From positions 124,001 to 188,000 of the forward strand of contig JAUSMA010000014.1 of NCBI GenBank assembly GCA_030645475.1: a stretch of DNA of 64,000 nucleotides, in the 5' to 3' direction. Source of the DNA: Nitrospirota bacterium. Its GTDB lineage: Bacteria; Nitrospirota; Nitrospiria; Nitrospirales; Nitrospiraceae. Below, one piece after another: positions 1 through 64,000 of this stretch. A program made the position numbers and the translations under genes. Positions within the stretch are counted from its first letter, which is position 1. Each line of letters begins with the position of its first letter. The notes below the pieces were generated by a model. It was not told where the DNA came from. It ran no database searches and saw only the letters and a program-made list of their open reading frames with translations.

Positions 1-251
1 ATCGGGCGACGCTTACCGTGCCAGTGATGTTACCACCACCGCGGTGGGCTCTTACCCCGCCGTTTCACCCTTACCTGATCCTCAGCGACAAGATTTGCAC
101 CTCATCGCCTTGGCCATCGGCGGTTTGTTCTCTGTGGTGCTGGTGTCGGATCGCTCCGCCTGGGAGTTACCCAGCGCCCTGCCCATGAAGTCCGGACTTT
201 CCTCTAAGAGCGTTGCCGCCCCAAGCGATCACCCGGTCTTCTCCCTCGCGC
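1..251 (-). ncRNA. rnpB: RNase P RNA (bacterial class A), 3' end beyond window
   Basis: Catalytic RNA of ribonuclease P, which matures the 5' ends of tRNAs. Read on the minus strand, the sequence has the conserved blocks in order: an AGAGGAAAGTCCGGACTTC block near the 5' end, the GGCAGGGCGCTGGGTAACTC block, then AGGTAAGGGTGAAACGGCGG and GGGTAAGAGCCCACCGC, followed by GGTAACATCACTGGCACGG. The 3' part is cut off by the window start. The 5' end near 251 is inferred from a strong promoter just upstream. The open reading frame on the opposite strand here is a by-product of this RNA. Confidence 0.95.
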
Positions 252-257
252 GATCAG

Positions 258-286
258 AGTATAGAAAGGGGACACCACGGATGCAA
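258..286 (-). promoter_or_regulatory. sigma-70 promoter of rnpB
   Basis: On the minus strand, TTGCAT (286-281) and TATACT (263-258) are separated by exactly 17 bp. This places the transcription start near 251, at the expected 5' end of the RNase P RNA. Confidence 0.8.
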
Positions 287-343
287 GTCCGTACCCTTAT
301 GCTCCTGCCATCCGAAGCAAACGTGTCCTGCCAGAAGACTGAA

Positions 344-1207
344 TTAGCGCAGCGTCGGCAATGCCAAGGCCTGCGCAGCCTGTTTCGATTGGAAAATCCC
401 CATCGCCTCCGGCATCCACTGTTTCAGCTGATCGATTCTGGTCTCATTACTCGGATGAGTCGACATGAACTCTGAAGGACCACCACCGCCCGACAACTGC
501 GCCATCCGCTCCCAAAGGGACACGGACTCACGTGGATCGTACCCCGCATCGGCAGCAAGGAGAATTCCGATGTAGTCCGCTTCCGATTCATGCTTCCGAC
601 TGAACGGCAACAAGACTCCTACCTGGGCACCCGCACCAAGCGCCGCCATTGCGGCTTGAGACATCATCCCGCCGCCGCCAGCCGCTCCTGCCGCGGCTCC
701 AGCCACCTGTAAGGCCGCATTCGTCAATTGCCCCTGGCTCATCCGTTCGGCCCCGTGACGGGCAAGCGCATGCACAACTTCATGTCCCATGACCGCTGCC
801 AATCCAGCCTCAGTCCGTGCCACTGGGAAAATTCCTGTATAAACCGCAATCTTGCCTCCGGGTAATGCGAAGGCATTCATGGTTTTATCGTCTTTGATGA
901 CGATCACTTCCCACTGAAACTGCTGGGCCATTTCAGCATATTTTGAACGTTTCGCAGCCTCAATAATTCGTGCAGCTACCCGCTTCACTGGCTCAATCTC
1001 TCGAGGATCTTGCGACTGTCGAAGCTTGGGGTCGGTCTTCACCTGACTATAGGCCTGCGCGCCCATCTGCATTTCTTGTGGCACGGATGTGATCAGCAAC
1101 TGTGACCGACCCGTATAGGGATTCGTCTCGCATCCGCTGACCGCCAGCAGTCCGAATCCCGCCACCACCAACAATCCTCTGTGCAAGAAGGACGTCCATG
1201 CCTGCAT
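344..1207 (-). CDS. M48-family zinc metalloprotease, lipoprotein
   Basis: 287-residue peptidase of the M48 family (the HtpX/LoiP/BepA type), probably acting in envelope quality control. The N-terminus is a lipoprotein signal with a lipobox ending in Cys (LLAVSGC, about residue 26), so the protein should be anchored in a membrane facing the periplasm. The zinc motif HEVVHALARHG (HExxH) lies near residue 143. A downstream ESEAD supplies the third metal ligand expected in this family. A Gly/Ala-rich stretch sits between the two. ATG at 1207 has an AGGAGG site 7 nt upstream. It is divergent from rnhC. Confidence 0.9.
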   Translation of the reverse strand: MQAWTSFLHRGLLVVAGFGLLAVSGCETNPYTGRSQLLITSVPQEMQMGAQAYSQVKTDPKLRQSQDPREIEPVKRVAARIIEAAKRSKYAEMAQQFQWEVIVIKDDKTMNAFALPGGKIAVYTGIFPVARTEAGLAAVMGHEVVHALARHGAERMSQGQLTNAALQVAGAAAGAAGGGGMMSQAAMAALGAGAQVGVLLPFSRKHESEADYIGILLAADAGYDPRESVSLWERMAQLSGGGGPSEFMSTHPSNETRIDQLKQWMPEAMGIFQSKQAAQALALPTLR

Positions 1208-1251
1208 CGCACTTCCTCCTAAAAATCACCCGTCGTCTACGAGTGTAAAAA

Positions 1252-1280
1252 TTGACCGTCCCTTGAGGCTCTGTTAGATT
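1252..1280 (+). promoter_or_regulatory. sigma-70 promoter of the RNase HIII gene
   Basis: TTGACC (1252-1257) and TAGATT (1275-1280) with a 17-bp spacer. The predicted start site is near 1287, about 20 nt before the TTG start codon, giving a short leader without a clear ribosome binding site. Confidence 0.65.
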
Positions 1281-1305
1281 ACCGCGCCGCAATGAAAATC
1301 TCTAC

Positions 1306-1983
1306 TTGAGTGACAAGCCTGTGGCCACGACAACAGCAACAGCCAAGATAGAGCGGATCGGTATCGATGAGTCCGGCAAGGGAGATTATTTTGGTCCTCT
1401 CGTCATTGCCGCTGTCTTCGTCGACGCGACGACGCAGGCCGAACTAGCCCTCATGAACGTTCGGGACAGCAAGAAGATCTCCGACGGACGTATCCTCGAC
1501 ATGGCTCCCGATATCCGGATGATTTGCCCCCACAGCATTATCGCGATCGGCCCACAACGATACAACGAACTCTATGCGAAAATCCGGAATTTGAATCGCC
1601 TGCTGGCCTGGGGCCATGCGAAAGCGCTGGAGACATTACTGGAAAAGGTTTCCTGCAGCCGCGCGATTGCAGACCAGTTTGGCGACGAGCGACTGATTCT
1701 GAATGTGCTCCAAGAGAAAGGGCGCACCATCCTACTCGAGCAACGGCATAAAGCTGAGTCCGATCTGGCCGTGGCTGCGGCCTCGATCCTCGCCCGTGCC
1801 GAATTCCTGCTCCGATTGAAACGGCTCTCGGACGAGATCGGTACGACGCTGCCGAAAGGCGCATCACCCGCCGTTGAACTGGCCGGACGGATGATTGTGA
1901 AGAAGCATGGGGAAGAGCGCTTAGGGTCGGTCGCGAAGCTGCACTTTAAAACGACTCAGTCGGTACTGGGGAAAACGGACTAA
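1306..1983 (+). CDS. rnhC: Ribonuclease HIII, catalytic domain only
   Basis: Endonuclease that cuts the RNA strand of RNA-DNA hybrids. The motif GIDESGKGDYFGPLV near residue 18 is the HIII signature (HII enzymes have a different DE(V/A)GRG form), and further acidic positions follow (DSKK, SDLAVAAASILAR). At 225 residues it is clearly shorter than typical HIII enzymes of about 300, and it lacks their N-terminal TBP-like substrate-binding domain. The start is TTG at 1306; no better in-frame start lies upstream before the promoter. The last codons overlap the convergent gene by 4 bp. Confidence 0.88.
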   Translation: MSDKPVATTTATAKIERIGIDESGKGDYFGPLVIAAVFVDATTQAELALMNVRDSKKISDGRILDMAPDIRMICPHSIIAIGPQRYNELYAKIRNLNRLLAWGHAKALETLLEKVSCSRAIADQFGDERLILNVLQEKGRTILLEQRHKAESDLAVAAASILARAEFLLRLKRLSDEIGTTLPKGASPAVELAGRMIVKKHGEERLGSVAKLHFKTTQSVLGKTD

Positions 1984-2756
1984 ACCGACTCGCCGATCTC
2001 AAGGATGGAGCTCTTGTCGGGATCGGGCCCCGGATGTGCCACCTCAGGAATTTGCCCATCCCAGTAGAGCATCCGACGACAATAGGGGCAGGTCTGAAGG
2101 TCTTGCGAGCGCTTCACTTCTGAAATCAGTTGCGGGGCGAGTTGCAAGCGGCACCCGGAGCAGGTTCCATCTTTAATCTCAGCGAGGGCTTGATCCTTCC
2201 CCGCCGTCTTGATCGCCGTATACCGCCTGAGCAGCCCCTTCTCGACATGAGCGGAATGGGCTTGCTGCTGTCCTTCAAGATCCGCTAGCTCAGCTGCGAT
2301 CTTTTTCTCTAATTCGTCAGAGATCTTTTTCTCTTGAGTAAAGACCCTCTCGACGACGGCCAGCTTCTCTTGCGCTTCTTTGGCGGTCTGCTGCAGCTGC
2401 TCGACTTTCTCCATACAGAGCAGAATTTTCTCTTCGAAGTCGCCTTTCTTCTTGTTGGCCACCTCGATCTCAAACAGATGAGCCTGATATTCCTTGTTGG
2501 ATTTCAGCTCAGACAGCCGCGATTTCATCTTTTCAGTATGGGCTTCGTGAACCTCGAGATCCTTTTCATGCGACCGCCGCTCTTTGACCACAGTCTCTAG
2601 CGCGGCATTGGTCTCCTGGAGAAGCTGCTTGGCCTCTCGAAGCGGGGTTTCAACCGCGTTGAGTCGTTCAGGAATCTTTCGACGTTGATTATTGATCTCC
2701 ATGATTCGGAGATCCAACTTTTGCAGCGCGATCAGGGGGGAAAGATTATGGTTCAA
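1980..2756 (-). CDS. Coiled-coil protein with C-terminal C4 zinc ribbon
   Basis: 258 residues. Residues from about 20 to 190 are charged, heptad-like coiled coil. The C-terminus carries two Cys pairs (CSGC and CPYC, about 22 residues apart), typical of the C4-type zinc-ribbon family (DUF164/zf-RING_7). Family members are widespread and are thought to bind nucleic acid; their role is not firmly known. TTG at 2756 follows GAGGAG closely. The stop codon overlaps rnhC tail to tail. Confidence 0.85.
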   Translation of the reverse strand: MNHNLSPLIALQKLDLRIMEINNQRRKIPERLNAVETPLREAKQLLQETNAALETVVKERRSHEKDLEVHEAHTEKMKSRLSELKSNKEYQAHLFEIEVANKKKGDFEEKILLCMEKVEQLQQTAKEAQEKLAVVERVFTQEKKISDELEKKIAAELADLEGQQQAHSAHVEKGLLRRYTAIKTAGKDQALAEIKDGTCSGCRLQLAPQLISEVKRSQDLQTCPYCRRMLYWDGQIPEVAHPGPDPDKSSILEIGESV

Positions 2757-2817
2757 CGCACTCCTCTAACTGTTGTTCTGCACAACGGTCTCAATCTATT
2801 GAGTTCTATGCCCCTGC

Positions 2818-2894
2818 TGGTGGGCCCACTAGGACTTGAACCTAGGACCAGCTGATTATGAGTCAGCCGCTCTAACCACCTGAGCTATGGGCCC
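2818..2894 (-). tRNA. tRNA-Ile2 with CAT anticodon
   Basis: 77 nt with an encoded CCA. The acceptor stem is GGGCCCA/TGGGCCC. The anticodon arm is GCTGA-CTCATAA-TCAGC, giving CAT. The GACTCATAATC context matches the AUA-reading tRNA-Ile2 rather than initiator or elongator Met. This tRNA would need TilS to convert C34 to lysidine; that part is family knowledge. Confidence 0.9.
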
Positions 2895-2996
2895 GATCAG
2901 GCGGATGACTCTGTCGCGCCTGCCCCGCAGACAACAACGGGTGATTCTAGGCTGCACAGGGAGCGGAGTCAAATCACTCGGACCCCCCACATGGCA

Positions 2997-4841
2997 TCAG
3001 AGTGTTTCCACGAAGCTGCGAAGCTTCTTGCTCCGACTCGGGTGGCGCAGCTTACGCAAGGCCTTGGCCTCGATCTGCCGGATACGTTCGCGGGTGACTT
3101 CGAAATCCTGACCAACCTCTTCGAGGGTATGGTCGGTGGCTTCGCCGATACCGAACCGCTTCCGCAAGACCTTCTCTTCACGAGGCGTGAGTGTCTCTAG
3201 CGCACTATTGATCTGGCGCTGGAGGTCATACCGAATCGCCGCCTCCAGAGGAGACACGGCCTTCTTGTCCTCGATAAAATCGCCCAAATGGCTGTCCTCT
3301 TCCTCTCCGATCGGGGTCTCCAGCGATATCGGTTCACGCGCGATCTTCAAGATCTTCCGCACTTTGTCCAGGGGCAAATCCATGCGGTCGGCAATTTCTT
3401 CCGGCGTCGGTTCACGACCAAGCTTCTGAACCAGATGGCGAGAGGTCCGAATCAACTTATTGATCGTCTCGATCATATGCACGGGGATACGGATCGTCCT
3501 GGCTTGATCGGCGATCGCACGAGTAATCGCCTGGCGGATCCACCATGTCGCATAGGTGCTGAACTTGTAGCCGCGTTTGTACTCGAATTTATCGACCGCC
3601 TTCATCAGGCCGATATTGCCTTCCTGGATCAAGTCGAGGAACTGGAGACCGCGGTTCGTATACTTCTTGGCGATGCTGACCACGAGACGAAGATTCGCCT
3701 CCACCAGCTCGGCTTTCCCGCGCTTGACCTTTTCCTCCGCCACGTCCAGATGCTTAACTGCATCCTTAATCTCTTCCGCGGACACGAGAGCCTCTTCGGT
3801 CTCGAGCGTTCGAATCCGGCCCTTCGCCGCCTGATAGACGTTTTTAATGTCCTCAAGCGCTTCCTCGGTACAGCTCGTCTTGCGTTTGACCGCGAGAAAA
3901 TCTTTCCGGTCGCGGCACAGCTTTTTCAGGGCCTCCGCTCCGGCCTCTCCGCTGATCCCAAGCCGACGCTGACAACTGACGATCTCACGCTCCGCCGTGC
4001 GAATCTGAATCGCCAACTCCCGCACACGCTGCACCATCCGATCCTTCAACACGCCATGCAGGTTGACGGACTCCATCTTCTCCACGACCTGATCGCGAAT
4101 CGTATCGATCTGCTTCTTGATCTTCTTCTGTTTCGCTGGATCGCTGTTGGCCGTCCGCGCCACTTCATAGAGACTCTTCAGCGAGGTCGAGATTTTCCGG
4201 ACGGAGTTCAGCCCTTCGAGGGTCTTGACTCGAAGCTCTTCGTAGTCCCGCTGGATTTGCTCTTCCTCGATTTCTTCCTCGGTCTCGACGATCGGGACGA
4301 TCTCGCGCACATCGATAGTCCCGTTCTTCAGCTGATCGCGCAGCGCGAGAACGAACTCGATCGTCATCGGCATCCCATAGATGACCGACGCAATGTTGTT
4401 CTTCCCCTCTTCGATGCGTTTGGCGATCTCGATTTCCCCCTCACGGCTCAAGAGCGCCACACTGCCCATCTCTTTGAGATAGAGTCGAACCGGATCGTCT
4501 GTCCGGCTGAGTGCGCCTGGAGTTAAATCGATTTCCTTCTCGTCCTTCTCATCTTTTTCTTCCTTTTCGTTCTCATCCCCGGCACCGGATCCGGAGTCGG
4601 CCCCCTCGGCGTCATCGCTCAACTCCTCGGCATCCCGGGCCTTTTTAATCCGCTCCCCCTCCGGCGCATCGACGATCTCGATATCCATTTCGCCAAACAT
4701 CGTCATGATGCTGCCGAATTGCTCGGAAGACACCACTTCTGCAGGCAACGTGCTATTCAACTCGTCGTAGGTCAAAAAGCCTTTCTCTTTTCCGATCGCG
4801 ATTAGCTTTTTTACTTCGCCGAGTAACTCTTGTTTCGCCAT
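2997..4841 (-). CDS. rpoD: Primary sigma factor RpoD (sigma-70)
   Basis: 614 residues. Region 1.1 occupies the first 70 or so residues, followed by an acidic Glu/Asp/Lys linker (about 70-115), region 1.2 ([11 protein letters not shown]), a long non-conserved region, then regions 2-4. The core-binding and -10 region ([17 protein letters not shown]) and the -35 helix-turn-helix ([18 protein letters not shown]) are intact. It directs housekeeping transcription. It starts 2 nt after the dnaG stop codon, so the pair forms the conserved dnaG-rpoD module, here without rpsU. Confidence 0.98.
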
Positions 4842-4843
4842 GA

Positions 4844-6691
4844 CTACTCCTTCACTAAGGACAATATCCCGGTTGCAGGCCGATTGGCCTTTTGCATGCT
4901 CAATTCATTCACTTGTGCATTCAGTATCCGCGCATCCTCTCCACGGCCCTCCCGTTCGGCGGCTTTGAGTTGCGCAGTCAAATCTCGAAACGCGGCCTCG
5001 GCCCGCTTCCGCTCCAAGGTCTCTAAACAGCCCGCAACGTGGGCCGGCACATCGTCAAAATGGTCTTCCCGCACAGACAACTCAGTCGCCAGCGACCCGC
5101 AATCCGGATGATCGGCCACCGCATCGAGCAGCAACCTGAGTCCAACTCGGCCATCCCGATCGAGATGGGTCAACGCCGCCTCGACGAGGATTCGACAGGC
5201 CGGAACCGAAAAGGCCTCGGGCCGCAGCCGTTGCACATCGGCAGCGGTCAAATGCCCGTGCAATAGCAAATACACCAAATCTCGCTCTTCGCTCACACCC
5301 TTGAATGTCGCCGGTGAGGGACTGGCCGGTTGAGCCGTCGCCGGTCGGCGGCCTTCCGACTGTACCAGCGCTGGATACCGCTCGATCAATCGTTGCTGAC
5401 TAATCCCCAATCGCTCGGCCACCACACGAATCCGTTCCTCTCGTTCGATCGGGTGCTCACTCTTTTGCAGAATCCGCAGCACATCGTCCACGCTGCGGAT
5501 TCGCCCTTCGATCGTACTGGAATCGGTCGTACTCAAACTATGTTCGAGCGCAAAATCCAGGAGGCTCGGAGACTGCTCTTCCAGCCGTGCAAACGCCTCC
5601 GGCCCTTCCTTCCTCACATACGTATCGGGGTCCTCGCCTGCCGGCAACGAGACAACTTTCACGCCAAGCCCACTATTCACGAACAGATCGAGCCCCCGCA
5701 ATGCAGCACGAACCCCGGCCTGATCCGGATCGAATAATAGGACGACCTTCGAAGCAAACCGTCTTAATACCTGAATGTGCTCCGCCGTCAGTGCGGTTCC
5801 CAGCGTCGCAACCGTATGGGTCAATCCGGCTTGATGAAGGGCGACCGCATCAAAATACCCTTCCACGACGATCACCGTCTTTAGCCTGGCTACGGCTTCA
5901 CGCGCAAGGTCTAACGCGTAGAGTGTCTGCCCCTTCTTGAACAAGGGAGTATCCGGAGAGTTCAGGTATTTCGGGGTCCCCTCGCCAAGAATGCGACCAC
6001 CAAAACCGACAACCCGCTTGCGCAGATCCGTAATGGGGAACATCACACGGGCGCGAAACCGGTCATAGGACCCGGACGCCTGCTCTCTCGCCACCGTCAA
6101 TCCCGCAGCGGCTAAATCACTCTGCGCAAAACCCTGTTGACTCAGCGCCTTAATAAGCCCGTCCCACTCAGACGGCGCATAGCCAATTTCAAACCGCTCG
6201 ATTGTCCCAGCCTGAATGCCTCGGCTCGCCAGGTAATCCCGCGCCGTCGCGCCAGCCGATCCATTTCGTAAATTCTGCTGAAACCATGCCGTCACTGCCC
6301 GGTTCAGTGGCTCGAGACGGCTCATCTGTGCGGCCTGAGGCCCGGCATTCGGCCCGCTCTCGGGCACGACAATTCCAAACTTCTGCCCAAGGTCACGGAC
6401 CGTCTCGGGAAAATTCGCGCCGGTGATCCGCATCAAAAACGCAAACACGTTGCCGCCCGCACCACAGCCGAAACAATGAAAAATCTGGCGAGACGGGCTC
6501 ACCGTAAAGGAGGGCGATTTTTCCTGATGGAAGGGACAGAGACCTTTCATGTTCTGGCCGGCCCGGGTCAAACTCACGTGATGGCCAACCACCTCCGCGA
6601 TATCGACCCGATCTCTGACTTGATTGATTACGTCTTCAGAAATCAGACCTCGGCCCACGGGAGTCGCAGCTCCTATTCCCCCACCTGACAC
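4844..6691 (-). CDS. dnaG: DNA primase
   Basis: Makes RNA primers for DNA replication. The order is: N-terminal zinc-binding domain with CPFH...HCFGCG (residues about 52-78), catalytic core with the Toprim signature [11 protein letters not shown] and LLFDPDQAG (about 275-320), and a C-terminal helicase-binding region. GTG at 6691 is the longest start. GTG at 6658 is preceded by AGGAG at a spacing of 11 nt and would give the more usual N-terminus, so the first 11 residues are uncertain. It is followed directly by rpoD. Confidence 0.97.
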
Positions 6692-6779
6692 CGGTGAGGA
6701 CAGTAAACGTAAGTGGTCGTAAAATAGACCGTTCAGGGTAGCAGACGGGAAAGAAATCTGTCAACGTGGTGGGAACAGG

Positions 6780-7124
6780 CTAGCCGGGAGGCCAGGCAAG
6801 ATGGCGCCCGCCTAACACATGAAGATGCAGATGAAACACACTCTGTCCGCCATGCGCACCGGTATTGACGACCAATCGGTACCCGGACTCGGTAATCCCC
6901 TTCAGTTTCGCGACCTTGTTACCGGCCAGCATCAAGCGCCCGAGCAGCTCGATGTTTGAGTCTTGCAGTTCAGCAATCGAGGTCACATGTTTTCTGGGAA
7001 TGACGAGCGTATGCGTCGGAGCCTGGGGATTGATATCCTCGAACGCGACCACCAGATCGTCCTCGTACACAAGTGCGGCAGGAATGGTTCTCGCCACAAT
7101 CTTGCAAAAGAGGCATTCGCTCAT
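6780..7124 (-). CDS. Histidine-triad (HIT) nucleotide hydrolase, HinT type
   Basis: 114-residue HIT protein. The triad HLHLHVLGG lies at about residues 97-105, and the N-terminus (CLFCKIV) resembles HinT purine-nucleoside phosphoramidases. ATG at 7124 overlaps the hisIE stop codon by 4 nt, so it is translated from the histidine operon. The pairing with hisIE may reflect clean-up of AMP-derived by-products, but that is inference. Confidence 0.92.
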   Translation of the reverse strand: MSECLFCKIVARTIPAALVYEDDLVVAFEDINPQAPTHTLVIPRKHVTSIAELQDSNIELLGRLMLAGNKVAKLKGITESGYRLVVNTGAHGGQSVFHLHLHVLGGRHLAWPPG

Positions 7125-7774
7125 GAAGTTGGCTCCTTTCTCAAGCCAGACTTACCGAACCGAGTCGCCAACTCTTGATAGATTTCCTGCGGCGTGATGC
7201 CGTGGTGCCCCAAAGCTACCAATGTATGGAATAACAGATCCGCCGTTTCATAGACGATTTCGTCCTTCCTCCCACCCTTGCCGGCAATTGCCACTTCCCC
7301 GGCTTCCTCGACGACTTTCTTCAAAATACGATCGACTCCGCCTTGCAGCAGTTTGGAAGTATACGATTCGCTTGAGGGCTGACGCTTCCGCTCTTCGATC
7401 ATCTGGTAGAGGCGCTCCAGAATTCCCCCCCAGGACTCAGACGTTTTCGTCTCAGGAGAATCCAGACGGGAAAAGAAACAGGCCCGCTCACCCGTATGGC
7501 AGGTCGGACCGACTGGCTCGACCTTCACGAGCAGGGCATCGCCGTCACAATCGAAAAATAGATCCTTGAGCTGCAGCTTGTGCCCCGAGGTCTCACCCTT
7601 CTCCCATAACGCCTTACGCGACCGACTCCAGAAATGCACCGACTTCGTGTCGAGGGTCTTTTGCAGCGCCTCCTGGTTCATGTAGGCCACCATCAGGACC
7701 GTGCCATCTCGCCAATCCTGCACGACTGCCGGAATGAGCCCCTGCGTATCGAATTTCAATCGTTCAACATCCAT
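7121..7774 (-). CDS. hisI: Bifunctional phosphoribosyl-AMP cyclohydrolase / phosphoribosyl-ATP pyrophosphatase
   Basis: 217 residues catalysing steps 2 and 3 of histidine synthesis. The HisI half (about 1-115) contains WSRSRKALWEKGETSGH and the metal-binding FDCDGDALLVKVEPVGPTCHTG. The HisE half (about 125-217) contains the pyrophosphatase motif KKVVEEAGEVAIA with the EAGE acidic residues. The fusion is commonly named HisIE. It is joined to hisF by a 1-nt stop/start overlap and to the HIT gene by a 4-nt overlap. Confidence 0.96.
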   Translation of the reverse strand: MDVERLKFDTQGLIPAVVQDWRDGTVLMVAYMNQEALQKTLDTKSVHFWSRSRKALWEKGETSGHKLQLKDLFFDCDGDALLVKVEPVGPTCHTGERACFFSRLDSPETKTSESWGGILERLYQMIEERKRQPSSESYTSKLLQGGVDRILKKVVEEAGEVAIAGKGGRKDEIVYETADLLFHTLVALGHHGITPQEIYQELATRFGKSGLRKEPTS

Positions 7775-8535
7775 TATCGAACCGCAACTCCCTTCTGACG
7801 AAGATAGGCTTTCGCTTCCTGAATCGTGTGAGTGCGGAAATGGAAAATCGACGCGGCCAGGACCGCATCCGCCTTGCCTCTGACGAATCCATCATAGAGG
7901 TGCTCCAAATTTCCCACACCGCCCGACGCAATCACCGGAATCGAGACGGTCTCCGATACTGCGGACGTGAGCGCGAGGTCATACCCCTGCTGCTGCCCAT
8001 CTTGATCCATACTCGTAAGTAAGATCTCACCGGCCCCATACTGGGCCATCCTCTTCGCCCATTCAACGACATCGAAGCCGGTCGACTTACGACCGCCATG
8101 GGTGAAGACTTCCCACCCTGCTACCGGCGCGGTACGATGCTTGGCATCGATCGCCACGACGATACATTGTGTCCCGAATCGCTCCGCCGCTTCCTTCACA
8201 AATTCTGGCCGTTGAACTGCCGCCGTATTAATACTCACCTTATCAGCGCCAGCATTCAACAGGGCACGGATATCCTCAAGCGTTCGCACGCCTCCGCCAA
8301 CGGTCAACGGCATAAACACCCGCGCCGCCGTCCGTTCGACCACATCGATGATCGTTTTGCGATTCTCATGGGAGGCCGTGATATCGAGGAAACAGAGTTC
8401 ATCTGCGCCTTCGCGATCGTAGGCCGTGGCCACTTCGACCGGATCTCCCGCATCGCGCAAATTCACAAAGCTCACGCCTTTGACGACGCGACCGTCTTTG
8501 ACATCGAGACAGGGAATAATCCGTTTGGTCAACAT
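7774..8535 (-). CDS. hisF: Imidazole glycerol phosphate synthase, cyclase subunit
   Basis: Forms IGP and AICAR from PRFAR using ammonia delivered by HisH. The TIM-barrel protein starts [20 protein letters not shown], with the catalytic Asp in CLDV. It carries the phosphate-binding segments TVGGGVRT and [11 protein letters not shown] at 8535 gives the family-standard 253 residues; the in-frame extension upstream is the 7-bp repeat tract and is not coding. Confidence 0.97.
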
Positions 8536-8542
8536 ACCAACC

Positions 8543-8576
8543 CGTGAAGCGTGAAACGTGAAACGTGAAACGAAAC
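8543..8576. repeat. 7-bp-period tandem repeat between hisA and hisF
   Basis: CGTGAAG followed by three CGTGAAA units and a partial fifth. The tract fills the short gap between hisF and hisA. Similar heptamer tracts occur at four other intergenic loci in the window. Confidence 0.8.
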
Positions 8577-8605
8577 TGTCAGTAAAGAATTCCTCACGCG
8601 TAGCC

Positions 8606-9337
8606 CTACTCAGCCCCAAGAGCCGCGAGAGCGGCCCGATAATCTAACTTGCCATCGTAAAGCGCTTTCCCGACAATCGCCCCTTCAACTCGTGGTCCGA
8701 GCGCCTGTACTGCTCGCACGTCTTCAATGCGAGAAATCCCCCCGGACGCGATGACCGGGAAGGAGGACAACTCAACCACTTCCCGCAACGCCACCAGATT
8801 CGGTCCAGCCAACATACCATCGCGGGCAATGTCCGTATAAATCACAGCCCCCAAGGCATGGCCCGCCAACTCCTTGAGCAAATCGGTCGCCTTCGTCTCC
8901 GATACCGATGTCCAGCCCTTGACGGCCACCTTCCCATCCCGCGCATCCAGTCCCAAGAGAATCTGACAAGGAAACTCCAGGCAGGCCTTCTCCAAGAAAG
9001 ACCGATCGGTCAATGCCGCAGTCCCAAGCACCACCCTGCTCACACCTGCGCCGAGATAACGACGCACGGTTTCAATCGACCGGATCCCTCCCCCAACCTG
9101 TACCTTCACGCTCACGGTGCGAATGATCGCCTCGATCTGGGAAAGATTGCGCGGCTCACCCTCCACCGCTCCGTTCAGATCCACCACATGGATCAGCGTC
9201 GCACCGCCTTGCTGCCATTGCCTTGCAACAGCCGGCACGTCGTCTGAATACACCGTTTCAGCCGCCATATCGCCCTGACGCAACCGCACGCAACGGCCAT
9301 CTTTTAAATCGATCGCGGGAATAATGAGCATAGACAC
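8606..9337 (-). CDS. hisA: ProFAR isomerase (HisA)
   Basis: 243-residue TIM barrel that isomerises ProFAR to [20 protein letters not shown] at the start contains the catalytic Asp, and a second Asp lies in [11 protein letters not shown]. The phosphate-binding elements VGGGIR and IASGGI are present. GTG at 9337 has AGGAG 6 nt upstream, which favours it over the ATG two codons later. It is followed by hisF after a short repeat-containing gap. Confidence 0.96.
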
Positions 9338-9349
9338 AACCGTCTCCTG

Positions 9350-10090
9350 TTAACGTTCTTCTGCCGTTCCAAACGGAAATTCACGAAGCAGATGGTCGAC
9401 CCCGTAGATCGCCAATTCCTCCGCTGTGACAAACACTCCATGCCGCTGAATAAAGCCCACGAAGTCCTCCGTCATCGGCCGCTGCTTCTCGTAATAATTC
9501 CCTTCCCACAGGATTTGCCCGTCGGCGGCGATGACCTTCGCTTCAAACCCCACTGTGGCTGGGGGACTGGCACCAAAGCGACCACCAACCCGTTCCTGAT
9601 ACACCAACACTTGACCGATCAGCGACGCATCGACCGTGAGCCGTTTCGCCACAGTCATCGCCAGTGCCTGTCCAGTGGCAGATTGAGGCGTCGCCTGAGA
9701 CGCCAGCACTTTTGCTGCCTCACTCGGCGCAAGTACGGTCACACCCTGCCGAGACTTCAACCGGCTCCAGAGTAGCTGTGTGACTGTCGCCCCAGCGCCA
9801 GCCGGCACGGTGACTGTTTGCCGAATGAGCTGTTCAGTATTCGGTGGTACCGCGAGCGTCATATCAGAACGGCGAGCCCCCTGAGGCGCGGAGAAGCCCT
9901 GATCGACAACATCCCTTACTTGTGGTGTCGCGAGCGTGGTGAACGGGATCAAGGCGACTGTACGAATCTGATACCGAGGCAACTCCGCAGACGATTTCGT
10001 CGTGACTTTGGATCCACTACAGCCACCGACCGTCAACAGAGCCAGTCCCGCCAAGGCCACCGACCATCCCTTGTTGCGCATCATACTCAT
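9350..10090 (-). CDS. Predicted lipoprotein inside the his operon
   Basis: 246 residues with a lipoprotein signal (LALLTVGGC, Cys about 24). The middle resembles envelope lipoproteins of unknown role that pair a VALIPF-type strand with a QLLWSRLKSRQGVTVLAP segment, a pattern seen in GNA1162/TPR-free outer-membrane lipoproteins. I do not recognise a specific family. The start overlaps the hisH stop codon by 4 nt and hisA begins 12 nt after its stop, so it is transcribed with histidine genes, although nothing in the sequence suggests a role in histidine synthesis. Confidence 0.8.
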   Translation of the reverse strand: MSMMRNKGWSVALAGLALLTVGGCSGSKVTTKSSAELPRYQIRTVALIPFTTLATPQVRDVVDQGFSAPQGARRSDMTLAVPPNTEQLIRQTVTVPAGAGATVTQLLWSRLKSRQGVTVLAPSEAAKVLASQATPQSATGQALAMTVAKRLTVDASLIGQVLVYQERVGGRFGASPPATVGFEAKVIAADGQILWEGNYYEKQRPMTEDFVGFIQRHGVFVTAEELAIYGVDHLLREFPFGTAEER

Positions 10091-10695
10091 GCCCAGGCTC
10101 CAAAATTTTTGATCAGCCGTAACCCGACCGCCTGGCTCTTTTCAGGATGGAATTGGCAGGCCACGACATTGTCCCGCCAGATACTCGATACAAATGTCGT
10201 CCCGTAATCCGTCTTCGTCGCCGCAACGGCCTTGTCAGAAGGGTCGACATAAAATGAATGCACAAAATACCAGTACGATCCATCGGGAATCCCCTCGAAC
10301 AGGGGGCAGGGCCGCTCCATCATGACGTTGTTCCAACCCATGTGCGGCACCTTCAACCCCTGGTCGGCAGCAAACCGCCTAACCTTGCCGGGGATAATGC
10401 CGAGACCCTTGTGCGTGCCAAACTCCTCACTTTCTTCAAACAACAATTGGAGTCCCAAACAGATACCCAAAAATGGTTTACCCGATTGAATCGCTGCGCG
10501 AATCGGTTCCGCAAGCCCATAACGCTCGATGTTGGCCATACAATCGCCAAATGCGCCGACACCGGGCAATACGACATGGCTCGCATTCCCGATCACGCCC
10601 AGATCACGCGTAACTACCGCCTCATGCCCCACTGCCTCGAAAGCCTTGGAGACACTGCGGAGATTGCCCATGCCGTAGTCGATTATCGCAATCAT
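10087..10695 (-). CDS. hisH: Imidazole glycerol phosphate synthase, glutamine amidotransferase subunit
   Basis: 202-residue class I glutaminase that feeds ammonia to HisF. The nucleophile lies in PFLGICLGLQLLFE (Cys about 81), and the His/Glu pair in CQFHPEKSQ near the C-terminus. It opens the second his gene group, after the hairpin that follows hisB. Confidence 0.97.
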   Translation of the reverse strand: MIAIIDYGMGNLRSVSKAFEAVGHEAVVTRDLGVIGNASHVVLPGVGAFGDCMANIERYGLAEPIRAAIQSGKPFLGICLGLQLLFEESEEFGTHKGLGIIPGKVRRFAADQGLKVPHMGWNNVMMERPCPLFEGIPDGSYWYFVHSFYVDPSDKAVAATKTDYGTTFVSSIWRDNVVACQFHPEKSQAVGLRLIKNFGAWA

Positions 10696-10763
10696 AGAAC
10701 ATACCCACTGGTGGAAAGGACGTAACCATACCGCAACCAGGCTTGTCCTGCCACTCCTCTCTA

Positions 10764-10805
10764 TGAAAATAAAAAGGGGACAGGCAACTTATGGCCTGTC
10801 CCCTT
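10764..10805 (-). terminator. Rho-independent terminator after hisB
   Basis: Perfect 12-bp stem AAGGGGACAGGC / GCCTGTCCCCTT with an 8-nt loop (10774-10805). On the minus strand it is followed by TTTTTATTTT. It lies 32 nt after the hisB stop codon and divides the his genes into two transcription groups. Confidence 0.88.
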
Positions 10806-10836
10806 GAGCCGTTTAGCTTTATCAAACCGACGGGAT

Positions 10837-11445
10837 CTACAACATGCCCTTCGTCGACAGCACCTTTCCTGCCAACCGCTCTTCCGGCATCGTCGCTTGA
10901 TCCAACGCCTTGGCGAGGCCTTTGAAAATCGCTTCCATGATGTGGTGCGGGTTGCGCCCGTACATCAGATTCACATGCAAGTTGAGCCCACCGTGGGTGA
11001 CAAACGCCTGAAAGAAGTCTTCGAAGAGGCCGAGGTCGAACGTCTTGATCTTCCGATCGGGCAGATTCACGTTATAGACAAGATAGGGCCTGCCACTGAG
11101 ATCCACCGTGATCTGAGCCAGCGTTTCATCCAGCGGGAGCGAAGCAAAACCGAACCGTTTGATCCCGCCCTTCTCCCCCAATGCCTGATGCAGGGCCTTG
11201 CCCATTACGATGCCGACATCTTCCACCGTATGGTGTTCATCGATGTCGATGTCGCCCTTGGCCTTGACCGTCAGATCGAAAAACCCGTGCTTGGACAACA
11301 GTTCCAGCATATGGTCGAAAAACCGGATGCCGGTCTCGATCTTCCCTTGCCCGCTGCCATCCAACCGCCAGTCGACATGGATATCCGTTTCTTTGGTCGC
11401 GCGATGAATTGATGCCTGCCTGGGTGCCGATCCGTTCTTTTTCAT
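10837..11445 (-). CDS. hisB: Imidazoleglycerol-phosphate dehydratase
   Basis: 202 residues, monofunctional form without the phosphatase domain found in enterobacteria. The manganese-binding repeats are visible as [13 protein letters not shown] with DEHHTVED, and later [18 protein letters not shown]. It overlaps the hisD stop codon by 4 nt. A terminator hairpin follows. Confidence 0.97.
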
Positions 11446-12725
11446 GAAAACCTGCTTTGGGCTGATTTCGCGTGGGCGTCGAACCCTTCGATGTGTGCCA
11501 ACCGAACGAGATGATCCTTCACCTTGCTCAGCTCCTCTTTCGTGTAGTGAACGATATTGCTCACTTTGAGGTAGTCGTGGACAGAAAGGGCCGAAAAGAA
11601 ACGCGCCGTCCCGCCGGTCGGCAACACGTGATTTGGACCGGCCACGTAATCCGCCACCGACGGGGGAGTATATCGACCCAAGAAGAGCGCCCCCGCGTGA
11701 CGGATTTTCTCTAAATAGTCGAACGGCTCATCCACCGAGAGGGTCAAATGTTCCGGGGCAATCTCGTTGGCCACATCGATGGCTTCGTCCATGGTCGTGA
11801 CCACAAACGCCACCGAATGGCGCGCAATGGACTTGGCGGCAATCTTTTCCCGTTGCAACCCCTTCAGCTGGCTGCCGATGAGTCGCACCACGTCCTTCGC
11901 CAACTGCGCCGATGTGGTCACGAGATAGACCTGCGCATCTTCGTCATGCTCCGCTTCACAGAGGAGATCGGCCGCGACATGCGCCGCCTTGGCGTCGTCA
12001 TCTGCGACGACGAGCAGTTCGCTCGGACCGGCCACCATATCGATCCCGACCGTGCCAAAGAGGAGCCGCTTGGCCGTCGCCACATAAATATTCCCGGGCC
12101 CCACGATTTTGTCGACACGTTGGATCGTCTTGGTCCCGTACGCCATCGCACCGACGGCTTGCACGCCCCCGACGCGATAGATCTCCGTCACGCCGGCAAT
12201 ATCGGCGGCGACCAGCAAATAGGGATTGATCGGGCCTTTTTGCGGCGGCGTACACATCACCACGCGAGAGACGCCCGCCACCTTGGCTGGAATCGCGCAC
12301 ATCAACACCGATGAGGGATAGACGGCCTTGCCGCCCGGCACATAGACCCCTACCGCATCGACCGGCGTGATCACCTGCCCAAGCGTCGCCTCGTTGTCCT
12401 GATACATCCAGGTCTTGATGCGCTGGCGCTCATGAAACGACGTAATTCGCTGGGCCGCAAACCGGAGTGCGTCGCCCTCTTCTTTTCGGATGTGGAAGTA
12501 GGCCTCTTTGATTTCTTCGGGGGTGACTCGCAGCTCCGTGGCTTTCATGGAGACGCGGTCGAACTGTTTCGTATAGCGGAGGACGGCCTTATCGCCGCCC
12601 CGTTCCACGGCTTGCAAGATCGATTTGACCGTCTTTTCGACGGCAGCCCCTTGCACACGGGCACGCGACGTGACTTTTTTGAGTGCGGGGAGAAAGGCTC
12701 GCTCGGTGGAAGCCACGATCTTCAT
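11442..12725 (-). CDS. hisD: Histidinol dehydrogenase
   Basis: Zinc enzyme for the last two oxidations of histidine synthesis. ATG at 12725 gives 427 residues starting MKIVAST, and overlaps the hisG stop codon by 4 nt. The longer in-frame extension overlaps hisG and is rejected. Signatures include [34 protein letters not shown] and [12 protein letters not shown], which contain the NAD- and zinc-site residues. Confidence 0.97.
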
Positions 12726-13426
12726 GTACTCGTCCGTTTGACCGTTCGACGGGCTCCACGCGAAGGCTTGCGCGGAGCGGCTGTTCGAGGCCCGGTTGAT
12801 GTGCAACTGACGGCCCGGAGCTTTTGAATCAGCTCTGTGACCACCGTATGCTTCAGCTTCAGACTCGCTCGATTGACGACCAGCCGAGCCGTAGACTGCG
12901 CAATACACTCCACTTCGACGAGATTATGCGCCTTCAACGTATTGCCGGTCTCGACCAGATCGACGATCCGATCGGCCAGGCCGACCAAGGGCGCCAGCTC
13001 AATCGACCCGTACAACTTGATAATTTCGACCGGCACGCCGCGCTGATTGAAATACCGCTCGGTAATCTTCGGATACTTGGTCGCGACCCGAATTTTCGAG
13101 GACAGCCGATCCCGTGAGGCCTGTCCCTCAAGCGCAGCGACGGCGATTCTACACGCTCCGAATCCTAAATCCAATGGCTCATATACGTCGCTATCTTGCT
13201 CCATCAACACATCTTTTCCGACAATTCCGACATCCGCGGCGCCATATTCGACATAGGTCGGCACATCGGTCGGCCGCACAATGAGAAAGGTCATGCCGAT
13301 CTCCGGACAGGGGAACACGAGCCGGCGACTCTCGGTGGAAAGACTGCCCATGGCGTAGCCCGCACGACGAAACACGTCCAGCGTGAGGTCCAACATTTTC
13401 CCCTTCGACAAGGCAATTGTCAGCAT
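12722..13426 (-). CDS. hisG: ATP phosphoribosyltransferase, short form
   Basis: First enzyme of histidine synthesis. ATG at 13426 gives 235 residues starting MLTIALSKGKMLD. The PRPP-binding segment near VDLVETGNTLKAHN is present. It lacks the C-terminal ACT-like regulatory domain of long HisG, so by family knowledge it should need a HisZ partner, which is not in this window. The tail after about residue 205 is Arg/Thr-rich and unlike the family; it may be an extension created by the overlap with hisD. Confidence 0.93.
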   Translation of the reverse strand: MLTIALSKGKMLDLTLDVFRRAGYAMGSLSTESRRLVFPCPEIGMTFLIVRPTDVPTYVEYGAADVGIVGKDVLMEQDSDVYEPLDLGFGACRIAVAALEGQASRDRLSSKIRVATKYPKITERYFNQRGVPVEIIKLYGSIELAPLVGLADRIVDLVETGNTLKAHNLVEVECIAQSTARLVVNRASLKLKHTVVTELIQKLRAVSCTSTGPRTAAPRKPSRGARRTVKRTST

Positions 13427-13430
13427 GATG

Positions 13431-14708
13431 TCAGCGCGTCTCGACCGGAGCCGCCCCTTCTTTGTGACGGGTGATCGTCGCACCCAATCCACGCAGTTTC
13501 TCTTCCATCCGCTCATACCCACGATCCAGATGGTAGACCCGGAGAATCTCCGTGGTGCCTTCCGCCGCAAGCCCAGCCAAGAATAAGCCGGCGCTCGCAC
13601 GAAGATCGGAGGCCATCACCGGCGCCCCGGTGAGCCTGGTCGGCCCGGTCACCACCGCCCGGTTGCCCTCGACCTTAATATCGGCGCCCATCCGCCGCAA
13701 CTCCTCGACATGCATGAAGCGGCTCTCAAAGACCGTCTCCGTAATCACGCTCGTGCCCTCGGCCGCCGTCATCAAGGCCACCATCTGCGCCTGCATATCA
13801 GTAGGGAACCCTGGATAGGGCAACGTCCGGATGTCGATGCCTTTGAGCCGCGAAGCCGCATTGAGATGAATCCGGTCCTGCCCCACCTGCATCTCGACGC
13901 CGGATTCCCGTAGTTTCATCAACAGGGCATCCAAGTGGCCAGGACAGCATCGATTGACTGTAACCGCGCCCCGCGTGATAGCCCCGGCGACGAGATACGT
14001 GCCAGTTTCGATGCGGTCTGGGATGACGTCGTGATCGCTCCCGTGCAACTCACGGACTCCTTCGATCGTGATGACATCCGTTCCGGCACCGACGATGCGA
14101 GCCCCTCGCTTCACAAGAAAATTCGCAAGGTCCACGATCTCGGGTTCTTTCGCCGCGTTCTCAATGACCGTGGTCCCCTGGGCCAGCGTCGCGGCCATCA
14201 TCAGATTTTCCGTTCCAGTCACCGTCGGCGTGTCACAGTAAATATGTGCGCCAGTCAACCGCTTCGCGGTAGCGCGAATATACCCATGTTCCATCGAAAC
14301 TTCTGCACCCATTTTGGCCAGTCCGGCAAGATGGAGATTGACGGGCCGTGACCCGATCGCACAACCACCGGGCATCGACACCGTCGCTTCGCCCCATCGT
14401 GCCAACAGCGGCCCCAAGACCAGCACGGAGGCCCGCATGGTTTTGACAAGGTCGTAGGGGGCTTGGGTCGAGCTGATTATCCCCGCATCGATAACCGCAC
14501 GGTTCCCCTCATGGTGAACCTTTGCGCCCAGGATACCCAACAGCTTCCCCATGGTGACAACATCTACCACGCGGGGCACATTGGTAATCACGCACTCGCC
14601 GCCGCCAAGAATGGTGGAGGCCAAGATCGGCAACGCGGCATTCTTCGCCCCGCTGATCTGCACCTCTCCTCGAAGCGGTATTCCGCCGGTGATGACTGTC
14701 CGATCCAT
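13431..14708 (-). CDS. murA: UDP-N-acetylglucosamine 1-carboxyvinyltransferase
   Basis: Commits UDP-GlcNAc to peptidoglycan synthesis by transferring enolpyruvate from PEP. At 425 residues it has the normal length. The catalytic Cys is in [16 protein letters not shown] (about residue 118), and the N-terminal [12 protein letters not shown] motif is intact. The Cys form is fosfomycin-sensitive in known enzymes. It lies 4 nt before hisG and 6 nt after prmC, so cell-wall, translation and histidine genes share one transcript. Confidence 0.97.
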
Positions 14709-14714
14709 CTTGTC

Positions 14715-15623
14715 CTAGGCTCCCACTCGCTCCACAATCACCACCCGCTCAAGCCCCGCTTCATCCAGGACCAGCCGGTGAAATCTGTAGCCTGGCATCT
14801 GCTCGACAATCCGGCGCATCGCACGAGCCTGGCCGGCCCCAATTTCCATGATTACGGCACCGCCAAGAGACAGGTATCGACCGGATTCTTGTAATAACCG
14901 TTCGTGCAATTCCGTCCCCTGAGGCCCTGCCACCAGTGCACCTCGTGGCTCGAACAACCGCACCTCCGACTGAAGCGTTGCCCAATCTAGCTCAGGAATA
15001 TAGGGAGGGTTCGAGACAATAACGTCAACCTGCCCTTCCAGCTCTTGCTCCACCAATGGTCCCAGCAAGTCGCCTTCCAACCAGGTGATCCGCTCGCTGA
15101 CTCCAAGCCGAATAGCATTCTGCCTGGCCACATTGAGCGCAGGGCCGGAGAGATCGGTCGCGATGACCCTCGCATGAGGTCTCATCCGTGCAATCGCCAC
15201 GGCGATGCACCCGGATCCCGTGCAGACATCGACGATGGTGGCCGACCGATCGGCACAAATCCGTTGCGTAACATATTCAACCAGCAACTGAGTCTCGGGT
15301 CTCGGGATGAGCACCGCTGGATTGACAGTAAACTCCAGCCCGCAGAACTCCTGGGTCCCCAAAATATATTGCAGGGGCTCGCGGCTAACCCGCCGCGTGA
15401 TTACGCTTCTCGCGGCCAATAGCTCGGAAGAGGAGAGGAGTCGGTCTCGGTCGGTCACAACATGATGCGTGGAAAGATGGAGCACGTGCGCCATCATCCA
15501 CAGAGCTTCCTGCTCCGCAGTCTCGATGCCCGCCAGCTCCAGCAGCCGGCGCGCCTCGACGATGACCTCGCCAAGCGTGGCCTGGCTGACCGACTGAGGG
15601 AGAGGAGCGACCGCATCCATCAT
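14715..15623 (-). CDS. prmC: Release factor glutamine methyltransferase
   Basis: SAM-dependent enzyme that methylates the Gln of the GGQ motif of release factors. 302 residues: a helical N-terminal domain, then a Rossmann methyltransferase with VDVCTGSGCIAVAIA (SAM site) and the catalytic NPPYIP motif. It directly follows prfA, the gene for its substrate, with a stop/start overlap. Confidence 0.97.
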   Translation of the reverse strand: MMDAVAPLPQSVSQATLGEVIVEARRLLELAGIETAEQEALWMMAHVLHLSTHHVVTDRDRLLSSSELLAARSVITRRVSREPLQYILGTQEFCGLEFTVNPAVLIPRPETQLLVEYVTQRICADRSATIVDVCTGSGCIAVAIARMRPHARVIATDLSGPALNVARQNAIRLGVSERITWLEGDLLGPLVEQELEGQVDVIVSNPPYIPELDWATLQSEVRLFEPRGALVAGPQGTELHERLLQESGRYLSLGGAVIMEIGAGQARAMRRIVEQMPGYRFHRLVLDEAGLERVVIVERVGA

Positions 15624-16699
15624 TACGCAACCCCCACTTCTTGCTGGCGCTGCGCTTTCAACGCCTGAACGAATTCGTCGAGGTCGCCTTCGAGCACCTG
15701 CTCCAACTTATGCAAGGTCACACCGACGCGATGATCGGTCACCCGGTTCTGCGGGAAATTATAGGTGCGGATCTTTTCGCTCCGCTCGCCCGTGCCCACC
15801 TGGGCCTTGCGGTTCTGCGCGGTTTCCGCATCTTGCTTCTCCCGCTCCGCCTCGACGATTCTGGCTCGCAGAGTCCGCATCGCCTTTGTGCGGTTCTTCA
15901 GTTGCGACCGTTCGTCCTGACAACTCACCACCACTCCGGTTGGAATATGGGTGATCCGCACGGCCGACTTTGTCGTGTTGACGCTCTGGCCTCCGGCACC
16001 GGACGAACAGAAGGTGTCGATTCGAAGATCCATGGGATCGATCTGAACATCGACCTCGTCCACTTCGGGCATCACCGCAACGGTGACGGTCGAGGTATGA
16101 ATCCGGCCGCTCGCCTCGGTCACGGGGACACGCTGCACCCGGTGAACCCCGGCCTCGAACTTGAAATGACTGTACGCTCCCTTACCTTCAATCAGCGCAA
16201 CGACTCCCTTGTAGCCTCCGCCACCGATTTCTGTGGCTTCGACCACATCGACCTTAAAGCCCTTGCTCTCGGCATATTTACTGTACATGCGAAACAAGAC
16301 CCCGGCAAAAAGCGCCGCCTCATCACCACCGGTTCCGGCACGAATTTCGAAAAGCAGACTTTTTTCGTCTCGCGGATCTTTGGGAATGAGAAACTCTTGG
16401 GCCTGCTGCTCGATTTCAGCCTGCTGACGTTCGAGCTGCGCACTCTCTTCCATCGCCATCTTATGCATCTCGGTTCCGGCCGTGGGGTCCGCAAGGATTT
16501 GAACCGCTTCCTCCAACTGCCTGGCGTTGTCCCGATAGGTGACGAGCAGCTTGGCAGCCGGCTCGATATCCGTCCGCTCTTTATTGACTTTGTGGAGCTG
16601 CGAGGGTTGGCTCATCAAGGACGGGTCCATGAGCTGATTTGTCAACTCATCGAATCGAGTGGCCAACACTTCCCATTTCTTCAGTAAGACGGCTTCCAT
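15623..16699 (-). CDS. prfA: Peptide chain release factor 1
   Basis: Recognises UAA and UAG and triggers peptide release. ATG at 16699 gives 358 residues starting MEAVLLKKWEVL, the family length; the longer frame runs through the upstream terminator. The GGQ motif (SSGAGGQSVNTT) and the stop-codon-reading PVT tripeptide (RVPVTEASGRIHTS) are intact. Confidence 0.98.
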   Translation of the reverse strand: MEAVLLKKWEVLATRFDELTNQLMDPSLMSQPSQLHKVNKERTDIEPAAKLLVTYRDNARQLEEAVQILADPTAGTEMHKMAMEESAQLERQQAEIEQQAQEFLIPKDPRDEKSLLFEIRAGTGGDEAALFAGVLFRMYSKYAESKGFKVDVVEATEIGGGGYKGVVALIEGKGAYSHFKFEAGVHRVQRVPVTEASGRIHTSTVTVAVMPEVDEVDVQIDPMDLRIDTFCSSGAGGQSVNTTKSAVRITHIPTGVVVSCQDERSQLKNRTKAMRTLRARIVEAEREKQDAETAQNRKAQVGTGERSEKIRTYNFPQNRVTDHRVGVTLHKLEQVLEGDLDEFVQALKAQRQQEVGVA

Positions 16700-16740
16700 G
16701 GCCCCGTTTCCCTTAAAGTTCGCACTCCACCCCTGATGCA

Positions 16741-16783
16741 CAAAAACAAAGGGACCCTGCCCCTCAAGCGAAGCAGGGTCCCT
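16741..16783 (-). terminator. Rho-independent terminator after rpmE
   Basis: Perfect 11-bp stem AGGGACCCTGC / GCAGGGTCCCT (16750-16783), followed on the minus strand by TTTGTTTTTG. It sits between rpmE and prfA, so at least part of prfA transcription must start or read through here. Confidence 0.88.
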
Positions 16784-16802
16784 CGTATGATCACGTCTTG
16801 AG

Positions 16803-17009
16803 CTACTTCTCTTTCTTGGCGTACTTCTTCTTGAATCGTTCGACCCGTCCTTCGGTATCGATAATTTTCTGCGTCCCCGTGAAAAACGGATGGCAGTTTG
16901 AACAGATATCGACATTGATATCGCCGCCCGTCGATCGGGTCTTATATTTGTTGCCGCAGGCGCAATGCACCCCGACTTCCCGATACACGGGATGAATACC
17001 CTTCTTCAT
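16803..17009 (-). CDS. rpmE: 50S ribosomal protein L31
   Basis: 68 residues from ATG 17009 ([16 protein letters not shown]). Cys residues in HCACG and DICSNCH form the zinc-binding site, so this is the zinc-containing (C+) type. A GTG three codons upstream is possible, but GGGGAG is better placed for the ATG. It is flanked by rho upstream and a terminator downstream. Confidence 0.96.
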
Positions 17010-17103
17010 AGTTCCCACTCCCCTGACGTCAAAATCTTCGACCTTCGCCCATTCGAAGGCCAGCTACTGTACCCTGTCTCGGCGACTAGTTACAAGTCGG
17101 ATG

Positions 17104-18351
17104 TTACCGGTTCATCGATTGGAGAAACTCCTGATTGGTCTTGGTGCCGTGCAGCTTGTCCATCAGAAACTCCATAGCTTCCATCGTTCCAAGCGGACTC
17201 AGCACCTTGCGCAAGATCCACATCTTGTTGAGGCGATCCTTGTCCACCAGCAATTCTTCTTTTCTCGTCCCGGACTGGCTGATATCGATGGCCGGGAAGA
17301 GCCGCTTGTCGGCCAGGCGGCGATCGAGATGGACTTCCATGTTGCCCGTTCCTTTGAATTCTTCAAAGATAACGTCGTCCATCCGGCTTCCGGTATCGAC
17401 CAGCGCCGTCGCCATGATGGTCAGACTGCCCCCGTTTTCGATGTTGCGGGCCGCGCCGAAGAACCGCTTCGGGCGTTGGAGGGCGTTCGAATCCAATCCT
17501 CCCGACAGTACCTTGCCGCTTGGCGGGGCAATCGTATTGTATGCACGAGCGAGACGGGTGATGCTATCCAGCAGCACCACGACATCTTTTTTATGTTCGA
17601 CCAGCCGCTTGGCCTTTTCGAGCACCATTTCAGCCACCTGTGCATGGCGCTGAGCCGGCTCATCGAAGGTGGAGCTGATGACTTCGGCCTTGACCTGTCT
17701 CTGCCAGTCGGTGACTTCTTCCGGCCGTTCGTCGATGAGCAACACGATCAAGGTCACTTCTTTATGGTTCTTCAGAATGGCCCTGGCGATGGCCTGCAGC
17801 ATCATCGTTTTGCCGGTTCGGGGAGCCGCAACGATCAGCCCACGCTGACCTTTGCCGATCGGGGTCGTGAGCTCCATCACGCGGGTGCAATATTCTTCAC
17901 GATCAAACTCAAGGTTCAGACGCTCTTCGGGATAGAGCGGCGTCAGGTTATCGAAGAGGATCTTGTCGCGGGACACTTCTGGATCTTCGAAGTTGACCTT
18001 CTCGACCTTCAGCAACGCGAAATACCGCTCGCTCTCCTTCGGCGGTCTGATCTGGCCGGAGACGGTGTCGCCGGTGCGCAAATTGAAACGCCGGATTTGA
18101 GAGGGGGATATGTAAATATCGTCGGGGCCTGGGAGATAGTTCGAATCGGGAGCACGCAGAAATCCGAATCCGTCGGGGAGCGTTTCGAGCACGCCCTCGC
18201 CAAAGACTACGCCATTATTCGCGGTTTGCGCCTGCAGAATCGCGAAAATCAATTCCTGCTTTCGCAGATTCGGTGCGCCATCGATCTTTAGATCGCGCGC
18301 CACCTCATTGAGATCGGCGATAGATTTCTGCTTCAGCTCCGCGAGATGCAT
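17104..18351 (-). CDS. rho: Transcription termination factor Rho
   Basis: Hexameric RNA helicase that ends transcription. 415 residues from ATG 18351 ([11 protein letters not shown]), chosen because GGGGGAGG lies 4 nt upstream; ATG 18375 is an alternative. The order is: N-terminal helix bundle, OSB RNA-binding fold ([18 protein letters not shown]), Walker A (APRTGKT), Walker B ([14 protein letters not shown]) and the Q-loop region. The compact N-terminus has no insertion. Confidence 0.98.
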
Positions 18352-18710
18352 AACCTCCCCCTTCGTTTGTGTCATGAGTATCCTCTCAAGCCCTCAGCTG
18401 CGTCGTCATCGGCAGCGCTCGCACATGGTGAACCATGGGAAATTGTCCAGAAACCGAATGAATGGCAATGTCTTCGATGATCGATCGTATGTTGTGTGTA
18501 TTAACTAAAGAGGGTGACCCGTGAAGGACTTACTCGCTTACACCCGTCGCTAATCAGGGTACGGCTCTGTCTCATATCTGCGGATATTGTCGCAAGGGGA
18601 AACTCATGCCGAGCTGAATGTCTCTATGGCCTGAACGATTGTGGCTTGTTTCGAGATGCGCCCCGGAAGTCTTCTTGTGTGGAGAGAACGCTGATCCGAG
18701 CTGAGATATT
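18352..18710 (-). other. Long 5' leader of rho
   Basis: About 360 nt lie between the inferred transcription start and the rho start codon with no convincing reading frame. Long autoregulatory leaders are known for rho in other bacteria; whether this one works that way is inference. The remaining bases up to 18903 hold the rho promoter and the upstream region of the next, divergent gene. I see nothing else in them. Confidence 0.5.
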
Positions 18711-18716
18711 GATCTA

Positions 18717-18745
18717 AGGATAACGTGAGCGATGTGCCTTGTCAA
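18717..18745 (-). promoter_or_regulatory. sigma-70 promoter of rho
   Basis: Minus-strand TTGACA (18745-18740) and TATCCT (18722-18717) with a 17-bp spacer. The -35 box is a perfect consensus match. Confidence 0.78.
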
Positions 18746-18903
18746 CATGAATCACTTTCTATTTTCACCAACCCTCTTTCCCTCATATGCCCAGTCCAGC
18801 CGAAATCCCCCCCCCAGAATCCGATGATACGACTACGCCAGCCTTGCAGTTGCAGCCCAAAAGAATGGTGTGATACATGAGGAACTTCCTTTAGAGGTAC
18901 ACC

Positions 18904-19317
18904 ATGGCACATGACGACGAACAGGAACAGCACGAGCGAACATTTACATTATCCGAGGCTAATCACCTCATTCCCCAGCTGAACTCCAAGCTGATATCAA
19001 TCCAGCAGGCCAAGGCTGTCCTGGCTCGAACAAAGGATGAAATTCAGAAAGCTAGCGCAAGAGCTGAATATGGCGGGGGCAGCACTGTCGGGCATCTGTA
19101 CATCTCCGGTCTTCAGCAAGTCAGTACGAATCTTCAGGCGATCCAGGAGCTTGGCATCCTGGTGAAGGACCTGGACCTTGGCCTCTGTGACTTCCCCCAT
19201 CTTCGTGACGGTCGAGTGGTCTATCTCTGCTGGAAGCTCGGAGAGCAAGAAGTTCGCTGGTGGCATGAAACGACCACCGGCTACAAAGATCGCTGTCCCA
19301 TCGAGGATCTTGCCTGA
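18904..19317 (+). CDS. DUF2203 family protein
   Basis: 137 residues. The N-terminus (RTFTLSEANHLIPQLNSKL) and the C-terminal half with CDFPHLRDGRVVYLCWKLGE and a WWHE motif are characteristic of DUF2203, a family of unknown function. An AGAGGT site precedes the ATG. The YciI gene follows 34 nt downstream. Confidence 0.85.
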   Translation: MAHDDEQEQHERTFTLSEANHLIPQLNSKLISIQQAKAVLARTKDEIQKASARAEYGGGSTVGHLYISGLQQVSTNLQAIQELGILVKDLDLGLCDFPHLRDGRVVYLCWKLGEQEVRWWHETTTGYKDRCPIEDLA

Positions 19318-19351
19318 ACTCAACATTTTATAGTGCCGTCGAGGTATCAAG

Positions 19352-19630
19352 ATGAAATTCGTTATTCTCGGATTCGACGGTCCCGACGGGGAGGCCAAGC
19401 GAAAAATCCATCGCCCTGCGCATCTCGCCAAGATGGAGCCCCTCGACGCGCAAGGCCGGGTTGTGTTGGCCGGTCCGCTCACGGATAAAACCGGGAGCCT
19501 GATCGTCATTGAGGCGGACTCGCTGGAAGATGCACAGCAATTCGCCCGCGAAGACCCCTATACCGTCCATGGTGTATTTGAACGGGTCGAAGTCCATCCA
19601 TTCGTTCAAGTCTTCCCGAAAGCGCGCTAA
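19352..19630 (+). CDS. YciI-like protein
   Basis: 92 residues with the ferredoxin-like YciI fold: an N-terminal MKFVILGFDG strand, the conserved HRPAHLAKM helix, VLAGPLTD, and a C-terminal SLEDAQQFAREDPY helix. Family members have a proposed His/Asp active site but few known reactions. It is probably co-transcribed with the DUF2203 gene. Confidence 0.88.
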   Translation: MKFVILGFDGPDGEAKRKIHRPAHLAKMEPLDAQGRVVLAGPLTDKTGSLIVIEADSLEDAQQFAREDPYTVHGVFERVEVHPFVQVFPKAR

Positions 19631-19733
19631 CCCTAGGCCTGCGAGCCACGCGTCGTGTCCCTAACTCCCCATAGATACCTGCCCCTGCTTTCGTTGCGTT
19701 GCCCCTTCACCAATCGAGCGGTATAGTTGTCTA

Positions 19734-20999
19734 ATGAAACTGCACCAGCAACTGCTCTGCCCTCTCATCTTCTCACTCATTCTATGGGGAGCTCCGGCAA
19801 TGGGTGCCGCTACGAAAATCGTCGTCGCCGACAGCCAGTACGTCATGGCTGACGGCGATACCTTGGCCGTTGCAGAAGAAAAAGTCCTCCAGCGAGCCCA
19901 GCGAAAGGCCGTGGAGGAAGCGGGCATCTATCTCGAGTCCACATTCCACGATGTGGAAAAAGAATCTGGAGGAAGAAGCGCGCAAGCCAGCTCCCTGGAA
20001 ATCAGAACAATCGCCGCAGCCATCACGGAAACAGAAATTCTCGAATCCCGACGCTCCTTCGAACGGGATCGCCCCGTCTTCTTTGTACGCATTCGCGCCA
20101 CGGTCAATATAAGCAGTCTCGCGGAGGCCGTACGGCGACTGCAATCCGATCAGCAACTCGCACAACACTTTCGCCAGCTCCAGCAGGAAAACCACCAATT
20201 ACGCTCCCAACTGCAAGCGCTTCAACAGCAGCCGATCGGTGTCCGAATGTTGGCCATTGAGCCGGGCGGAAAGTCTGCCTCACAGCAACGCGCGCGCGCG
20301 TTGCTGGAAACCGCGCTCCACACACACAACCTACGAGACAAAATTCAGCTCAGCACCGACGCCGCCACGCTCGATGACCGTTACGTCGATCCACTGATCG
20401 TACGAGGCCAAACCTATCTCCGACTGGTCTCGCTGGCCTTTTCTCAACAGACTCAGCCCTCAGACTACTCAGACTATCTGGATAAAGCCAAGCTAGACTT
20501 TGATCGCGCAATCACACTCGATGAGAAAAATGTATGGGCATGGGTTGGGAAGGGAGATACATTCACGTGGTTGAAGCAATGGGACGAGGCGACTGCTGCC
20601 TACGAACAAGTTCTTGAGCTCGATCCGTTTGCCGATATCGCCCGCCAGCGACTCATCGGCGCATACACGACGCAAGCGCGCCGCCAGGCAGAAACCAAAT
20701 CATGGCAGCAGGCATTGGCCACACTGAAGAAGTTAATTAATGCCCAAACGCCTGAAAGCTGGATCCCCTATCAAAAGGAGGCCTATGCGCTTCGAAGCGA
20801 GATCTACATCAAGCTGAATCAGCCTGAGCGGGCAATTGAAGATCTGTCCACTGTTATTCGGGTCGATCCCACCAATGCTGCGGCCCTCGTCAACAGGGCA
20901 AAACTATATCGAGAACGCCTACAGGGGCGACTCGCCAAAGATGACCTTGAGCGGGCCTGCGTTCTCGGGTCAAACCCTGCCTGCGAGCAATTACCATGA
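19734..20999 (+). CDS. Secreted TPR-repeat protein
   Basis: 421 residues with a Sec signal peptide (about 1-25, cleaved after APAMGA). Residues about 30-135 resemble the LPP20/FlgT-like envelope domain (a repeated helix with AQRKAVEEAG, then VRIRATVNI). A short coiled coil follows, and then TPR repeats from about 220 to 415. It probably works in the periplasm as a scaffold; no partner is evident. Neighbours give no clear functional link. Confidence 0.78.
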   Translation: MKLHQQLLCPLIFSLILWGAPAMGAATKIVVADSQYVMADGDTLAVAEEKVLQRAQRKAVEEAGIYLESTFHDVEKESGGRSAQASSLEIRTIAAAITETEILESRRSFERDRPVFFVRIRATVNISSLAEAVRRLQSDQQLAQHFRQLQQENHQLRSQLQALQQQPIGVRMLAIEPGGKSASQQRARALLETALHTHNLRDKIQLSTDAATLDDRYVDPLIVRGQTYLRLVSLAFSQQTQPSDYSDYLDKAKLDFDRAITLDEKNVWAWVGKGDTFTWLKQWDEATAAYEQVLELDPFADIARQRLIGAYTTQARRQAETKSWQQALATLKKLINAQTPESWIPYQKEAYALRSEIYIKLNQPERAIEDLSTVIRVDPTNAAALVNRAKLYRERLQGRLAKDDLERACVLGSNPACEQLP

Positions 21000-21080
21000 C
21001 ACCTTGCAACCTGTTGAATACGCACCTATTATTCACGAGCAGATAGCAAATCCATAGCTACTGAAGCCATGTCGATTAGT

Positions 21081-21110
21081 TTGACAGGGCGAAATCCACA
21101 TCTCTATAAT
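21081..21110 (+). promoter_or_regulatory. Near-consensus sigma-70 promoter of the oxidoreductase operon
   Basis: TTGACA (21081-21086) and TATAAT (21105-21110), both perfect, with an 18-bp spacer. The first gene begins about 210 nt downstream, so the operon has a leader of roughly that length with no recognised riboswitch. The perfect boxes fit high constitutive expression of a carbon-fixation enzyme. Confidence 0.85.
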
Positions 21111-21328
21111 ATGCGCGTTTCAACGGGCACGACTAGCTACCTGCGGGCAAGCCAGCAGCTCAGGACAAAAGACCTAAGCCTCTCTCGTTAGATGGCCCGA
21201 AATTTCACGACGGTGGGCCTTCTGCGAGGTTGCAGGTGACATAGAAAAAGCTTAGAGTGAGGAAGATCCAGATCATCGAAAAACTTGTGTTTCTCGTTCT
21301 TTAACCCCTTGCCGGAGAGTAAGCCGTA

Positions 21329-21964
21329 ATGACTCAGTATCGCGTCCTTCCAGGCCCGGAACATTTCCTTCCTCCATCGGCTGCGAGCATGGGCATTTGC
21401 TTGCCGAACCCTGGGGAAGCCCACATCAACGGTGTGATCGTCCCAGAGGAAAAGGCATACGAGGAAGCGGCGAAACAATTCCTCATGGCCAAAGTGCCGA
21501 CGATCTTCCCTGGCCCCTTAGTTCTGTGGGCATGGAACGAGAAAGCTGCCAAAAAGGCAACCGCCATCCGTCACTTGTACAATACGCTCAAGGAATGTGT
21601 GCAGCCAGGGCAGACGCCCATGCTGATTCCGATGCCGGACTACCGCCCCAAATATCCCAAGATCAATCCTGAAGTCGAGATCAATCCCAACCACCCGAAT
21701 CTGACCATTTGGCACAATAAAATCGATTGCTGCATGTTCGTCGGGGTCCATTGCCATCAGGCAAATTTGGCGCTCAAGATCATTCGAGGCGGTACATCCT
21801 GTTACACGATTGCGATGTGCGCTCAGGCCGGCCATGAAGATGCGATGCTGTCCTTCCGCGACGCGTCGGTCGAAAAGATCATGAAACTGGCCGAGTGGGT
21901 GAGAAAGTTGAAAGGGACAGTCCAACCACGGCTGACATCAGCAAAGAGCGGAGCCTCAAACTAA
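21329..21964 (+). CDS. Fifth (epsilon-like) subunit of 2-oxoacid:ferredoxin oxidoreductase
   Basis: 211 residues with no signal or membrane segment. It contains several Cys/His residues (IDCCMFVGVHCHQ, CYTIAMCAQAGHEDAM) in the central third. It is the first gene of the operon, 40 nt before the alpha subunit. Five-subunit oxidoreductases of this kind (E, A, B, G, D) are known from Hydrogenobacter and Nitrospira. The subunit's biochemical role is not clear from sequence. Confidence 0.75.
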   Translation: MTQYRVLPGPEHFLPPSAASMGICLPNPGEAHINGVIVPEEKAYEEAAKQFLMAKVPTIFPGPLVLWAWNEKAAKKATAIRHLYNTLKECVQPGQTPMLIPMPDYRPKYPKINPEVEINPNHPNLTIWHNKIDCCMFVGVHCHQANLALKIIRGGTSCYTIAMCAQAGHEDAMLSFRDASVEKIMKLAEWVRKLKGTVQPRLTSAKSGASN

Positions 21965-22004
21965 GCCGTTTGAAGTTCTGGAGAGAGTGAAAGGAGGCTG
22001 ATCC

Positions 22005-23213
22005 ATGGCAGACACACACTCAGTCATCGGCACGAAAAATAAAAAAGGGCAGACCTTTACCGACACCTGGAAAATGATGAACGACGCGCCCCGTACGCCG
22101 TCGTTCTATACGGGCAGTGAAGTCATCAAGGAAGCGCTTCGGCGGGCCAGCTGCGACGTAATGATTGCCTACCCGATTACACCGCAGAGCGAAGCAGCCG
22201 CCTTGATCGGCGAACTCTTTGCCGAGGGGTACATCGGTGATTACTTCCGCGGCGAGAGCGAGTTCGCCGTCATGTCGCAATGCGCAGGAGCGGCCTTCGG
22301 CGGCGCGCGCGTCTTCACGACGACCGCGGGCCCCGGTACGATGCGCGCGATGGAGAATTTTCCGATGTGGTCCGGCGCACGGTTGCCGATCCAGATGATC
22401 GTCACCTGCCGCGGCATCAATTCGCCGCTCTCGATTCAGCCCGACACACTCGAAATCGCCTATCTATTGAATACCGGCATGCTCGTCTGGCATGCGGAAA
22501 CCGCGCAGGACTTCTTCGATTGGATTCTCAAGGGCTACATGGTCTCGGAAGAGCCGGATGTGCACCTTCCCTTGGCACTGTGCTGCGACGGATTCTTCGT
22601 CACGCACACCAAGGACGTGGTCAATCTGACTCCGGCCGACATGTGCCTGCCTCCCTACGACCCCTACCGCTCGCCCGTGCCCTGCATGGACATGGAATGT
22701 CCACCAGTCCGGATGATGCGCGATCCGTTTGTCATGAAGAGCAACTACATCAGCTACGCCACCCACGCATCCTGGCAACAAGAAGTCTGGGCGGCAGTGG
22801 AACGGTCCCGCAAACATACAATCAAATGGCTAAACGGGTTGATTGAAACAGAAAATACTGACGCCGAGGTCATCATCGTCGCCTCTGGCACAGCAGTCTC
22901 GCAGGGCCGAGAGGCCATCCGCCTCCTCGAAGACGAGGGCATCCGTTGCGGTCTGGTCAAGGTCAAAGTCTTGCGGCCATGGCCGGGCGAAGAAATCCGT
23001 GAAGCTACGAAGAACGCCAAACACATCATCGTCCCGGAGTTCAATGTGACCGGATGGCTGGCCAAGGAAATCAAGGCCACCATCCCCAACAGCGAACGGG
23101 TGCATGCAGGCCCGCGCGTCTGCGGCGGCATGACGATGCCACCGGAAATCATCGTTTCCGAAATCAAGACCCTGCTTGGCATACGTACCGTGTCGATGGC
23201 CAGTCGCGGCTGA
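22005..23213 (+). CDS. 2-oxoacid:ferredoxin oxidoreductase, alpha subunit
   Basis: 402 residues of the PorA/KorA type. The N-terminal pyrimidine-type domain shows AYPITPQSEAAALIGEL and ESEFAVMSQCAGAAFGG, and the C-terminal transketolase-like domain shows IVASGTAVSQGREAI and VKVLRPWPGEEI. With the beta subunit it forms the active site that joins CO2 to acetyl-CoA or succinyl-CoA (or the reverse). Pyruvate and 2-oxoglutarate forms cannot be told apart here with confidence. Confidence 0.93.
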   Translation: MADTHSVIGTKNKKGQTFTDTWKMMNDAPRTPSFYTGSEVIKEALRRASCDVMIAYPITPQSEAAALIGELFAEGYIGDYFRGESEFAVMSQCAGAAFGGARVFTTTAGPGTMRAMENFPMWSGARLPIQMIVTCRGINSPLSIQPDTLEIAYLLNTGMLVWHAETAQDFFDWILKGYMVSEEPDVHLPLALCCDGFFVTHTKDVVNLTPADMCLPPYDPYRSPVPCMDMECPPVRMMRDPFVMKSNYISYATHASWQQEVWAAVERSRKHTIKWLNGLIETENTDAEVIIVASGTAVSQGREAIRLLEDEGIRCGLVKVKVLRPWPGEEIREATKNAKHIIVPEFNVTGWLAKEIKATIPNSERVHAGPRVCGGMTMPPEIIVSEIKTLLGIRTVSMASRG

Positions 23214-23275
23214 TTGGATCGAGACAAGCAAGCACTAAACGCCCTGAATAAGACGCACGTATTGAGGAGGCCATC

Positions 23276-24181
23276 ATGAGCAAGGAACGTATCAAAATTT
23301 CTGAAGACCTGTACGACATCATGCCGTCCGACTATCAAGACCTGGTTAAGAGTGCGACCTACGGCAAAGAAGACCGGGGCTGGAAGGATATCGGCAACAG
23401 CAAGGAACTGATCGAGCAGCATTCTCTCTGCGCCGGCTGCCCGGAATCCATGGCCTTCCGCTACATCCTAGCCTCCTTGCCTAACCCCGAAGACACCGTC
23501 ATGGTCGGCTCCACCGGCTGTACCAGCTTGGTGTTCCCCATGGTGGCCGTACACAACATCCACTCCCTCTTCGGCAACCAGAACGCCATCGCCTCCGGCT
23601 TGAAGCGCGCCCTCAGTGTCCGCTTCCCTGGCCGGACGAAAGACGTGGTCGTGCTGGCCGGCGACGGCGCCACCGTCGATATCGGCCTCGACATGACCTT
23701 ACAAGCCTGGTTCCGCCAGGAAAAATTCACCACGATTTGCTTCGACAACGAACTGTACGCCAACACAGGCGGCCAGGAGAGCGGTCTGATGCAGAAGGGC
23801 TTCGTCGCCAAGATGGCGCCGGTCGGCAAACTCTTCGACAAAGTCCGTCTGCCGGAAATCGCCCGTGAATCAGGCTGCCATTACGTGGTGCAATGCACCG
23901 TCAGCAAACCGTCACTCATTGAGAAGGTAGTCCGGAACGCAGTCATGATCTCGCGGGAAATTGGACCGACCTACCTCCAGCTCTATACGCCATGCATTCT
24001 CGAAATCGGGAAGAACAGCATGGAAGGTCTCCAGGAAATGCGGGATTCTGAAAAGCCGACCGAGCGGTTCGCCTACAAAGAGTACATCAGTGAGCCAGCC
24101 AAGCAACTCCTGGCAGAGATGGCCGCCAAGGACAAGGAAAAGAAGGCCGCAGCCAAGCAGCTGGCCTCTCAGGGAGCCTAA
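23276..24181 (+). CDS. 2-oxoacid:ferredoxin oxidoreductase, beta subunit
   Basis: 301-residue thiamine-diphosphate-binding subunit. LCAGCPE supplies two of the [4Fe-4S] Cys ligands, with another in STGCTSLV. The TPP motif is GDGATVDIGLDM...NELYANTGGQESG. A Lys/Ala-rich tail closes the protein. It lies 62 nt after the alpha gene and 24 nt before gamma. Confidence 0.94.
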   Translation: MSKERIKISEDLYDIMPSDYQDLVKSATYGKEDRGWKDIGNSKELIEQHSLCAGCPESMAFRYILASLPNPEDTVMVGSTGCTSLVFPMVAVHNIHSLFGNQNAIASGLKRALSVRFPGRTKDVVVLAGDGATVDIGLDMTLQAWFRQEKFTTICFDNELYANTGGQESGLMQKGFVAKMAPVGKLFDKVRLPEIARESGCHYVVQCTVSKPSLIEKVVRNAVMISREIGPTYLQLYTPCILEIGKNSMEGLQEMRDSEKPTERFAYKEYISEPAKQLLAEMAAKDKEKKAAAKQLASQGA

Positions 24182-24205
24182 TCTGATTCTGGAGGAGAGA
24201 CGACC

Positions 24206-24913
24206 ATGATCAAGAAACGACTGAATATTCGGATGTCGGGATTGGGCGGACAGGGCGCCGTCACTGCCGCGCATGTCCTGGCCATGGCCGCCAACCGCGA
24301 CGGCAAGTTTTCGATCTCTAATCCCTTCTTCGGCGCCGAGAAGCGTATGGCGCCAGCCGAAAGTTATTGCCGGATCGGCATTGAACGAATCTATGACCGT
24401 GGTGAATTGGTATTTCCTGACGTCATCCAGGTCTTTCATCCCCAGGTCATCACCATGGGAAAGAGCTACACCATGCCTTTCTACTCAGGCGTGAAGGAAG
24501 GCGGCCTCGTCGTCATCAACTCCGACCAGGAGTTGCTGTCAGCCGATGACATTGAACGGCTCAAGGATCTCAATGTGAAAGTATTTTACATTGCGGGAAC
24601 CGAGCTCGCGATTGAAGTGGCCGGCACCGAGCTCTCGACCAATATGGCGATGATCGGATCGGTCGCTGGCATCACCAAGTGCGTCTCGATGGAATCCCTG
24701 GACGGCGCCTTGCAGGAACGGTTCGGCAAGAAGTTCGTCGCCTCCGGTGGAACCGCCTCCTTGGATGAAGCGATCAAGAAAAAGTTCGCCAAGAAAGAAA
24801 TGTTGCTGGCTAAGAACTTGGCAACCGTGCAGGCGGCCTATGAAATCGCCAGTAAATGGGCCGAAGAGAATAAGTATGAGCTGCGAGTCGGTAATCCTGC
24901 CGTCGCCGCTTAA
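24206..24913 (+). CDS. 2-oxoacid:ferredoxin oxidoreductase, gamma subunit
   Basis: 235 residues with the gamma-subunit signature RMSGLGGQGAVTAAHVLA at the N-terminus and NPFFGAEKRMAP. This subunit contributes to coenzyme A handling in the family. The spacing within the operon is tight on both sides. Confidence 0.93.
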   Translation: MIKKRLNIRMSGLGGQGAVTAAHVLAMAANRDGKFSISNPFFGAEKRMAPAESYCRIGIERIYDRGELVFPDVIQVFHPQVITMGKSYTMPFYSGVKEGGLVVINSDQELLSADDIERLKDLNVKVFYIAGTELAIEVAGTELSTNMAMIGSVAGITKCVSMESLDGALQERFGKKFVASGGTASLDEAIKKKFAKKEMLLAKNLATVQAAYEIASKWAEENKYELRVGNPAVAA

Positions 24914-24936
24914 CGAGAGAGAAGGAACCAGCTCGC

Positions 24937-25215
24937 ATGTATAACGTAGCGCAAGTCATCGATGAAAAATGCGTGGCCAAAAAGGGATGCCGCCTCTGCA
25001 TCATGTATTGTCCGGAGGCCAATTGCCTCGACCTTAATCCAAGCAAGATGGTAGCCGAAGTGATGATTGACCGCTGCAAGGGCTGTGAGCTCTGCGTGGT
25101 CGTCTGCGACGCGGCCAAACATAATGCCATCAGCATGCAGGCGGTCAGCGCCACCGGGCAGCTGATGTCCAATAAGGGTGAATCAGCAGCTCTTGGGCAG
25201 GCCTACCAAGGCTAA
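24937..25215 (+). CDS. 2-oxoacid:ferredoxin oxidoreductase, delta (ferredoxin-like) subunit
   Basis: 92 residues with two Cys clusters, KGCRLCIMYCPE and CKGCELCVVVCD, each fitting a [4Fe-4S] site. It passes electrons between the enzyme and soluble ferredoxin. It is the last gene of the operon, with a terminator 31 nt downstream. Confidence 0.93.
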   Translation: MYNVAQVIDEKCVAKKGCRLCIMYCPEANCLDLNPSKMVAEVMIDRCKGCELCVVVCDAAKHNAISMQAVSATGQLMSNKGESAALGQAYQG

Positions 25216-25245
25216 CAGTTGTTCGTAGCGGGTCTCCCGCGCAAG

Positions 25246-25276
25246 ACCCCATGGCGCCTGCGCTATGGGGTTTTTT
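25246..25276 (+). terminator. Rho-independent terminator of the oxidoreductase operon
   Basis: Stem ACCCCATGGCG / CGCTATGGGGT (one G.T position) with a 4-nt loop and a run of six T. Confidence 0.9.
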
Positions 25277-25302
25277 GTTGGTGCCGCTCTAAGGGAGAAC
25301 AG

Positions 25303-25572
25303 ATGGAAACAGAAGATAATGTCATCGATGAGCTCATTCGAGAGATCTCAGGTCTCATTCATGAGTACCCGAAAGTACTCGAACGGCGGGCAGCCGACAT
25401 TCATGCCAGCGGGAAGGATCCTGATTTAGCGCAGACACTCATCAAGGCTGCCGATACCATGCGCGATAGCGGGAACCTCTATCTCACCTGGGCCATTCAC
25501 TACGCATCCGTTGCGGCTGGACGGACCGATGCGACCTCAAATGAAGATGAAACTGAGGATTTTGACGTTTAG
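25303..25572 (+). CDS. Small acidic conserved-looking protein, unknown
   Basis: 89 residues from ATG 25303, with AAGGGAG upstream. It looks wholly helical and strongly acidic at both ends, ending in a Glu/Asp stretch. No Cys, signal or membrane segment is present and no family is recognised. It lies between the terminator and tRNA-Asn and appears monocistronic. Confidence 0.65.
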   Translation: METEDNVIDELIREISGLIHEYPKVLERRAADIHASGKDPDLAQTLIKAADTMRDSGNLYLTWAIHYASVAAGRTDATSNEDETEDFDV

Positions 25573-25671
25573 CCGACAGCACACAATCAATCAATTGCCC
25601 TGATAGAAAAAAATCTCCCCCCAACAGAAATCTTTTGCTAGAATACGCAGCCCGATGACGGACTGTCTCGT

Positions 25672-25746
25672 TCCCCGGTAGCTCAGTGGTAGAGCAGCCG
25701 GCTGTTAACCGGCTGGTCGCAGGTTCGACTCCTGCCCGGGGAGCCA
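25672..25746 (+). tRNA. tRNA-Asn (GTT)
   Basis: 75 nt with an encoded CCA. The acceptor is TCCCCGG/CCGGGGA, the anticodon arm GCCGG-CTGTTAA-CCGGC, and the T arm is GCAGGTTCGACTCCTGC. Confidence 0.95.
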
Positions 25747-25753
25747 CAATCTC

Positions 25754-25786
25754 AAGGCCTTCGAGACCTCTCTCGAAGGCCTTTGT
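25754..25786 (+). terminator. Terminator after tRNA-Asn
   Basis: Perfect 11-bp stem AAGGCCTTCGA / TCGAAGGCCTT with an 8-nt loop, followed by a short T-rich tail (TGTCGTCTTC). It starts 7 nt after the tRNA. Confidence 0.7.
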
Positions 25787-25866
25787 CGTCTTCAGTGGGA
25801 CTGATGCTATTTTCAGCTTACCGTGTTCCGATAATTCATTCTGCGGAGCGACTTGGACTTTCATCG

Positions 25867-26898
25867 ATGATGGCCACCATGGAGCCTGACTGGCGAATAT
25901 TCACACCGGCAGCCCTCCTCCACAATTCATATCTCATGACCGTTCTGCCAGGTTACTGGTCTCGCCGAGCGCTTCTTGCCGGAATACCGACTGAGTCGCG
26001 ACTCTTCACCACCCAGCCTCATACCCAAGTACTCGGCTTCTGCCACTGGCAGACAGCCAGAACCAATTGCCAGACCATCGTACTCGTGCACGGACTTGAA
26101 GGCAGTAGCGAGTCGCACTATATGCATGGGATTGCGGCAAAAGCCTATCGTGCAGGCTTCAATGTCATCCGCATGAACCAACGAACATGTGGCGGGACCG
26201 AACACCTCACGCCGACGCTCTACAACAGCGGCTTGAGCCAGGACTTTCGAGCCGTCGTTCATGAATTGGCGCACGTGGATGGACTCGATCGCATCTGGCT
26301 TGTCGGCTATTCGATGGGAGGAAATCTCGTCCTCAAAGCAGCCGGAGAATTCGGCTCGTCGGAAACAGCGTTGGCCGGCGCGATCGCCGTGTGCCCGAAT
26401 ATCGATCCGGCGCAATGTGCCAAGGCATTGGAAGAGCCAAGAAACTGGATCTACCACTACCACTTCTTGACCAAGCTCAAAGCGCGCATGAGGCGCAAAG
26501 CAGAGCTCTTTCCAGGAAAGTGGAACCTCACCGGACTCGATCGCATCCGCACCATCAGCGACTTCGACGACCGTTACACCGCCCAAGACGGAGGCTATGC
26601 GAGTGGAGCTGACTACTACAATCTGGCCGGCTCACGGCATGTATTAGGAAAGATCGCCGTGCCAACCATCATCGTCACGGCACAAGACGATCCGTTCATT
26701 CCCTACTCGATGTTTTCGTTCCCGGCTATCCATCAGAACCAGAGCATTCAACTGGCTGCACCCTACTATGGCGGCCATTGCGGATTCGTTCAGCAATACC
26801 GGCAGGATGAAGACCGATTCTGGGCAGAAAACAGAATTGTCGAATCGATAGGACTGTCCGGAGCAGGAGCTGCCCGGCTGCCTCGTCCAACGAGGTAG
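25867..26898 (+). CDS. YheT-family alpha/beta hydrolase
   Basis: 343 residues from ATG 25867; ATG 25879 is equally possible, and the longer frame runs into the tRNA terminator. The order is: an N-terminal cap region, the oxyanion segment VLVHGLEGSSES, NQRTCGGT, the nucleophile elbow GYSMGGN (Ser about 174), an Asp in TAQDDPF and a His in YGGHCGF. This matches the YheT/ABHD1-3 group of putative esterases; the substrate is unknown. Confidence 0.88.
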   Translation: MMATMEPDWRIFTPAALLHNSYLMTVLPGYWSRRALLAGIPTESRLFTTQPHTQVLGFCHWQTARTNCQTIVLVHGLEGSSESHYMHGIAAKAYRAGFNVIRMNQRTCGGTEHLTPTLYNSGLSQDFRAVVHELAHVDGLDRIWLVGYSMGGNLVLKAAGEFGSSETALAGAIAVCPNIDPAQCAKALEEPRNWIYHYHFLTKLKARMRRKAELFPGKWNLTGLDRIRTISDFDDRYTAQDGGYASGADYYNLAGSRHVLGKIAVPTIIVTAQDDPFIPYSMFSFPAIHQNQSIQLAAPYYGGHCGFVQQYRQDEDRFWAENRIVESIGLSGAGAARLPRPTR

Positions 26899-26917
26899 CC
26901 GGCATAATGAAGAGAAG

Positions 26918-27379
26918 CTAGGCGGCTTGCTTGCTCAATCGTCGGGACTCCTGCTCAGCGACCTGATGTGCGCACTTCCTAACCCACGTCACAATGAGCC
27001 AGGCACTGGTCGCCATAATGCCGGCGATAAACATCCAGTTATAGATCCCTTTTCCTGACTTGCTGAGAAACGGATCACAGACGTAGAGCAATACACCGTA
27101 GGCCATCGACACAATTGCGAGGGTCGTCACCGGTAGAATTAATGCCCGGTAGGGTATGAGCCACGTCCACTCATCCGGTGGCTCTGAGGTCAATTGACGG
27201 GCCCCGAGCCAGGCAATCACCAGTACACTGCCATATCCGATACATTGCACCAGATCTGAGGCACGCAGTTTCTCTACGGTGGTCTCACGAAAAAGCGGGA
27301 TATGCCCCAGGATCACGGCGAACAAAAACGTCAGCGCCATCGCCACTCCGTATTCCATCATCCACTTACGTGCCTTCAT
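26918..27379 (-). CDS. Four-helix integral membrane protein, unknown
   Basis: 153 residues from ATG 27379, chosen for GGGAGGG 6 nt upstream. Four hydrophobic segments lie at about residues 7-26, 42-60, 78-99 and 115-135, with a Lys/Arg-rich C-terminus. No family is recognised. It is convergent with the hydrolase gene and follows pafA in the same direction, after a 130-nt gap. Confidence 0.7.
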   Translation of the reverse strand: MKARKWMMEYGVAMALTFLFAVILGHIPLFRETTVEKLRASDLVQCIGYGSVLVIAWLGARQLTSEPPDEWTWLIPYRALILPVTTLAIVSMAYGVLLYVCDPFLSKSGKGIYNWMFIAGIMATSAWLIVTWVRKCAHQVAEQESRRLSKQAA

Positions 27380-27515
27380 GCTGCCCTCCCTCAATCACTC
27401 CCATAGCATCAGCCTAGCGGATATACGTCATAGAGAAGCATAGCACCTCGACAACTTATCCATCTATTCAATCTGTTCTGTGACGAACTAGAGAAGGCGC
27501 GCAGGCCCAATCAGA

Positions 27516-29000
27516 CTACACCGATTGCAGATGCGTCCGGACTTCCTGGACGTAGGTTTTGAAGGGATCCGGCATGGGGAAAGGCGCCTGCCCGCGCAAT
27601 TGGAAGATCGACCAGTTAATTACATAGGATGGGGAAAATCGCTCTTCCGGCCTGGAATCGGCCGGTTCATCTGGCGATCCACTAGCCAGCAAATGCCGAA
27701 CGAGTTCGCCGCGCCCAAAGGCTCTGGTATTGCGGGGCGGATGGTCCATGGCCAAGGCAATCGCCTTGTCAGTGGTGAGTCGCGGAACCCGACCTTCCTC
27801 CATAAGGCCAAAGTAGAGCCCCTTGCCTTGATGGAGATTGTGATATTCCAGATCGAGGCTCTTCAACGCCGGGTCTGCCCAGGTCAACTGCTCCGCCTCC
27901 CGGAATGTTTCAAGCAGCCAGAGCTTCGAGGCCCAATCGACCCGGCCGACTAACTTGGTGTAATCCCCGCGAAGATCCTGTAAAACTGCCTCCCATTGAT
28001 CAAGCACCCAATCGGTTTCGCCGTCCTGCCCACGGTAGTGGGCTTGCGCCGCTGCGAGAAAGGCCTCCTGAATGTCGATGGCGGAGATCGACTTCCCCGA
28101 TTGCAGCCGCACGATCCATTGCCGGTCCTGATCCTGTGACAGCTCCTGCATGGTTTCAACCGGTTCATGGAGCTCCAGGTCGATCGGCGCATGGCCCTCT
28201 TCGATCAATTGCAGAACCAGCCCTGTCGTCCCCAACTTCAAAGCCGTCGCCACCTCCGCCATATTGGAATCGCCGAGGAGGAGATGAATACGGCGATATT
28301 GATTCGGGTCTGCCAGCGGTTCATCTCTCGTATTCACAATGGCACGATTCTGCTGCACCCATTCGAAGAAATCGTTCACGATGTAATCGGCGCGCTGAGA
28401 AATCTGAAACGGCATGGCAGGATGCTGCCCATGGCGCTGATTCGCTCCCCGCGGCACGATGAGCCGGTCCATCTGAACCCAGGCGTCCTGTGGGCCAGCT
28501 GTTCCGACACGCCCGGCTCCCGTAAAAATCTGTCTGGTGACGAGGAAAGTGACCAGAGGCCCAAGGCCACGCCTGGTAAAGGGGAACCGTCTCGACACGA
28601 GATAGTTCTCGTGCGACCCGAAGGTCGCATCGGTTTCATGGTCCACATTGTTTTTGATCAACGACACCTGATCCGCCAGACCGAGGTCTTCCACGGCAGC
28701 CTGCAGCAACTGATCGCCGGCGCGGTCGGCAGCCACGACATCGCCGAGCGATTCACATTCCGGCGAGGCCCATTCCAGATGTCCCATGTCGAGGTACATG
28801 CGCCCGGCATTGGTGAGAAACCCTCCGTTACCGGGCGGCTCATCATGCCCACGATGGTGCAGATCCAGCACCCCACGCCGTTGGACGTGAAACAGATGGT
28901 CTCGAATCTTGTGGGCGAACCAGGTCGGCGTGTGATCGGGCTGCTCTTGGTTCACCAAGAGTCCGTATTCGGTTTCAAGTCCGAAAATACGGTTCAACAT
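27516..29000 (-). CDS. pafA: PafA-type ligase for UBact
   Basis: 494 residues from ATG 29000 (MLNRIFGLETEYGLL); the upstream extension overlaps prcA. Member of the Pup-ligase/deamidase fold. GLETEYG holds the ATP/Mg Glu, and RLYLDMGH-type and NTRDEPLAD segments follow. The C-terminal DHPPRNTRAFGRGELVRHL and the later DPFKTYVQEV match PafA rather than Dop. It would attach the C-terminal Glu of UBact to lysines of target proteins. It starts 1 nt after the prcA stop codon. Confidence 0.92.
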   Translation of the reverse strand: MLNRIFGLETEYGLLVNQEQPDHTPTWFAHKIRDHLFHVQRRGVLDLHHRGHDEPPGNGGFLTNAGRMYLDMGHLEWASPECESLGDVVAADRAGDQLLQAAVEDLGLADQVSLIKNNVDHETDATFGSHENYLVSRRFPFTRRGLGPLVTFLVTRQIFTGAGRVGTAGPQDAWVQMDRLIVPRGANQRHGQHPAMPFQISQRADYIVNDFFEWVQQNRAIVNTRDEPLADPNQYRRIHLLLGDSNMAEVATALKLGTTGLVLQLIEEGHAPIDLELHEPVETMQELSQDQDRQWIVRLQSGKSISAIDIQEAFLAAAQAHYRGQDGETDWVLDQWEAVLQDLRGDYTKLVGRVDWASKLWLLETFREAEQLTWADPALKSLDLEYHNLHQGKGLYFGLMEEGRVPRLTTDKAIALAMDHPPRNTRAFGRGELVRHLLASGSPDEPADSRPEERFSPSYVINWSIFQLRGQAPFPMPDPFKTYVQEVRTHLQSV

Positions 29001-29001
29001 C

Positions 29002-29832
29002 TCAGTTTGCCACGACTGATTGAAGCCCCTTCGGCAGGAGCCGTGAGAGATCCGTCTGCTTGAGCGCCCGATACTTGGACGTACCAGGAGCCTGGCGCTC
29101 AAGAACGGCACATTCAAGGGTCCGTCCTCCGGCAATACCACGCACATGCGCCATCAGCACGTCGGCACTAGGGACCGGAGCGGTCACTGCACCAGCTTTG
29201 CCGGCAGATGGATCGGACTCAGTCTGTTGATCCGTCTCTTCCTGTTGATGCGCGAGGGAGCCAATGGCCCAGGCTCGCAATGCCAGATCCAATGCCTGCT
29301 CCAACGACAGCGTGGCAGGCGTCTGCTCCTTCAGATAGGCCGTCATCTTCGTCTGGGCAGCTGGAGTGGCCGCCAAGACCGCACAACCGGTCGATTCTTC
29401 AAACGTGCCATCGTAGTTGATCGTCAGGAGCGCATCCTTCTCCGGCTTCACCCCCAACTCGGCGACGAGAATACGCACGATGAACGGCGCCTTATACACT
29501 TCTTCAAACGCCTGCTTAATGACAGGGGCGATGCCGTATTTCACCAGCCTCGATCCCGTCACGTCTGACGGCGAACGGTTAAAGCCTTCGACATGCGCCA
29601 TTTCCAGCAAGCTGAAACGAAGCTTTTCCAAATCCGTGGGATGCCCCATTCCACCTAATGCCAATCGGTCATAGATCTCATAGAGCTTTGCGGTCCCTTT
29701 GCTCACCGTCGTCAGGAGAATGCCTCCATCATAGGTCAGCGCGACAACCGGGCTCCCCTGCTTAAACTGCTCGTCGAGATACTGCCGTCGATTGCCGACG
29801 GCTTCGACCCAGCGATAGGGCTCTTCATACAT
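29002..29832 (-). CDS. prcA: Proteasome alpha subunit
   Basis: 276 residues from ATG 29832 (MYEEPYRWVEAVGNRRQYLDE). The bacterial alpha-ring N-terminus is followed by GSPVVALTYDGGILL and a helix-rich middle. The C-terminal 60 or so residues are low-complexity and Gln/Glu/Ala-rich before a basic tail. It forms the outer rings that gate the 20S core. It overlaps prcB by 8 nt, so translation is probably coupled. Confidence 0.94.
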   Translation of the reverse strand: MYEEPYRWVEAVGNRRQYLDEQFKQGSPVVALTYDGGILLTTVSKGTAKLYEIYDRLALGGMGHPTDLEKLRFSLLEMAHVEGFNRSPSDVTGSRLVKYGIAPVIKQAFEEVYKAPFIVRILVAELGVKPEKDALLTINYDGTFEESTGCAVLAATPAAQTKMTAYLKEQTPATLSLEQALDLALRAWAIGSLAHQQEETDQQTESDPSAGKAGAVTAPVPSADVLMAHVRGIAGGRTLECAVLERQAPGTSKYRALKQTDLSRLLPKGLQSVVAN

Positions 29833-30598
29833 AACGCACCACCTGTGATTCATAGAGGGGTTTCAAGGTCGCGTCCGGCACCGTCTGCACGCCGGCCCCG
29901 GTAATCAACTTGATCACAGGGTAGAGACTCGCCTCCCGATTGACACCGCCGGTCGCCGAGTCGAACTCTGCCGCGCTCGTGAGCAATCGTAGCGCCTGCA
30001 CCATGGCCAGTTCTTCAGGGAGCCGATTGAGGGGCTGATCGCCCCAGGTATTCAGGTAGTGCAAAATGCCTCGAATCGTCGGAGAACCGGAGCCGGACAC
30101 CGCATACTCAACGCCTTCAAACTCCGCCCCCAGGATATCGTAGAAATAGATCTTGGCAGAGCCCTGCTCAAAATCGTAGCCGGCAAACACCGGAACCACC
30201 GCGCCAGTCCCGGCCAAGGCCGCCGGCACATTATCCTTTAAGAGTTTGGAGATCGCTCGCAATTTGCCGTCGAAACTCAATTCCTGCAGCTGCGTTCGCC
30301 GGTAATATTTGAAGGAATGTTCCAGGACCCGCACCATTTCATAGGCAGTCGCAGGCACACCAGCAATCGCCATCACACTGTGCCGGTCGATCTCCAACAC
30401 CTTGTCCGTCCGATCGTACATCACCATATTGCCGGCGGTTGCGCGGCGATCGCCGGCCACCAGGACGCCATCGCGATACTTAAACGCCAAAATCGTCGTG
30501 GCATTCGTCAGCGCATGACCGGTCCCCACCGATGCCGGTACGCCCAGCGTGTAGCCCTGTTCCTTCAACAGCTGAAGAAAATCCCCTTGCATCCCCAT
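29825..30598 (-). CDS. prcB: Proteasome beta subunit
   Basis: 257 residues. A propeptide of about 32 residues ends before the catalytic Thr in NA/TTILAFKYRDGVL. The N-terminal-nucleophile fold is complete, with GDRRAT (the Lys/Asp position region), a VSGSGSP loop and an acidic middle. It provides the peptidase activity of the core particle. It follows UBact after a 96-nt gap filled by two 7-bp-period repeat tracts. Confidence 0.95.
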   Translation of the reverse strand: MGMQGDFLQLLKEQGYTLGVPASVGTGHALTNATTILAFKYRDGVLVAGDRRATAGNMVMYDRTDKVLEIDRHSVMAIAGVPATAYEMVRVLEHSFKYYRRTQLQELSFDGKLRAISKLLKDNVPAALAGTGAVVPVFAGYDFEQGSAKIYFYDILGAEFEGVEYAVSGSGSPTIRGILHYLNTWGDQPLNRLPEELAMVQALRLLTSAAEFDSATGGVNREASLYPVIKLITGAGVQTVPDATLKPLYESQVVRYV

Positions 30599-30611
30599 CG
30601 TGAAAACCCCT

Positions 30612-30692
30612 CGTGAAGCGTGAAACGTGAAGCGTCAGGCGATCAGACCTCTGAATCTACCCCCTCACGCCTAACCCCTTTACCCCTAACGT
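30612..30692. repeat. Two 7-bp-period repeat tracts between UBact and prcB
   Basis: Tract 1 (30612-30646) has CGTGAAG, CGTGAAA, CGTGAAG, CGTCAGG and CGATCAG units, nearly the same as the tract before hisF. Tract 2 (30658-30692) is made of degenerate TAACCCC-like heptamers and ends 2 nt from the UBact stop codon. Confidence 0.7.
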
Positions 30693-30694
30693 CT

Positions 30695-30889
30695 TTATTC
30701 TCCTGTCCGTTGCCGATACCGCTCAGCCTGCTTCGGATCGACCTTGCGCATGCGCTTGAGCAGATTATCCTTGTCCGGCGACCCGGTCTCCGGCCGTTTC
30801 GGCCCGCCACCCTCTTCGGACGGACTCGGCGCCTTCGGCATCGGGCTGCCCGGCCCTTCACGACGTTCCGGCATTGAGCTGTAGTTCAT
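30695..30889 (-). CDS. UBact, ubiquitin-like protein modifier
   Basis: 64-residue intrinsically disordered protein: Pro/Gly/Ser-rich first half (EGPGSPMPKAPSPSEEGGG), a helical DNLLKRMRKVDPKQAERY segment, and a C-terminus of RYRQRTGE. This matches UBact, the Pup-like modifier reported from Gram-negative bacteria with proteasomes, including Nitrospira. It ends in Glu, so it should be ready for ligation without deamidation. ATG 30889 overlaps the dop stop codon by 4 nt and has GGAG upstream; MPERR (five codons later) is an alternative start. Confidence 0.93.
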   Translation of the reverse strand: MNYSSMPERREGPGSPMPKAPSPSEEGGGPKRPETGSPDKDNLLKRMRKVDPKQAERYRQRTGE

Positions 30890-32412
30890 GATCGGGACTC
30901 CATTTCTCTATTCCATGCGTTCAACGCATCCATCGGGGACACCGCCTGCTCGAAGATCTGTGCGCAAGCCTGCACCGCCTGTGGCTCAAAGAGGTCGCCC
31001 ATTTCCAACGTCCGCGGAAGCAAGCCCCCGCTGAACCGGATCCGCTCCCACTGCATCGATTTGATTTGATCCGGAAACCGTCTGATGCAGAGGCCGCGAA
31101 TCCCCCCTCTGGTATCGATCGGGCCAGCGACCAAGGCCGATTCAACGTCCTGTTCCGACGTCATCCGCCAGACCTTCCCCTCTGCCTCAAGCCCGAGAAA
31201 GAGCCCGCGCTCAGGATTCACATTATGGTACTCCAAGTCCAAACTCGCCAGCCAGGGATCGTCCCATCCAATCCGCTCTTCCTGCATAAAGGTTTCCAAG
31301 AGCCAGAGTTTGGTGACCCAATCGAGCTTCCCCACCAATTGCCGTCGATCGCCTGCAAGGAGCCGGAGCGTGTCGGCCCATTCGGACAGGACCCAATCGG
31401 TCTCTGCATCGGTACCGGCCAAATGCTTCTCCGCCGCGAGATAATACTGCTCTTGAATCTCGAGGCCTGTGATGGTGCGGCCATTTCGCTGACGCACCGT
31501 CGCCTTGAGGTTCTGATCGCGAGATAACTGCTTGACCGCGGTGACCGGATGTTCCAATTCAAGCGCCGGCGCCGCGTTGCGCGCGATCAACTCCAACGCC
31601 AATTGCGTCGTCCCGACTTTCAGCGCCGTGCTGTACTCGCACATGTTGGCATCGCCGATGATGAGATGGAGCCTCCGATATTTCTCCCGCACCGCATGCG
31701 GTTCGTCCCTCGTATTCAGAATCGGCCGGTTGTGCATCGTATCGACGCTCAAATCCGTCTCCATGAAGTCGGCCCGCTGAGACAACTGGTACTGGCCCGG
31801 TACAAACCCGCTTTCTTGGCCTTCCACGCCAACCTTGCCCGCTCCGGCAATGACCTGCCGACTCACCAGAAACGGCAACATCCCTGCAGTCAGTGAGGGA
31901 AAGGGAATCGCGCGTGAGACAAGATAGTTGTCATGACAGCCATAACTATGCCCGTGAAAATCCGTATTATTTTTATAGAGCTGCACGGGGGACCCGCCGA
32001 GCACCTGATTGCGCCGCTCCGCCGCCCGCTGGACAATCCGCTCTCCGGCACGGTCGTGGGCAAGGAGCGTTCTCACCGTTCGGCATTCAGGCGTGGAATA
32101 TTCAGGATGTGTATGGTCGTTGTAGAAGCGTGCGCCGTTCGGAAGCACCAGATCGCTCTTCATCTCATGAAACGAAAAAGGCCGATGGGCATCGACCTTG
32201 GCGAACTCGTCTTCTTCTTTATCCTGCTGTAGACCAAGAACCCGAAACCCCCGCGCATCCTCGTGCGGATCTTCGCCGCCATAATCCCAGCGCCGCTCGA
32301 ATGAAGCTGTCAAATGGGCCCGGACCAGCTCCATCGATTCCACCACCGGATCGACCGCATCCTGATCTTCCCTGGTAATCCCGTATTCTGTTTCGATCCC
32401 GTACAGTCGCAT
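30886..32412 (-). CDS. dop: Dop-type depupylase/deamidase homologue for UBact
   Basis: 508 residues from ATG 32412 (MRLYGIETEYGIT). RRWDYGGEDPHEDARGF followed by the acidic Dop loop, SDLVLPNGARFYNDHTHPEYSTPEC and NTRDEPHA are Dop-type rather than PafA-type. Since UBact here already ends in Glu, the likely job is removal of UBact from conjugates. The longer frame reaches into the hairpin repeat upstream and is rejected. Confidence 0.92.
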   Translation of the reverse strand: MRLYGIETEYGITREDQDAVDPVVESMELVRAHLTASFERRWDYGGEDPHEDARGFRVLGLQQDKEEDEFAKVDAHRPFSFHEMKSDLVLPNGARFYNDHTHPEYSTPECRTVRTLLAHDRAGERIVQRAAERRNQVLGGSPVQLYKNNTDFHGHSYGCHDNYLVSRAIPFPSLTAGMLPFLVSRQVIAGAGKVGVEGQESGFVPGQYQLSQRADFMETDLSVDTMHNRPILNTRDEPHAVREKYRRLHLIIGDANMCEYSTALKVGTTQLALELIARNAAPALELEHPVTAVKQLSRDQNLKATVRQRNGRTITGLEIQEQYYLAAEKHLAGTDAETDWVLSEWADTLRLLAGDRRQLVGKLDWVTKLWLLETFMQEERIGWDDPWLASLDLEYHNVNPERGLFLGLEAEGKVWRMTSEQDVESALVAGPIDTRGGIRGLCIRRFPDQIKSMQWERIRFSGGLLPRTLEMGDLFEPQAVQACAQIFEQAVSPMDALNAWNREMESRS

Positions 32413-32453
32413 CTTCGTTTCCGTCACCCACTCCGTCTCAAGGACAGATTGAC

Positions 32454-32548
32454 GGCAGATGGCTGGGGTGCTCTCGACTGCGCCCATCGAGCGAGCACAT
32501 GCTGATCGTGCGCGCTCTGGGAGCAAAGAGAGCCCCCTGCCATCTGCC
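32454..32548. repeat. Hairpin repeat family 1, copy between ARC and dop
   Basis: Full copy. The outer stem GGCAGATGGC... pairs with ...GCCATCTGCC; the boxes are ACTGCGCCCATCGAGCGA and GCGCGCTCTGGGAGCAAA. Compared with the commonest form, GAAC/GTTC has become GAGC/GCTC and CGCA/TGCG has become CCCA/TGGG, both compensated. It starts 3 nt after the ARC stop codon on the minus strand. Confidence 0.88.
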
Positions 32549-32551
32549 CAC

Positions 32552-34309
32552 TTAAATAATCTGTCCCACCAACTTCTCTTCTGCCTGCCGCCCTCTCCGG
32601 AACGAAGAGACTCCTACGACTTGCTCCGGATGGTGATCGAGGAGCTTCAGCCATTCTTCCGCCGCATCGTCGGGCGGCAACATCTCACCCTCCCGGAATT
32701 CTGCATGCACGGAATTCACCAGATCGTCCAGCGTCATGCCCCCCTGGTCTGACCCGCCTGCCGCAATCACCCGCTCGATCGCCTGTTCCTTGGCCCGCTG
32801 AACGATCGAAGCCAGGATCGCCCCGCTGACCAGATCGCTCCGATAGAGGACCTTATTCTGTCCGCTTCGGAGTCTGATCGACAGCAGCCGATTCTCATCG
32901 TTGCGCGAGAACACCGCTGAGAGCGCATGCTCGACAAGGTCGGCAGAGGCCTTCTTGCGGTCCCCGCCATGTTGATCTACCCATTGCCGATCCAGCGGCA
33001 GATCATCCGTCAGGTACACGTTCAGAATCGCGCCCGCAGACTCACGATTCGGGCGGCTCACCTTAATCTTGCGGTCGATACGCCCAGGCCGCAGCACGGC
33101 CGGATCGATGAGATCCGGGCGATTCGACGCCAGAATGATCACCACATCGTGCAGCGACTCGATCCCGTCCATCTCAGAACAGAACATCGGCACCAGGGTG
33201 CTGGAAATATTGAATGAGCGAGACGCCCGTCTCGTGCCGAGCACCGATTCCGCCTCGTCGATGAAAATAAAGGGCAAGGCCCCTTCTTTCCGGCGGGCAC
33301 GGGCCTGGGCGAAGAGATCGCGGACCATCCGCTCCGATTCTCCCAACCACATATTCAGAATCTCAGGCCCCTTGATATGGAGGAACGCCCCGCGAGTCAC
33401 CGGCGGCTTGTCCCCCTTCGCACCGGCTGTCGCCTGGGTCGACGCTCCCACCAGCTTCGAAAGACTGGCGGCGGCCGCCTGCCCGATCAGGGTCTTTCCG
33501 CAGCCGGGCGGGCCATACAATAAAAAACCCTTCGGTTGCGTAAACTTGAACCGCTGAAAGGTGTCCGCATGGAGCAGGGGATATTCGATGGCCTTTTTAA
33601 TGGCCGCAATGGCTTCCGTTTGTCCGCCGATCTGCTCCCAGGTCACAGTGGGCACTTCGTCGAGGAGGTGAGACGTGGCTTTCCGATCCTCCATCTTTTC
33701 AATCGCCACATGGAGGCTGGGATCGATGCGTACTTCATCGCCGGCCTTCAAGTCCACACCGGCAAGGTCGCTCGACCGCTGAAGGATCAAGACCTGCCGC
33801 CCCATCTCATGCTCAAAACGAAGCCGCCCGTCCCCCAGGACTTCCGCCACTTTGAACACCGGCCCATTGCGGTCATACCCCAAGACCTTGATCACCGCAT
33901 AGGCATCGTTGACCAATATCTGAGCACCGATCTTCAATTCGGCAGCCTGCACCCGCGGGTCGACCGACGCATAATACTCCGCGCCTCCCACCAGGATGCG
34001 CGCGAGGCCTTCACCAGGCACTTCAAGCAGGGTACCGACACGATTGGCCGGTGCCGTCAGCTTGGCGATGACGTCGGCCACTTTTTTCAGCTCGACGTCC
34101 CGTTGCTGCTGCGCCGCTTGCCCAAGGATCATGGTATGGCGCAGTTTGTAGAGAATCTTCTGGCGGGGATCACTCTCGGGAAATAAAGCGAGACATTCTT
34201 CTAAGAGTTCAAGTGGATCGGATCCCACACCCTTCGCGGGACTCGCAACATCCCCTGTCTTCCCGTTGGGCTCCGGGTCCTGTGGCTTACTCGATCGGCG
34301 ATCGCTCAT
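32552..34309 (-). CDS. Proteasome-associated AAA ATPase (ARC/Mpa type)
   Basis: 585 residues. The order is: disordered N-terminus, a coiled coil (about 45-85) that should bind the modifier, double OB domains (about 95-230), and an AAA module with Walker A GPPGCGKT and Walker B FIFIDEAES plus the second region of homology ILASNRPDLIDPAVLRPGR. It unfolds tagged proteins and feeds the core. The C-terminus is VGQII rather than the GQYL-type tail used by Mpa to dock on the alpha ring. ATG has GGAGG upstream. Confidence 0.93.
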   Translation of the reverse strand: MSDRRSSKPQDPEPNGKTGDVASPAKGVGSDPLELLEECLALFPESDPRQKILYKLRHTMILGQAAQQQRDVELKKVADVIAKLTAPANRVGTLLEVPGEGLARILVGGAEYYASVDPRVQAAELKIGAQILVNDAYAVIKVLGYDRNGPVFKVAEVLGDGRLRFEHEMGRQVLILQRSSDLAGVDLKAGDEVRIDPSLHVAIEKMEDRKATSHLLDEVPTVTWEQIGGQTEAIAAIKKAIEYPLLHADTFQRFKFTQPKGFLLYGPPGCGKTLIGQAAAASLSKLVGASTQATAGAKGDKPPVTRGAFLHIKGPEILNMWLGESERMVRDLFAQARARRKEGALPFIFIDEAESVLGTRRASRSFNISSTLVPMFCSEMDGIESLHDVVIILASNRPDLIDPAVLRPGRIDRKIKVSRPNRESAGAILNVYLTDDLPLDRQWVDQHGGDRKKASADLVEHALSAVFSRNDENRLLSIRLRSGQNKVLYRSDLVSGAILASIVQRAKEQAIERVIAAGGSDQGGMTLDDLVNSVHAEFREGEMLPPDDAAEEWLKLLDHHPEQVVGVSSFRRGRQAEEKLVGQII

Positions 34310-34383
34310 CAGTGGTCCTCCATACCGAACAGATTCATGATCCTAGCATAGCCGCCGTTCGGATTACCGCTTATCACTGCCGC

Positions 34384-35505
34384 TCAATTGACGGCTTGGA
34401 GGGTCACGGAGACGCGTTCCCGATTGGTTCCCCGTAGGATCTCAACCGTCACCTGGTCGTTGACTTTGTGCCGTTCCATGACATCCATCAGTTCGTCCAA
34501 AGTTGCAACTGGCTTGCCGTCGACTGCCGTGATGATGTCGCCCAATTCCACCCGTCCGGTGGCGGTTTCACGCGCCCCCTTCAGCCCGGCCAGCTCCGCT
34601 CCGCTTCCACGCGACACCTTCCCGATAATCAGCCCCTTGATGCCCCACCGCTTCGCCATCGCATCGGGAATGAGCGAAACTCCAAGCCCCGGGCGGATGA
34701 GTTTGCCATGCTTGATCAACTCCGGCACGATCCGATTGACCGTGTCGACCGGCACCGCAAAGCCGATTCCCGCGAAGGCCCCGCTGGGGCTCATAATCTG
34801 GGTGTTCACGCCGATCAACCGCCCGGCGCTATCGAGGAGCGGCCCGCCGGAGTTGCCAGGGTTGATGGCGGCATCGGTCTGAATGACGCCTTCGATCGTC
34901 CGATTCGTCAAGGACTTGATCGTTCGACCCAGCGCACTCACGACGCCGGTCGTCAGCGTATGATCGAGGCCGAACGGATTCCCGATCGCCAAGACTTTCT
35001 GTCCGACACGTAAATCCTGCGACATCCCGACGGTGAGGGGCGACAGCGTCTCTTCCGGTGCACGAATCTGCAGCACCGCCACATCGTGATCGGGGTCGGC
35101 GCCGATGAGCGTGGCCTTATGCTCCGTCCGGTCTGCCAAGGTCACCGTGATCGAATTCGCCCCGTAGACGACATGAAAATTGGTGACGATGTGCCCCTGC
35201 TTATTCCAGACGAATCCCGTTCCGGAACCTTGTGGGGTTTCAAAAAGATTAAACGACCAGGGGTCTCGTTGAATCGCGGTGTTGGCGATAAAGACCACGG
35301 ATTTGGTCGCCCGCTCGAACACGGCCATGGTGGCCCGCTCATCCGCGCCCAACTCGGCGGGCAAGGGTGTTACCACGCGCGGCTTGCCTTCAGGCCCGTC
35401 GTAGGACCCGCCCAGCGGCTTCCCCCACTCCGCCATCGACAGGGCAGGCCAGAGGCTGACGAGCAAGATTCCCGAGATCAAGACTCGCCCCTGCATCGCC
35501 ATCAT
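34384..35505 (-). CDS. DegP/HtrA-like periplasmic serine protease
   Basis: 373 residues with a signal peptide (about 1-26). Trypsin-like triad: His in HIVTNFHVVYG, Asp in DPDHDVAVLQI, Ser in NPGNSGGPL. A single C-terminal PDZ domain (about 270-370), so it resembles DegS/HhoA in layout. It serves envelope protein quality control. Its ATG overlaps the yjbQ stop codon by 4 nt, and it lies 74 nt before the ARC gene in the same direction. Confidence 0.94.
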   Translation of the reverse strand: MMAMQGRVLISGILLVSLWPALSMAEWGKPLGGSYDGPEGKPRVVTPLPAELGADERATMAVFERATKSVVFIANTAIQRDPWSFNLFETPQGSGTGFVWNKQGHIVTNFHVVYGANSITVTLADRTEHKATLIGADPDHDVAVLQIRAPEETLSPLTVGMSQDLRVGQKVLAIGNPFGLDHTLTTGVVSALGRTIKSLTNRTIEGVIQTDAAINPGNSGGPLLDSAGRLIGVNTQIMSPSGAFAGIGFAVPVDTVNRIVPELIKHGKLIRPGLGVSLIPDAMAKRWGIKGLIIGKVSRGSGAELAGLKGARETATGRVELGDIITAVDGKPVATLDELMDVMERHKVNDQVTVEILRGTNRERVSVTLQAVN

Positions 35506-35924
35506 TCACCCATGATCTGGATAATGAGTTCCCTGGTGCGAGGCTTGGTATCAAAATCGACGAGGACGACCTGTTGCCATGTCCCCAGCAACATTGCCCC
35601 GTCGAGGAAGGGAATGGTGACCGACGGCCCTTGGAGCTGACCTCGCAGATGACTGTGCCCGTTGTCCTCCCCGGCATTTCTCGTATTGTGCTGCCAGGCT
35701 GGATCGGCCGGCACCGCCCGATCCCAGAATGCTTTGGTATCGGCCCTGATCCCCGGTTCATCTTCAATGATCATCACCGACGCCGTTGTGTGCTTCACAA
35801 ATACCGTCACGATCCCGGCCAGCAGCTTCGTGCCGGCGAGGGCGTCAGCCACGGCTTTCGTCATATTTTCGACCTGGCTGTTCCCCTGCATGGGGAGACG
35901 CAAGGAGACCGTTTTCACCGCCAT
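35502..35924 (-). CDS. YjbQ family protein (UPF0047)
   Basis: 140 residues from ATG 35924 (MAVKTVSLRLPMQG). The conserved segments are VFVKHTTASVMIIEDEPG, HNTRNAGEDNGHSHLRGQL and the C-terminal GTWQQVVLVDFD. The His-rich site is that of YjbQ, reported to have weak thiamine phosphate synthase activity; its true role is not settled. It is coupled to the downstream protease gene by overlap and follows the HD gene by 1 nt. Confidence 0.9.
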   Translation of the reverse strand: MAVKTVSLRLPMQGNSQVENMTKAVADALAGTKLLAGIVTVFVKHTTASVMIIEDEPGIRADTKAFWDRAVPADPAWQHNTRNAGEDNGHSHLRGQLQGPSVTIPFLDGAMLLGTWQQVVLVDFDTKPRTRELIIQIMGE

Positions 35925-35925
35925 A

Positions 35926-36792
35926 TTATGCCTCCATCGCCCGGAGGGCTCGTCGCTCGCCACTCGTGAAGGCACAGCCGCGAGCCTCCTCCAGAATTGC
36001 ATCGAACTCGCCTTGCGCCGTCAACCGGCGTAACGCCTCCATCACCGCGCTGCTCAAAATGCCCTCCGCCCGCAACGTCTCCAAATAGGCAAAGGCATCG
36101 ATCAACGTTTCCTTGTTCCGCACATAATAATCCCTGCCGCGCCGCTGATTGCTGTAGGCTTCAAATTGCTCGCAGGCGACGAGAATCTCCGCCAACTGCC
36201 GCACCCAGGGTTTGGCCACCGCCAGTTTCTCAGGGTAGTAATAATAGAGCATCACCTGCTGCATCCACGGCACCCACGTGATCCCCATCCGCTTGATGGC
36301 AGGCCGAACCAGACGCAGCCGGCGGGCCAGCCGCCGCGCATAACCCAACCGCATCTCGACCTGCTCCTTCGCCCAAGCGGTCATCGGGATGCCGTCGGCT
36401 TCAAGATCCTGTCCATAACAACGGAGAAAGGCCTCCGTCTCTCGTCCGTAGGACGTGTATTGATGGACCGCTCTCCATTCCCGAGGTCTCGTCGGAATCC
36501 CTCGTTCCTTGGCCCAGGACCAGATCCTCCCGAAGAGTTGGCGATCGAGCCCGGCACGGCCCAGATCATGTAGCAAACAGGCGATCTGATACTGGCGGAC
36601 CCGCTCAGGCCCATGGCCCAGAGCCGCAGCGACCGCGGCGCACATCCGCGCCGTTCGAATGGCATGCGGCCGATCGTACCCGCGAATGATCCGGCCAGGG
36701 TGAAGCGGATGCGGGTAGTCGTAGAGCGCCATGAGCGGCGTGACAAGAGCGCGGGGAACCAAGAGCGGAGCGCGTCGTGAAATAGATGTCAT
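35926..36792 (-). CDS. HD-domain phosphohydrolase
   Basis: 288 residues. The metal site shows RPHAIRTARMCAAVA and the HD pair in CLLHDLGRAGLD (about 92-103), followed by a HQYTSYG segment. The region resembles the HD-GYP-related group, but the GYP motif is not clear. ATG 36792 is the longest start; ATG 36732 gives a tidier N-terminus (MALYDYPHPL). It heads the HD > yjbQ > protease group. Confidence 0.78.
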   Translation of the reverse strand: MTSISRRAPLLVPRALVTPLMALYDYPHPLHPGRIIRGYDRPHAIRTARMCAAVAAALGHGPERVRQYQIACLLHDLGRAGLDRQLFGRIWSWAKERGIPTRPREWRAVHQYTSYGRETEAFLRCYGQDLEADGIPMTAWAKEQVEMRLGYARRLARRLRLVRPAIKRMGITWVPWMQQVMLYYYYPEKLAVAKPWVRQLAEILVACEQFEAYSNQRRGRDYYVRNKETLIDAFAYLETLRAEGILSSAVMEALRRLTAQGEFDAILEEARGCAFTSGERRALRAMEA

Positions 36793-36962
36793 GTGTGGTG
36801 ACGTGGAAGGGTTGAGCGCAACGGATACTCTTGCGAGGATAGCGTTCGTGGAAAGAGCCTGTCAAGGCGCGCAGGGCAACAAAGGCTCGCCCAACGCCGC
36901 GATCTTTGTTATGCTCAACCCAGGCACGCGCGCGTCGCGTCGCGCAATCCGGGGAAGCAACC

Positions 36963-37607
36963 ATGTCGAGACACAGGGCAGTCTGGCAGCTGACAGTGGC
37001 AGCGATTCTCCTCAGTCTATCCTGGCCACTGGCGCCGGCATGCCACGCCAGCCCGCTGGATCAACTCACGGATGTCACCGACAAAGCCGCCGTCGTCATT
37101 ACCCTCAAGGGACGGGATAACTTCAACAGCGAGTACCGCTACGATGTGAGCGTCAAGAACCTCTCTGCCGATACACTCATCAGCGATTCCCTGTTTATCG
37201 TCCTCGACAAGGTGACGAACATCGGTGGAGAATCCCGGGAAAACTTAAACAGCGATACCATCCTGAGCCGCATGGACGTCCTGGGGCAGGATGGAGAAAC
37301 GCAGGACGGGAAACCCTATTTCCAAATCCCGGCTGGGTCGGCGCCTGACCTGCTGCCCCATGGTCTAAGCCTCCCGGCCAGCGTACGCCTCCGCAATAAA
37401 GATTACATGATCGTCTTCACCCCCTCGTTCAAGGTGTTCGGACTCAAACGACCGCCGCCAGAACCCAAACAACCCCAGGCTGCCTCGTCCCAGCCGGGAA
37501 CGAGTCCGACAACAGCCAGCCGCAATTCCGTCGACAAGCTGATTCAGCTGTTGATCAAAAAGGGCGTGGTCACAGAAGAGGAATGGCGTAAGGCCAGCCA
37601 GCCATGA
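36963..37607 (+). CDS. Secreted protein of unknown function
   Basis: 214 residues from ATG 36963 with a signal peptide ending near CHA/SPLDQL. The central domain (about 40-155) is beta-rich with alternating NFNSEYRYDVSVKNLSADTL and LPASVRLRNKDYMIVFTPSF, like an immunoglobulin-type fold. A Pro/Gln/Ser linker and a C-terminal helix, SVDKLIQLLIKKGVVTEEEW, follow; that last element resembles the short SHOCT-like oligomerisation motif. The stop codon overlaps the HIT gene by 4 nt. Confidence 0.75.
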   Translation: MSRHRAVWQLTVAAILLSLSWPLAPACHASPLDQLTDVTDKAAVVITLKGRDNFNSEYRYDVSVKNLSADTLISDSLFIVLDKVTNIGGESRENLNSDTILSRMDVLGQDGETQDGKPYFQIPAGSAPDLLPHGLSLPASVRLRNKDYMIVFTPSFKVFGLKRPPPEPKQPQAASSQPGTSPTTASRNSVDKLIQLLIKKGVVTEEEWRKASQP

Positions 37608-38056
37608 CCGACCCTACGTGCAAAGCCTGCCAAGGCACCTGGCCCAGAGAAGACAATTTCATCGCCGATCTCGGCCTCGCCAAGGCCTATCTGCATCAGG
37701 ATCAATTCTTTCCTGGCTGGACCGTCATCGTCTTCAAACGCCATGCAACAGAGTTATTTCACCTGGCTCCCACGGAACGAATTATGCTGATGGAGGAAGT
37801 GAACCTCATCGCCAAAGTTGTCGCGCAGGTCTATGAGGCCAAGAAGATCAATTACGAACTCCTCGGCAATCAACTTCCCCACATCCACTGGCATGTGATT
37901 CCCCGACTGCATACCGACCCGGCCCCGCTTGAGCCGGTCTGGCGAATCACGCATGACGTCGCACCATTGACGCCACCCGACTTGCAGCAGCAGATCCATC
38001 GGATTCAGACAGAGCTCAGACGCTCACCGGACCTGCCCACGCCGGATCTCCCCTAG
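37604..38056 (+). CDS. HIT-family hydrolase
   Basis: 150 residues with the triad HIHWHVIPR at about residues 88-96. The N-terminal Cys pair (CKAC) suggests a zinc site as in GalT-like HIT proteins. It is distinct from the HinT-type protein near the his genes. It is translationally coupled to the secreted protein upstream by an ATGA overlap. Confidence 0.9.
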   Translation: MTDPTCKACQGTWPREDNFIADLGLAKAYLHQDQFFPGWTVIVFKRHATELFHLAPTERIMLMEEVNLIAKVVAQVYEAKKINYELLGNQLPHIHWHVIPRLHTDPAPLEPVWRITHDVAPLTPPDLQQQIHRIQTELRRSPDLPTPDLP

Positions 38057-38220
38057 CAGGTAGTTGACAAACTACTACGCCACTGCAGAGATGTGCATAC
38101 TAGAACAGTTGCAGATGCTGTCAGAAGTCGTCGCAGGCTGCAGGCCGGGAGCTGTTCCCACTCATCCCAATACGTTATACTATCGGCCTCGTCACCGCAG
38201 CTGGAGGGCCACACGATTCA

Positions 38221-39456
38221 ATGAAGCGCCGATTGGTTCTCGCGATCCTCTTCCTTGCATCCTGCGCCTGGCTTCACTCAATCGATTCGTCGTTGGCGGA
38301 GACGCCTGACAATCAGACGCCACAGGCTTCGACGGAACCACCCTCGGCAGCACCGCCTCTCCAGCTTCCAGAATTGCAGCCTCACGAACGAGACGATGCC
38401 GTCAGTCTGCTAGGGGAACTGCGCGAAATCGTCCGCCTGTCTCCGCAGAGCGCTGACGACCGGCTCAAGTTAGCCGAGGCGCTCTATCGGATCGGCGATC
38501 TGGATACCGCGATCGACGAATGCCGCATCGCTATTGCGCTGAAGCCCGACCATGCCCTGGGGCATCTCCAGCTCGGCAGGGCCTTGATGGCCAAACAAGA
38601 CTGGCGCGCATCGGTAATGGAATTGAAGGAAGCGGCCAGACTCAATCCGGAATTGACGCAAGCCCACTACAATCTCGGCACCGCCTACTACACCACCGGC
38701 AATATCAAAGGAGCGATTCAGTCCTACCAGCAAGCGCTGGAGCTGCAGCCCTCCTTTCCCGACGCCCGCTACCGCCTGGCACTCGTGCTCAAGTTAGCCA
38801 AACGCGACCAGGAGTCCGCGCAATTCATGGAAGAAGCGGCCGCGAGCGGCATCCCGCAGGCGCAGTTTTTTCTTGGCAATGCCTATCGTGCAGGCCAGGG
38901 AGTGACCAAGAGCGGAACGCTCGCCGTCTATTGGTGGACCAACGCGGCGGAATTCGGACATCAGCCGGCGGCATCCACCTTGTCCATCCTTCGCCGCCAA
39001 GCCCTCTCGCCGGTCCAACCGGAACAGAGCCGCCTTGAAGCCTTGAAGGCCTTTCAAGGTTATCGGGAAAAGATCTGGGAGAACTTTCCCGACCTCGCAC
39101 GCAACGGCGACAGCGAAACCCTAGGGACAACGTTGCTGAAGCAGAATCGAACGGACCATGCCGTCCCGGTACTGCTCCAAGAATGTTATGCCCTCAGCGA
39201 CATGGCGCAGACCGAACTCGCCCGACTCTATGAAGCGGGCTGGGAACCATCCCTGCCTCCCTTCGACAAGAAAATTCTGGCCTGCTTCGAGGCCACGGCC
39301 GGCGAGGGATTTGGGCCTGCCAAGAAAATTCTGGCTCGTATCTATGGCAAGGGCCTCGGCATGAAACCCGACAGACAGAAAGCGATCACAGCCGTTCGGG
39401 GTTTACCGAAGCAGGACGTCAAGGCGGTGATGGACGAACTCTCCTTGCAGCCATAG
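38221..39456 (+). CDS. Secreted TPR/Sel1-repeat protein
   Basis: 411 residues with a signal peptide (about 1-29). TPR units run from about 75 to 215 (DLDTAIDECRIAIALKPDHALGH-like periodicity), then Sel1 repeats (AQFFLGNAYRAGQGV, and at the C-terminus AKKILARIYGKGLGM). The mixture fits a periplasmic adaptor. GGAGG lies about 12 nt upstream of the ATG. It ends 4 nt before the sigma-54 activator, so the two are probably co-expressed. Confidence 0.85.
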   Translation: MKRRLVLAILFLASCAWLHSIDSSLAETPDNQTPQASTEPPSAAPPLQLPELQPHERDDAVSLLGELREIVRLSPQSADDRLKLAEALYRIGDLDTAIDECRIAIALKPDHALGHLQLGRALMAKQDWRASVMELKEAARLNPELTQAHYNLGTAYYTTGNIKGAIQSYQQALELQPSFPDARYRLALVLKLAKRDQESAQFMEEAAASGIPQAQFFLGNAYRAGQGVTKSGTLAVYWWTNAAEFGHQPAASTLSILRRQALSPVQPEQSRLEALKAFQGYREKIWENFPDLARNGDSETLGTTLLKQNRTDHAVPVLLQECYALSDMAQTELARLYEAGWEPSLPPFDKKILACFEATAGEGFGPAKKILARIYGKGLGMKPDRQKAITAVRGLPKQDVKAVMDELSLQP

Positions 39457-39460
39457 CCGC

Positions 39461-42070
39461 ATGTCAGACTTCTCTCAAACATGGCGCCTCTTTCTCCAAT
39501 CAGTTTGGCTCCAAGCCGGCGCCATGGGATTGGGTGCGACGGTTCTGGTGCTCAGCCTCGGGGCCCTCGCTCCTGCGACATTCACCGCGTTGGATTGGAC
39601 GGCCTACGACACCTGGCTCCGGCACCGCGCGCCAGTCCCGGTCAGTTCCTCTCTCCTCCTCATCACGCGCGATCAAGCCAGCGAAACGAAATTCGGAACC
39701 GGCCCATGGGATCGGGCGGTCCTCGCCCGCTTCATCACTGCAGCACATAACAGCGGAGCGAAAGCGATCGGCCTGGACCATCGCATCGCGCAACCCAGCC
39801 AGGCACAGCTCGGCGGCGCCGCCAGCGATGCGTTGCTCCTGGAAGCTACCAGAACTGCGGGGCCTGTCGTCTATCCCTATGAGCCCGAGTCGCCGCTCGC
39901 CTCGGAGGCGATGGCCCTCAGCCACCTCCTGGTCTCCCCAAGCCAGGACCACGTCACACGTATAGTGCCTCTGTTTACAGAACTGGGCACAGCGTCTGTT
40001 CCAGCATTCGGACTGGCACTATATACACTGACGCAGCCCCAGACGAGCCAGACCGGCACTATGGCCCTCGTGAACTATGCAGGAGACGGCTCCTTGGGCA
40101 ACCTGCCCACCCTGTCGTTCGCCTCCCTCTGGGAAGCCCTGGAATCCCATCAAGATGAACGGCTCGAGAGCTGGTTCACAAACAAAGTCGTCGTCTTCCT
40201 CCCCGATCCAGCACCGGCGGCCACATGGCTCTTGCCGACGGGCCAGTCCGTCTCCGGATCTACGATCCACCTCCATCTGCTCAACATGCTCCTGACCGAC
40301 AACCGGGTCTGCCGGCTTGGCTTGGCAAGCAGCAGCTTCGTCACCCTCTTGCTCGCAAGCCTCGTGGCCTGGTTTCTGCTGCATACAGGTGGATCACGGT
40401 CCTTCCTCTTCGCAGGAGCCGTCGTCCTCGCCTACGGATGCCTGCTGGTGGCGGCATTGGCCCTCGCGCATCTGGTGCTTCCCCTGGCCCTGCCGCTCAG
40501 CGCCTTGGCCCTCGTGTTCGTCGGCGCCACCGTCTGGACTCACCTCACGGCAGGTCAACGGATGGTCCTGCTCGAACGTGACATGCTTCGCGTCCAGCAG
40601 GAAGCCGTGGCAGTCCGCGAGGCCCTGGTCCTGCGTGAGAACCGGGCCGAGGCGCTGCAAGAAGATCTGGACCAGGCACGAGCCGCCGTCGCCCAGTCGA
40701 CCGGCCTACAGCAAGATCTCTCACGCTCCGCAGAAACGTTGCGAACAGAATTGGCCGATGTGCAGGCGCAGGAAGAAGCAGCCAGACAACAACTAGAGGA
40801 CTTGGGTCGCGAGTTGGCGGGGCTGCGCGCCGTCACCGAGAGCAGCACCAAGCTGGGGGATACAGAGTTGGAACAACTGCGCGACGAATGCCGCAGACTC
40901 GGCATCGTCACGCAGAACCATCACCTGCTCGGGCTCTTCCGCGATCTGAAGAAAGGCGCCAAGTCTCAGTTGCCCGCGCTCTTGCTGGGCGAGGCAGGCA
41001 CAGGCAAAGAACTCTTCGCGCGCGCGATCCATCTGCTGAGTCCAAGATCCGGCAAACCCTTCATCGCCGTCAACATGGCGGCCATCTCACCGGAGCTCTT
41101 TGAGAGCGAACTGTTCGGCCATGTGCGCGGCAGCTTCACCGGCGCGACGATGGATCGGCGCGGGTACTTCGAGCTGGCGCATCACGGCACGCTCTTTCTC
41201 GATGAGATCGGCGATCTGCGCCTGGAACATCAAGGCAAGTTGCTTCGTGTGCTCCAAGAAAAAACCTTCTATCGCGTCGGCGCGACGACCCCGACGACCG
41301 TCGATGTCCGCGTAGTCGCGGCAACGAATCGCGATCTGCAGCGAGGCGTGTCCGAGGGCTGGTTCCGGGAGGATCTGTACTTCAGGCTGAAGGGTTTAGT
41401 GTTTCGGCTCCCGCTATTGCATGACCGAAAAGACGATATCGGCCTGCTGGCCGAACATTACCTGACCGGCCAAGCCCAGCAGCTGGGGCGGGAAGCCCCG
41501 AAGCTCACGCAGGACGCGCTCGACGCGCTGCTACAGCATGAGTGGACAGGCAATGTCCGAGAACTCCGCCAATGTCTCGAACAGGCAGTCGCGCTCGCCG
41601 AGCGGCCCCTGCTGACAAAAGACGATCTTCGATTGCAGCCGGCGACAGCCACCACATCGTCAGATCGCGCGCGCACACCCAAAATATTGCCGGAGCCCGC
41701 CGGCGATGCAGCCGTGCTCGATTGCCTCCGCCTCAATGGCTTCGACATGCAGGCAACAGCCAAGGCCCTTGGGTGGGACAGGAGCACGGTCACACAGCGG
41801 CTCAAGGGCCTCTGCTTCCAGGCACTGGTCGACACACAGGGCGACAAGGCCCAGGCAGCGGCCACGTTGGCTGGCGACCCCTCTCTCACAAGAACGGTCG
41901 AACTCAAGCTGATGGACTACTATGAGCACCTCCTAGCCACCATCCAGCCATTCGCGACGGTGGAGGAGGCACTGGCCGACTGCAAGAGACGCTTCAAAAA
42001 TCTGCCGGATCGGCATTTCAAGTCGGTCGAAGCATTGGTCAAACAGGCCTACGCACAGAAAGCCAACTGA
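39461..42070 (+). CDS. CHASE2-domain sigma-54 activator
   Basis: 869 residues. The order is: one TM helix (about 15-37), an extracytoplasmic CHASE2 sensor (about 40-280), two or three TM helices (about 285-365), a long coiled coil (about 370-465), an AAA+ sigma-54 interaction domain with Walker A GEAGTGKE and RGSFTGA, Walker B LFLDEIGDL, and a Fis-type helix-turn-helix (LRLNGFDMQATAKALGWDRSTVTQRL). Membrane sensor and activator are fused with no kinase or receiver. The loop that contacts sigma-54 is GSFTGA instead of GAFTGA. Confidence 0.9.
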   Translation: MSDFSQTWRLFLQSVWLQAGAMGLGATVLVLSLGALAPATFTALDWTAYDTWLRHRAPVPVSSSLLLITRDQASETKFGTGPWDRAVLARFITAAHNSGAKAIGLDHRIAQPSQAQLGGAASDALLLEATRTAGPVVYPYEPESPLASEAMALSHLLVSPSQDHVTRIVPLFTELGTASVPAFGLALYTLTQPQTSQTGTMALVNYAGDGSLGNLPTLSFASLWEALESHQDERLESWFTNKVVVFLPDPAPAATWLLPTGQSVSGSTIHLHLLNMLLTDNRVCRLGLASSSFVTLLLASLVAWFLLHTGGSRSFLFAGAVVLAYGCLLVAALALAHLVLPLALPLSALALVFVGATVWTHLTAGQRMVLLERDMLRVQQEAVAVREALVLRENRAEALQEDLDQARAAVAQSTGLQQDLSRSAETLRTELADVQAQEEAARQQLEDLGRELAGLRAVTESSTKLGDTELEQLRDECRRLGIVTQNHHLLGLFRDLKKGAKSQLPALLLGEAGTGKELFARAIHLLSPRSGKPFIAVNMAAISPELFESELFGHVRGSFTGATMDRRGYFELAHHGTLFLDEIGDLRLEHQGKLLRVLQEKTFYRVGATTPTTVDVRVVAATNRDLQRGVSEGWFREDLYFRLKGLVFRLPLLHDRKDDIGLLAEHYLTGQAQQLGREAPKLTQDALDALLQHEWTGNVRELRQCLEQAVALAERPLLTKDDLRLQPATATTSSDRARTPKILPEPAGDAAVLDCLRLNGFDMQATAKALGWDRSTVTQRLKGLCFQALVDTQGDKAQAAATLAGDPSLTRTVELKLMDYYEHLLATIQPFATVEEALADCKRRFKNLPDRHFKSVEALVKQAYAQKAN

Positions 42071-42135
42071 CCACATGGTGCTAAACTAGAACGAAGCCAT
42101 CGGGATTCCTGGGCAGGTAAAGATTGGCGCCTTCT

Positions 42136-42564
42136 ATGTATGTCCTCTTTCTCCTATTCCTATTCCTACTCCTACTCCTGACACCGAACGAATCCTCGGC
42201 TGAGGTCTACGCCTGCCCCAATGTCGACGGCGATACCTATACTGAAAGCCCGCAGCGGTCCGATTGCCGCCCCCTCGACATCCAACCGCCTCCGTTAGTC
42301 TACGAGCGAACCTATACAGGGAAGGGTGTCGAAGCAAGACCGAGCGGGCCCTGGCCGCAGGGATCGGCTGAGGCTCAGACTGAAATCTGCGGGCTCTATC
42401 GGGAGTGGATTATGTTGGGCAGGAAGCGGTATGCAAACGCCTATGACGTTCCACCTCACGGGCTTACACCTCTCGAAATTACCCGGCTGAACAATCTAGA
42501 CCTACTGTTTTCCTATCGCGGCAATCCGAACTGCGATCGAAACCCCGAGCCTCAGGCTTTTTAG
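42136..42564 (+). CDS. Small secreted Cys-containing protein, unknown
   Basis: 142 residues from ATG 42136. The signal peptide core is encoded by a 6-bp-period repeat (TCCTAT/TCCTAC units at 42151-42180) giving an almost pure Leu/Phe stretch. The mature part has paired Cys residues (VYACPNVDG, SDCRPLD, EICGLY, NPNCDRN). The start resembles DUF4124-like modules, but I cannot assign it. The repeat unit is a multiple of 3, so slippage would change length, not frame. Confidence 0.65.
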   Translation: MYVLFLLFLFLLLLLTPNESSAEVYACPNVDGDTYTESPQRSDCRPLDIQPPPLVYERTYTGKGVEARPSGPWPQGSAEAQTEICGLYREWIMLGRKRYANAYDVPPHGLTPLEITRLNNLDLLFSYRGNPNCDRNPEPQAF

Positions 42565-42665
42565 TCCGCGAGCCCACCCCCCATCGACAGGATCACACTC
42601 TCGTGCTCAGGCCTTTGTTGTGCGCTTGCGTGCCGGCCGTCTTGCACTCGACGTCCAGTCCCTCC

Positions 42666-43148
42666 TCATGCTGCTTTTCCTGAAGCGGTCTTGGCTCGCA
42701 CCAAAAGATCGACCTCGCAATCCAGAACATGCAGCAAGGACAAGAGTTGGTCGACCGACTTGCGGTAGTTCGTCTGATCCAGCAGACGATAGAACTGCGT
42801 GGCTGAAGTTCCAAGCCGTCTGATCATTTCACGCTTCGACAGGGGACTCGCCTCGACCCGCTTCTGTGCCTCGATCGTCAGCTTATACAGCAGCGTATCC
42901 CACAAGTAGTGCGGGTCCTGGTTGTATTCCAACACCTGCTCACCGTGGACCGTTCCTTCCTTGCCCGACTCCAATACATAGGTAAACCCTTCGCTCCCAA
43001 GCTCTTTATCGACAAAGACCCGGGCAATCGGATCGGCGGCACTGGGTTGAGGCTCGACTTTCGAGTAGGGAAGCTGGAACAGCTTCCTCGATGCCTTCAC
43101 CAGGAACGATCTTTTACGATTGTTGTGTGTAACAGACAGGATCTTCAT
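42666..43148 (-). CDS. Helix-turn-helix protein, third gene of a TA-like operon
   Basis: 160 residues. The N-terminal half (about 1-85) is beta-rich with a VTHNNRKRSFLVKAS start. The C-terminal half contains a clear XRE-like helix-turn-helix (SKREMIRRLGTSATQFYRLLDQTNYRKSVDQL). It lies 10 nt after the DUF5615 gene and is probably the operon's regulator or an antitoxin-like component. The function is inferred only from position. Confidence 0.72.
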   Translation of the reverse strand: MKILSVTHNNRKRSFLVKASRKLFQLPYSKVEPQPSAADPIARVFVDKELGSEGFTYVLESGKEGTVHGEQVLEYNQDPHYLWDTLLYKLTIEAQKRVEASPLSKREMIRRLGTSATQFYRLLDQTNYRKSVDQLLSLLHVLDCEVDLLVRAKTASGKAA

Positions 43149-43158
43149 AGCGGCTCGA

Positions 43159-43503
43159 TTAGACCGTTATGTCACTGATTTCAATGACTGCTTCGCCTGC
43201 CACGAGAAGAATGACTGCTGAAGGCCAAGCCTGCGTGAGTATCTCCTTCAGCTTCGCATTCGATGTGTTCCCGCAAGTGACCCACAGAATCTGCGGTGGT
43301 GAGCCGAGCTGGGCAGCAAGATCGACCAGATCGCGGTCTTTCGTCAGCACCACGGCTTGCGCCTTGCGCGCGGCAAGAAAGATGTTGCGATCCGTTGCGT
43401 CGCGCAATCCCAAGTCCTTGACCGGCAAGGCCTCAACGCCGTATGTCGCACGAAACCATTGAGCGATATCAGGAGAAATCTGCGCGTCGAGCCAGATCTT
43501 CAC
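43159..43503 (-). CDS. DUF5615 PIN-like toxin
   Basis: 114 residues starting MKIWLDAQISPDIAQWF, with VLTKDRDLVDLA in the middle: the Asp residues mark the PIN-like nuclease site of the DUF5615/Mut7-C type. ATG overlaps the DUF433 stop codon by 4 nt, the usual antitoxin-toxin arrangement. Confidence 0.85.
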   Translation of the reverse strand: MKIWLDAQISPDIAQWFRATYGVEALPVKDLGLRDATDRNIFLAARKAQAVVLTKDRDLVDLAAQLGSPPQILWVTCGNTSNAKLKEILTQAWPSAVILLVAGEAVIEISDITV

Positions 43504-43724
43504 GCAGCGAGGATTGGGTGATTGAGCCGACTACTGGCAAAGCGAAGGCAGGCCGAGATGTCTTCCGCTTCGAGATCCGGCAGTTCCTTGAGGACTTGCT
43601 GCTGAGTGAGTCCTGTGGCAAGCAGGTCCAGGACGTCGATGACCCGAATCCGCATGCCACGGATACAGGGCCGCCCTCCGCACTGTGCAGGATTGACGGT
43701 AATACGTTCTGCGAGTTCAGCCAT
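43500..43724 (-). CDS. DUF433 antitoxin
   Basis: 74 residues with the family signature INPxQCGGRPCIRGMRIRV-like N-terminus (here VNPAQCGGRPCIRGMRI) and a C-terminal helix-turn-helix-like half. DUF433 proteins are regularly paired with DUF5615 toxins. AGGAG lies 8 nt before the ATG. Confidence 0.88.
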   Translation of the reverse strand: MAELAERITVNPAQCGGRPCIRGMRIRVIDVLDLLATGLTQQQVLKELPDLEAEDISACLRFASSRLNHPILAA

Positions 43725-43844
43725 AATGAAAATCTCCTGAGCAGATCCGTAGCCTAGATACTGACAGATCTCAAGGTTGGGAGGTAAGTTTACTGAAAAT
43801 TCTGTCGTATATCTACCACCAGGCCCCTTTCCCCATCCCCCCGT

Positions 43845-44270
43845 TCACTGGCAGGTTGGGTCGGCGGAGGCAGGATCGAAGGCGTCGTCGCGCACGTCCA
43901 GGATCAGTTCATAGGGTGCCATGGGCGAGAAATTCGAGCGCAGGGCCACGGACTTCCCGACCACATTGGCTTGCACGCTCCGCTCAATGAAGGTCGCGAG
44001 GCGGAGCAGATCCGCCACTGGGCCACCGATCCACTGCTCGGTAATTTCCGGTTGATGCGAGGTGCCGATTTCGAGATTCATCGCCGGTCCGAACTGGGCA
44101 TATTCCGACAGCCGATCGTTCGCCGGATTGGACCCGTAGGCCCGGATTTCAGCCGCGAACTTCCGCAACCCCGCCACCGATCCGACAATGCGCCATTCCT
44201 TCGCCGCATCGTTTTTACCGCAGAAAAACCCCAACTCGCGCCAAGCCCGGCGCGTCGATTCGTTTGCCAT
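43845..44270 (-). CDS. Conserved-looking cytosolic protein, unknown
   Basis: 141 residues from ATG 44270 (MANESTRRAWRELGF). Mixed alpha/beta, with EWRIVGSVAGLRKFAAEIRAYG and LEIGTS segments; it looks like a small stand-alone fold. No family is recognised. A copy of hairpin repeat family 2 lies only 18 bp upstream, where a promoter would be expected. Confidence 0.65.
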   Translation of the reverse strand: MANESTRRAWRELGFFCGKNDAAKEWRIVGSVAGLRKFAAEIRAYGSNPANDRLSEYAQFGPAMNLEIGTSHQPEITEQWIGGPVADLLRLATFIERSVQANVVGKSVALRSNFSPMAPYELILDVRDDAFDPASADPTCQ

Positions 44271-44288
44271 GACGTTACTCCTTTGGTC

Positions 44289-44407
44289 GGATGCTGAAAA
44301 AGTCCGCCAGCTTCGTTCTCGCATCGTTCAGACCCTCAACGTACCCTACGGGTACGCCTCGGCCCTTCACTCGCTGCGGCCTTGCTGAACGAACTTTTTG
44401 AGCATCC
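44289..44407. repeat. Hairpin repeat family 2, copy 1
   Basis: About 119 bp. The outer stem GGATGCTGAAAAAGT pairs with ACTTTTTGAGCATCC. A central perfect palindrome CGTACCC-TAC-GGGTACG is identical in the second copy at 59389-59510. Confidence 0.9.
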
Positions 44408-44480
44408 TACGAATTAAGAAAAGACTCTGGGCCTCTTTTCATATCCTATTGCCGCTAGAATAGAGGGCTGCCTCGGACAG

Positions 44481-44852
44481 CTACTTGACGTAGACCACTC
44501 CAGGCAAATCCTTCAGATCTGCATCGCCTGTGACCACCTCAGCCTCTTGGTCCCGGGCGGTTGCATATACAATTGCGTCGGCCATCGCTAAACCATGCTT
44601 CAAGCTCACATCGGCAGCGAGGAGGGCAATCGACTCTGTCAATTGAACCACCTGGGTGGCACTGAGCCGTCCCGCGAACAATAACGCCGTCTCCTCCCCT
44701 CGCTCCCGCTTGATCTTTTTGTAGACCTCATACAGCACGATGGTCGGCGTGATGAGCTGATACCGAGAGGTGAGATAGGGCGCATATTTTTCGGCGAGTG
44801 GTCCGCCCGTGAAGAATTCAATCCATCCGCTGGAATCCAGCAAGACCTTCAC
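44481..44852 (-). CDS. PIN-domain toxin (VapC family)
   Basis: 123 residues. The PIN-fold acidic residues are visible: Asp in MKVLLDSSGWIEF, Glu in VLYEVYKK, Asp in MADAIVYATA, and Asp in VVTGDADL. These endoribonucleases usually cut tRNA or rRNA. ATG overlaps the antitoxin stop codon by 4 nt. Confidence 0.9.
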   Translation of the reverse strand: MKVLLDSSGWIEFFTGGPLAEKYAPYLTSRYQLITPTIVLYEVYKKIKRERGEETALLFAGRLSATQVVQLTESIALLAADVSLKHGLAMADAIVYATARDQEAEVVTGDADLKDLPGVVYVK

Positions 44853-45058
44853 AATCGGTCCTTCTTCTCCCGAAGATCCGTTTTAGACATGCCCTTGAGC
44901 GCACCCTTAAGCGACTTCAACGGGACTTCCGGCACCAGGGTGATGACTCCGCCCTTTTCCACAATCTGCAACCGCTGGCTTGGGGCAAGATGGAGCTTCT
45001 CCCGCACTTCTTTGGGAATCACAATTTGGAATTTCGGCGAAATCGTCGTCATGGCCAT
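44849..45058 (-). CDS. AbrB-type antitoxin (VapB/MazE-like)
   Basis: 69 residues from ATG 45058 (MAMTTISPKFQIVIPKEVR), with AGGGAGG 6 nt upstream. The swapped-hairpin AbrB DNA-binding fold occupies the first 45 residues; the rest is the Lys-rich toxin-binding tail. By family analogy it represses its own operon. Confidence 0.88.
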   Translation of the reverse strand: MAMTTISPKFQIVIPKEVREKLHLAPSQRLQIVEKGGVITLVPEVPLKSLKGALKGMSKTDLREKKDRL

Positions 45059-45089
45059 GATGGACCTCCCTACCAATTCACGATCGATC

Positions 45090-45116
45090 ATAATATCGTC
45101 GTACGCTCTAGGTCAA
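45090..45116 (-). promoter_or_regulatory. Possible vapBC promoter/operator
   Basis: Minus-strand TTGACC (45116-45111) and TATTAT (45095-45090) with a 15-bp spacer, shorter than ideal. An ACGAT...ATCGT inverted repeat overlaps the -10 region, which would suit autorepression. Confidence 0.45.
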
Positions 45117-45152
45117 GACAACCCTGTTCCTCAGCGGATAACGCTGAGGGGT

Positions 45153-45187
45153 GAGCGATGAACGATGAGTGATGAATGAGGAGCAGC
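45153..45187. repeat. 7-bp-period repeat upstream of the vapBC-like pair
   Basis: GAGCGAT, GAACGAT, GAGTGAT, GAATGAG, GAGCAGC: five degenerate heptamers. An 8-bp perfect hairpin (CCTCAGCG/CGCTGAGG, 45129-45149) precedes them. Confidence 0.65.
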
Positions 45188-45195
45188 TTATGTTT

Positions 45196-45212
45196 AAGGG
45201 GTCTGACCCCTT
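45196..45212. repeat. GGGGTC palindrome
   Basis: AAGGGGTC-T-GACCCCTT, followed by TGTTTCAATTTG. Related forms occur near 45463 (GAGGTCTGCCCCC), 46038 and 46885. Sequences like this are common at ends of REP-associated Y1 transposase units; no transposase gene is present here. Confidence 0.6.
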
Positions 45213-45237
45213 TGTTTCAATTTGTTTTGCCTGTCGC

Positions 45238-45453
45238 TTAGACATTCACAGGCAGAAGCTGAAACACCCGTGCCAGTTGACTCGCTCGTTTCAAATCTCC
45301 ACCTCGCAACGCTTTGCGCACATCATCCAGTTTCTGCGCGTCCGATAGCGAGAGGTACGGAGACCATCCGGTATCCGTGTCAATTAAGTCCACTTCAACC
45401 TCAGCGGCGTATCGCCCCTCATGAACTAATTTTGTATAGTGGTGGCTGCTCAT
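45238..45453 (-). CDS. Small protein of unknown function
   Basis: 71 residues from ATG 45453 (MSSHHYTKLVHEGRYAAEVEV). The WSPYLSLSDAQKLDDVRKAL segment with a strand-helix pattern looks like a recurrent small family that travels with toxin-antitoxin genes. No Shine-Dalgarno sequence is visible. It may be an antitoxin without its toxin, but this is inference. Confidence 0.65.
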   Translation of the reverse strand: MSSHHYTKLVHEGRYAAEVEVDLIDTDTGWSPYLSLSDAQKLDDVRKALRGGDLKRASQLARVFQLLPVNV

Positions 45454-45510
45454 GGTCAAAGTCTAAGAGGTCTGCCCCCTTTATTTTCTCCCCAGCTTGA
45501 AGCTTGTCCC

Positions 45511-45951
45511 CTATTGGGTTGGTATGTGACTTGCGGGAATGCGCAGCCTTTCGCGGCGTGCCTCGATGAAATACGGGATCGATCGCGCCAAACCGAGCAG
45601 CAAAATGAACGAGGGGACGGTCAATTCGAGTTTGAAGGCGATGCCCAACCACAGGTCCGCGAAAAAGGAAAGTGCCTCGCGGAAGGAGACGTCTTCCATA
45701 TGTCCGTCGTCTGTTCTGAACATACATGCGCCGCTCTCGTGCTTGCTGTTCGTGTAGATCTTATAGTCCATGTACGTCATGCCGTGGCTCTGACCATAGC
45801 CCGCACATCCAGGGACAACAACGCTGCGCTCGACGAACTCCGCAAGACCAAAAGCAAGCAGAAGACCCAGAACGCCACAGATCCCCGTGTTGACAAGACC
45901 ACGGCGGCCCCTCCAAATTGGAAAATCAACGGGCCTACCTGGAAGAGACAT
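45511..45951 (-). CDS. Two-TM membrane protein, unknown
   Basis: 146 residues from ATG 45951 (MSLPGRPVDFPIWRGRRG). TM helices lie at about 20-40 and 110-130; between them is a Cys-containing extracytoplasmic loop (VPGCAGYGQ, GACMFRTDD). No family is recognised. It forms part of the run of minus-strand island genes. Confidence 0.6.
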   Translation of the reverse strand: MSLPGRPVDFPIWRGRRGLVNTGICGVLGLLLAFGLAEFVERSVVVPGCAGYGQSHGMTYMDYKIYTNSKHESGACMFRTDDGHMEDVSFREALSFFADLWLGIAFKLELTVPSFILLLGLARSIPYFIEARRERLRIPASHIPTQ

Positions 45952-46103
45952 GTTGGCCTTTACCGGCCGACGACAGCCGCCGGCCTTTCGAGCGAGATCT
46001 AGCACTACAAGGCATAAACAAGCCAGGGATCTAAAACAAAGAAGTCTGCCCCTGTTGTTTTCCTTCGGCTATACGAGACGAATCTTATCGGCGCCACCGG
46101 CGT

Positions 46104-46772
46104 TCAGTTCTCCCCACCCACACCGATCACGAGGAGCACCGAATAGTCTTGCTTCTTGCAGCCCTGGACCGGAGGCATCGCTCCTCCGGGAGCAACTGGA
46201 AACGCAGTCTTCTGCACGTTTGCTGGCGAACAGGATCCATCACCCGCCGCCGGTCTATAGCGCGCTGAGCGGCAGGCTAGGTGCGTCACATCGTAGAGCG
46301 TCGCGCCGTTATCGAGCTCCCAGCGCATATCACCATTTTTGTCGGCGGGATAAATGGTCAGAACAGCCGTCACCGCGCGGTTACCCGTGACCAGGTATTT
46401 GCGAGGAGGGACCGGAAAGTCCGGCTGCTCCATGATCAAGCCATGTTCCTCCAGCCACCAGTCTGCGCCGTCGAATCTCCAGCCCGCTAGGGCAACTCCA
46501 CCGGCATTCTTCAACCGATCATAGTTGTTCAGATTCACTCCTCGAGGGCCAGGGTCCAGACGCCACAGACCCCACGACTGCGCGCCGCTCCCGGAGGTCG
46601 CTCCTGGCTCACCCAACGCCGCGATGAACTGCGTCGGAATGCGCTGCAACCTCGCCTGACCTCCGCCTGCGACGTGAAGCAGCTGACCCACGGCGACCAT
46701 CGTCACAACCAACGCCGCCGCAAAGCCTAGGCGGCTAATCAGGTGCTGTGTTCTCCACGTTGGCTCCAACAC
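46104..46772 (-). CDS. Membrane-anchored or secreted protein, unknown
   Basis: 222 residues with one N-terminal TM or signal segment (about 13-35). The body is Trp/Gly-rich (WGLWRLDPGPRGVNLNNY, WRFDGADWWLEEHGL) and has conserved-looking PPRKYLVTGNR and a C-terminal CKKQDYSVLLVIGV strand with Cys residues likely in disulphides. It looks like a periplasmic beta-sandwich. No family is recognised. Confidence 0.65.
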   Translation of the reverse strand: MLEPTWRTQHLISRLGFAAALVVTMVAVGQLLHVAGGGQARLQRIPTQFIAALGEPGATSGSGAQSWGLWRLDPGPRGVNLNNYDRLKNAGGVALAGWRFDGADWWLEEHGLIMEQPDFPVPPRKYLVTGNRAVTAVLTIYPADKNGDMRWELDNGATLYDVTHLACRSARYRPAAGDGSCSPANVQKTAFPVAPGGAMPPVQGCKKQDYSVLLVIGVGGEN

Positions 46773-47010
46773 TCTACCTCGCTATATCGCGGGTGCTTAT
46801 GCGGGTCGGCATAACAGCCTTTCCTGAATGGGCTCACATCCCATCGAGCGGACAGGGACACCATCCGGCCTTCGCTAGAAAACTAGGGGTTCTGACCCCC
46901 TTTGTTTCGCCCTCAGAATGTCCCTATTATTTTGCCTCAGATGCAAAGTCAAGCACGGCCCCACTCTTTGCATTTTGGGCAGCGCTTACGGGTACCTTGG
47001 TCGTTTGCAT
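46773..47010. other. Non-coding stretch with a GGGGTTCTGACCCC palindrome
   Basis: No convincing gene. It holds one degenerate GGGGTC palindrome (46885-46905) followed by TTTGTTTC, as at 45196. Confidence 0.5.
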
Positions 47011-47562
47011 TCATATCACGGCACAGATTACTGGAATGCCACGCGATAGACCCGGAACGTCCATTCGAATGTCCACCAAGGTCTTGAGCACTTGCATCGC
47101 AGCGGGGTCAGACTTTCTGGCCGCAATCCAGTCTCTCGCAGCGGAAGTGACGTCAGAGCAGAAGGTCTCGGCTCGCAGAATTGTCCAACTGTCACCAGCT
47201 GCGTCTGAGCTTGTACACAAATGCATTGAGATTTGAGGCCCGACGTTGAACGCGATAAGCCGCTTGTGCAAAGCCGCTGCGGACTTGCTCGCGGCGCGTG
47301 CCTGCGACGGATCACTCAGCCCTTCGTGCAACAGCTTGCATCGGAGCGCGTAAAGGGCGACCCCATCTATGTGGTGCTCCACATACGTTGGAAATCTTGG
47401 CGAAAACCAACCGTCGATCCAGCTGACGTAGCGGGCCTGAGACCCCGCCCCTGGCGAATCCAGGGCACCGGCGATGTCTGGAACGGTCAGGGCCGTCACC
47501 ACCGCCGGGAAGCACTGTCCCTGTCGTGAGGCGCTGTCAATGGCGTCTAAAATGAATTCCAT
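47011..47562 (-). CDS. Cytosolic protein of unknown function
   Basis: 183 residues from ATG 47562 (MEFILDAIDSASRQG). The middle part (YVSWIDGWFSPRFPTYVEHHIDGVALYALRCKLLHEG) is mainly helical and resembles proteins annotated only as hypothetical in mobile regions. No signal or TM segment is present. Confidence 0.65.
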   Translation of the reverse strand: MEFILDAIDSASRQGQCFPAVVTALTVPDIAGALDSPGAGSQARYVSWIDGWFSPRFPTYVEHHIDGVALYALRCKLLHEGLSDPSQARAASKSAAALHKRLIAFNVGPQISMHLCTSSDAAGDSWTILRAETFCSDVTSAARDWIAARKSDPAAMQVLKTLVDIRMDVPGLSRGIPVICAVI

Positions 47563-47930
47563 AATGTTACTCCATAGTAAGCTGCGGAACCGCATCTGCC
47601 GAACGCGCTGATGAGCGGCGCTGAAGTGAACAGCACCACAAGTAGCGTCCGCGTCAACTGGTTCTCAGGCAACTCGACGGCCCTCTCGTACGGGGCAAAA
47701 CAATTCAGGTGACTGTCCATCTTCTACCTAACAGGGGCGATAATATAATTAGCTCACCGGTACGTGCTCACTGAGGCTGATCCATTTTCAGAACATAAAG
47801 TTGACACCTTTGTTTCCACTCCAGCCGAACTTAATCCTCACCTACCGCAAAAAACCAGAATGTCCTCGTTAATCGTCCGTATCAGGGCATTCGGTCCAGG
47901 TGGGGGCAGCTTGCACTTTTGACGGAGAAA
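47563..47930. other. Non-coding stretch, 368 bp
   Basis: More AT-rich than the flanking core genome. I find no gene, no convincing hairpin repeat and no pair of integron core sites; a single RYYYAAC match near 47728 has no partner. Confidence 0.4.
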
Positions 47931-48191
47931 TCACTGGATCGGTGGGCAGGTATCCGCGCATATTTTGAGCGCGCCGCCACATGCTCTTAAGATGTCATTT
48001 GCTATCAACCGATTGTCCGTAATGCCAGCTTTTTGAATACATGCGGAATAGGTAGTCGAGCATCCTCGTACGCAGGAGGGCTCTTTCTTGGACAAATCAA
48101 GCCCTTCTACGCTCTGCTGTGGCGTAGCCCCCGCGCATGCCGAGAGTAAAAGCGCCAATACTGGGCTCAGGAATAGATGTGCTTGGTTCAC
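47931..48191 (-). CDS. Small Cys-rich lipoprotein
   Basis: 86 residues from GTG 48191 (MNQAHLFLSPVLALLLSAC). The lipobox LLLSAC puts the lipid-modified Cys at about 19. Six further Cys residues in the mature part (SCVRGC, YSACIQ, RACGGALKICADTC) suggest three disulphides. The longer upstream frame overlaps the next membrane-protein gene and is rejected. Confidence 0.65.
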   Translation of the reverse strand: MNQAHLFLSPVLALLLSACAGATPQQSVEGLDLSKKEPSCVRGCSTTYSACIQKAGITDNRLIANDILRACGGALKICADTCPPIQ

Positions 48192-48222
48192 ATGACCTCC
48201 AAAGGTTTGAAGATTAAGCCGC

Positions 48223-48549
48223 CTACCGACACCACCAAGCCGTAAAAGAGAACGCAAAGGCCAAAACAAACCACGCAAAGATGCGAAAGGCGTCGCCTTT
48301 GTCTGTTTTTGCTTTCGTTTGATTAGTTTCAGAGGTTGGATCAAATAGCTCGAGCCACCGATTTTCGTTTCCTATGAAGATGTAGGCCAGAAATTTATAG
48401 GTGCGCGACACAGTAGTCACGCCCACACCTGCGGGGTTGCGGTGATCGACCATCTGATCTTTGAGATCCCGTATGAACGACCGTCTGAAGGATAGATAGG
48501 CGCCCGGTAATGCCGAAACTATCGCGAGCAGAGTCCATGGGCTCTTCAT
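48223..48549 (-). CDS. Two-TM membrane protein, unknown
   Basis: 108 residues. TM helices lie at about 5-22 and 88-105 with a polar middle (RRSFIRDLKDQMVDHRNP). The spacing to the lipoprotein gene is 31 nt, so the two may be co-expressed. No family is recognised. Confidence 0.6.
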   Translation of the reverse strand: MKSPWTLLAIVSALPGAYLSFRRSFIRDLKDQMVDHRNPAGVGVTTVSRTYKFLAYIFIGNENRWLELFDPTSETNQTKAKTDKGDAFRIFAWFVLAFAFSFTAWWCR

Positions 48550-48734
48550 CGTGCAAGCTATCTATTGAGTATTCTGACCTGCATAGTACGCCCAGACAGA
48601 CTGCATACTGACATCTAAATATTCTCCGCGTTTTGAGTGTATGCTCTTGCCTCAATCTGGTCAATTCACACGTACGCTCAATCGTAGCCTTAGGCACTTA
48701 TTCATACATCTACAGGTCGTCTATCTCCACCGCG

Positions 48735-48831
48735 GGGGAGTCGCCAGACTGTCCTTCACTGCGCGCGTCGAACGACCACAGCTTCATCGTGGGGGTTCCG
48801 CGAGCAAGAAGGATGGTCTGGCGGCTTCCCC
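48735..48831. repeat. Hairpin repeat family 1, full copy
   Basis: The outer stem GTCGCCAGACTGTCCTT pairs with AAGGATGGTCTGGCGGC. Left box ACTGCGCGCGTCGAACGA, right box GGTTCCGCGAGCAAG; the apex ACCACAGCTTCATCGTGGG pairs within itself. Confidence 0.9.
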
Positions 48832-48835
48832 ATTC

Positions 48836-48940
48836 CCTTCTGAGGCCGCGCGTTGCGCGAGCACAGGAGATCAACGGGTCACCCTTCCCATCCGTTTTGT
48901 GTGCGCGATCTGCGAGCAAGAAGGGCAGCCTGGTTGCTAC
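48836..48940. repeat. Hairpin repeat family 1, two right-hand partial copies
   Basis: GCCGCGCGTTGCGCGAGCACA (right box in its GTTG form) at 48844-48864, then GTGCGCGATCTGCGAGCAAG with AAGGGCAGCCTGGTTG at 48901-48938. Left boxes are missing or degraded. The second ends 17 nt before the ATPase stop codon. Confidence 0.65.
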
Positions 48941-48954
48941 CTATCGTCGCCAAT

Positions 48955-49767
48955 TCAGACCGCGGTGATGTAGTTGTTGAGCAGCCGACAACCAGCGAAG
49001 ATCGTTGCCTCTTCATTCCGAATCCAGCGACTGATGACGCCCAGGTAGGTGAGTGTGTCCGCGACCGCCTTGATGTCTCGGATTCCGGTGTCGGATTGGG
49101 CCTTGATGGGATTCACGGGCTTCCCGCACTCGATCAGGTAGCACAACAGCCGCCGCTCGGGGCCTTCGCCGATTTCCGCCGCCAGACGCTGCACGAATGG
49201 CTCCCACTGACACCGACCCACCGCGACGGCATCGCTCCCATAGTGGAGAAGCAGCTTCGTCAGGTAGGGGTGGTTCCCCGTCCAGGCGGCCAGGTGAGGA
49301 CTCGTGTCTTTGCCGATCAGTCGTCGCGTCTCCCCATCGAGCAGGACTGACAGGGGAAACAGGCGAAAATTCAGGCCGACCTCTGTCCCGGAATGGCCCA
49401 GCAGCGTCCGTAGTCGGCGGCCACCGGTTACGACGAGGCCGGCTGTTCCCTCCGCCGACAGGCGCGCGAGTAATGGTGCAATCGCCTGGCCGTCGGCATC
49501 GTCCAGATTGTCCAGGACCACGATCGATCCGGGCAGCACATCGAACCGGAGTGACGGATATATGCCACAATCCACCTCGACCACTGTGCGGTCCGACAGT
49601 CCCTTCAAGGCGGTGCGAACCAGCGAGGTCTTCCCCAGCTTCGGCCCGCCGATCACCGCCAGCGATTCGCCCCTCGCGATGCGCCCACGCAGGTTCCTGA
49701 CAAGCCCTTGCCGACCAATGAATGCGTCTCCAGTGGCGGGGCAAGGAGTGAACGGCAGGATGGACAT
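48955..49767 (-). CDS. Small STAND/AAA-like P-loop ATPase
   Basis: 270 residues from ATG 49767 (MSILPFTPCPAT). An N-terminal FIGRQGLVRNLRGRI element is followed by Walker A GGPKLGKTS, Walker B GSIVVLDNLDD, and a C-terminal region like a winged helix (ETRRLIGK, NPIKAQSDTGIRDIKAVADTLTYLG). This resembles the nucleotide-binding core of STAND/archaeal-type ATPases without the large C-terminal sensor repeats. The role is unknown; the island setting would be compatible with defence. Confidence 0.75.
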   Translation of the reverse strand: MSILPFTPCPATGDAFIGRQGLVRNLRGRIARGESLAVIGGPKLGKTSLVRTALKGLSDRTVVEVDCGIYPSLRFDVLPGSIVVLDNLDDADGQAIAPLLARLSAEGTAGLVVTGGRRLRTLLGHSGTEVGLNFRLFPLSVLLDGETRRLIGKDTSPHLAAWTGNHPYLTKLLLHYGSDAVAVGRCQWEPFVQRLAAEIGEGPERRLLCYLIECGKPVNPIKAQSDTGIRDIKAVADTLTYLGVISRWIRNEEATIFAGCRLLNNYITAV

Positions 49768-49845
49768 GGCCCACTTTACCACGTCTGGTTAATGGCATAC
49801 TTCGCGCGTCCACTCGTGCTCGCTGTTCCTTGCTCAGCAAGCAAG

Positions 49846-49886
49846 GGCGTGAGGAGCTTTTGACTGCGGCCGTCGAGCGAGGCCCT
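49846..49886. repeat. Hairpin repeat family 1, left-hand partial copy
   Basis: AGGGCGTGAGGAGCTTTT followed by GACTGCGGCCGTCGAGCGA: the left half of a copy nearly identical to the one at 50637, ending abruptly in the apex. Confidence 0.7.
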
Positions 49887-49915
49887 ATTCATAACCAGAG
49901 ATCTTCCCGTCTCGC

Positions 49916-50007
49916 CAGGGAAGTCGCCAGACTGTCCTTCACTGCGCGCGTCGAACGAGGGGAGTCCTCGACCGCGCGTTCCGCGAGCAAGAAGGATGGC
50001 CTGGCGG
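49916..50007. repeat. Hairpin repeat family 1, full copy
   Basis: Same base as the copy at 48735 (GTCGCCAGACTGTCCTT / AAGGATGGCCTGGCGGC) but with a different apical stem (GAGGGGAGTCCTCGACCG). Confidence 0.9.
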
Positions 50008-50042
50008 CCCCCCCCTCCCTCCAAGCTAGCTTATTATCTCTT

Positions 50043-50140
50043 AGGATGGGGGCTGTGTGATCTTCCACTGCGCGCGTCCAACGAGGCCCTTCTCAGGGCG
50101 CGCGTTGCGCGAGCACAGAAGATCATCAGCCTCCATCCCC
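50043..50140. repeat. Hairpin repeat family 1, full copy
   Basis: The outer stem GGATGGGGGCTGTGTGATCTTC pairs with GAAGATCATCAGCCTCCATCC. The core pair is CAAC/GTTG instead of GAAC/GTTC, and the apex is GGCCCTTCTCAGGGC. Confidence 0.9.
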
Positions 50141-50184
50141 TCCTCTGCTCCGGGCCCAAAGGTTCAGCAAGGGTCTTAATCCGG

Positions 50185-50234
50185 CCAGTTTATCGTGGGG
50201 GGTCTGCGAACAAGAAGGATGGTCTGATGGAGGA
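50185..50234. repeat. Hairpin repeat family 1, right-hand partial copy
   Basis: ATCGTGGGGGGTCTGCGAACAAG and AAGGATGGTCTGATGG; the left half is not recognisable. It ends 16 nt before the stop codon of the next minus-strand gene. Confidence 0.6.
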
Positions 50235-50250
50235 GTGAATCAGGTTCACC

Positions 50251-50472
50251 CTATTGATGCTGATCGACCCACTTCTTGGCTTTCACAAGCGCAATCACAT
50301 TCGCCTTGCTTTCCGAATTGCTGACCTCATGCGACTCACCCTGGAGGGTTTTCATTGGCGCTCGGCCGCCCATTGAAAGCCATACGAGCGCCTTGGGCAT
50401 CCACCGGTCATCTCCGAGATGTTGGGAGCATGCCTTAATCTGATGATTTTTATACGTCACCCACTCAGCCAA
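50251..50472 (-). CDS. Small protein of unknown function
   Basis: 73 residues (MAEWVTYKNHQIKACSQHLG). A beta-strand-rich first half with a single Cys and a helical C-terminus (ANVIALVKAKKWVDQHQ). No signal or TM segment. The preserved frame between repeats suggests a real gene, but I recognise no family. Confidence 0.62.
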   Translation of the reverse strand: MAEWVTYKNHQIKACSQHLGDDRWMPKALVWLSMGGRAPMKTLQGESHEVSNSESKANVIALVKAKKWVDQHQ

Positions 50473-50636
50473 TTCCCCGCCTCCTTTTCATCTAATCCTA
50501 TGGTGACTTCGAGGATAGCAGATACGAACCAGTCATATTCTACACCTCAAACCGGCCCACTACCGCCTAGCGGCTCCCCTTTCCTTCTATGGCGCGCATC
50601 CATTCGTATTTTCTTCTCTCGCTCAATGCTCAGCTA

Positions 50637-50732
50637 CGCAAGGGCGTGAGGAGATTTTGACTGCGGCCGTCGAGCGAGGCCCTTCCGAGGGCGCGCGCTC
50701 CGGGAGCAAAGAAAGCTCCTCACGCCCTTGCG
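50637..50732. repeat. Hairpin repeat family 1, full copy
   Basis: The outer stem CGCAAGGGCGTGAGGAG pairs with CTCCTCACGCCCTTGCG without a mismatch. Core pair GAGC/GCTC. Confidence 0.9.
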
Positions 50733-50736
50733 CCTC

Positions 50737-50783
50737 CCCTTCTCAGGCCGCGCGTTGCGCGAGCACAGGGGACCAACAGGTCC
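50737..50783. repeat. Hairpin repeat family 1, right-hand partial copy
   Basis: CTTCTCAGGCCGCGCGTTGCGCGAGCACA plus GGGGACCAACAGG, closely similar to the partial at 48836 and likewise directly after a full copy. Confidence 0.65.
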
Positions 50784-50821
50784 ACTCCCTATTCTTTCAA
50801 TATCGCCCACCTTCCTCCTCG

Positions 50822-50918
50822 GGGGGGGTGGCCTGGTCGATCCTCTAGTGCGCGCATCGAACGAGCACATTCTGATCGTGCGCGTTCCGCGAGCAGGAGG
50901 ACGACCAGTCTGCCCCCT
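50822..50918. repeat. Hairpin repeat family 1, full copy
   Basis: The outer stem GGGGGTGGCCTGGTCGATCCT pairs with AGGACGACCAGTCTGCCCCC. Core pair GAAC/GTTC. The rest of the 730-bp gap between 50473 and 51203 holds no gene I can support. Confidence 0.88.
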
Positions 50919-51153
50919 TCCCCTACGTGCGGGTCCCTCCCCGCATCCCCTGCTGGTTTAACCGTCCCCGCATCACACGACCTCCCCCCCTTTCTTCCGA
51001 ATCCCTGAATTTCCCTCACTTCTCGTCAAGGTTCTCCCGTTCCCACATTCGGCATTCCGGTTGCTCAAGCATCTGGCCAACGGGCGAGTCGATCGCGGAT
51101 GGGAAAGGAGGTGGATTCAGAACGATGCGACATCCCGAAACACTCGAAGCCCA

Positions 51154-51188
51154 ATAACCATTGACCCATGACCCATAACCGTTACCCA
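51154..51188. repeat. 7-bp-period repeat before the OmpA gene
   Basis: ATAACCA, TTGACCC, ATGACCC, ATAACCG, TTACCCA. It ends a few bases before the GAAGGAG ribosome binding site. Confidence 0.7.
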
Positions 51189-51203
51189 AGAAGGAGTGCC
51201 ATC

Positions 51204-51941
51204 ATGCAAAAGCCCTCGTCCATATCGTCAGGCAATATCTCTCCCGCCATCGTGGGGCCGAATAAGGACATGAAGGAGGTCTATGTGCTCGGCGGGCTGG
51301 TCTTCAGCCTGGCCATCGTCATCGCCGCCTTCTGGTTCTACTCCCAAGACCTGGCCGTCTCATCGACCGGCCAAAACGACCAACTGACCGATACCCAGGT
51401 CACCAGCCTGCTCAAGAACCAGAACCCACCCAACCCCCTCAGCGAACCGATCACCAAGATGGCCGCCACCGGAACCGCCGACACCGTCCATACGGATCTC
51501 TACTTTGAAGTCGGGCGGAAGGGTCTGACGGACGAGGCCAAGTCGATCCTCGCAGCGCAGGCCGACATCCTCAAGAAGAATGGGGACTGGGGCCTGCTGA
51601 TCCAGGGCTATACGGACCAACAGGGTTCCGCCAGCTACAACAAGAAGCTGGGCATGAAGCGGGCTGAAACAGTGAAGACTGAACTCGTGAGCGCGGGCGT
51701 CGCCGAGAACCAGATCAAGACGGTAAGCCTGGGTGAAGAAGGCGTGCTCTGTGTCGATGCGAGCGACGTCTGCCGCAATATGAATCGACGGGTGCACTTG
51801 GAGATGCGGAAGATCGGGCAGGCACATATGATCGTGCCGACCGTTGCCACCCAGACCCCGGAGAGCCTCCTTCCCTCCACTGGCGAACCCAGCGGAACCG
51901 ATCCCTCCATTCCCCTCATCGACCAAGCCTCCGGCAGCTAA
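51204..51941 (+). CDS. OmpA-family protein of a dedicated sortase system (PdsO-like)
   Basis: 245 residues from ATG 51204, with AAGGAG upstream. One N-terminal TM helix (about 27-47), then a periplasmic OmpA-like peptidoglycan-binding domain (about 90-205: LYFEVGRKGLTDEAKSIL, IQGYTDQQGSASYNKKLGMKRAE, RRVHLEM). A Cys pair in EGVLCVDASDVCRNMNRR may form a disulphide. Position upstream of a VIT/VWA sortase target and a sortase matches the OmpA member of the proteobacterial dedicated sortase system. Confidence 0.85.
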   Translation: MQKPSSISSGNISPAIVGPNKDMKEVYVLGGLVFSLAIVIAAFWFYSQDLAVSSTGQNDQLTDTQVTSLLKNQNPPNPLSEPITKMAATGTADTVHTDLYFEVGRKGLTDEAKSILAAQADILKKNGDWGLLIQGYTDQQGSASYNKKLGMKRAETVKTELVSAGVAENQIKTVSLGEEGVLCVDASDVCRNMNRRVHLEMRKIGQAHMIVPTVATQTPESLLPSTGEPSGTDPSIPLIDQASGS

Positions 51942-52037
51942 CCGGAGCAGCCTGTGCCCCTGGCGGAGACGACAGTCTCCGCCAGGGCCGGTCGGCGACG
52001 AGCATCACCACCATTCCCGACGAATCACGAGGCACCT

Positions 52038-54155
52038 ATGACCACCTGGACCCCGAGTGACAGACCCCACACAACCAGCCACATCCTGAGCATCTGGATT
52101 ACGCTGTTCTTCACCCTCTTCTCCTGGGCCGGCGGGCTCCCGATTCTGCATGCCTGCGGCGAGGAACCGACCCCGCTTGAAGGGACCATCGGCCTGAGCG
52201 ACGTGAAGCAGGGCATGCTGCTCTTTCGCAGCGGTCAGGCCGGACGCTTCATCCCGGCGCCCAGCCTGAAGACCGACGTGCAGATCACGGTGACCGGCGT
52301 GATCGCACGGGCTATCGTCACACAGGAATTTACGAACCCCGGCAAGGACTGGGCAGAAGGCATCTATGTGTTTCCCTTGCCGGAGACCGCCGCCGTCGAT
52401 CACCTGCGCATGAAGGTCGGCGAACGCACCATCGAAGGCCAGATCAAAGAACGGGGCGAAGCCAAGAAGGTCTATGAGCAGGCCAAACAGGAAGGGAAAC
52501 GGGCGAGCCTGGTCGAGCAGGAGCGGCCCAACATCTTCACCACATCCATCGCGAACATCGCGCCGCGCGACAGCATCACGATTCAAATCGAATATCAGGA
52601 AACGGTTCGATTCGACCAGGGCACCTTTTCACTCCGATTTCCCCTGGTCGTCGGACCCCGCTACATCCCAGGGACACCGATCCTCGTCGAGGATCAACCC
52701 CAGGCCGGTCAGGGTATGGCGCTGGATACAGACCGTGTGCCGGACGCCTCGCGCGTCACGCCGCTGGTCGAACATCCGGCCTACGGCTCGATCAACCCAG
52801 TCAGTCTCTCGGTCGATCTGGCGCCAGGGTTTCCGCTCGGCAGGCTGGAATCGGCGTCGCATCCGATTCTCATCATTCCTGAATCAGACGGACGGCGGCA
52901 CGTGACGCTCCGCCAGGATACCGTCCCGGCCGACCGGGACTTTCAGCTGACCTGGCAACCGGCTCCCGGACAGAATCCCACCGCGGCCCTCTTTACCCAG
53001 CAACAGCAGGGAGAGACCTACGCCTTCATGATGATGATGCCGCCAGCCACGGTCGGAAAGGCACCGGTCGGCCTGCCGCGTGAAACGATCTTTATCATCG
53101 ACACGTCCGGCTCGATGTCCGGCACCTCGATCGAGCAAGCCCGCGCCGCATTGCTGATGGCGCTCCCTCGTCTGACCGCACGCGACACCTTCAACGTGAT
53201 CGAATTCAACAGCATCGTTCATGCGCTCTTCCCCTCCCCGCAACCGGTAACGACTGCGACGATGCGGAAGGCCATGAAGTTCGTCGACCGCCTCGTGGCC
53301 AACGGCGGAACGGAAATGCTGCCGGCATTGACTCAGGCCTTGAAAGCCCCGGCCGACCTGCAACGGATTCAGCAAGTGATCTTTCTCACCGACGGGCAAG
53401 TGGGCAACGAAACCGAACTCTTCGAATTGATCAGACAACGGCTGGGTCCTCGCCGGCTCTTTACCATCGGCATCGGCTCGGCACCCAACAGCCACTTCAT
53501 GCGGAAGGCCTCTGAGTTCGGCAGGGGAACCTTCACCCACATCGGCAATGTGAACGAGGTGAAGGACAAAATGGATGCGCTCTTCCGCAAGCTGGAACAT
53601 CCGGTCCTGACGGAGATTCGGCTAGAAGGCACCGGCCTGGATGGCGCCGAACTCTTCCCCTCCCGCATTCCGGATCTCTATGACGGCGAGCCGGTCGTGG
53701 TGGCGATTAAGACCAGGTCGCTGCCGGACGAGGTGACGATCCAAGGCAAGGAAGGGTCGACGCCCTGGAAGGTGACACTGTCGCTGACACAGAGCCCATC
53801 GCGCGAGGGGCTGTCGGTCTATTGGGCGAGGCAGAAGATCGCCGCGCTGATGGATCACGAACGCTCCGGCCAGGATGATGCAACCCTACGCCAGGCGGTG
53901 CTCGATGTGGCGCTGCCCCATCATCTTGTGAGCCAGTACAGCAGCCTGGTCGCGGTCGACGTCACACCGGTTCGTCCCATCGACAAGAGCCTGATCGGCC
54001 ATGCGATGAAGACCAATCTACCGGATGGACAGGATTCTCAGGCGATGCTCGGCCTGCCGAAAACCGGGACGAGTGGACAGATCCAATTACTGTTCGGGCT
54101 GTTGTTGCTGGCGATAGCGGGCCTGCTCTGGCAACGACAGAAAGTGGTCGCGTGA
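52038..54155 (+). CDS. VIT/VWA protein, dedicated sortase target
   Basis: 705 residues from ATG 52038. N-terminal TM or signal segment (about 15-38), VIT domain (about 55-185: QEFTNPGKDWAEGIYVFPLPE and the GQIKERGEAKKVYEQAK region), VWA domain with the metal site DTSGSMSG (about 355-362), a C-terminal beta region, and LPKTG at about 673 followed by a hydrophobic helix and WQRQK. This is a complete LPXTG sorting signal in a Gram-negative setting. The stop codon overlaps the sortase gene by 4 nt. Confidence 0.93.
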   Translation: MTTWTPSDRPHTTSHILSIWITLFFTLFSWAGGLPILHACGEEPTPLEGTIGLSDVKQGMLLFRSGQAGRFIPAPSLKTDVQITVTGVIARAIVTQEFTNPGKDWAEGIYVFPLPETAAVDHLRMKVGERTIEGQIKERGEAKKVYEQAKQEGKRASLVEQERPNIFTTSIANIAPRDSITIQIEYQETVRFDQGTFSLRFPLVVGPRYIPGTPILVEDQPQAGQGMALDTDRVPDASRVTPLVEHPAYGSINPVSLSVDLAPGFPLGRLESASHPILIIPESDGRRHVTLRQDTVPADRDFQLTWQPAPGQNPTAALFTQQQQGETYAFMMMMPPATVGKAPVGLPRETIFIIDTSGSMSGTSIEQARAALLMALPRLTARDTFNVIEFNSIVHALFPSPQPVTTATMRKAMKFVDRLVANGGTEMLPALTQALKAPADLQRIQQVIFLTDGQVGNETELFELIRQRLGPRRLFTIGIGSAPNSHFMRKASEFGRGTFTHIGNVNEVKDKMDALFRKLEHPVLTEIRLEGTGLDGAELFPSRIPDLYDGEPVVVAIKTRSLPDEVTIQGKEGSTPWKVTLSLTQSPSREGLSVYWARQKIAALMDHERSGQDDATLRQAVLDVALPHHLVSQYSSLVAVDVTPVRPIDKSLIGHAMKTNLPDGQDSQAMLGLPKTGTSGQIQLLFGLLLLAIAGLLWQRQKVVA

Positions 54156-54742
54156 TTGGACCAGGCATCAAGATCAAGGCGATGCCTCTCCTGGCTCTCG
54201 CCTTGGTCCTGCTCGGTCTGTGGCAGACGGGAAACGGCGCTTGGATCTACCTCAAGGCTGAACTGGCCCAAGTCCTGTTGCAACGGGCTTGGGCCGGTAC
54301 GGTAGCAGGCCAAGAACATGTGACACCCTGGCCCTGGGCCGATACCTGGCCTCTGGCCCGGCTCACGGTTCCATCGAAGGATATCGATCTCATTGTGTTG
54401 AACGGCGCCTACGGGCGAACCCTGGCATTTGGACCAGGCTATTTGGAATCGAGCGCCGCTCCCGGTTCGAGAGGGACGACAATTCTCACCGGCCATCGCG
54501 ATACGCATTTTCGATTTTTGCAGCGATTGAAGGTAGGCGACGAGATTATGCTCTCGACCAAGAACCAACAGCCGCATCGGTATCGCGTCAGAAGCAGGGC
54601 CGTCGTGGATGTGGCCACCGCGTCGATCCGGCAGGACACAGACGCGCCGCAACTCGCGCTGGTGACCTGTTATCCCTTCGATGCAATCAGCCCAGGCGGA
54701 CCGCTCCGCTATGTGGTGATGGCAGAGGAAGAAACGTTCTGA
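54152..54742 (+). CDS. Class GN (Gram-negative dedicated) sortase
   Basis: 196 residues from GTG 54152. N-terminal membrane anchor (about 10-28). Catalytic residues: His in TILTGHRDTHF, Cys in ALVTCYPFD, Arg in GPLRYVV. The size and motifs fit the single-target sortases of proteobacteria. It should cleave the LPKTG of the protein encoded directly upstream; the acceptor of the cleaved protein is unknown. Confidence 0.93.
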   Translation: MIGPGIKIKAMPLLALALVLLGLWQTGNGAWIYLKAELAQVLLQRAWAGTVAGQEHVTPWPWADTWPLARLTVPSKDIDLIVLNGAYGRTLAFGPGYLESSAAPGSRGTTILTGHRDTHFRFLQRLKVGDEIMLSTKNQQPHRYRVRSRAVVDVATASIRQDTDAPQLALVTCYPFDAISPGGPLRYVVMAEEETF

Positions 54743-54832
54743 ATGGGTATTTCGGCGTTCCCGCACTGTGGCAGGAACCAGCCGGGAGCCCTCTGTAATC
54801 AGCCCAGGCTGTTGCCCAACGTGGTGACGACA

Positions 54833-56014
54833 TTATTTCGCAATGGTGATACTCGGCACGCCGACGCGCGGCACCTCGCTGACGGTCATTTGGAACAGGA
54901 GGTATAACAATTGGAAAGCCTCGCGATTCCAGCGCGCCAATGGCCCCGTCGTGTTCACCGCGTAATATTTTCCGTGGGACTGAATCGACAGGTCGGCATC
55001 CGAGGGAGCGCCATCCGTCAACAAAAGTTCCATGGTATGGACGGGATTTTCGTGAACCTCGGGGGTCCGAGAATCTTTCTCGACGGGATATTCTGGGTCT
55101 TCTCCCAGCGATCGGCCGAGAAAGTTGAGAATGGTATTGAAGCTTCTCAGCCGGAAATCTCCCTTGATGGGATATTCCCCGCCCACGTGCCCCGGACGGA
55201 TGTCGAAAGAGACATCGTTGAGGTGCCCTTCTTCCGTTTCGTCGATCAACCGGGCCCGTTCCTCCGGTGAGAGCGTGTCGGGGTCATAGTTGGTGATAAG
55301 AATGCGTCCCGTGATTTGTTTTCGAATGGTGTAGGTATTGTCTTTCTGGCTGTAGGTCACGAGATATTCTTTTTGTAACGATTGGAAGCCTTCGGCTGTG
55401 ACGGAGTTGGCGGGAATCGTCCAGGTCCGATTGTAGACGAGCGGTTCGGCATAGAGCTGGTTCTGGTCTTGAATGGCCGAAAGATGCGTCACCACGCGAC
55501 GGAACATCTCGTAGCCAGGCCGATCGGCCGGCGTATTGCGATAGGCGACTTCCTGGCCATTCTCTGCAATCCGCAATTCCTGCGCCATCAGCCTGAGCAA
55601 CAGATCGATGTCGAATCGCTGCCGGAGCAAGAGCGTGAACTTGGTTTCCTGAAAGGGGGTCAAAAGCCGCTTGGTGAATTCTTCCCCTTCGATCGGCACG
55701 ATACTGATCGTGGGGTTTTCCGCCACGCTGCCGCCGAAGATCGGCATGAGCGCTTTGCTGGACTCTCCCGTCAGGGCCGGAGTGGCGCCGGCGCTGACAC
55801 GAAAGTCGAACGTCGCGGCGATGTTCGAGACGCCGGTGAAGTGAATCGGTTGATGCTGATGGGCGCGAGCGATGTTGATGAGCAACTGCTTTGAGATGGC
55901 ATCTGTGACCGCCTGATCATAGGCCGTCACAGCTCGATTCAGCGTAATGGGGGAGAGGCAGCCTGACAGCAGCAGACCGCAGAGCAACGTGAATGCCTGA
56001 ATTCCTATTTTCAT
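54833..56014 (-). CDS. Lipoprotein of unknown function
   Basis: 393 residues from ATG 56014 (MKIGIQAFTLLCGLLLSGC), with the lipobox Cys at 19. No membrane segments follow. Recognisable stretches include LLINIARAHQHQPIHFTGVSNI near the start and TFDFRVSAGAT, which recur in uncharacterised lipoproteins of Gram-negative bacteria. Gene direction is opposite to the sortase operon, with about 90 nt between stop codons. Confidence 0.8.
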   Translation of the reverse strand: MKIGIQAFTLLCGLLLSGCLSPITLNRAVTAYDQAVTDAISKQLLINIARAHQHQPIHFTGVSNIAATFDFRVSAGATPALTGESSKALMPIFGGSVAENPTISIVPIEGEEFTKRLLTPFQETKFTLLLRQRFDIDLLLRLMAQELRIAENGQEVAYRNTPADRPGYEMFRRVVTHLSAIQDQNQLYAEPLVYNRTWTIPANSVTAEGFQSLQKEYLVTYSQKDNTYTIRKQITGRILITNYDPDTLSPEERARLIDETEEGHLNDVSFDIRPGHVGGEYPIKGDFRLRSFNTILNFLGRSLGEDPEYPVEKDSRTPEVHENPVHTMELLLTDGAPSDADLSIQSHGKYYAVNTTGPLARWNREAFQLLYLLFQMTVSEVPRVGVPSITIAK

Positions 56015-56111
56015 AGGGAGAGATATCGGCTCACAAGAGGTGACGCATCGACGGACCACGTACCAATCAGCCGAGTTGTGATCGATCGCCATGACATACG
56101 AACGCGAGGTG

Positions 56112-56187
56112 TGGAGCCGGCGATCCGGATTGAACGGACGACCTGCTGTTTACGAAACAGCTGCTCTACCAACTGAGCTACGCCGGC
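56112..56187 (-). tRNA. tRNA-Thr (CGT)
   Basis: 76 nt with an encoded CCA and discriminator T. The acceptor is GCCGGCG/CGCCGGC, and the anticodon arm GCTGT-TTCGTAA-ACAGC gives CGT. Confidence 0.94.
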
Positions 56188-56289
56188 CCTCGCGAGAGAA
56201 GCCACAACTTACACGGGTTTTTTCTCAGCCTCAAGAGGTTTTTCGTTCAACGACAGACGATAGGCGAGAAATTCGACCTTTCATGGCCG

Positions 56290-58260
56290 TTATTTGAACC
56301 GAGCCAGAGGCTGCAGCCTGACCATGGCCCCCTGGCCAGGCCCTGGAAGACAGAGGGGCTCCTGCTCCTTGCCGTACTGCTCTTGAGATATCTTGAGGAC
56401 CTGCCCCTTGGTATAGGCGCAGAGTTCGCCTGCCAGGATCGTCCCGTCCTTATCGAGATCTGCGGCCCCGCCCAGGCCCTTGAGCCATTGATAGGCAAAC
56501 AGCCCATGTTGGCCCGGGTCATAACTATGGGATTCTTGAAGTCCCCGGTTGCCGATCATCCACATGATCTTGTCTTTGACCACCCCCTCCTGGCCCCACA
56601 GGGGAACGGCCATGGCTGCCGACTCCGTGCCGGACGCCGACTCAAGCGAGAGGTCGAGCATCACCAGGGCCCGCTGAATCGGCAACTTCTCCAAGGATTC
56701 CTGCAGCCGGCGCAGCGAATAGAGGCGTGTCCCGGTTGTGGCCATACTGTCGAACAACAGCATCGACACAGCGCCGGTAATCGGATCGACCACTCCCCGG
56801 CCCGTGACCGAAATATAGACCACGGTGGTGGGATCGACCAGTTTAGGCAGCCATTCCTCCAGGGCTTCGGCCAGGTCGCTCTTGAGGGCATGACTATCGA
56901 GCAGCGTACGCACGCGCGCGTGAGGAATCCCTCCGATCGATCTCAGGTAGGTGGCGGCCTGCTCCGCATCCCGCGTCGCATACTTGACCCGGGCGATGCT
57001 GCTCTCACGGAACTGCCCCACGCCGACAACGAGACCGACAGCCTTCGGTTGTTTGAGCAAACCTGTCCGTTTCGGCAGCTGATCGACATCGACCGGCAGA
57101 GACTGAGCCCCCGGCGCAGAGGCAGGCTTCATCGCCACGAGAAACTTTTTGGCAGAGGGCAGCTGGACCGAGGGAGCTCCGGCCCGCAACATCAGCGTGA
57201 GCTCCGCCTGCACGGCGGCTGTGACCTCGCCGACTTTGCCGTCCAACGTCAGGCGTTTGACTTCGCCTGGCTGCAGATCGCCGACGGAGATCAGACCGGG
57301 AATCTGCTCGACTAAGGGTGGCGTCGCGGTCACCGACAGCTCCATGGCCCGTGCCATCCCCGGCCCTTCGTTTTTCACTTCGATTTCGATCGCGATGGCT
57401 TCACCGGCATGCAGCACCTGATTGCGATTTTCATCGCGAACAATCGCACGAAATATGATCGTAGCCGGCTCATCCGTTTGAACCGGCGCCGGCACCGCTG
57501 CCGCCGACTGCGGCGCGACGGGCTGCTTCACCGTAGCAGGTACTCCCCCGGTTGCAATCGGAGAGGGAGGCGGGACGGTCGCCACCGTCACCTTCGCGCC
57601 ACCAGCCTTGCGGGCTTCAGCGGCATCGACAATCTTCGTCGATGTCCCGAGTTGCTTGGCCATCCCGTCTGTAACGAGGCTCAAGGCCTCCTGGGCAATC
57701 TTCTCGAGCCCCTTCACGTCACAGGAGGAGGCGCTGACTTCCACCTCTCCACGTCCGATGCTTTGAATCTTCTTGCTATAGAGGACCGTCCCGTCTGCAG
57801 ACGTATAGGCAAAATCCAATCCCACAGAGACCATCGCAGGATAACTCTTGTCGGCCTTTCGAACGATCGCCAGATCGACATGGGCCAGACCGATCGATGC
57901 ATCGACATACCCGTCCGCGATCGCGGAGGATACGGTCGAACCCGTCAGCACTTTTTCAAAGACGCGGCCTGTTTTTCGTGTGAGCTGTTCTTGCAAAGGA
58001 CCGCCCAGCGGCAAGGATTGCTGCTGGCCACAAGCATCCTGATAGGTGAGCTGCGACGCAGCGATACTGGGATCAGAACGAAGCTGGACGGTCAAGGGGA
58101 GATAATAGCCGATCGTCTCGCCGTTTCGGCTGGAGAAGAGCCCGCAGCTCGTCAACGCCCCAACACAAAGTCCTGCGACAACCCATGAGGCTGTGCGAAA
58201 CAGAAAGGAGGAATGCGCGGAATCAATGACTTGCACCATCATTCTTATACAGAAAAGCAT
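56290..58260 (-). CDS. Lipoprotein with inactive caspase-like (C14) domain
   Basis: 656 residues. Lipoprotein signal with lipobox LTSCG (Cys about 39). An envelope domain (about 45-210) is followed by a Pro/Ala linker, a CARDB-like Ig domain (about 265-370), and a C14 domain from about 400. The caspase fold is clear from VGLVVGVGQF, VKYATRDAEQAATYL, HGLFAYQWLKGLGGAADLDKDG and GELCAY. The catalytic positions are lost: SGHG is replaced by VTGRG (His to Arg), and the DAC(H/F)SG motif by DLSLESASG (no Cys). The start may instead be ATG 58242 or 58239. Confidence 0.85.
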   Translation of the reverse strand: MLFCIRMMVQVIDSAHSSFLFRTASWVVAGLCVGALTSCGLFSSRNGETIGYYLPLTVQLRSDPSIAASQLTYQDACGQQQSLPLGGPLQEQLTRKTGRVFEKVLTGSTVSSAIADGYVDASIGLAHVDLAIVRKADKSYPAMVSVGLDFAYTSADGTVLYSKKIQSIGRGEVEVSASSCDVKGLEKIAQEALSLVTDGMAKQLGTSTKIVDAAEARKAGGAKVTVATVPPPSPIATGGVPATVKQPVAPQSAAAVPAPVQTDEPATIIFRAIVRDENRNQVLHAGEAIAIEIEVKNEGPGMARAMELSVTATPPLVEQIPGLISVGDLQPGEVKRLTLDGKVGEVTAAVQAELTLMLRAGAPSVQLPSAKKFLVAMKPASAPGAQSLPVDVDQLPKRTGLLKQPKAVGLVVGVGQFRESSIARVKYATRDAEQAATYLRSIGGIPHARVRTLLDSHALKSDLAEALEEWLPKLVDPTTVVYISVTGRGVVDPITGAVSMLLFDSMATTGTRLYSLRRLQESLEKLPIQRALVMLDLSLESASGTESAAMAVPLWGQEGVVKDKIMWMIGNRGLQESHSYDPGQHGLFAYQWLKGLGGAADLDKDGTILAGELCAYTKGQVLKISQEQYGKEQEPLCLPGPGQGAMVRLQPLARFK

Positions 58261-58343
58261 CCAATCAGCACAACCAGCTACTGGCTCGCCGAAGCCTGCC
58301 CGTAACCTGGCGAGAGTCTTTCAATCTCATCGCCTCTCATCAA

Positions 58344-58437
58344 GGGAGTGGCCAAGGTTGCCCTTGACTGCGCGCATCGAACGAGCACAGTTTCATCGTG
58401 CGCGTTCTGCGAGCAAGAAGGGCACCTGGCCACTCCC
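58344..58437. repeat. Hairpin repeat family 1, full copy
   Basis: The outer stem GGGAGTGGCCAAGGTTGCCCTT pairs with AAGGGCACCTGGCCACTCCC. The apex is GAGCACAGTTTCATCGTGC. It lies between two divergent genes, unlike the copies that follow stop codons. Confidence 0.92.
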
Positions 58438-58484
58438 TCCCCCCCTCGTTGACAGCCCCACCCCCCTCGGCTAAGTTCTCCCGC

Positions 58485-59387
58485 ATGACCGAATCTTCTT
58501 CATCGGCACCGGAATCGTCCCTGTTAACGCCACGGCTCTCCTGGTCGGCCATCACCAGACTCGTTCGCCTCCAGAACCAAACCGGGACCTGGCTGCTCAT
58601 GTTCCCCACGCTCTGGTCGCTAGTCTTGGCGGCTCGCGGTCTGCCTCCGCTCCGGTTATTCGCGATTTTTGTGGCCGGCTCCTTCGTGATGCGCAGTGCC
58701 GGAGTGGTGCTGAACGATCTGGCCGATCGGTCTTTCGACCGGCACGTAGCGCGCACGTTGATACGGCCCCTCGCGTCCGGTGAACTGAGCGTCGCCCATG
58801 CCCTGCTGGTCCTCGCCCTCTTTCTCTCCTTAGCCGGCATACTCGTGTTACTGCTCGACCCCTTCACGATCCTCTTAAGCCCCATTGCCGTCCTGTTAGC
58901 CGCCCTCTACCCCTTTGCGAAACGTGTCATTCACGTGCCGCAAGCCATGCTGGGGATCGCCTTCGGCTGGGGCACAGTCATGGCCTGGGCCGCCTCGCGA
59001 GGAACGATTGAAGGGCCTGCCTGGTGCCTCTTCGCGGCGACGGTCTGCTGGGCAATCGGGTACGATACGATCTACGCCTTGCAAGATGTCGTGGACGATC
59101 GCCGAATCGGCGTGAAATCCTCGGCGTTGTTGTTCGGTTCGTCCACGTGGATCGCCGTCGGCACGGCCTTCGGCGCGATGCTGCTGCTATTGGGACTCGC
59201 AGGCTGGCTGGCCCACATCGGCTGGGTCTACTATGCCCTGCTCATGGCCATGGGAATGTGGTGTGGGAGGCAAGCCCTGCAGCTCAGAGGGGCCATACCG
59301 GCCCCTATCGCCTTCCGCATGTTTCAACAACATGTGTGGGTAGGAGCCGCTATTGGGGCTGCAATGGTCGCGGGATTTCTGCTCTAA
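58485..59387 (+). CDS. ubiA: UbiA-family prenyltransferase (4-hydroxybenzoate type)
   Basis: 300 residues from ATG 58485 (MTESSSSAPESS); the longer frame passes through the hairpin repeat. Nine predicted TM helices, with the two Asp-rich prenyl-diphosphate sites NDLADRSFDRHVART (about 82) and DVVDDRRIGVKS (about 206). It transfers a prenyl chain to an aromatic acid in quinone synthesis. The second copy of hairpin family 2 begins 2 nt after its stop codon. Confidence 0.92.
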   Translation: MTESSSSAPESSLLTPRLSWSAITRLVRLQNQTGTWLLMFPTLWSLVLAARGLPPLRLFAIFVAGSFVMRSAGVVLNDLADRSFDRHVARTLIRPLASGELSVAHALLVLALFLSLAGILVLLLDPFTILLSPIAVLLAALYPFAKRVIHVPQAMLGIAFGWGTVMAWAASRGTIEGPAWCLFAATVCWAIGYDTIYALQDVVDDRRIGVKSSALLFGSSTWIAVGTAFGAMLLLLGLAGWLAHIGWVYYALLMAMGMWCGRQALQLRGAIPAPIAFRMFQQHVWVGAAIGAAMVAGFLL

Positions 59388-59388
59388 C

Positions 59389-59510
59389 AAGAATGCTGAA
59401 AAAGTCCGCTAGCGTCGTTCTCGCTTCGCTCAGCCCCTCAACGTACCCTACGGGTACGCCTCAGGACTTCACTCGCTGCGGCCTTTCTAGACAGCCTTTT
59501 TGAGCATCTT
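59389..59510. repeat. Hairpin repeat family 2, copy 2
   Basis: About 122 bp, around 85% alike to the copy at 44289-44407. Its end bases AAG...CTT differ from GGA...TCC in copy 1 but still pair. It sits between the convergent stop codons of ubiA and a cytochrome gene, where it could work as a two-way terminator. Confidence 0.9.
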
Positions 59511-59524
59511 GTGGTCGACCACGA

Positions 59525-60541
59525 TCAGCCTGCCGGCTTTTCGATCGGAGCATCCGGCTTCGGCGCACGCAAGGTCCCGAGGTACATCGTCACGGCTTTG
59601 GCATCGGCATCGCTCAACCCGAGTGCCGGCATCCTGGTTTCGGCTTTCATGGCCTGCGGGTTCTTGACCCACCGATAGATCCAGGTCCCATTCAATCTGA
59701 ATCCTGCTCGGTCGAGTGCCGGCCCCACTTTGCCACCCTCTTCACCGAGACTATGGCAACCGTTGCAGCCATACTTATTCGAATAGAGCCGCTTGCCCAA
59801 TTCGACCAATTCGGCAACCTGCTCGGGCTTCGTCGTGAGATCCGGGCGGGCGATATTCAGGCCTTTGCCTGGTCTCGTGGAGAAGTTATTCAGCGCAGCC
59901 TGGGCCGCGTCGAGTTCTTTTTTGGCCTGCACCATGGCAGCCAATTCCTTGGCATAGGAGGATTCGTCGGCATCGACGTCTTTCTTCAATTCTGCGCTCT
60001 TCTTCTCCGCTTCGTCGCTCGCCTTCTTCTCCGCGGCGTCATAGGCCTGCTTGGCCTGATCGGACTTGCCTTGGGCCGTTTGGAGCAGCGCAGCTAACTC
60101 GTTCTTCCGTTCCTCGACTTTAAACTCCAGCTTCATGCCGTGGAGGCCTCGGACATAACCCACGATGGCCCAGATTTCATCCTCGGAGAGGGTGTACTTG
60201 AAGGTCGGCATGGTCGGCACGGCGAAATCGTCGTCGCCGATCTTGTCGCCACCGGGACTCGTATCTTTCATGTCGCGTGAGACAGTATTGAAAATGTCTT
60301 CGTCCTTGAAGGTTCCCATCTCCGACTTGTTCGACAAATCTTTCGGCTTCGGATCCGGCATCGAGGACCAATTGAAGCCCTCGTTCTGGCGGCCGTTCTC
60401 GCCGTGACAATGCATGCAGTAGTGACTGTAGAGTTCCTTGCCCTTCTGCTGCTGCTCGTTGGCACAGCCCCCGATCACCATGGCCCAGACGCCAACCAGT
60501 CCCCCCACCATTCCTAATACTTGTAGGCGAGCCGCCTTCAT
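59525..60541 (-). CDS. Di-haem cytochrome c lipoprotein with internal coiled coil
   Basis: 338 residues from ATG 60541, overlapping the upstream stop codon by 4 nt. Lipobox near VIGGCANE. First haem motif CMHCH (about 42-46), then a Lys/Ala/Glu-rich coiled coil of about 75 residues, then the second motif CNGCH (about 265), with Met ligands likely in RMPAL and MPTF. It is the last gene of the respiratory cluster and probably passes electrons toward or from the bd-like oxidase. Confidence 0.88.
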   Translation of the reverse strand: MKAARLQVLGMVGGLVGVWAMVIGGCANEQQQKGKELYSHYCMHCHGENGRQNEGFNWSSMPDPKPKDLSNKSEMGTFKDEDIFNTVSRDMKDTSPGGDKIGDDDFAVPTMPTFKYTLSEDEIWAIVGYVRGLHGMKLEFKVEERKNELAALLQTAQGKSDQAKQAYDAAEKKASDEAEKKSAELKKDVDADESSYAKELAAMVQAKKELDAAQAALNNFSTRPGKGLNIARPDLTTKPEQVAELVELGKRLYSNKYGCNGCHSLGEEGGKVGPALDRAGFRLNGTWIYRWVKNPQAMKAETRMPALGLSDADAKAVTMYLGTLRAPKPDAPIEKPAG

Positions 60542-61404
60542 GCTGATTGCCCTTTCTTTAGCTTGCGGATCAGTACGAACTGAAATCCGAGAGCCAAGCC
60601 CACGGCGAGGAGCGCATAGTAATAACCGGAATAATCCGGCGGTGCCTCTGCGCGGAAATACCACCAGGAGGAGACCGCCTTTTGTGAGCCCTTCTCCTTC
60701 AGTTCGCCGCTCGCGTCCTTCTTACCGTCCCAGACGGCAAAGGAGATATTGATGAATCCGCCTGTGGCGATCTGCGTATCTTCATCCGGATGTTCCGTGG
60801 CGAGGGGCCTCGTAAAGACCACCTTCCAGGTTCCGTTCGCGTAGGCGCCTTTGGCCTTCACGTCCTGATGCGTCTGAACTTTCAGCGTGCCAAAACCCTT
60901 GGCATTCATGTCCAGCGCTTTGCCGTCTTTGTTCTTCCAGAACCAGATATTGACCGGGCCGCCTTCCACCTGCGCCATCGGCTGGCCATGCGCAAAGTGA
61001 GCTTTCTTGTCGCCCACCATAAACTCAATCGCCGCGGCATCGTCCGGATCTTCCGTTGGGTCCGTATACTCTAAGAGAATGGCGACGTTCGTTCCGTCAT
61101 GTAAGGCACGCACGTTCAGGTCTCTGACCGTCGCTTCCAAAATACGGTTCGGCCAATGGACTTGCGGCGACATCGGGAATCGCGCCAGCGTGGCGCTGCT
61201 CCACACCGCCGCATTCGGGTCATCGACCGGCAGAGCGCCCTTCACCATCGGGGCGCTGACCGAAACACTTTGCAAGGTTGATTCAGCCTGAACGGTGGCC
61301 GCGGACTTTTCCTCGGCAGAGCCAGGCTGCACAGCCAGCAATCCCATGGCAAGCCATGCACCGACCGCAACCGTCGGAACGATGTAGTTCAGTCTCTGTG
61401 TCAT
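60538..61404 (-). CDS. NxrC-like haem-binding gamma subunit (DMSO-reductase superfamily)
   Basis: 288 residues from ATG 61404, with AGAGAGGA upstream. Signal peptide (about 1-30), a beta-sandwich of the ethylbenzene-dehydrogenase haem-b type (VHWPNRILEATVRDLNVRALHDG, VNIWFWKNKDG), and one C-terminal TM helix (YYYALLAVGLALGFQFVLI). It resembles the gamma subunits of nitrite oxidoreductase-type enzymes, but no alpha or beta subunit gene is nearby. It is placed within an oxidase cluster. Confidence 0.8.
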   Translation of the reverse strand: MTQRLNYIVPTVAVGAWLAMGLLAVQPGSAEEKSAATVQAESTLQSVSVSAPMVKGALPVDDPNAAVWSSATLARFPMSPQVHWPNRILEATVRDLNVRALHDGTNVAILLEYTDPTEDPDDAAAIEFMVGDKKAHFAHGQPMAQVEGGPVNIWFWKNKDGKALDMNAKGFGTLKVQTHQDVKAKGAYANGTWKVVFTRPLATEHPDEDTQIATGGFINISFAVWDGKKDASGELKEKGSQKAVSSWWYFRAEAPPDYSGYYYALLAVGLALGFQFVLIRKLKKGQSA

Positions 61405-61436
61405 AAGTTCCGTCCTCTCTCTACTCACGTCTCAGA

Positions 61437-61530
61437 GGGTGCAGCGGTGGGCCTTCCACTGCGCGCATTCACCGGTCACCTTCTCAACGTGCGCGGTGTG
61501 CGAGCACAGAAGGCAGGCACGCCTACTCCC
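61437..61530. repeat. Hairpin repeat family 1, full copy
   Basis: Core pair CACC/GGTG (a fourth state), boxes ACTGCGCGCATTCACCG and GCGGTGTGCGAGCACAG. It starts 2 nt after the stop codon of the upstream cytochrome gene on the minus strand and ends about 32 nt before the next start codon. Confidence 0.88.
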
Positions 61531-61532
61531 GT

Positions 61533-62252
61533 CTACTCCCAGGTCCTCGGCGCTTGATGCGCGCCATCGTACTCGCCCATGATAATTTTCCAGATCCATT
61601 CGTCAGGAAGCTCGACTTCCCAGCGAGGCATCGCGGACTTCCATGGCATGCCTTCAATCGGGAGACCGACGCCACCCTTCTTGATGCGCCAGAAGAGATA
61701 GCTCTCTTGCAGCATGGCGATGGTCGTCGGATCGGAGAAGTTGGCGGGGGGAGGATTGAATCCTCTGGCTGCCGGCCCCTTCCCATCGAAGTTTCCACCA
61801 TGGCAAGGAGAGCAGAACGCGGCATAGAAGCCCTTCCCCTGCTGGATGGTGTCCGGTGTCTTGGGAACGGGATTCGACAAGCCGGTGTATTCCCCTGGCG
61901 GAGCCGGGTGAATCGTTCGGTTTTCCGATGGCGGCGCATCGCTGGTTGCGGTGCTGCTATAGGTTTGCCAGCCGACCATCAAGGGAAACAGCAGCAGCAC
62001 GCCGTACCGCAATACTTGTAACCCGCCGATATTCTCTCCTGTCAGAAACCGTTGAATCGGATTCCAGAACGCATCCTTCGACTCTCCGCTCAACGTGGCG
62101 AAAATGACAATGCCCGATGTCGTCAACATCAGATACAGAAAGATGAGACTGGCCGGCAGCGGCGCCGAACCAGGGATATTGGGCACCACAAACTTCAAGA
62201 TCGCATAGACGATCCCAATCAATATGACCGGCTTAAGCAACGAGCCCCCCAT
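61533..62252 (-). CDS. Membrane-anchored mono-haem cytochrome c
   Basis: 239 residues with GAGGAGG upstream. Three TM helices (about 7-25, 35-53, 82-100), then a cytochrome c domain with the haem motif CSPCH (about 152) and Met ligand candidates in GMPWKSAMPRW. The multi-TM anchor suggests tight association with the oxidase. It lies 10 nt after the preceding cytochrome gene. Confidence 0.88.
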   Translation of the reverse strand: MGGSLLKPVILIGIVYAILKFVVPNIPGSAPLPASLIFLYLMLTTSGIVIFATLSGESKDAFWNPIQRFLTGENIGGLQVLRYGVLLLFPLMVGWQTYSSTATSDAPPSENRTIHPAPPGEYTGLSNPVPKTPDTIQQGKGFYAAFCSPCHGGNFDGKGPAARGFNPPPANFSDPTTIAMLQESYLFWRIKKGGVGLPIEGMPWKSAMPRWEVELPDEWIWKIIMGEYDGAHQAPRTWE

Positions 62253-62262
62253 ACGTTCCTCC

Positions 62263-62886
62263 TCAGTGCGCTTGCGCCACGGCCACTGGACCGGATTGAG
62301 CGACCTTCACCGGAGCGGCAGGCGCCTGTCCCGGCACTTCGAGTTCAGCCACATTCACGGAAATCGGCTCCCCGCTCATCTGTTGCAGGAATGCGATGAC
62401 CGATAGAATTTCATTTTTGGAAAGCCCGATCGGGTTCTTATTGATGTAGGGCATCCTGGCTGGATATTCCTTCGGCTGGCCGCCATGGCGGTAGTCGAGA
62501 TAGATATAGGCCTGCGGTTGCGTCAAGCTTTCAAACAGAAATTCACGGCTCAACTTGGCCCCGATTCCCTTGAGATCAGGGCATCGGGCGGACTCGCTCG
62601 GGCCGATGGTATGGCAGAGCGCGCATTGGCCCTTGCTGAAGAAAATCTTCTGTCCGATGGTCGCCATATCGGTCGGCGTTTTGACCGTGGCGATGTCGAA
62701 CTTCTCTTCCACCGGGGGCAACGACGCCATCTGCGGCACCGACAAGGCGACGAGCGTAAAGAGACCGAGTACGATCGCGACAAATCCAATGACCCGCACG
62801 AATTGGGCGCGGACCAGGAGGAGGATCAGAGCCCCGCATCCGACTACCGTCAGCCCAATCAACTGCAATTTGACAACTTCGCTCAT
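62263..62886 (-). CDS. Membrane-anchored mono-haem cytochrome c
   Basis: 207 residues. Two TM helices (about 7-25 and 32-50), a haem c domain with CALCH (about 93) and Met candidate in ARMPYINKN, and an Ala/Pro/Val-rich tail. AGAGGAG precedes the ATG. It lies 31 nt after the bd-like oxidase subunit gene. Confidence 0.9.
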   Translation of the reverse strand: MSEVVKLQLIGLTVVGCGALILLLVRAQFVRVIGFVAIVLGLFTLVALSVPQMASLPPVEEKFDIATVKTPTDMATIGQKIFFSKGQCALCHTIGPSESARCPDLKGIGAKLSREFLFESLTQPQAYIYLDYRHGGQPKEYPARMPYINKNPIGLSKNEILSVIAFLQQMSGEPISVNVAELEVPGQAPAAPVKVAQSGPVAVAQAH

Positions 62887-62917
62887 AAGACTCCTCTTGC
62901 GAAATCGATCGCCTTAC

Positions 62918-64000
62918 TTAACTGTGCGATGCCTTCGCCTTATCGCTCATCGTGGCTACCCAGAAGATGAACGCGACAATCATGCAGAACAAGAAGGTGT
63001 TCAAGGCCATAATCCCGGCTGCATAACCCAGCGCCGGTGAAAATGCATATTGCGAGGAATCCCGAAGCACACCATACACATGCCAATGGACGCGCGATGA
63101 CGACCTGGCATATCCCATCAATGTCATCAGGAGGATGACCATGATCGCATTGAGGACCAGCGCGTACCCGGCCCGCGGAGGCATCTTGCCCCAGACCATT
63201 TCCGTCGTGGTCTTCGCGCTCTTCAGCAGCAGCGCGGTTAATGGCGTGATCGTCAACATGACGAAGAGCACGATCATGACCTGAGACGTTGAGAAGTAAT
63301 TGATCCGAATAATGGCCGGCACAAAGTAGCCCCAGACGCCCAGGACGACGACCGCGATACCAGCGAGGACCAGCAACGCACTCATCAGCGCTTTCGCGGC
63401 CTTTGCCCATCCGGCGGTCTCTTCCTTGCCCGCGCGCCAATACATGATAAAGCTCATGAACGTGACGAGAATCATGAGGTTCGAGACCGTCATCTTCGCC
63501 GACATGACGCCGAACACGCCAAGCAGCGGATGGTGGGTTCCTCCCATTTTTCTCGCTTCTTCCAAACTCGCCACGAGCGAGTGGGGCGTCATCCAGACGC
63601 CGAGGCAGAGCAGCAGGATAATCAACATCGACAACATCGACTTCCGATACTTCAACTCAGAGCCTGGAATACGATAGGTGATTCCCAGCCAGAAATAATA
63701 GTTCGATCCGAGAAACAGCACTCCGATGAGCATGGCCTGCAGAATGAACAGCCAGGAGAGGAAGCCTCCCATCAGCGTAATGCCCATCTGCTGGTTGTAC
63801 TGATAAATTTCGCGCATGAGCCAGTAGCCGGCAAAGGGAAGCGGCAAGAGACCGAACACCCCGATGAAATTTCCGACGTAGCCCATCCAATCGTAGTGAT
63901 CGCGCTCTTCTGCGTTTCTGGCAGAGAGATAGCGAATCCCGGCGTAGGCGCCGCAGATGTAACCGCCCAGCACCACGTTCGCAATCAAACGGTGAATGTT
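62918..64000 (-). CDS. Cytochrome bd-like oxidase subunit, 5' end beyond window
   Basis: At least 360 residues, open through the window edge. Nine or ten TM helices with conserved-looking His/Trp/Arg positions at helix ends (NIHRLIAN, RVHWHVYG). The overall pattern matches the CydA-like subunits of the unusual bd-like oxidases proposed as terminal oxidase in Nitrospira. No quinol-binding Q-loop can be assessed because the start is missing. Confidence 0.75.
   Translation of the reverse strand, partial: NIHRLIANVVLGGYICGAYAGIRYLSARNAEERDHYDWMGYVGNFIGVFGLLPLPFAGYWLMREIYQYNQQMGITLMGGFLSWLFILQAMLIGVLFLGSNYYFWLGITYRIPGSELKYRKSMLSMLIILLLCLGVWMTPHSLVASLEEARKMGGTHHPLLGVFGVMSAKMTVSNLMILVTFMSFIMYWRAGKEETAGWAKAAKALMSALLVLAGIAVVVLGVWGYFVPAIIRINYFSTSQVMIVLFVMLTITPLTALLLKSAKTTTEMVWGKMPPRAGYALVLNAIMVILLMTLMGYARSSSRVHWHVYGVLRDSSQYAFSPALGYAAGIMALNTFLFCMIVAFIFWVATMSDKAKASHS

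Follow-up and report, generated by a model that had tools for sequence, protein, structure and literature searches.

The gene at 56290..58260 on the minus strand of the window (the whole stretch of 64,000 nucleotides analysed here) raises the question of what a caspase fold may do in a bacterial lipoprotein when both residues of its catalytic dyad have been replaced. The reading frame is intact, with an ATG start and 656 codons plus stop without internal stops, and its product begins with a signal peptide and lipobox, continues with an LptE/PqiC-like N-domain and a second, Ig/CARDB-like domain, and ends in a C14 caspase fold. Orthologues, hereafter clade A, are found in most of the 32 genomes of the genus and throughout the family. 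We consider it fairly probable that the protein is a non-proteolytic pseudo-orthocaspase of Nitrospira, lipid-anchored on the periplasmic side, most likely of the outer membrane, where it would act as a periplasmic binding module.

Pseudo-orthocaspases, defined by a C14 p20 domain in which one or both dyad residues are substituted, account for 858 of 9,994 orthocaspases, and their bacterial variants include YS, YN, YA, FS and others (Klemencic et al., 2019, PMC6426788). Across the Nitrospirae taken together, the dyad is conserved to only 57% (Asplund-Samuelsson et al., 2012, PMC3501461). SyOC of Synechocystis (PMC7889975) is the only bacterial pseudo-caspase with a knock-out study found in the literature searched, and a search for the present Nitrospira family found no paper describing it.

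The caspase fold and its replaced dyad

The caspase-fold domain (residues 400-656; 56293..57063, minus strand) gave no match to PF00656 in a single-sequence Pfam search, and the NCBIfam caspase model NF047832 matched the window protein at E 1.8e-5, under the cut-off. A PDB search with the single sequence was uninformative, with one chance capsid match, and the clade-A caspase profile found no match among PDB sequences. Comparison of the clade-A caspase domain by hhalign with the active relatives that carry His and Cys (the HC group) gave a probability of 100 and E 2.9e-64 over 263 columns, with 34% identity, and in this alignment TGRG lies over AGHG and MLDLSLE over MLDSCFS, with no shift. Because of this superposition, Arg488 (56797..56799, minus strand) is assigned to the site of the catalytic His and Ser538 (56647..56649, minus strand) to that of the catalytic Cys, and the two altered motifs named in the preliminary description, VTGRG and DLSLESASG (in full MLDLSLESASG), are both confirmed. 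A shifted alignment that would place a real His/Cys pair elsewhere in the domain was also considered and is ruled out; the only His and Cys residues there are H447, H457, H578, H585, C614 and C637.

Structure prediction, which had been suggested as a check, agrees with the profile alignment. The AF2 model of the caspase domain has a pLDDT mostly of 90-97, and its best Foldseek match is MALT1 (3v4o; E 6.5e-10, TM 0.71 by target length), with metacaspases and caspases next in rank. With the framework residues G413, D431, G487 and HG585-586 conserved and both methods in agreement, the domain has the Peptidase C14 fold; with Arg488 and Ser538 in place of the His-Cys dyad, it belongs to the pseudo-orthocaspases as defined in PMC6426788 and not to the active orthocaspases. 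The MALT1 paracaspase and the metacaspases (3v4o, 4f6o, 8a53) are alike in overall fold but share only 10-15% identity with it, have no lipoprotein part and, as wild-type enzymes, possess the dyad.

Whether the same replacements are fixed in orthologues was a further point of the preliminary description, and they nearly are. Among the 72 clade-A orthologues having the domain, position 488 is Arg in 70, Leu in one (G038) and Lys in one (G163), and position 538 is Ser in 87% and Thr in 11% (98% together), with Ala in one orthologue, whereas His and Cys are present in 35 of 35 active relatives whose domain is sufficiently complete. When the sequences are reweighted, to an effective number of about 22, Arg still accounts for 91% at position 488, which then stands at the 80th percentile of conservation. 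Arg occurs there in 15 of 17 sampled genera, two of them with an orthologue without the CARDB-like domain, and the position is one of seven that switch between two fixed states when clade A is compared with the active relatives. The Thr, Ala, Leu or Lys found at the dyad sites of a few orthologues indicates that not every member needs the exact pair.

The lack of proteolysis is inferred from these residues alone, and the protein might still be a protease that employs other residues, either Ser538 as nucleophile or H585 together with C614 or C637. A Ser or Thr at the former Cys position in nearly all orthologues, and the invariance of H585 in clade A, would fit this idea. However, Arg is ill suited to act as a general base; one orthologue has Ala instead of Ser538, and two have Leu or Lys instead of Arg488; H585 is common to active enzymes that also carry the true dyad; and C614 is absent from 7 of 72 orthologues, both Cys residues lying C-terminally, past the EF-hand-like loop. 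We therefore regard residual proteolysis as very improbable.

Loss of the dyad, together with disappearance of the caspase domain in two genera, could also be expected of a former enzyme decaying under relaxed constraint. This explanation, which has the least credit with us, is contradicted by the selection data: the caspase domain is under purifying selection, with pairwise dN/dS values of 0.07-0.24, a range like that of the other domains, and Arg488 is itself well conserved, as described above. With its near-fixed change of the dyad, the protein looks like a non-enzyme conserved for some binding function and not like the product of a broken gene. The preliminary reading of a pseudo-caspase is accordingly supported by profile alignment, structure prediction, near-fixed replacements in about 17 genera and purifying selection.

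Lipoprotein architecture and a possible binding surface

The signal peptide and lipobox (residues 1-39; 58144..58260, minus strand) end in LTSC, residues 36-39, the arrangement of a bacterial lipoprotein. Cys39 is conserved in 71 of the 72 clade-A orthologues having that region and also in paralogue clade B and the sister families, and a simple lipobox pattern matches 53 of 96 family sequences. The protein is most likely lipid-anchored on the periplasmic side of a membrane, with the outer membrane as the candidate site according to the +2 sorting rule taken from E. coli.

The N-domain (residues 50-225; 57586..58113, minus strand) was modelled by AF2 with pLDDT 89 and pTM 0.82. Its best Foldseek matches are XCC0632 (DUF330/PqiC-type), LptE, CsgG, PelC and FlgT, with modest TM scores (about 0.45-0.55); 2iqi is matched at E 6.7e-7, and the many LptE matches have TM of about 0.5. 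All of these belong to the outer-membrane lipoproteins or are components of the envelope. The likeness to LptE, DUF330 (PqiC-type), CsgG and PelC lipoproteins is one of fold only, as the N-domain has no family match at the sequence level, and the Nitrospira domain differs from them in being fused to a caspase fold. Cys39, Cys77 and Cys180 are conserved together in 70 clade-A orthologues, 19 of 19 members of clade B and 3 of 3 of sister family f3, which fits a lipidated periplasmic domain that would be braced by a disulfide. The earlier view of the product as an exported lipoprotein is in keeping with the lipobox, the conserved Cys pairs and the resemblance of the N-domain to envelope proteins.

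The claim of a CARDB-like domain (residues 266-380; 57121..57465, minus strand) stands weakly and at the level of the family, where the domain appears real: 15 of 50 members match CARDB (PF07705) at E<=0.01, with a best E of 1.7e-6, while the window protein itself is sub-threshold (18.1 bits against a cut-off of 22.7; E 0.0033). The region is rich in beta structure in the AF2 model, and orthologues in two genera, g3 and g7, lack it. The AF2 model of the whole protein has a pTM of 0.47, a low value that probably results from loosely placed domains.

Several features of the caspase domain are retained. Asp431 (56968..56970, minus strand) is present in 100% of clades A and B, sister family f3 and the active relatives, and Asp536 (56653..56655, minus strand), two residues before the former Cys, is Asp in 94% of clade A or else Glu; by position, the two are likely equivalents of the S1-pocket acids of metacaspases (PMC6426788). 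Position 540 is mostly acidic in clade A (Glu 59%, Asp 26%), and an acid there would permit a salt bridge with Arg488. The EF-hand-like loop, D-x-D-x-D-G-x-I-x-x-x-E (residues 601-612; 56425..56460, minus strand), is found in 67 of 72 members of clade A, 19 of 19 of B, 3 of 3 of f3 and 4 of 4 of family f2, against 19 of 31 active relatives. What had been described as a C14 end motif, GELCAY, is really GEL-x-x-Y following this loop, plus a clade-specific Cys. Cys614 and Cys637 (56350..56421, minus strand), which may form a disulfide, are both present in 65 of 72 members of clade A, to which they are confined, with none in clade B or the active relatives.

A binding or scaffold role is the best inference from these features. 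The LptE/PqiC-like domain, braced by the Cys77-Cys180 disulfide, would dock the protein onto a partner or into a ring, and the Ig-like domain, absent in two genera, would serve as a spacer. The caspase fold, with its acidic S1-pocket residues and EF-hand-like loop, would offer the former substrate groove as a surface for binding peptides or proteins, and Arg488, often opposite the acid at 540, would fill the old catalytic site. Binding is possibly calcium-dependent.

Descent, paralogues and related systems

For 108 caspase domains, a maximum-likelihood tree was built without the two dyad columns and midpoint-rooted; it contains some long branches. A branch with support of 100/100 separates clade A (support 100/99), paralogue clade B (100/98), sister family f3 (100/100) and family f2 (100/94) from the HC group, save L054, which is itself degenerate (AGHA / EAPID). 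The simplest reading of this midpoint-rooted tree, which is not a proof, is that the dyad was probably lost once, in the ancestor of the order Nitrospirales. The residues at the dyad sites differ among the descendants: they are mostly Leu/Ile in clade B, a few members having Gln or Val with Leu; Asn or Ser with Ser or Ala in f3; and His or Gln with Pro, Ser or Gln in f2.

Paralogue B (G000:C15:85995-87824; L042, L211) has the same architecture and its own locus, conserved family-wide. A third C14-like protein of about 470 amino acids (G000:C61:58237-59670, or L252; orthologues L253-L281) is missing from only one of the 32 genomes of the genus; in every genus genome examined its His is intact while Ala occupies the Cys site (NAAVRG), and it is by these residues another fixed pseudo-caspase. 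Nitrospira thus holds, besides the Arg/Ser family, an ancient paralogue of Leu/Ile type and a third family of His/Ala type.

Pseudo-enzymes often act as decoys or regulators of active enzymes, and the present protein might play such a part toward active C14 proteases of the same cell. Several active-type C14 genes do occur in the same genome, and the acidic pocket is retained; the genome of the window (G000; 99.9% complete) encodes six other C14 proteins that match PF00656. This role is nevertheless improbable and is made less likely by G152, a 100% complete genome that has no PF00656 match and encodes only three C14-like proteins (A, B and the third), all dyad-less; G001 is likewise, so that both keep the gene with no active C14 partner detected. 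At least one complete genome with dyad-less C14 folds and no active one detected provides a clean test case for a caspase fold that is not a protease. Genomes from other Nitrospirota classes (L217, L218, L219) contain tandem clusters of many C14 genes, with up to 20 C14-like matches per genome.

The active C14 homologues from other Nitrospirota classes (L183-L190) and from a few Nitrospira genomes (L049-L052) share 34% profile identity over the caspase domain, and many of them also have a CARDB-like region, but their His and Cys are intact and their N-terminal regions are different. Like the bacterial pseudo-orthocaspases, the Nitrospira protein combines a C14 p20 fold with replacement of both dyad residues, the common change of Cys to Ser and retention of acidic residues in the specificity pocket. 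Unlike them, it has Arg and not Tyr in place of His, it is a lipoprotein with LptE-like and CARDB-like domains, and it belongs to an order-wide, vertically inherited family of non-phototrophs with a fixed locus. SyOC is without a p10 domain, whereas the Nitrospira protein retains the region after p20. The host is assigned to Nitrospira, its relatives among the named genomes being Nitrospira/Nitrospirota MAGs. Nitrospira is a chemolithotroph lineage, and the protein, with Arg in 70 of 72 orthologues, falls outside the photosynthesis-linked YS/YN clades, which have Tyr for His and phototroph hosts. Pseudo-orthocaspases as such are already established, and what this family adds is its Arg/Ser pair, its build as a lipoprotein, its descent through the whole order and its fixed locus. 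Bacterial pseudo-caspases have mostly been discussed for phototrophs; Nitrospira and its relatives hold a near-universal, vertically inherited family that is exported and lipid-anchored, and this family argues against a default cell-death role for caspase folds.

The conserved locus and its neighbours

The gene is divergent from ubiA (58398..59387, plus strand; TIGR01474 above cut-off) in 56 of 56 testable loci, which are not independent of one another, at a distance of 112-438 bp in all but two (maximum 2172 bp); in the window the two genes share a region of 137 bp. Beyond ubiA, cytochrome c / ethylbenzene-dehydrogenase-type genes (59525..63988, minus strand; Pfam/NCBIfam) lead into a cytochrome b and Rieske cluster, and the neighbouring cytochrome gene is syntenic in 54 of the 56 loci, across many genera and a second family of the order. 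From this gene order alone, it may be proposed that the protein serves the adjoining quinone / cytochrome bc-type module, for instance as a factor that assembles or anchors it in the periplasm. This proposal is possible but rather unlikely. In several genomes ubiA and the cytochrome gene are present but ubiA has no clade-A gene beside it, or one reduced to the N-domain, although in some cases the gene only seems absent because the contig ends within it; being divergent from ubiA, the gene shares no operon with it or with the cytochrome genes; the tRNA gene that bounds the locus may merely freeze its position; and anchoring in the outer membrane would put the protein in a different membrane. 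The gene next to ubiA in genera g2 and g21 (L288, L290, L298) encodes the LptE-like N-domain alone, without CARDB or caspase parts, and because f3 has the full protein, these loci are most simply explained by loss of the caspase part; the caspase fold is therefore dispensable there.

The favoured reading of a periplasmic binding module can be extended, speculatively and at still longer odds than a service to the quinone module, to a history in which a Nitrospirales ancestor once turned a caspase into a calcium-responsive structural or receptor protein of the outer membrane, which was then duplicated, the Arg/Ser copy becoming fixed at the quinone / cytochrome bc locus and supporting the assembly of periplasmic electron transport. 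If this were true, a pseudo-caspase would have a core respiratory or envelope role.

On the 3′ side, tRNA-Thr (CGT) (56112..56187, minus strand; ARAGORN and Rfam) follows the gene in almost all loci checked, f3 included, and beyond it gene content is variable and contigs often end, which suggests that the region is an integration hot spot. The changing sequence past the gene was considered as a control that would strengthen the ubiA linkage, but it is weak in this respect, since the break can plausibly be attributed to integration at the tRNA. An operon with the 419-aa lipoprotein-like ORF downstream (54833-56092), which has no family match, is rejected, since this ORF occurs in close relatives only and the tRNA gene lies between. 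PADLOC gave no match for a defence system. Farther along, 51168-54742 carries an OmpA-like gene, a VIT/VWA protein with an LPKTG end (TIGR03788) and a class GN sortase (TIGR03784), in a Gram-negative host, and the edge of the window, positions 1-244, holds part of a bacterial RNase P RNA of class A.
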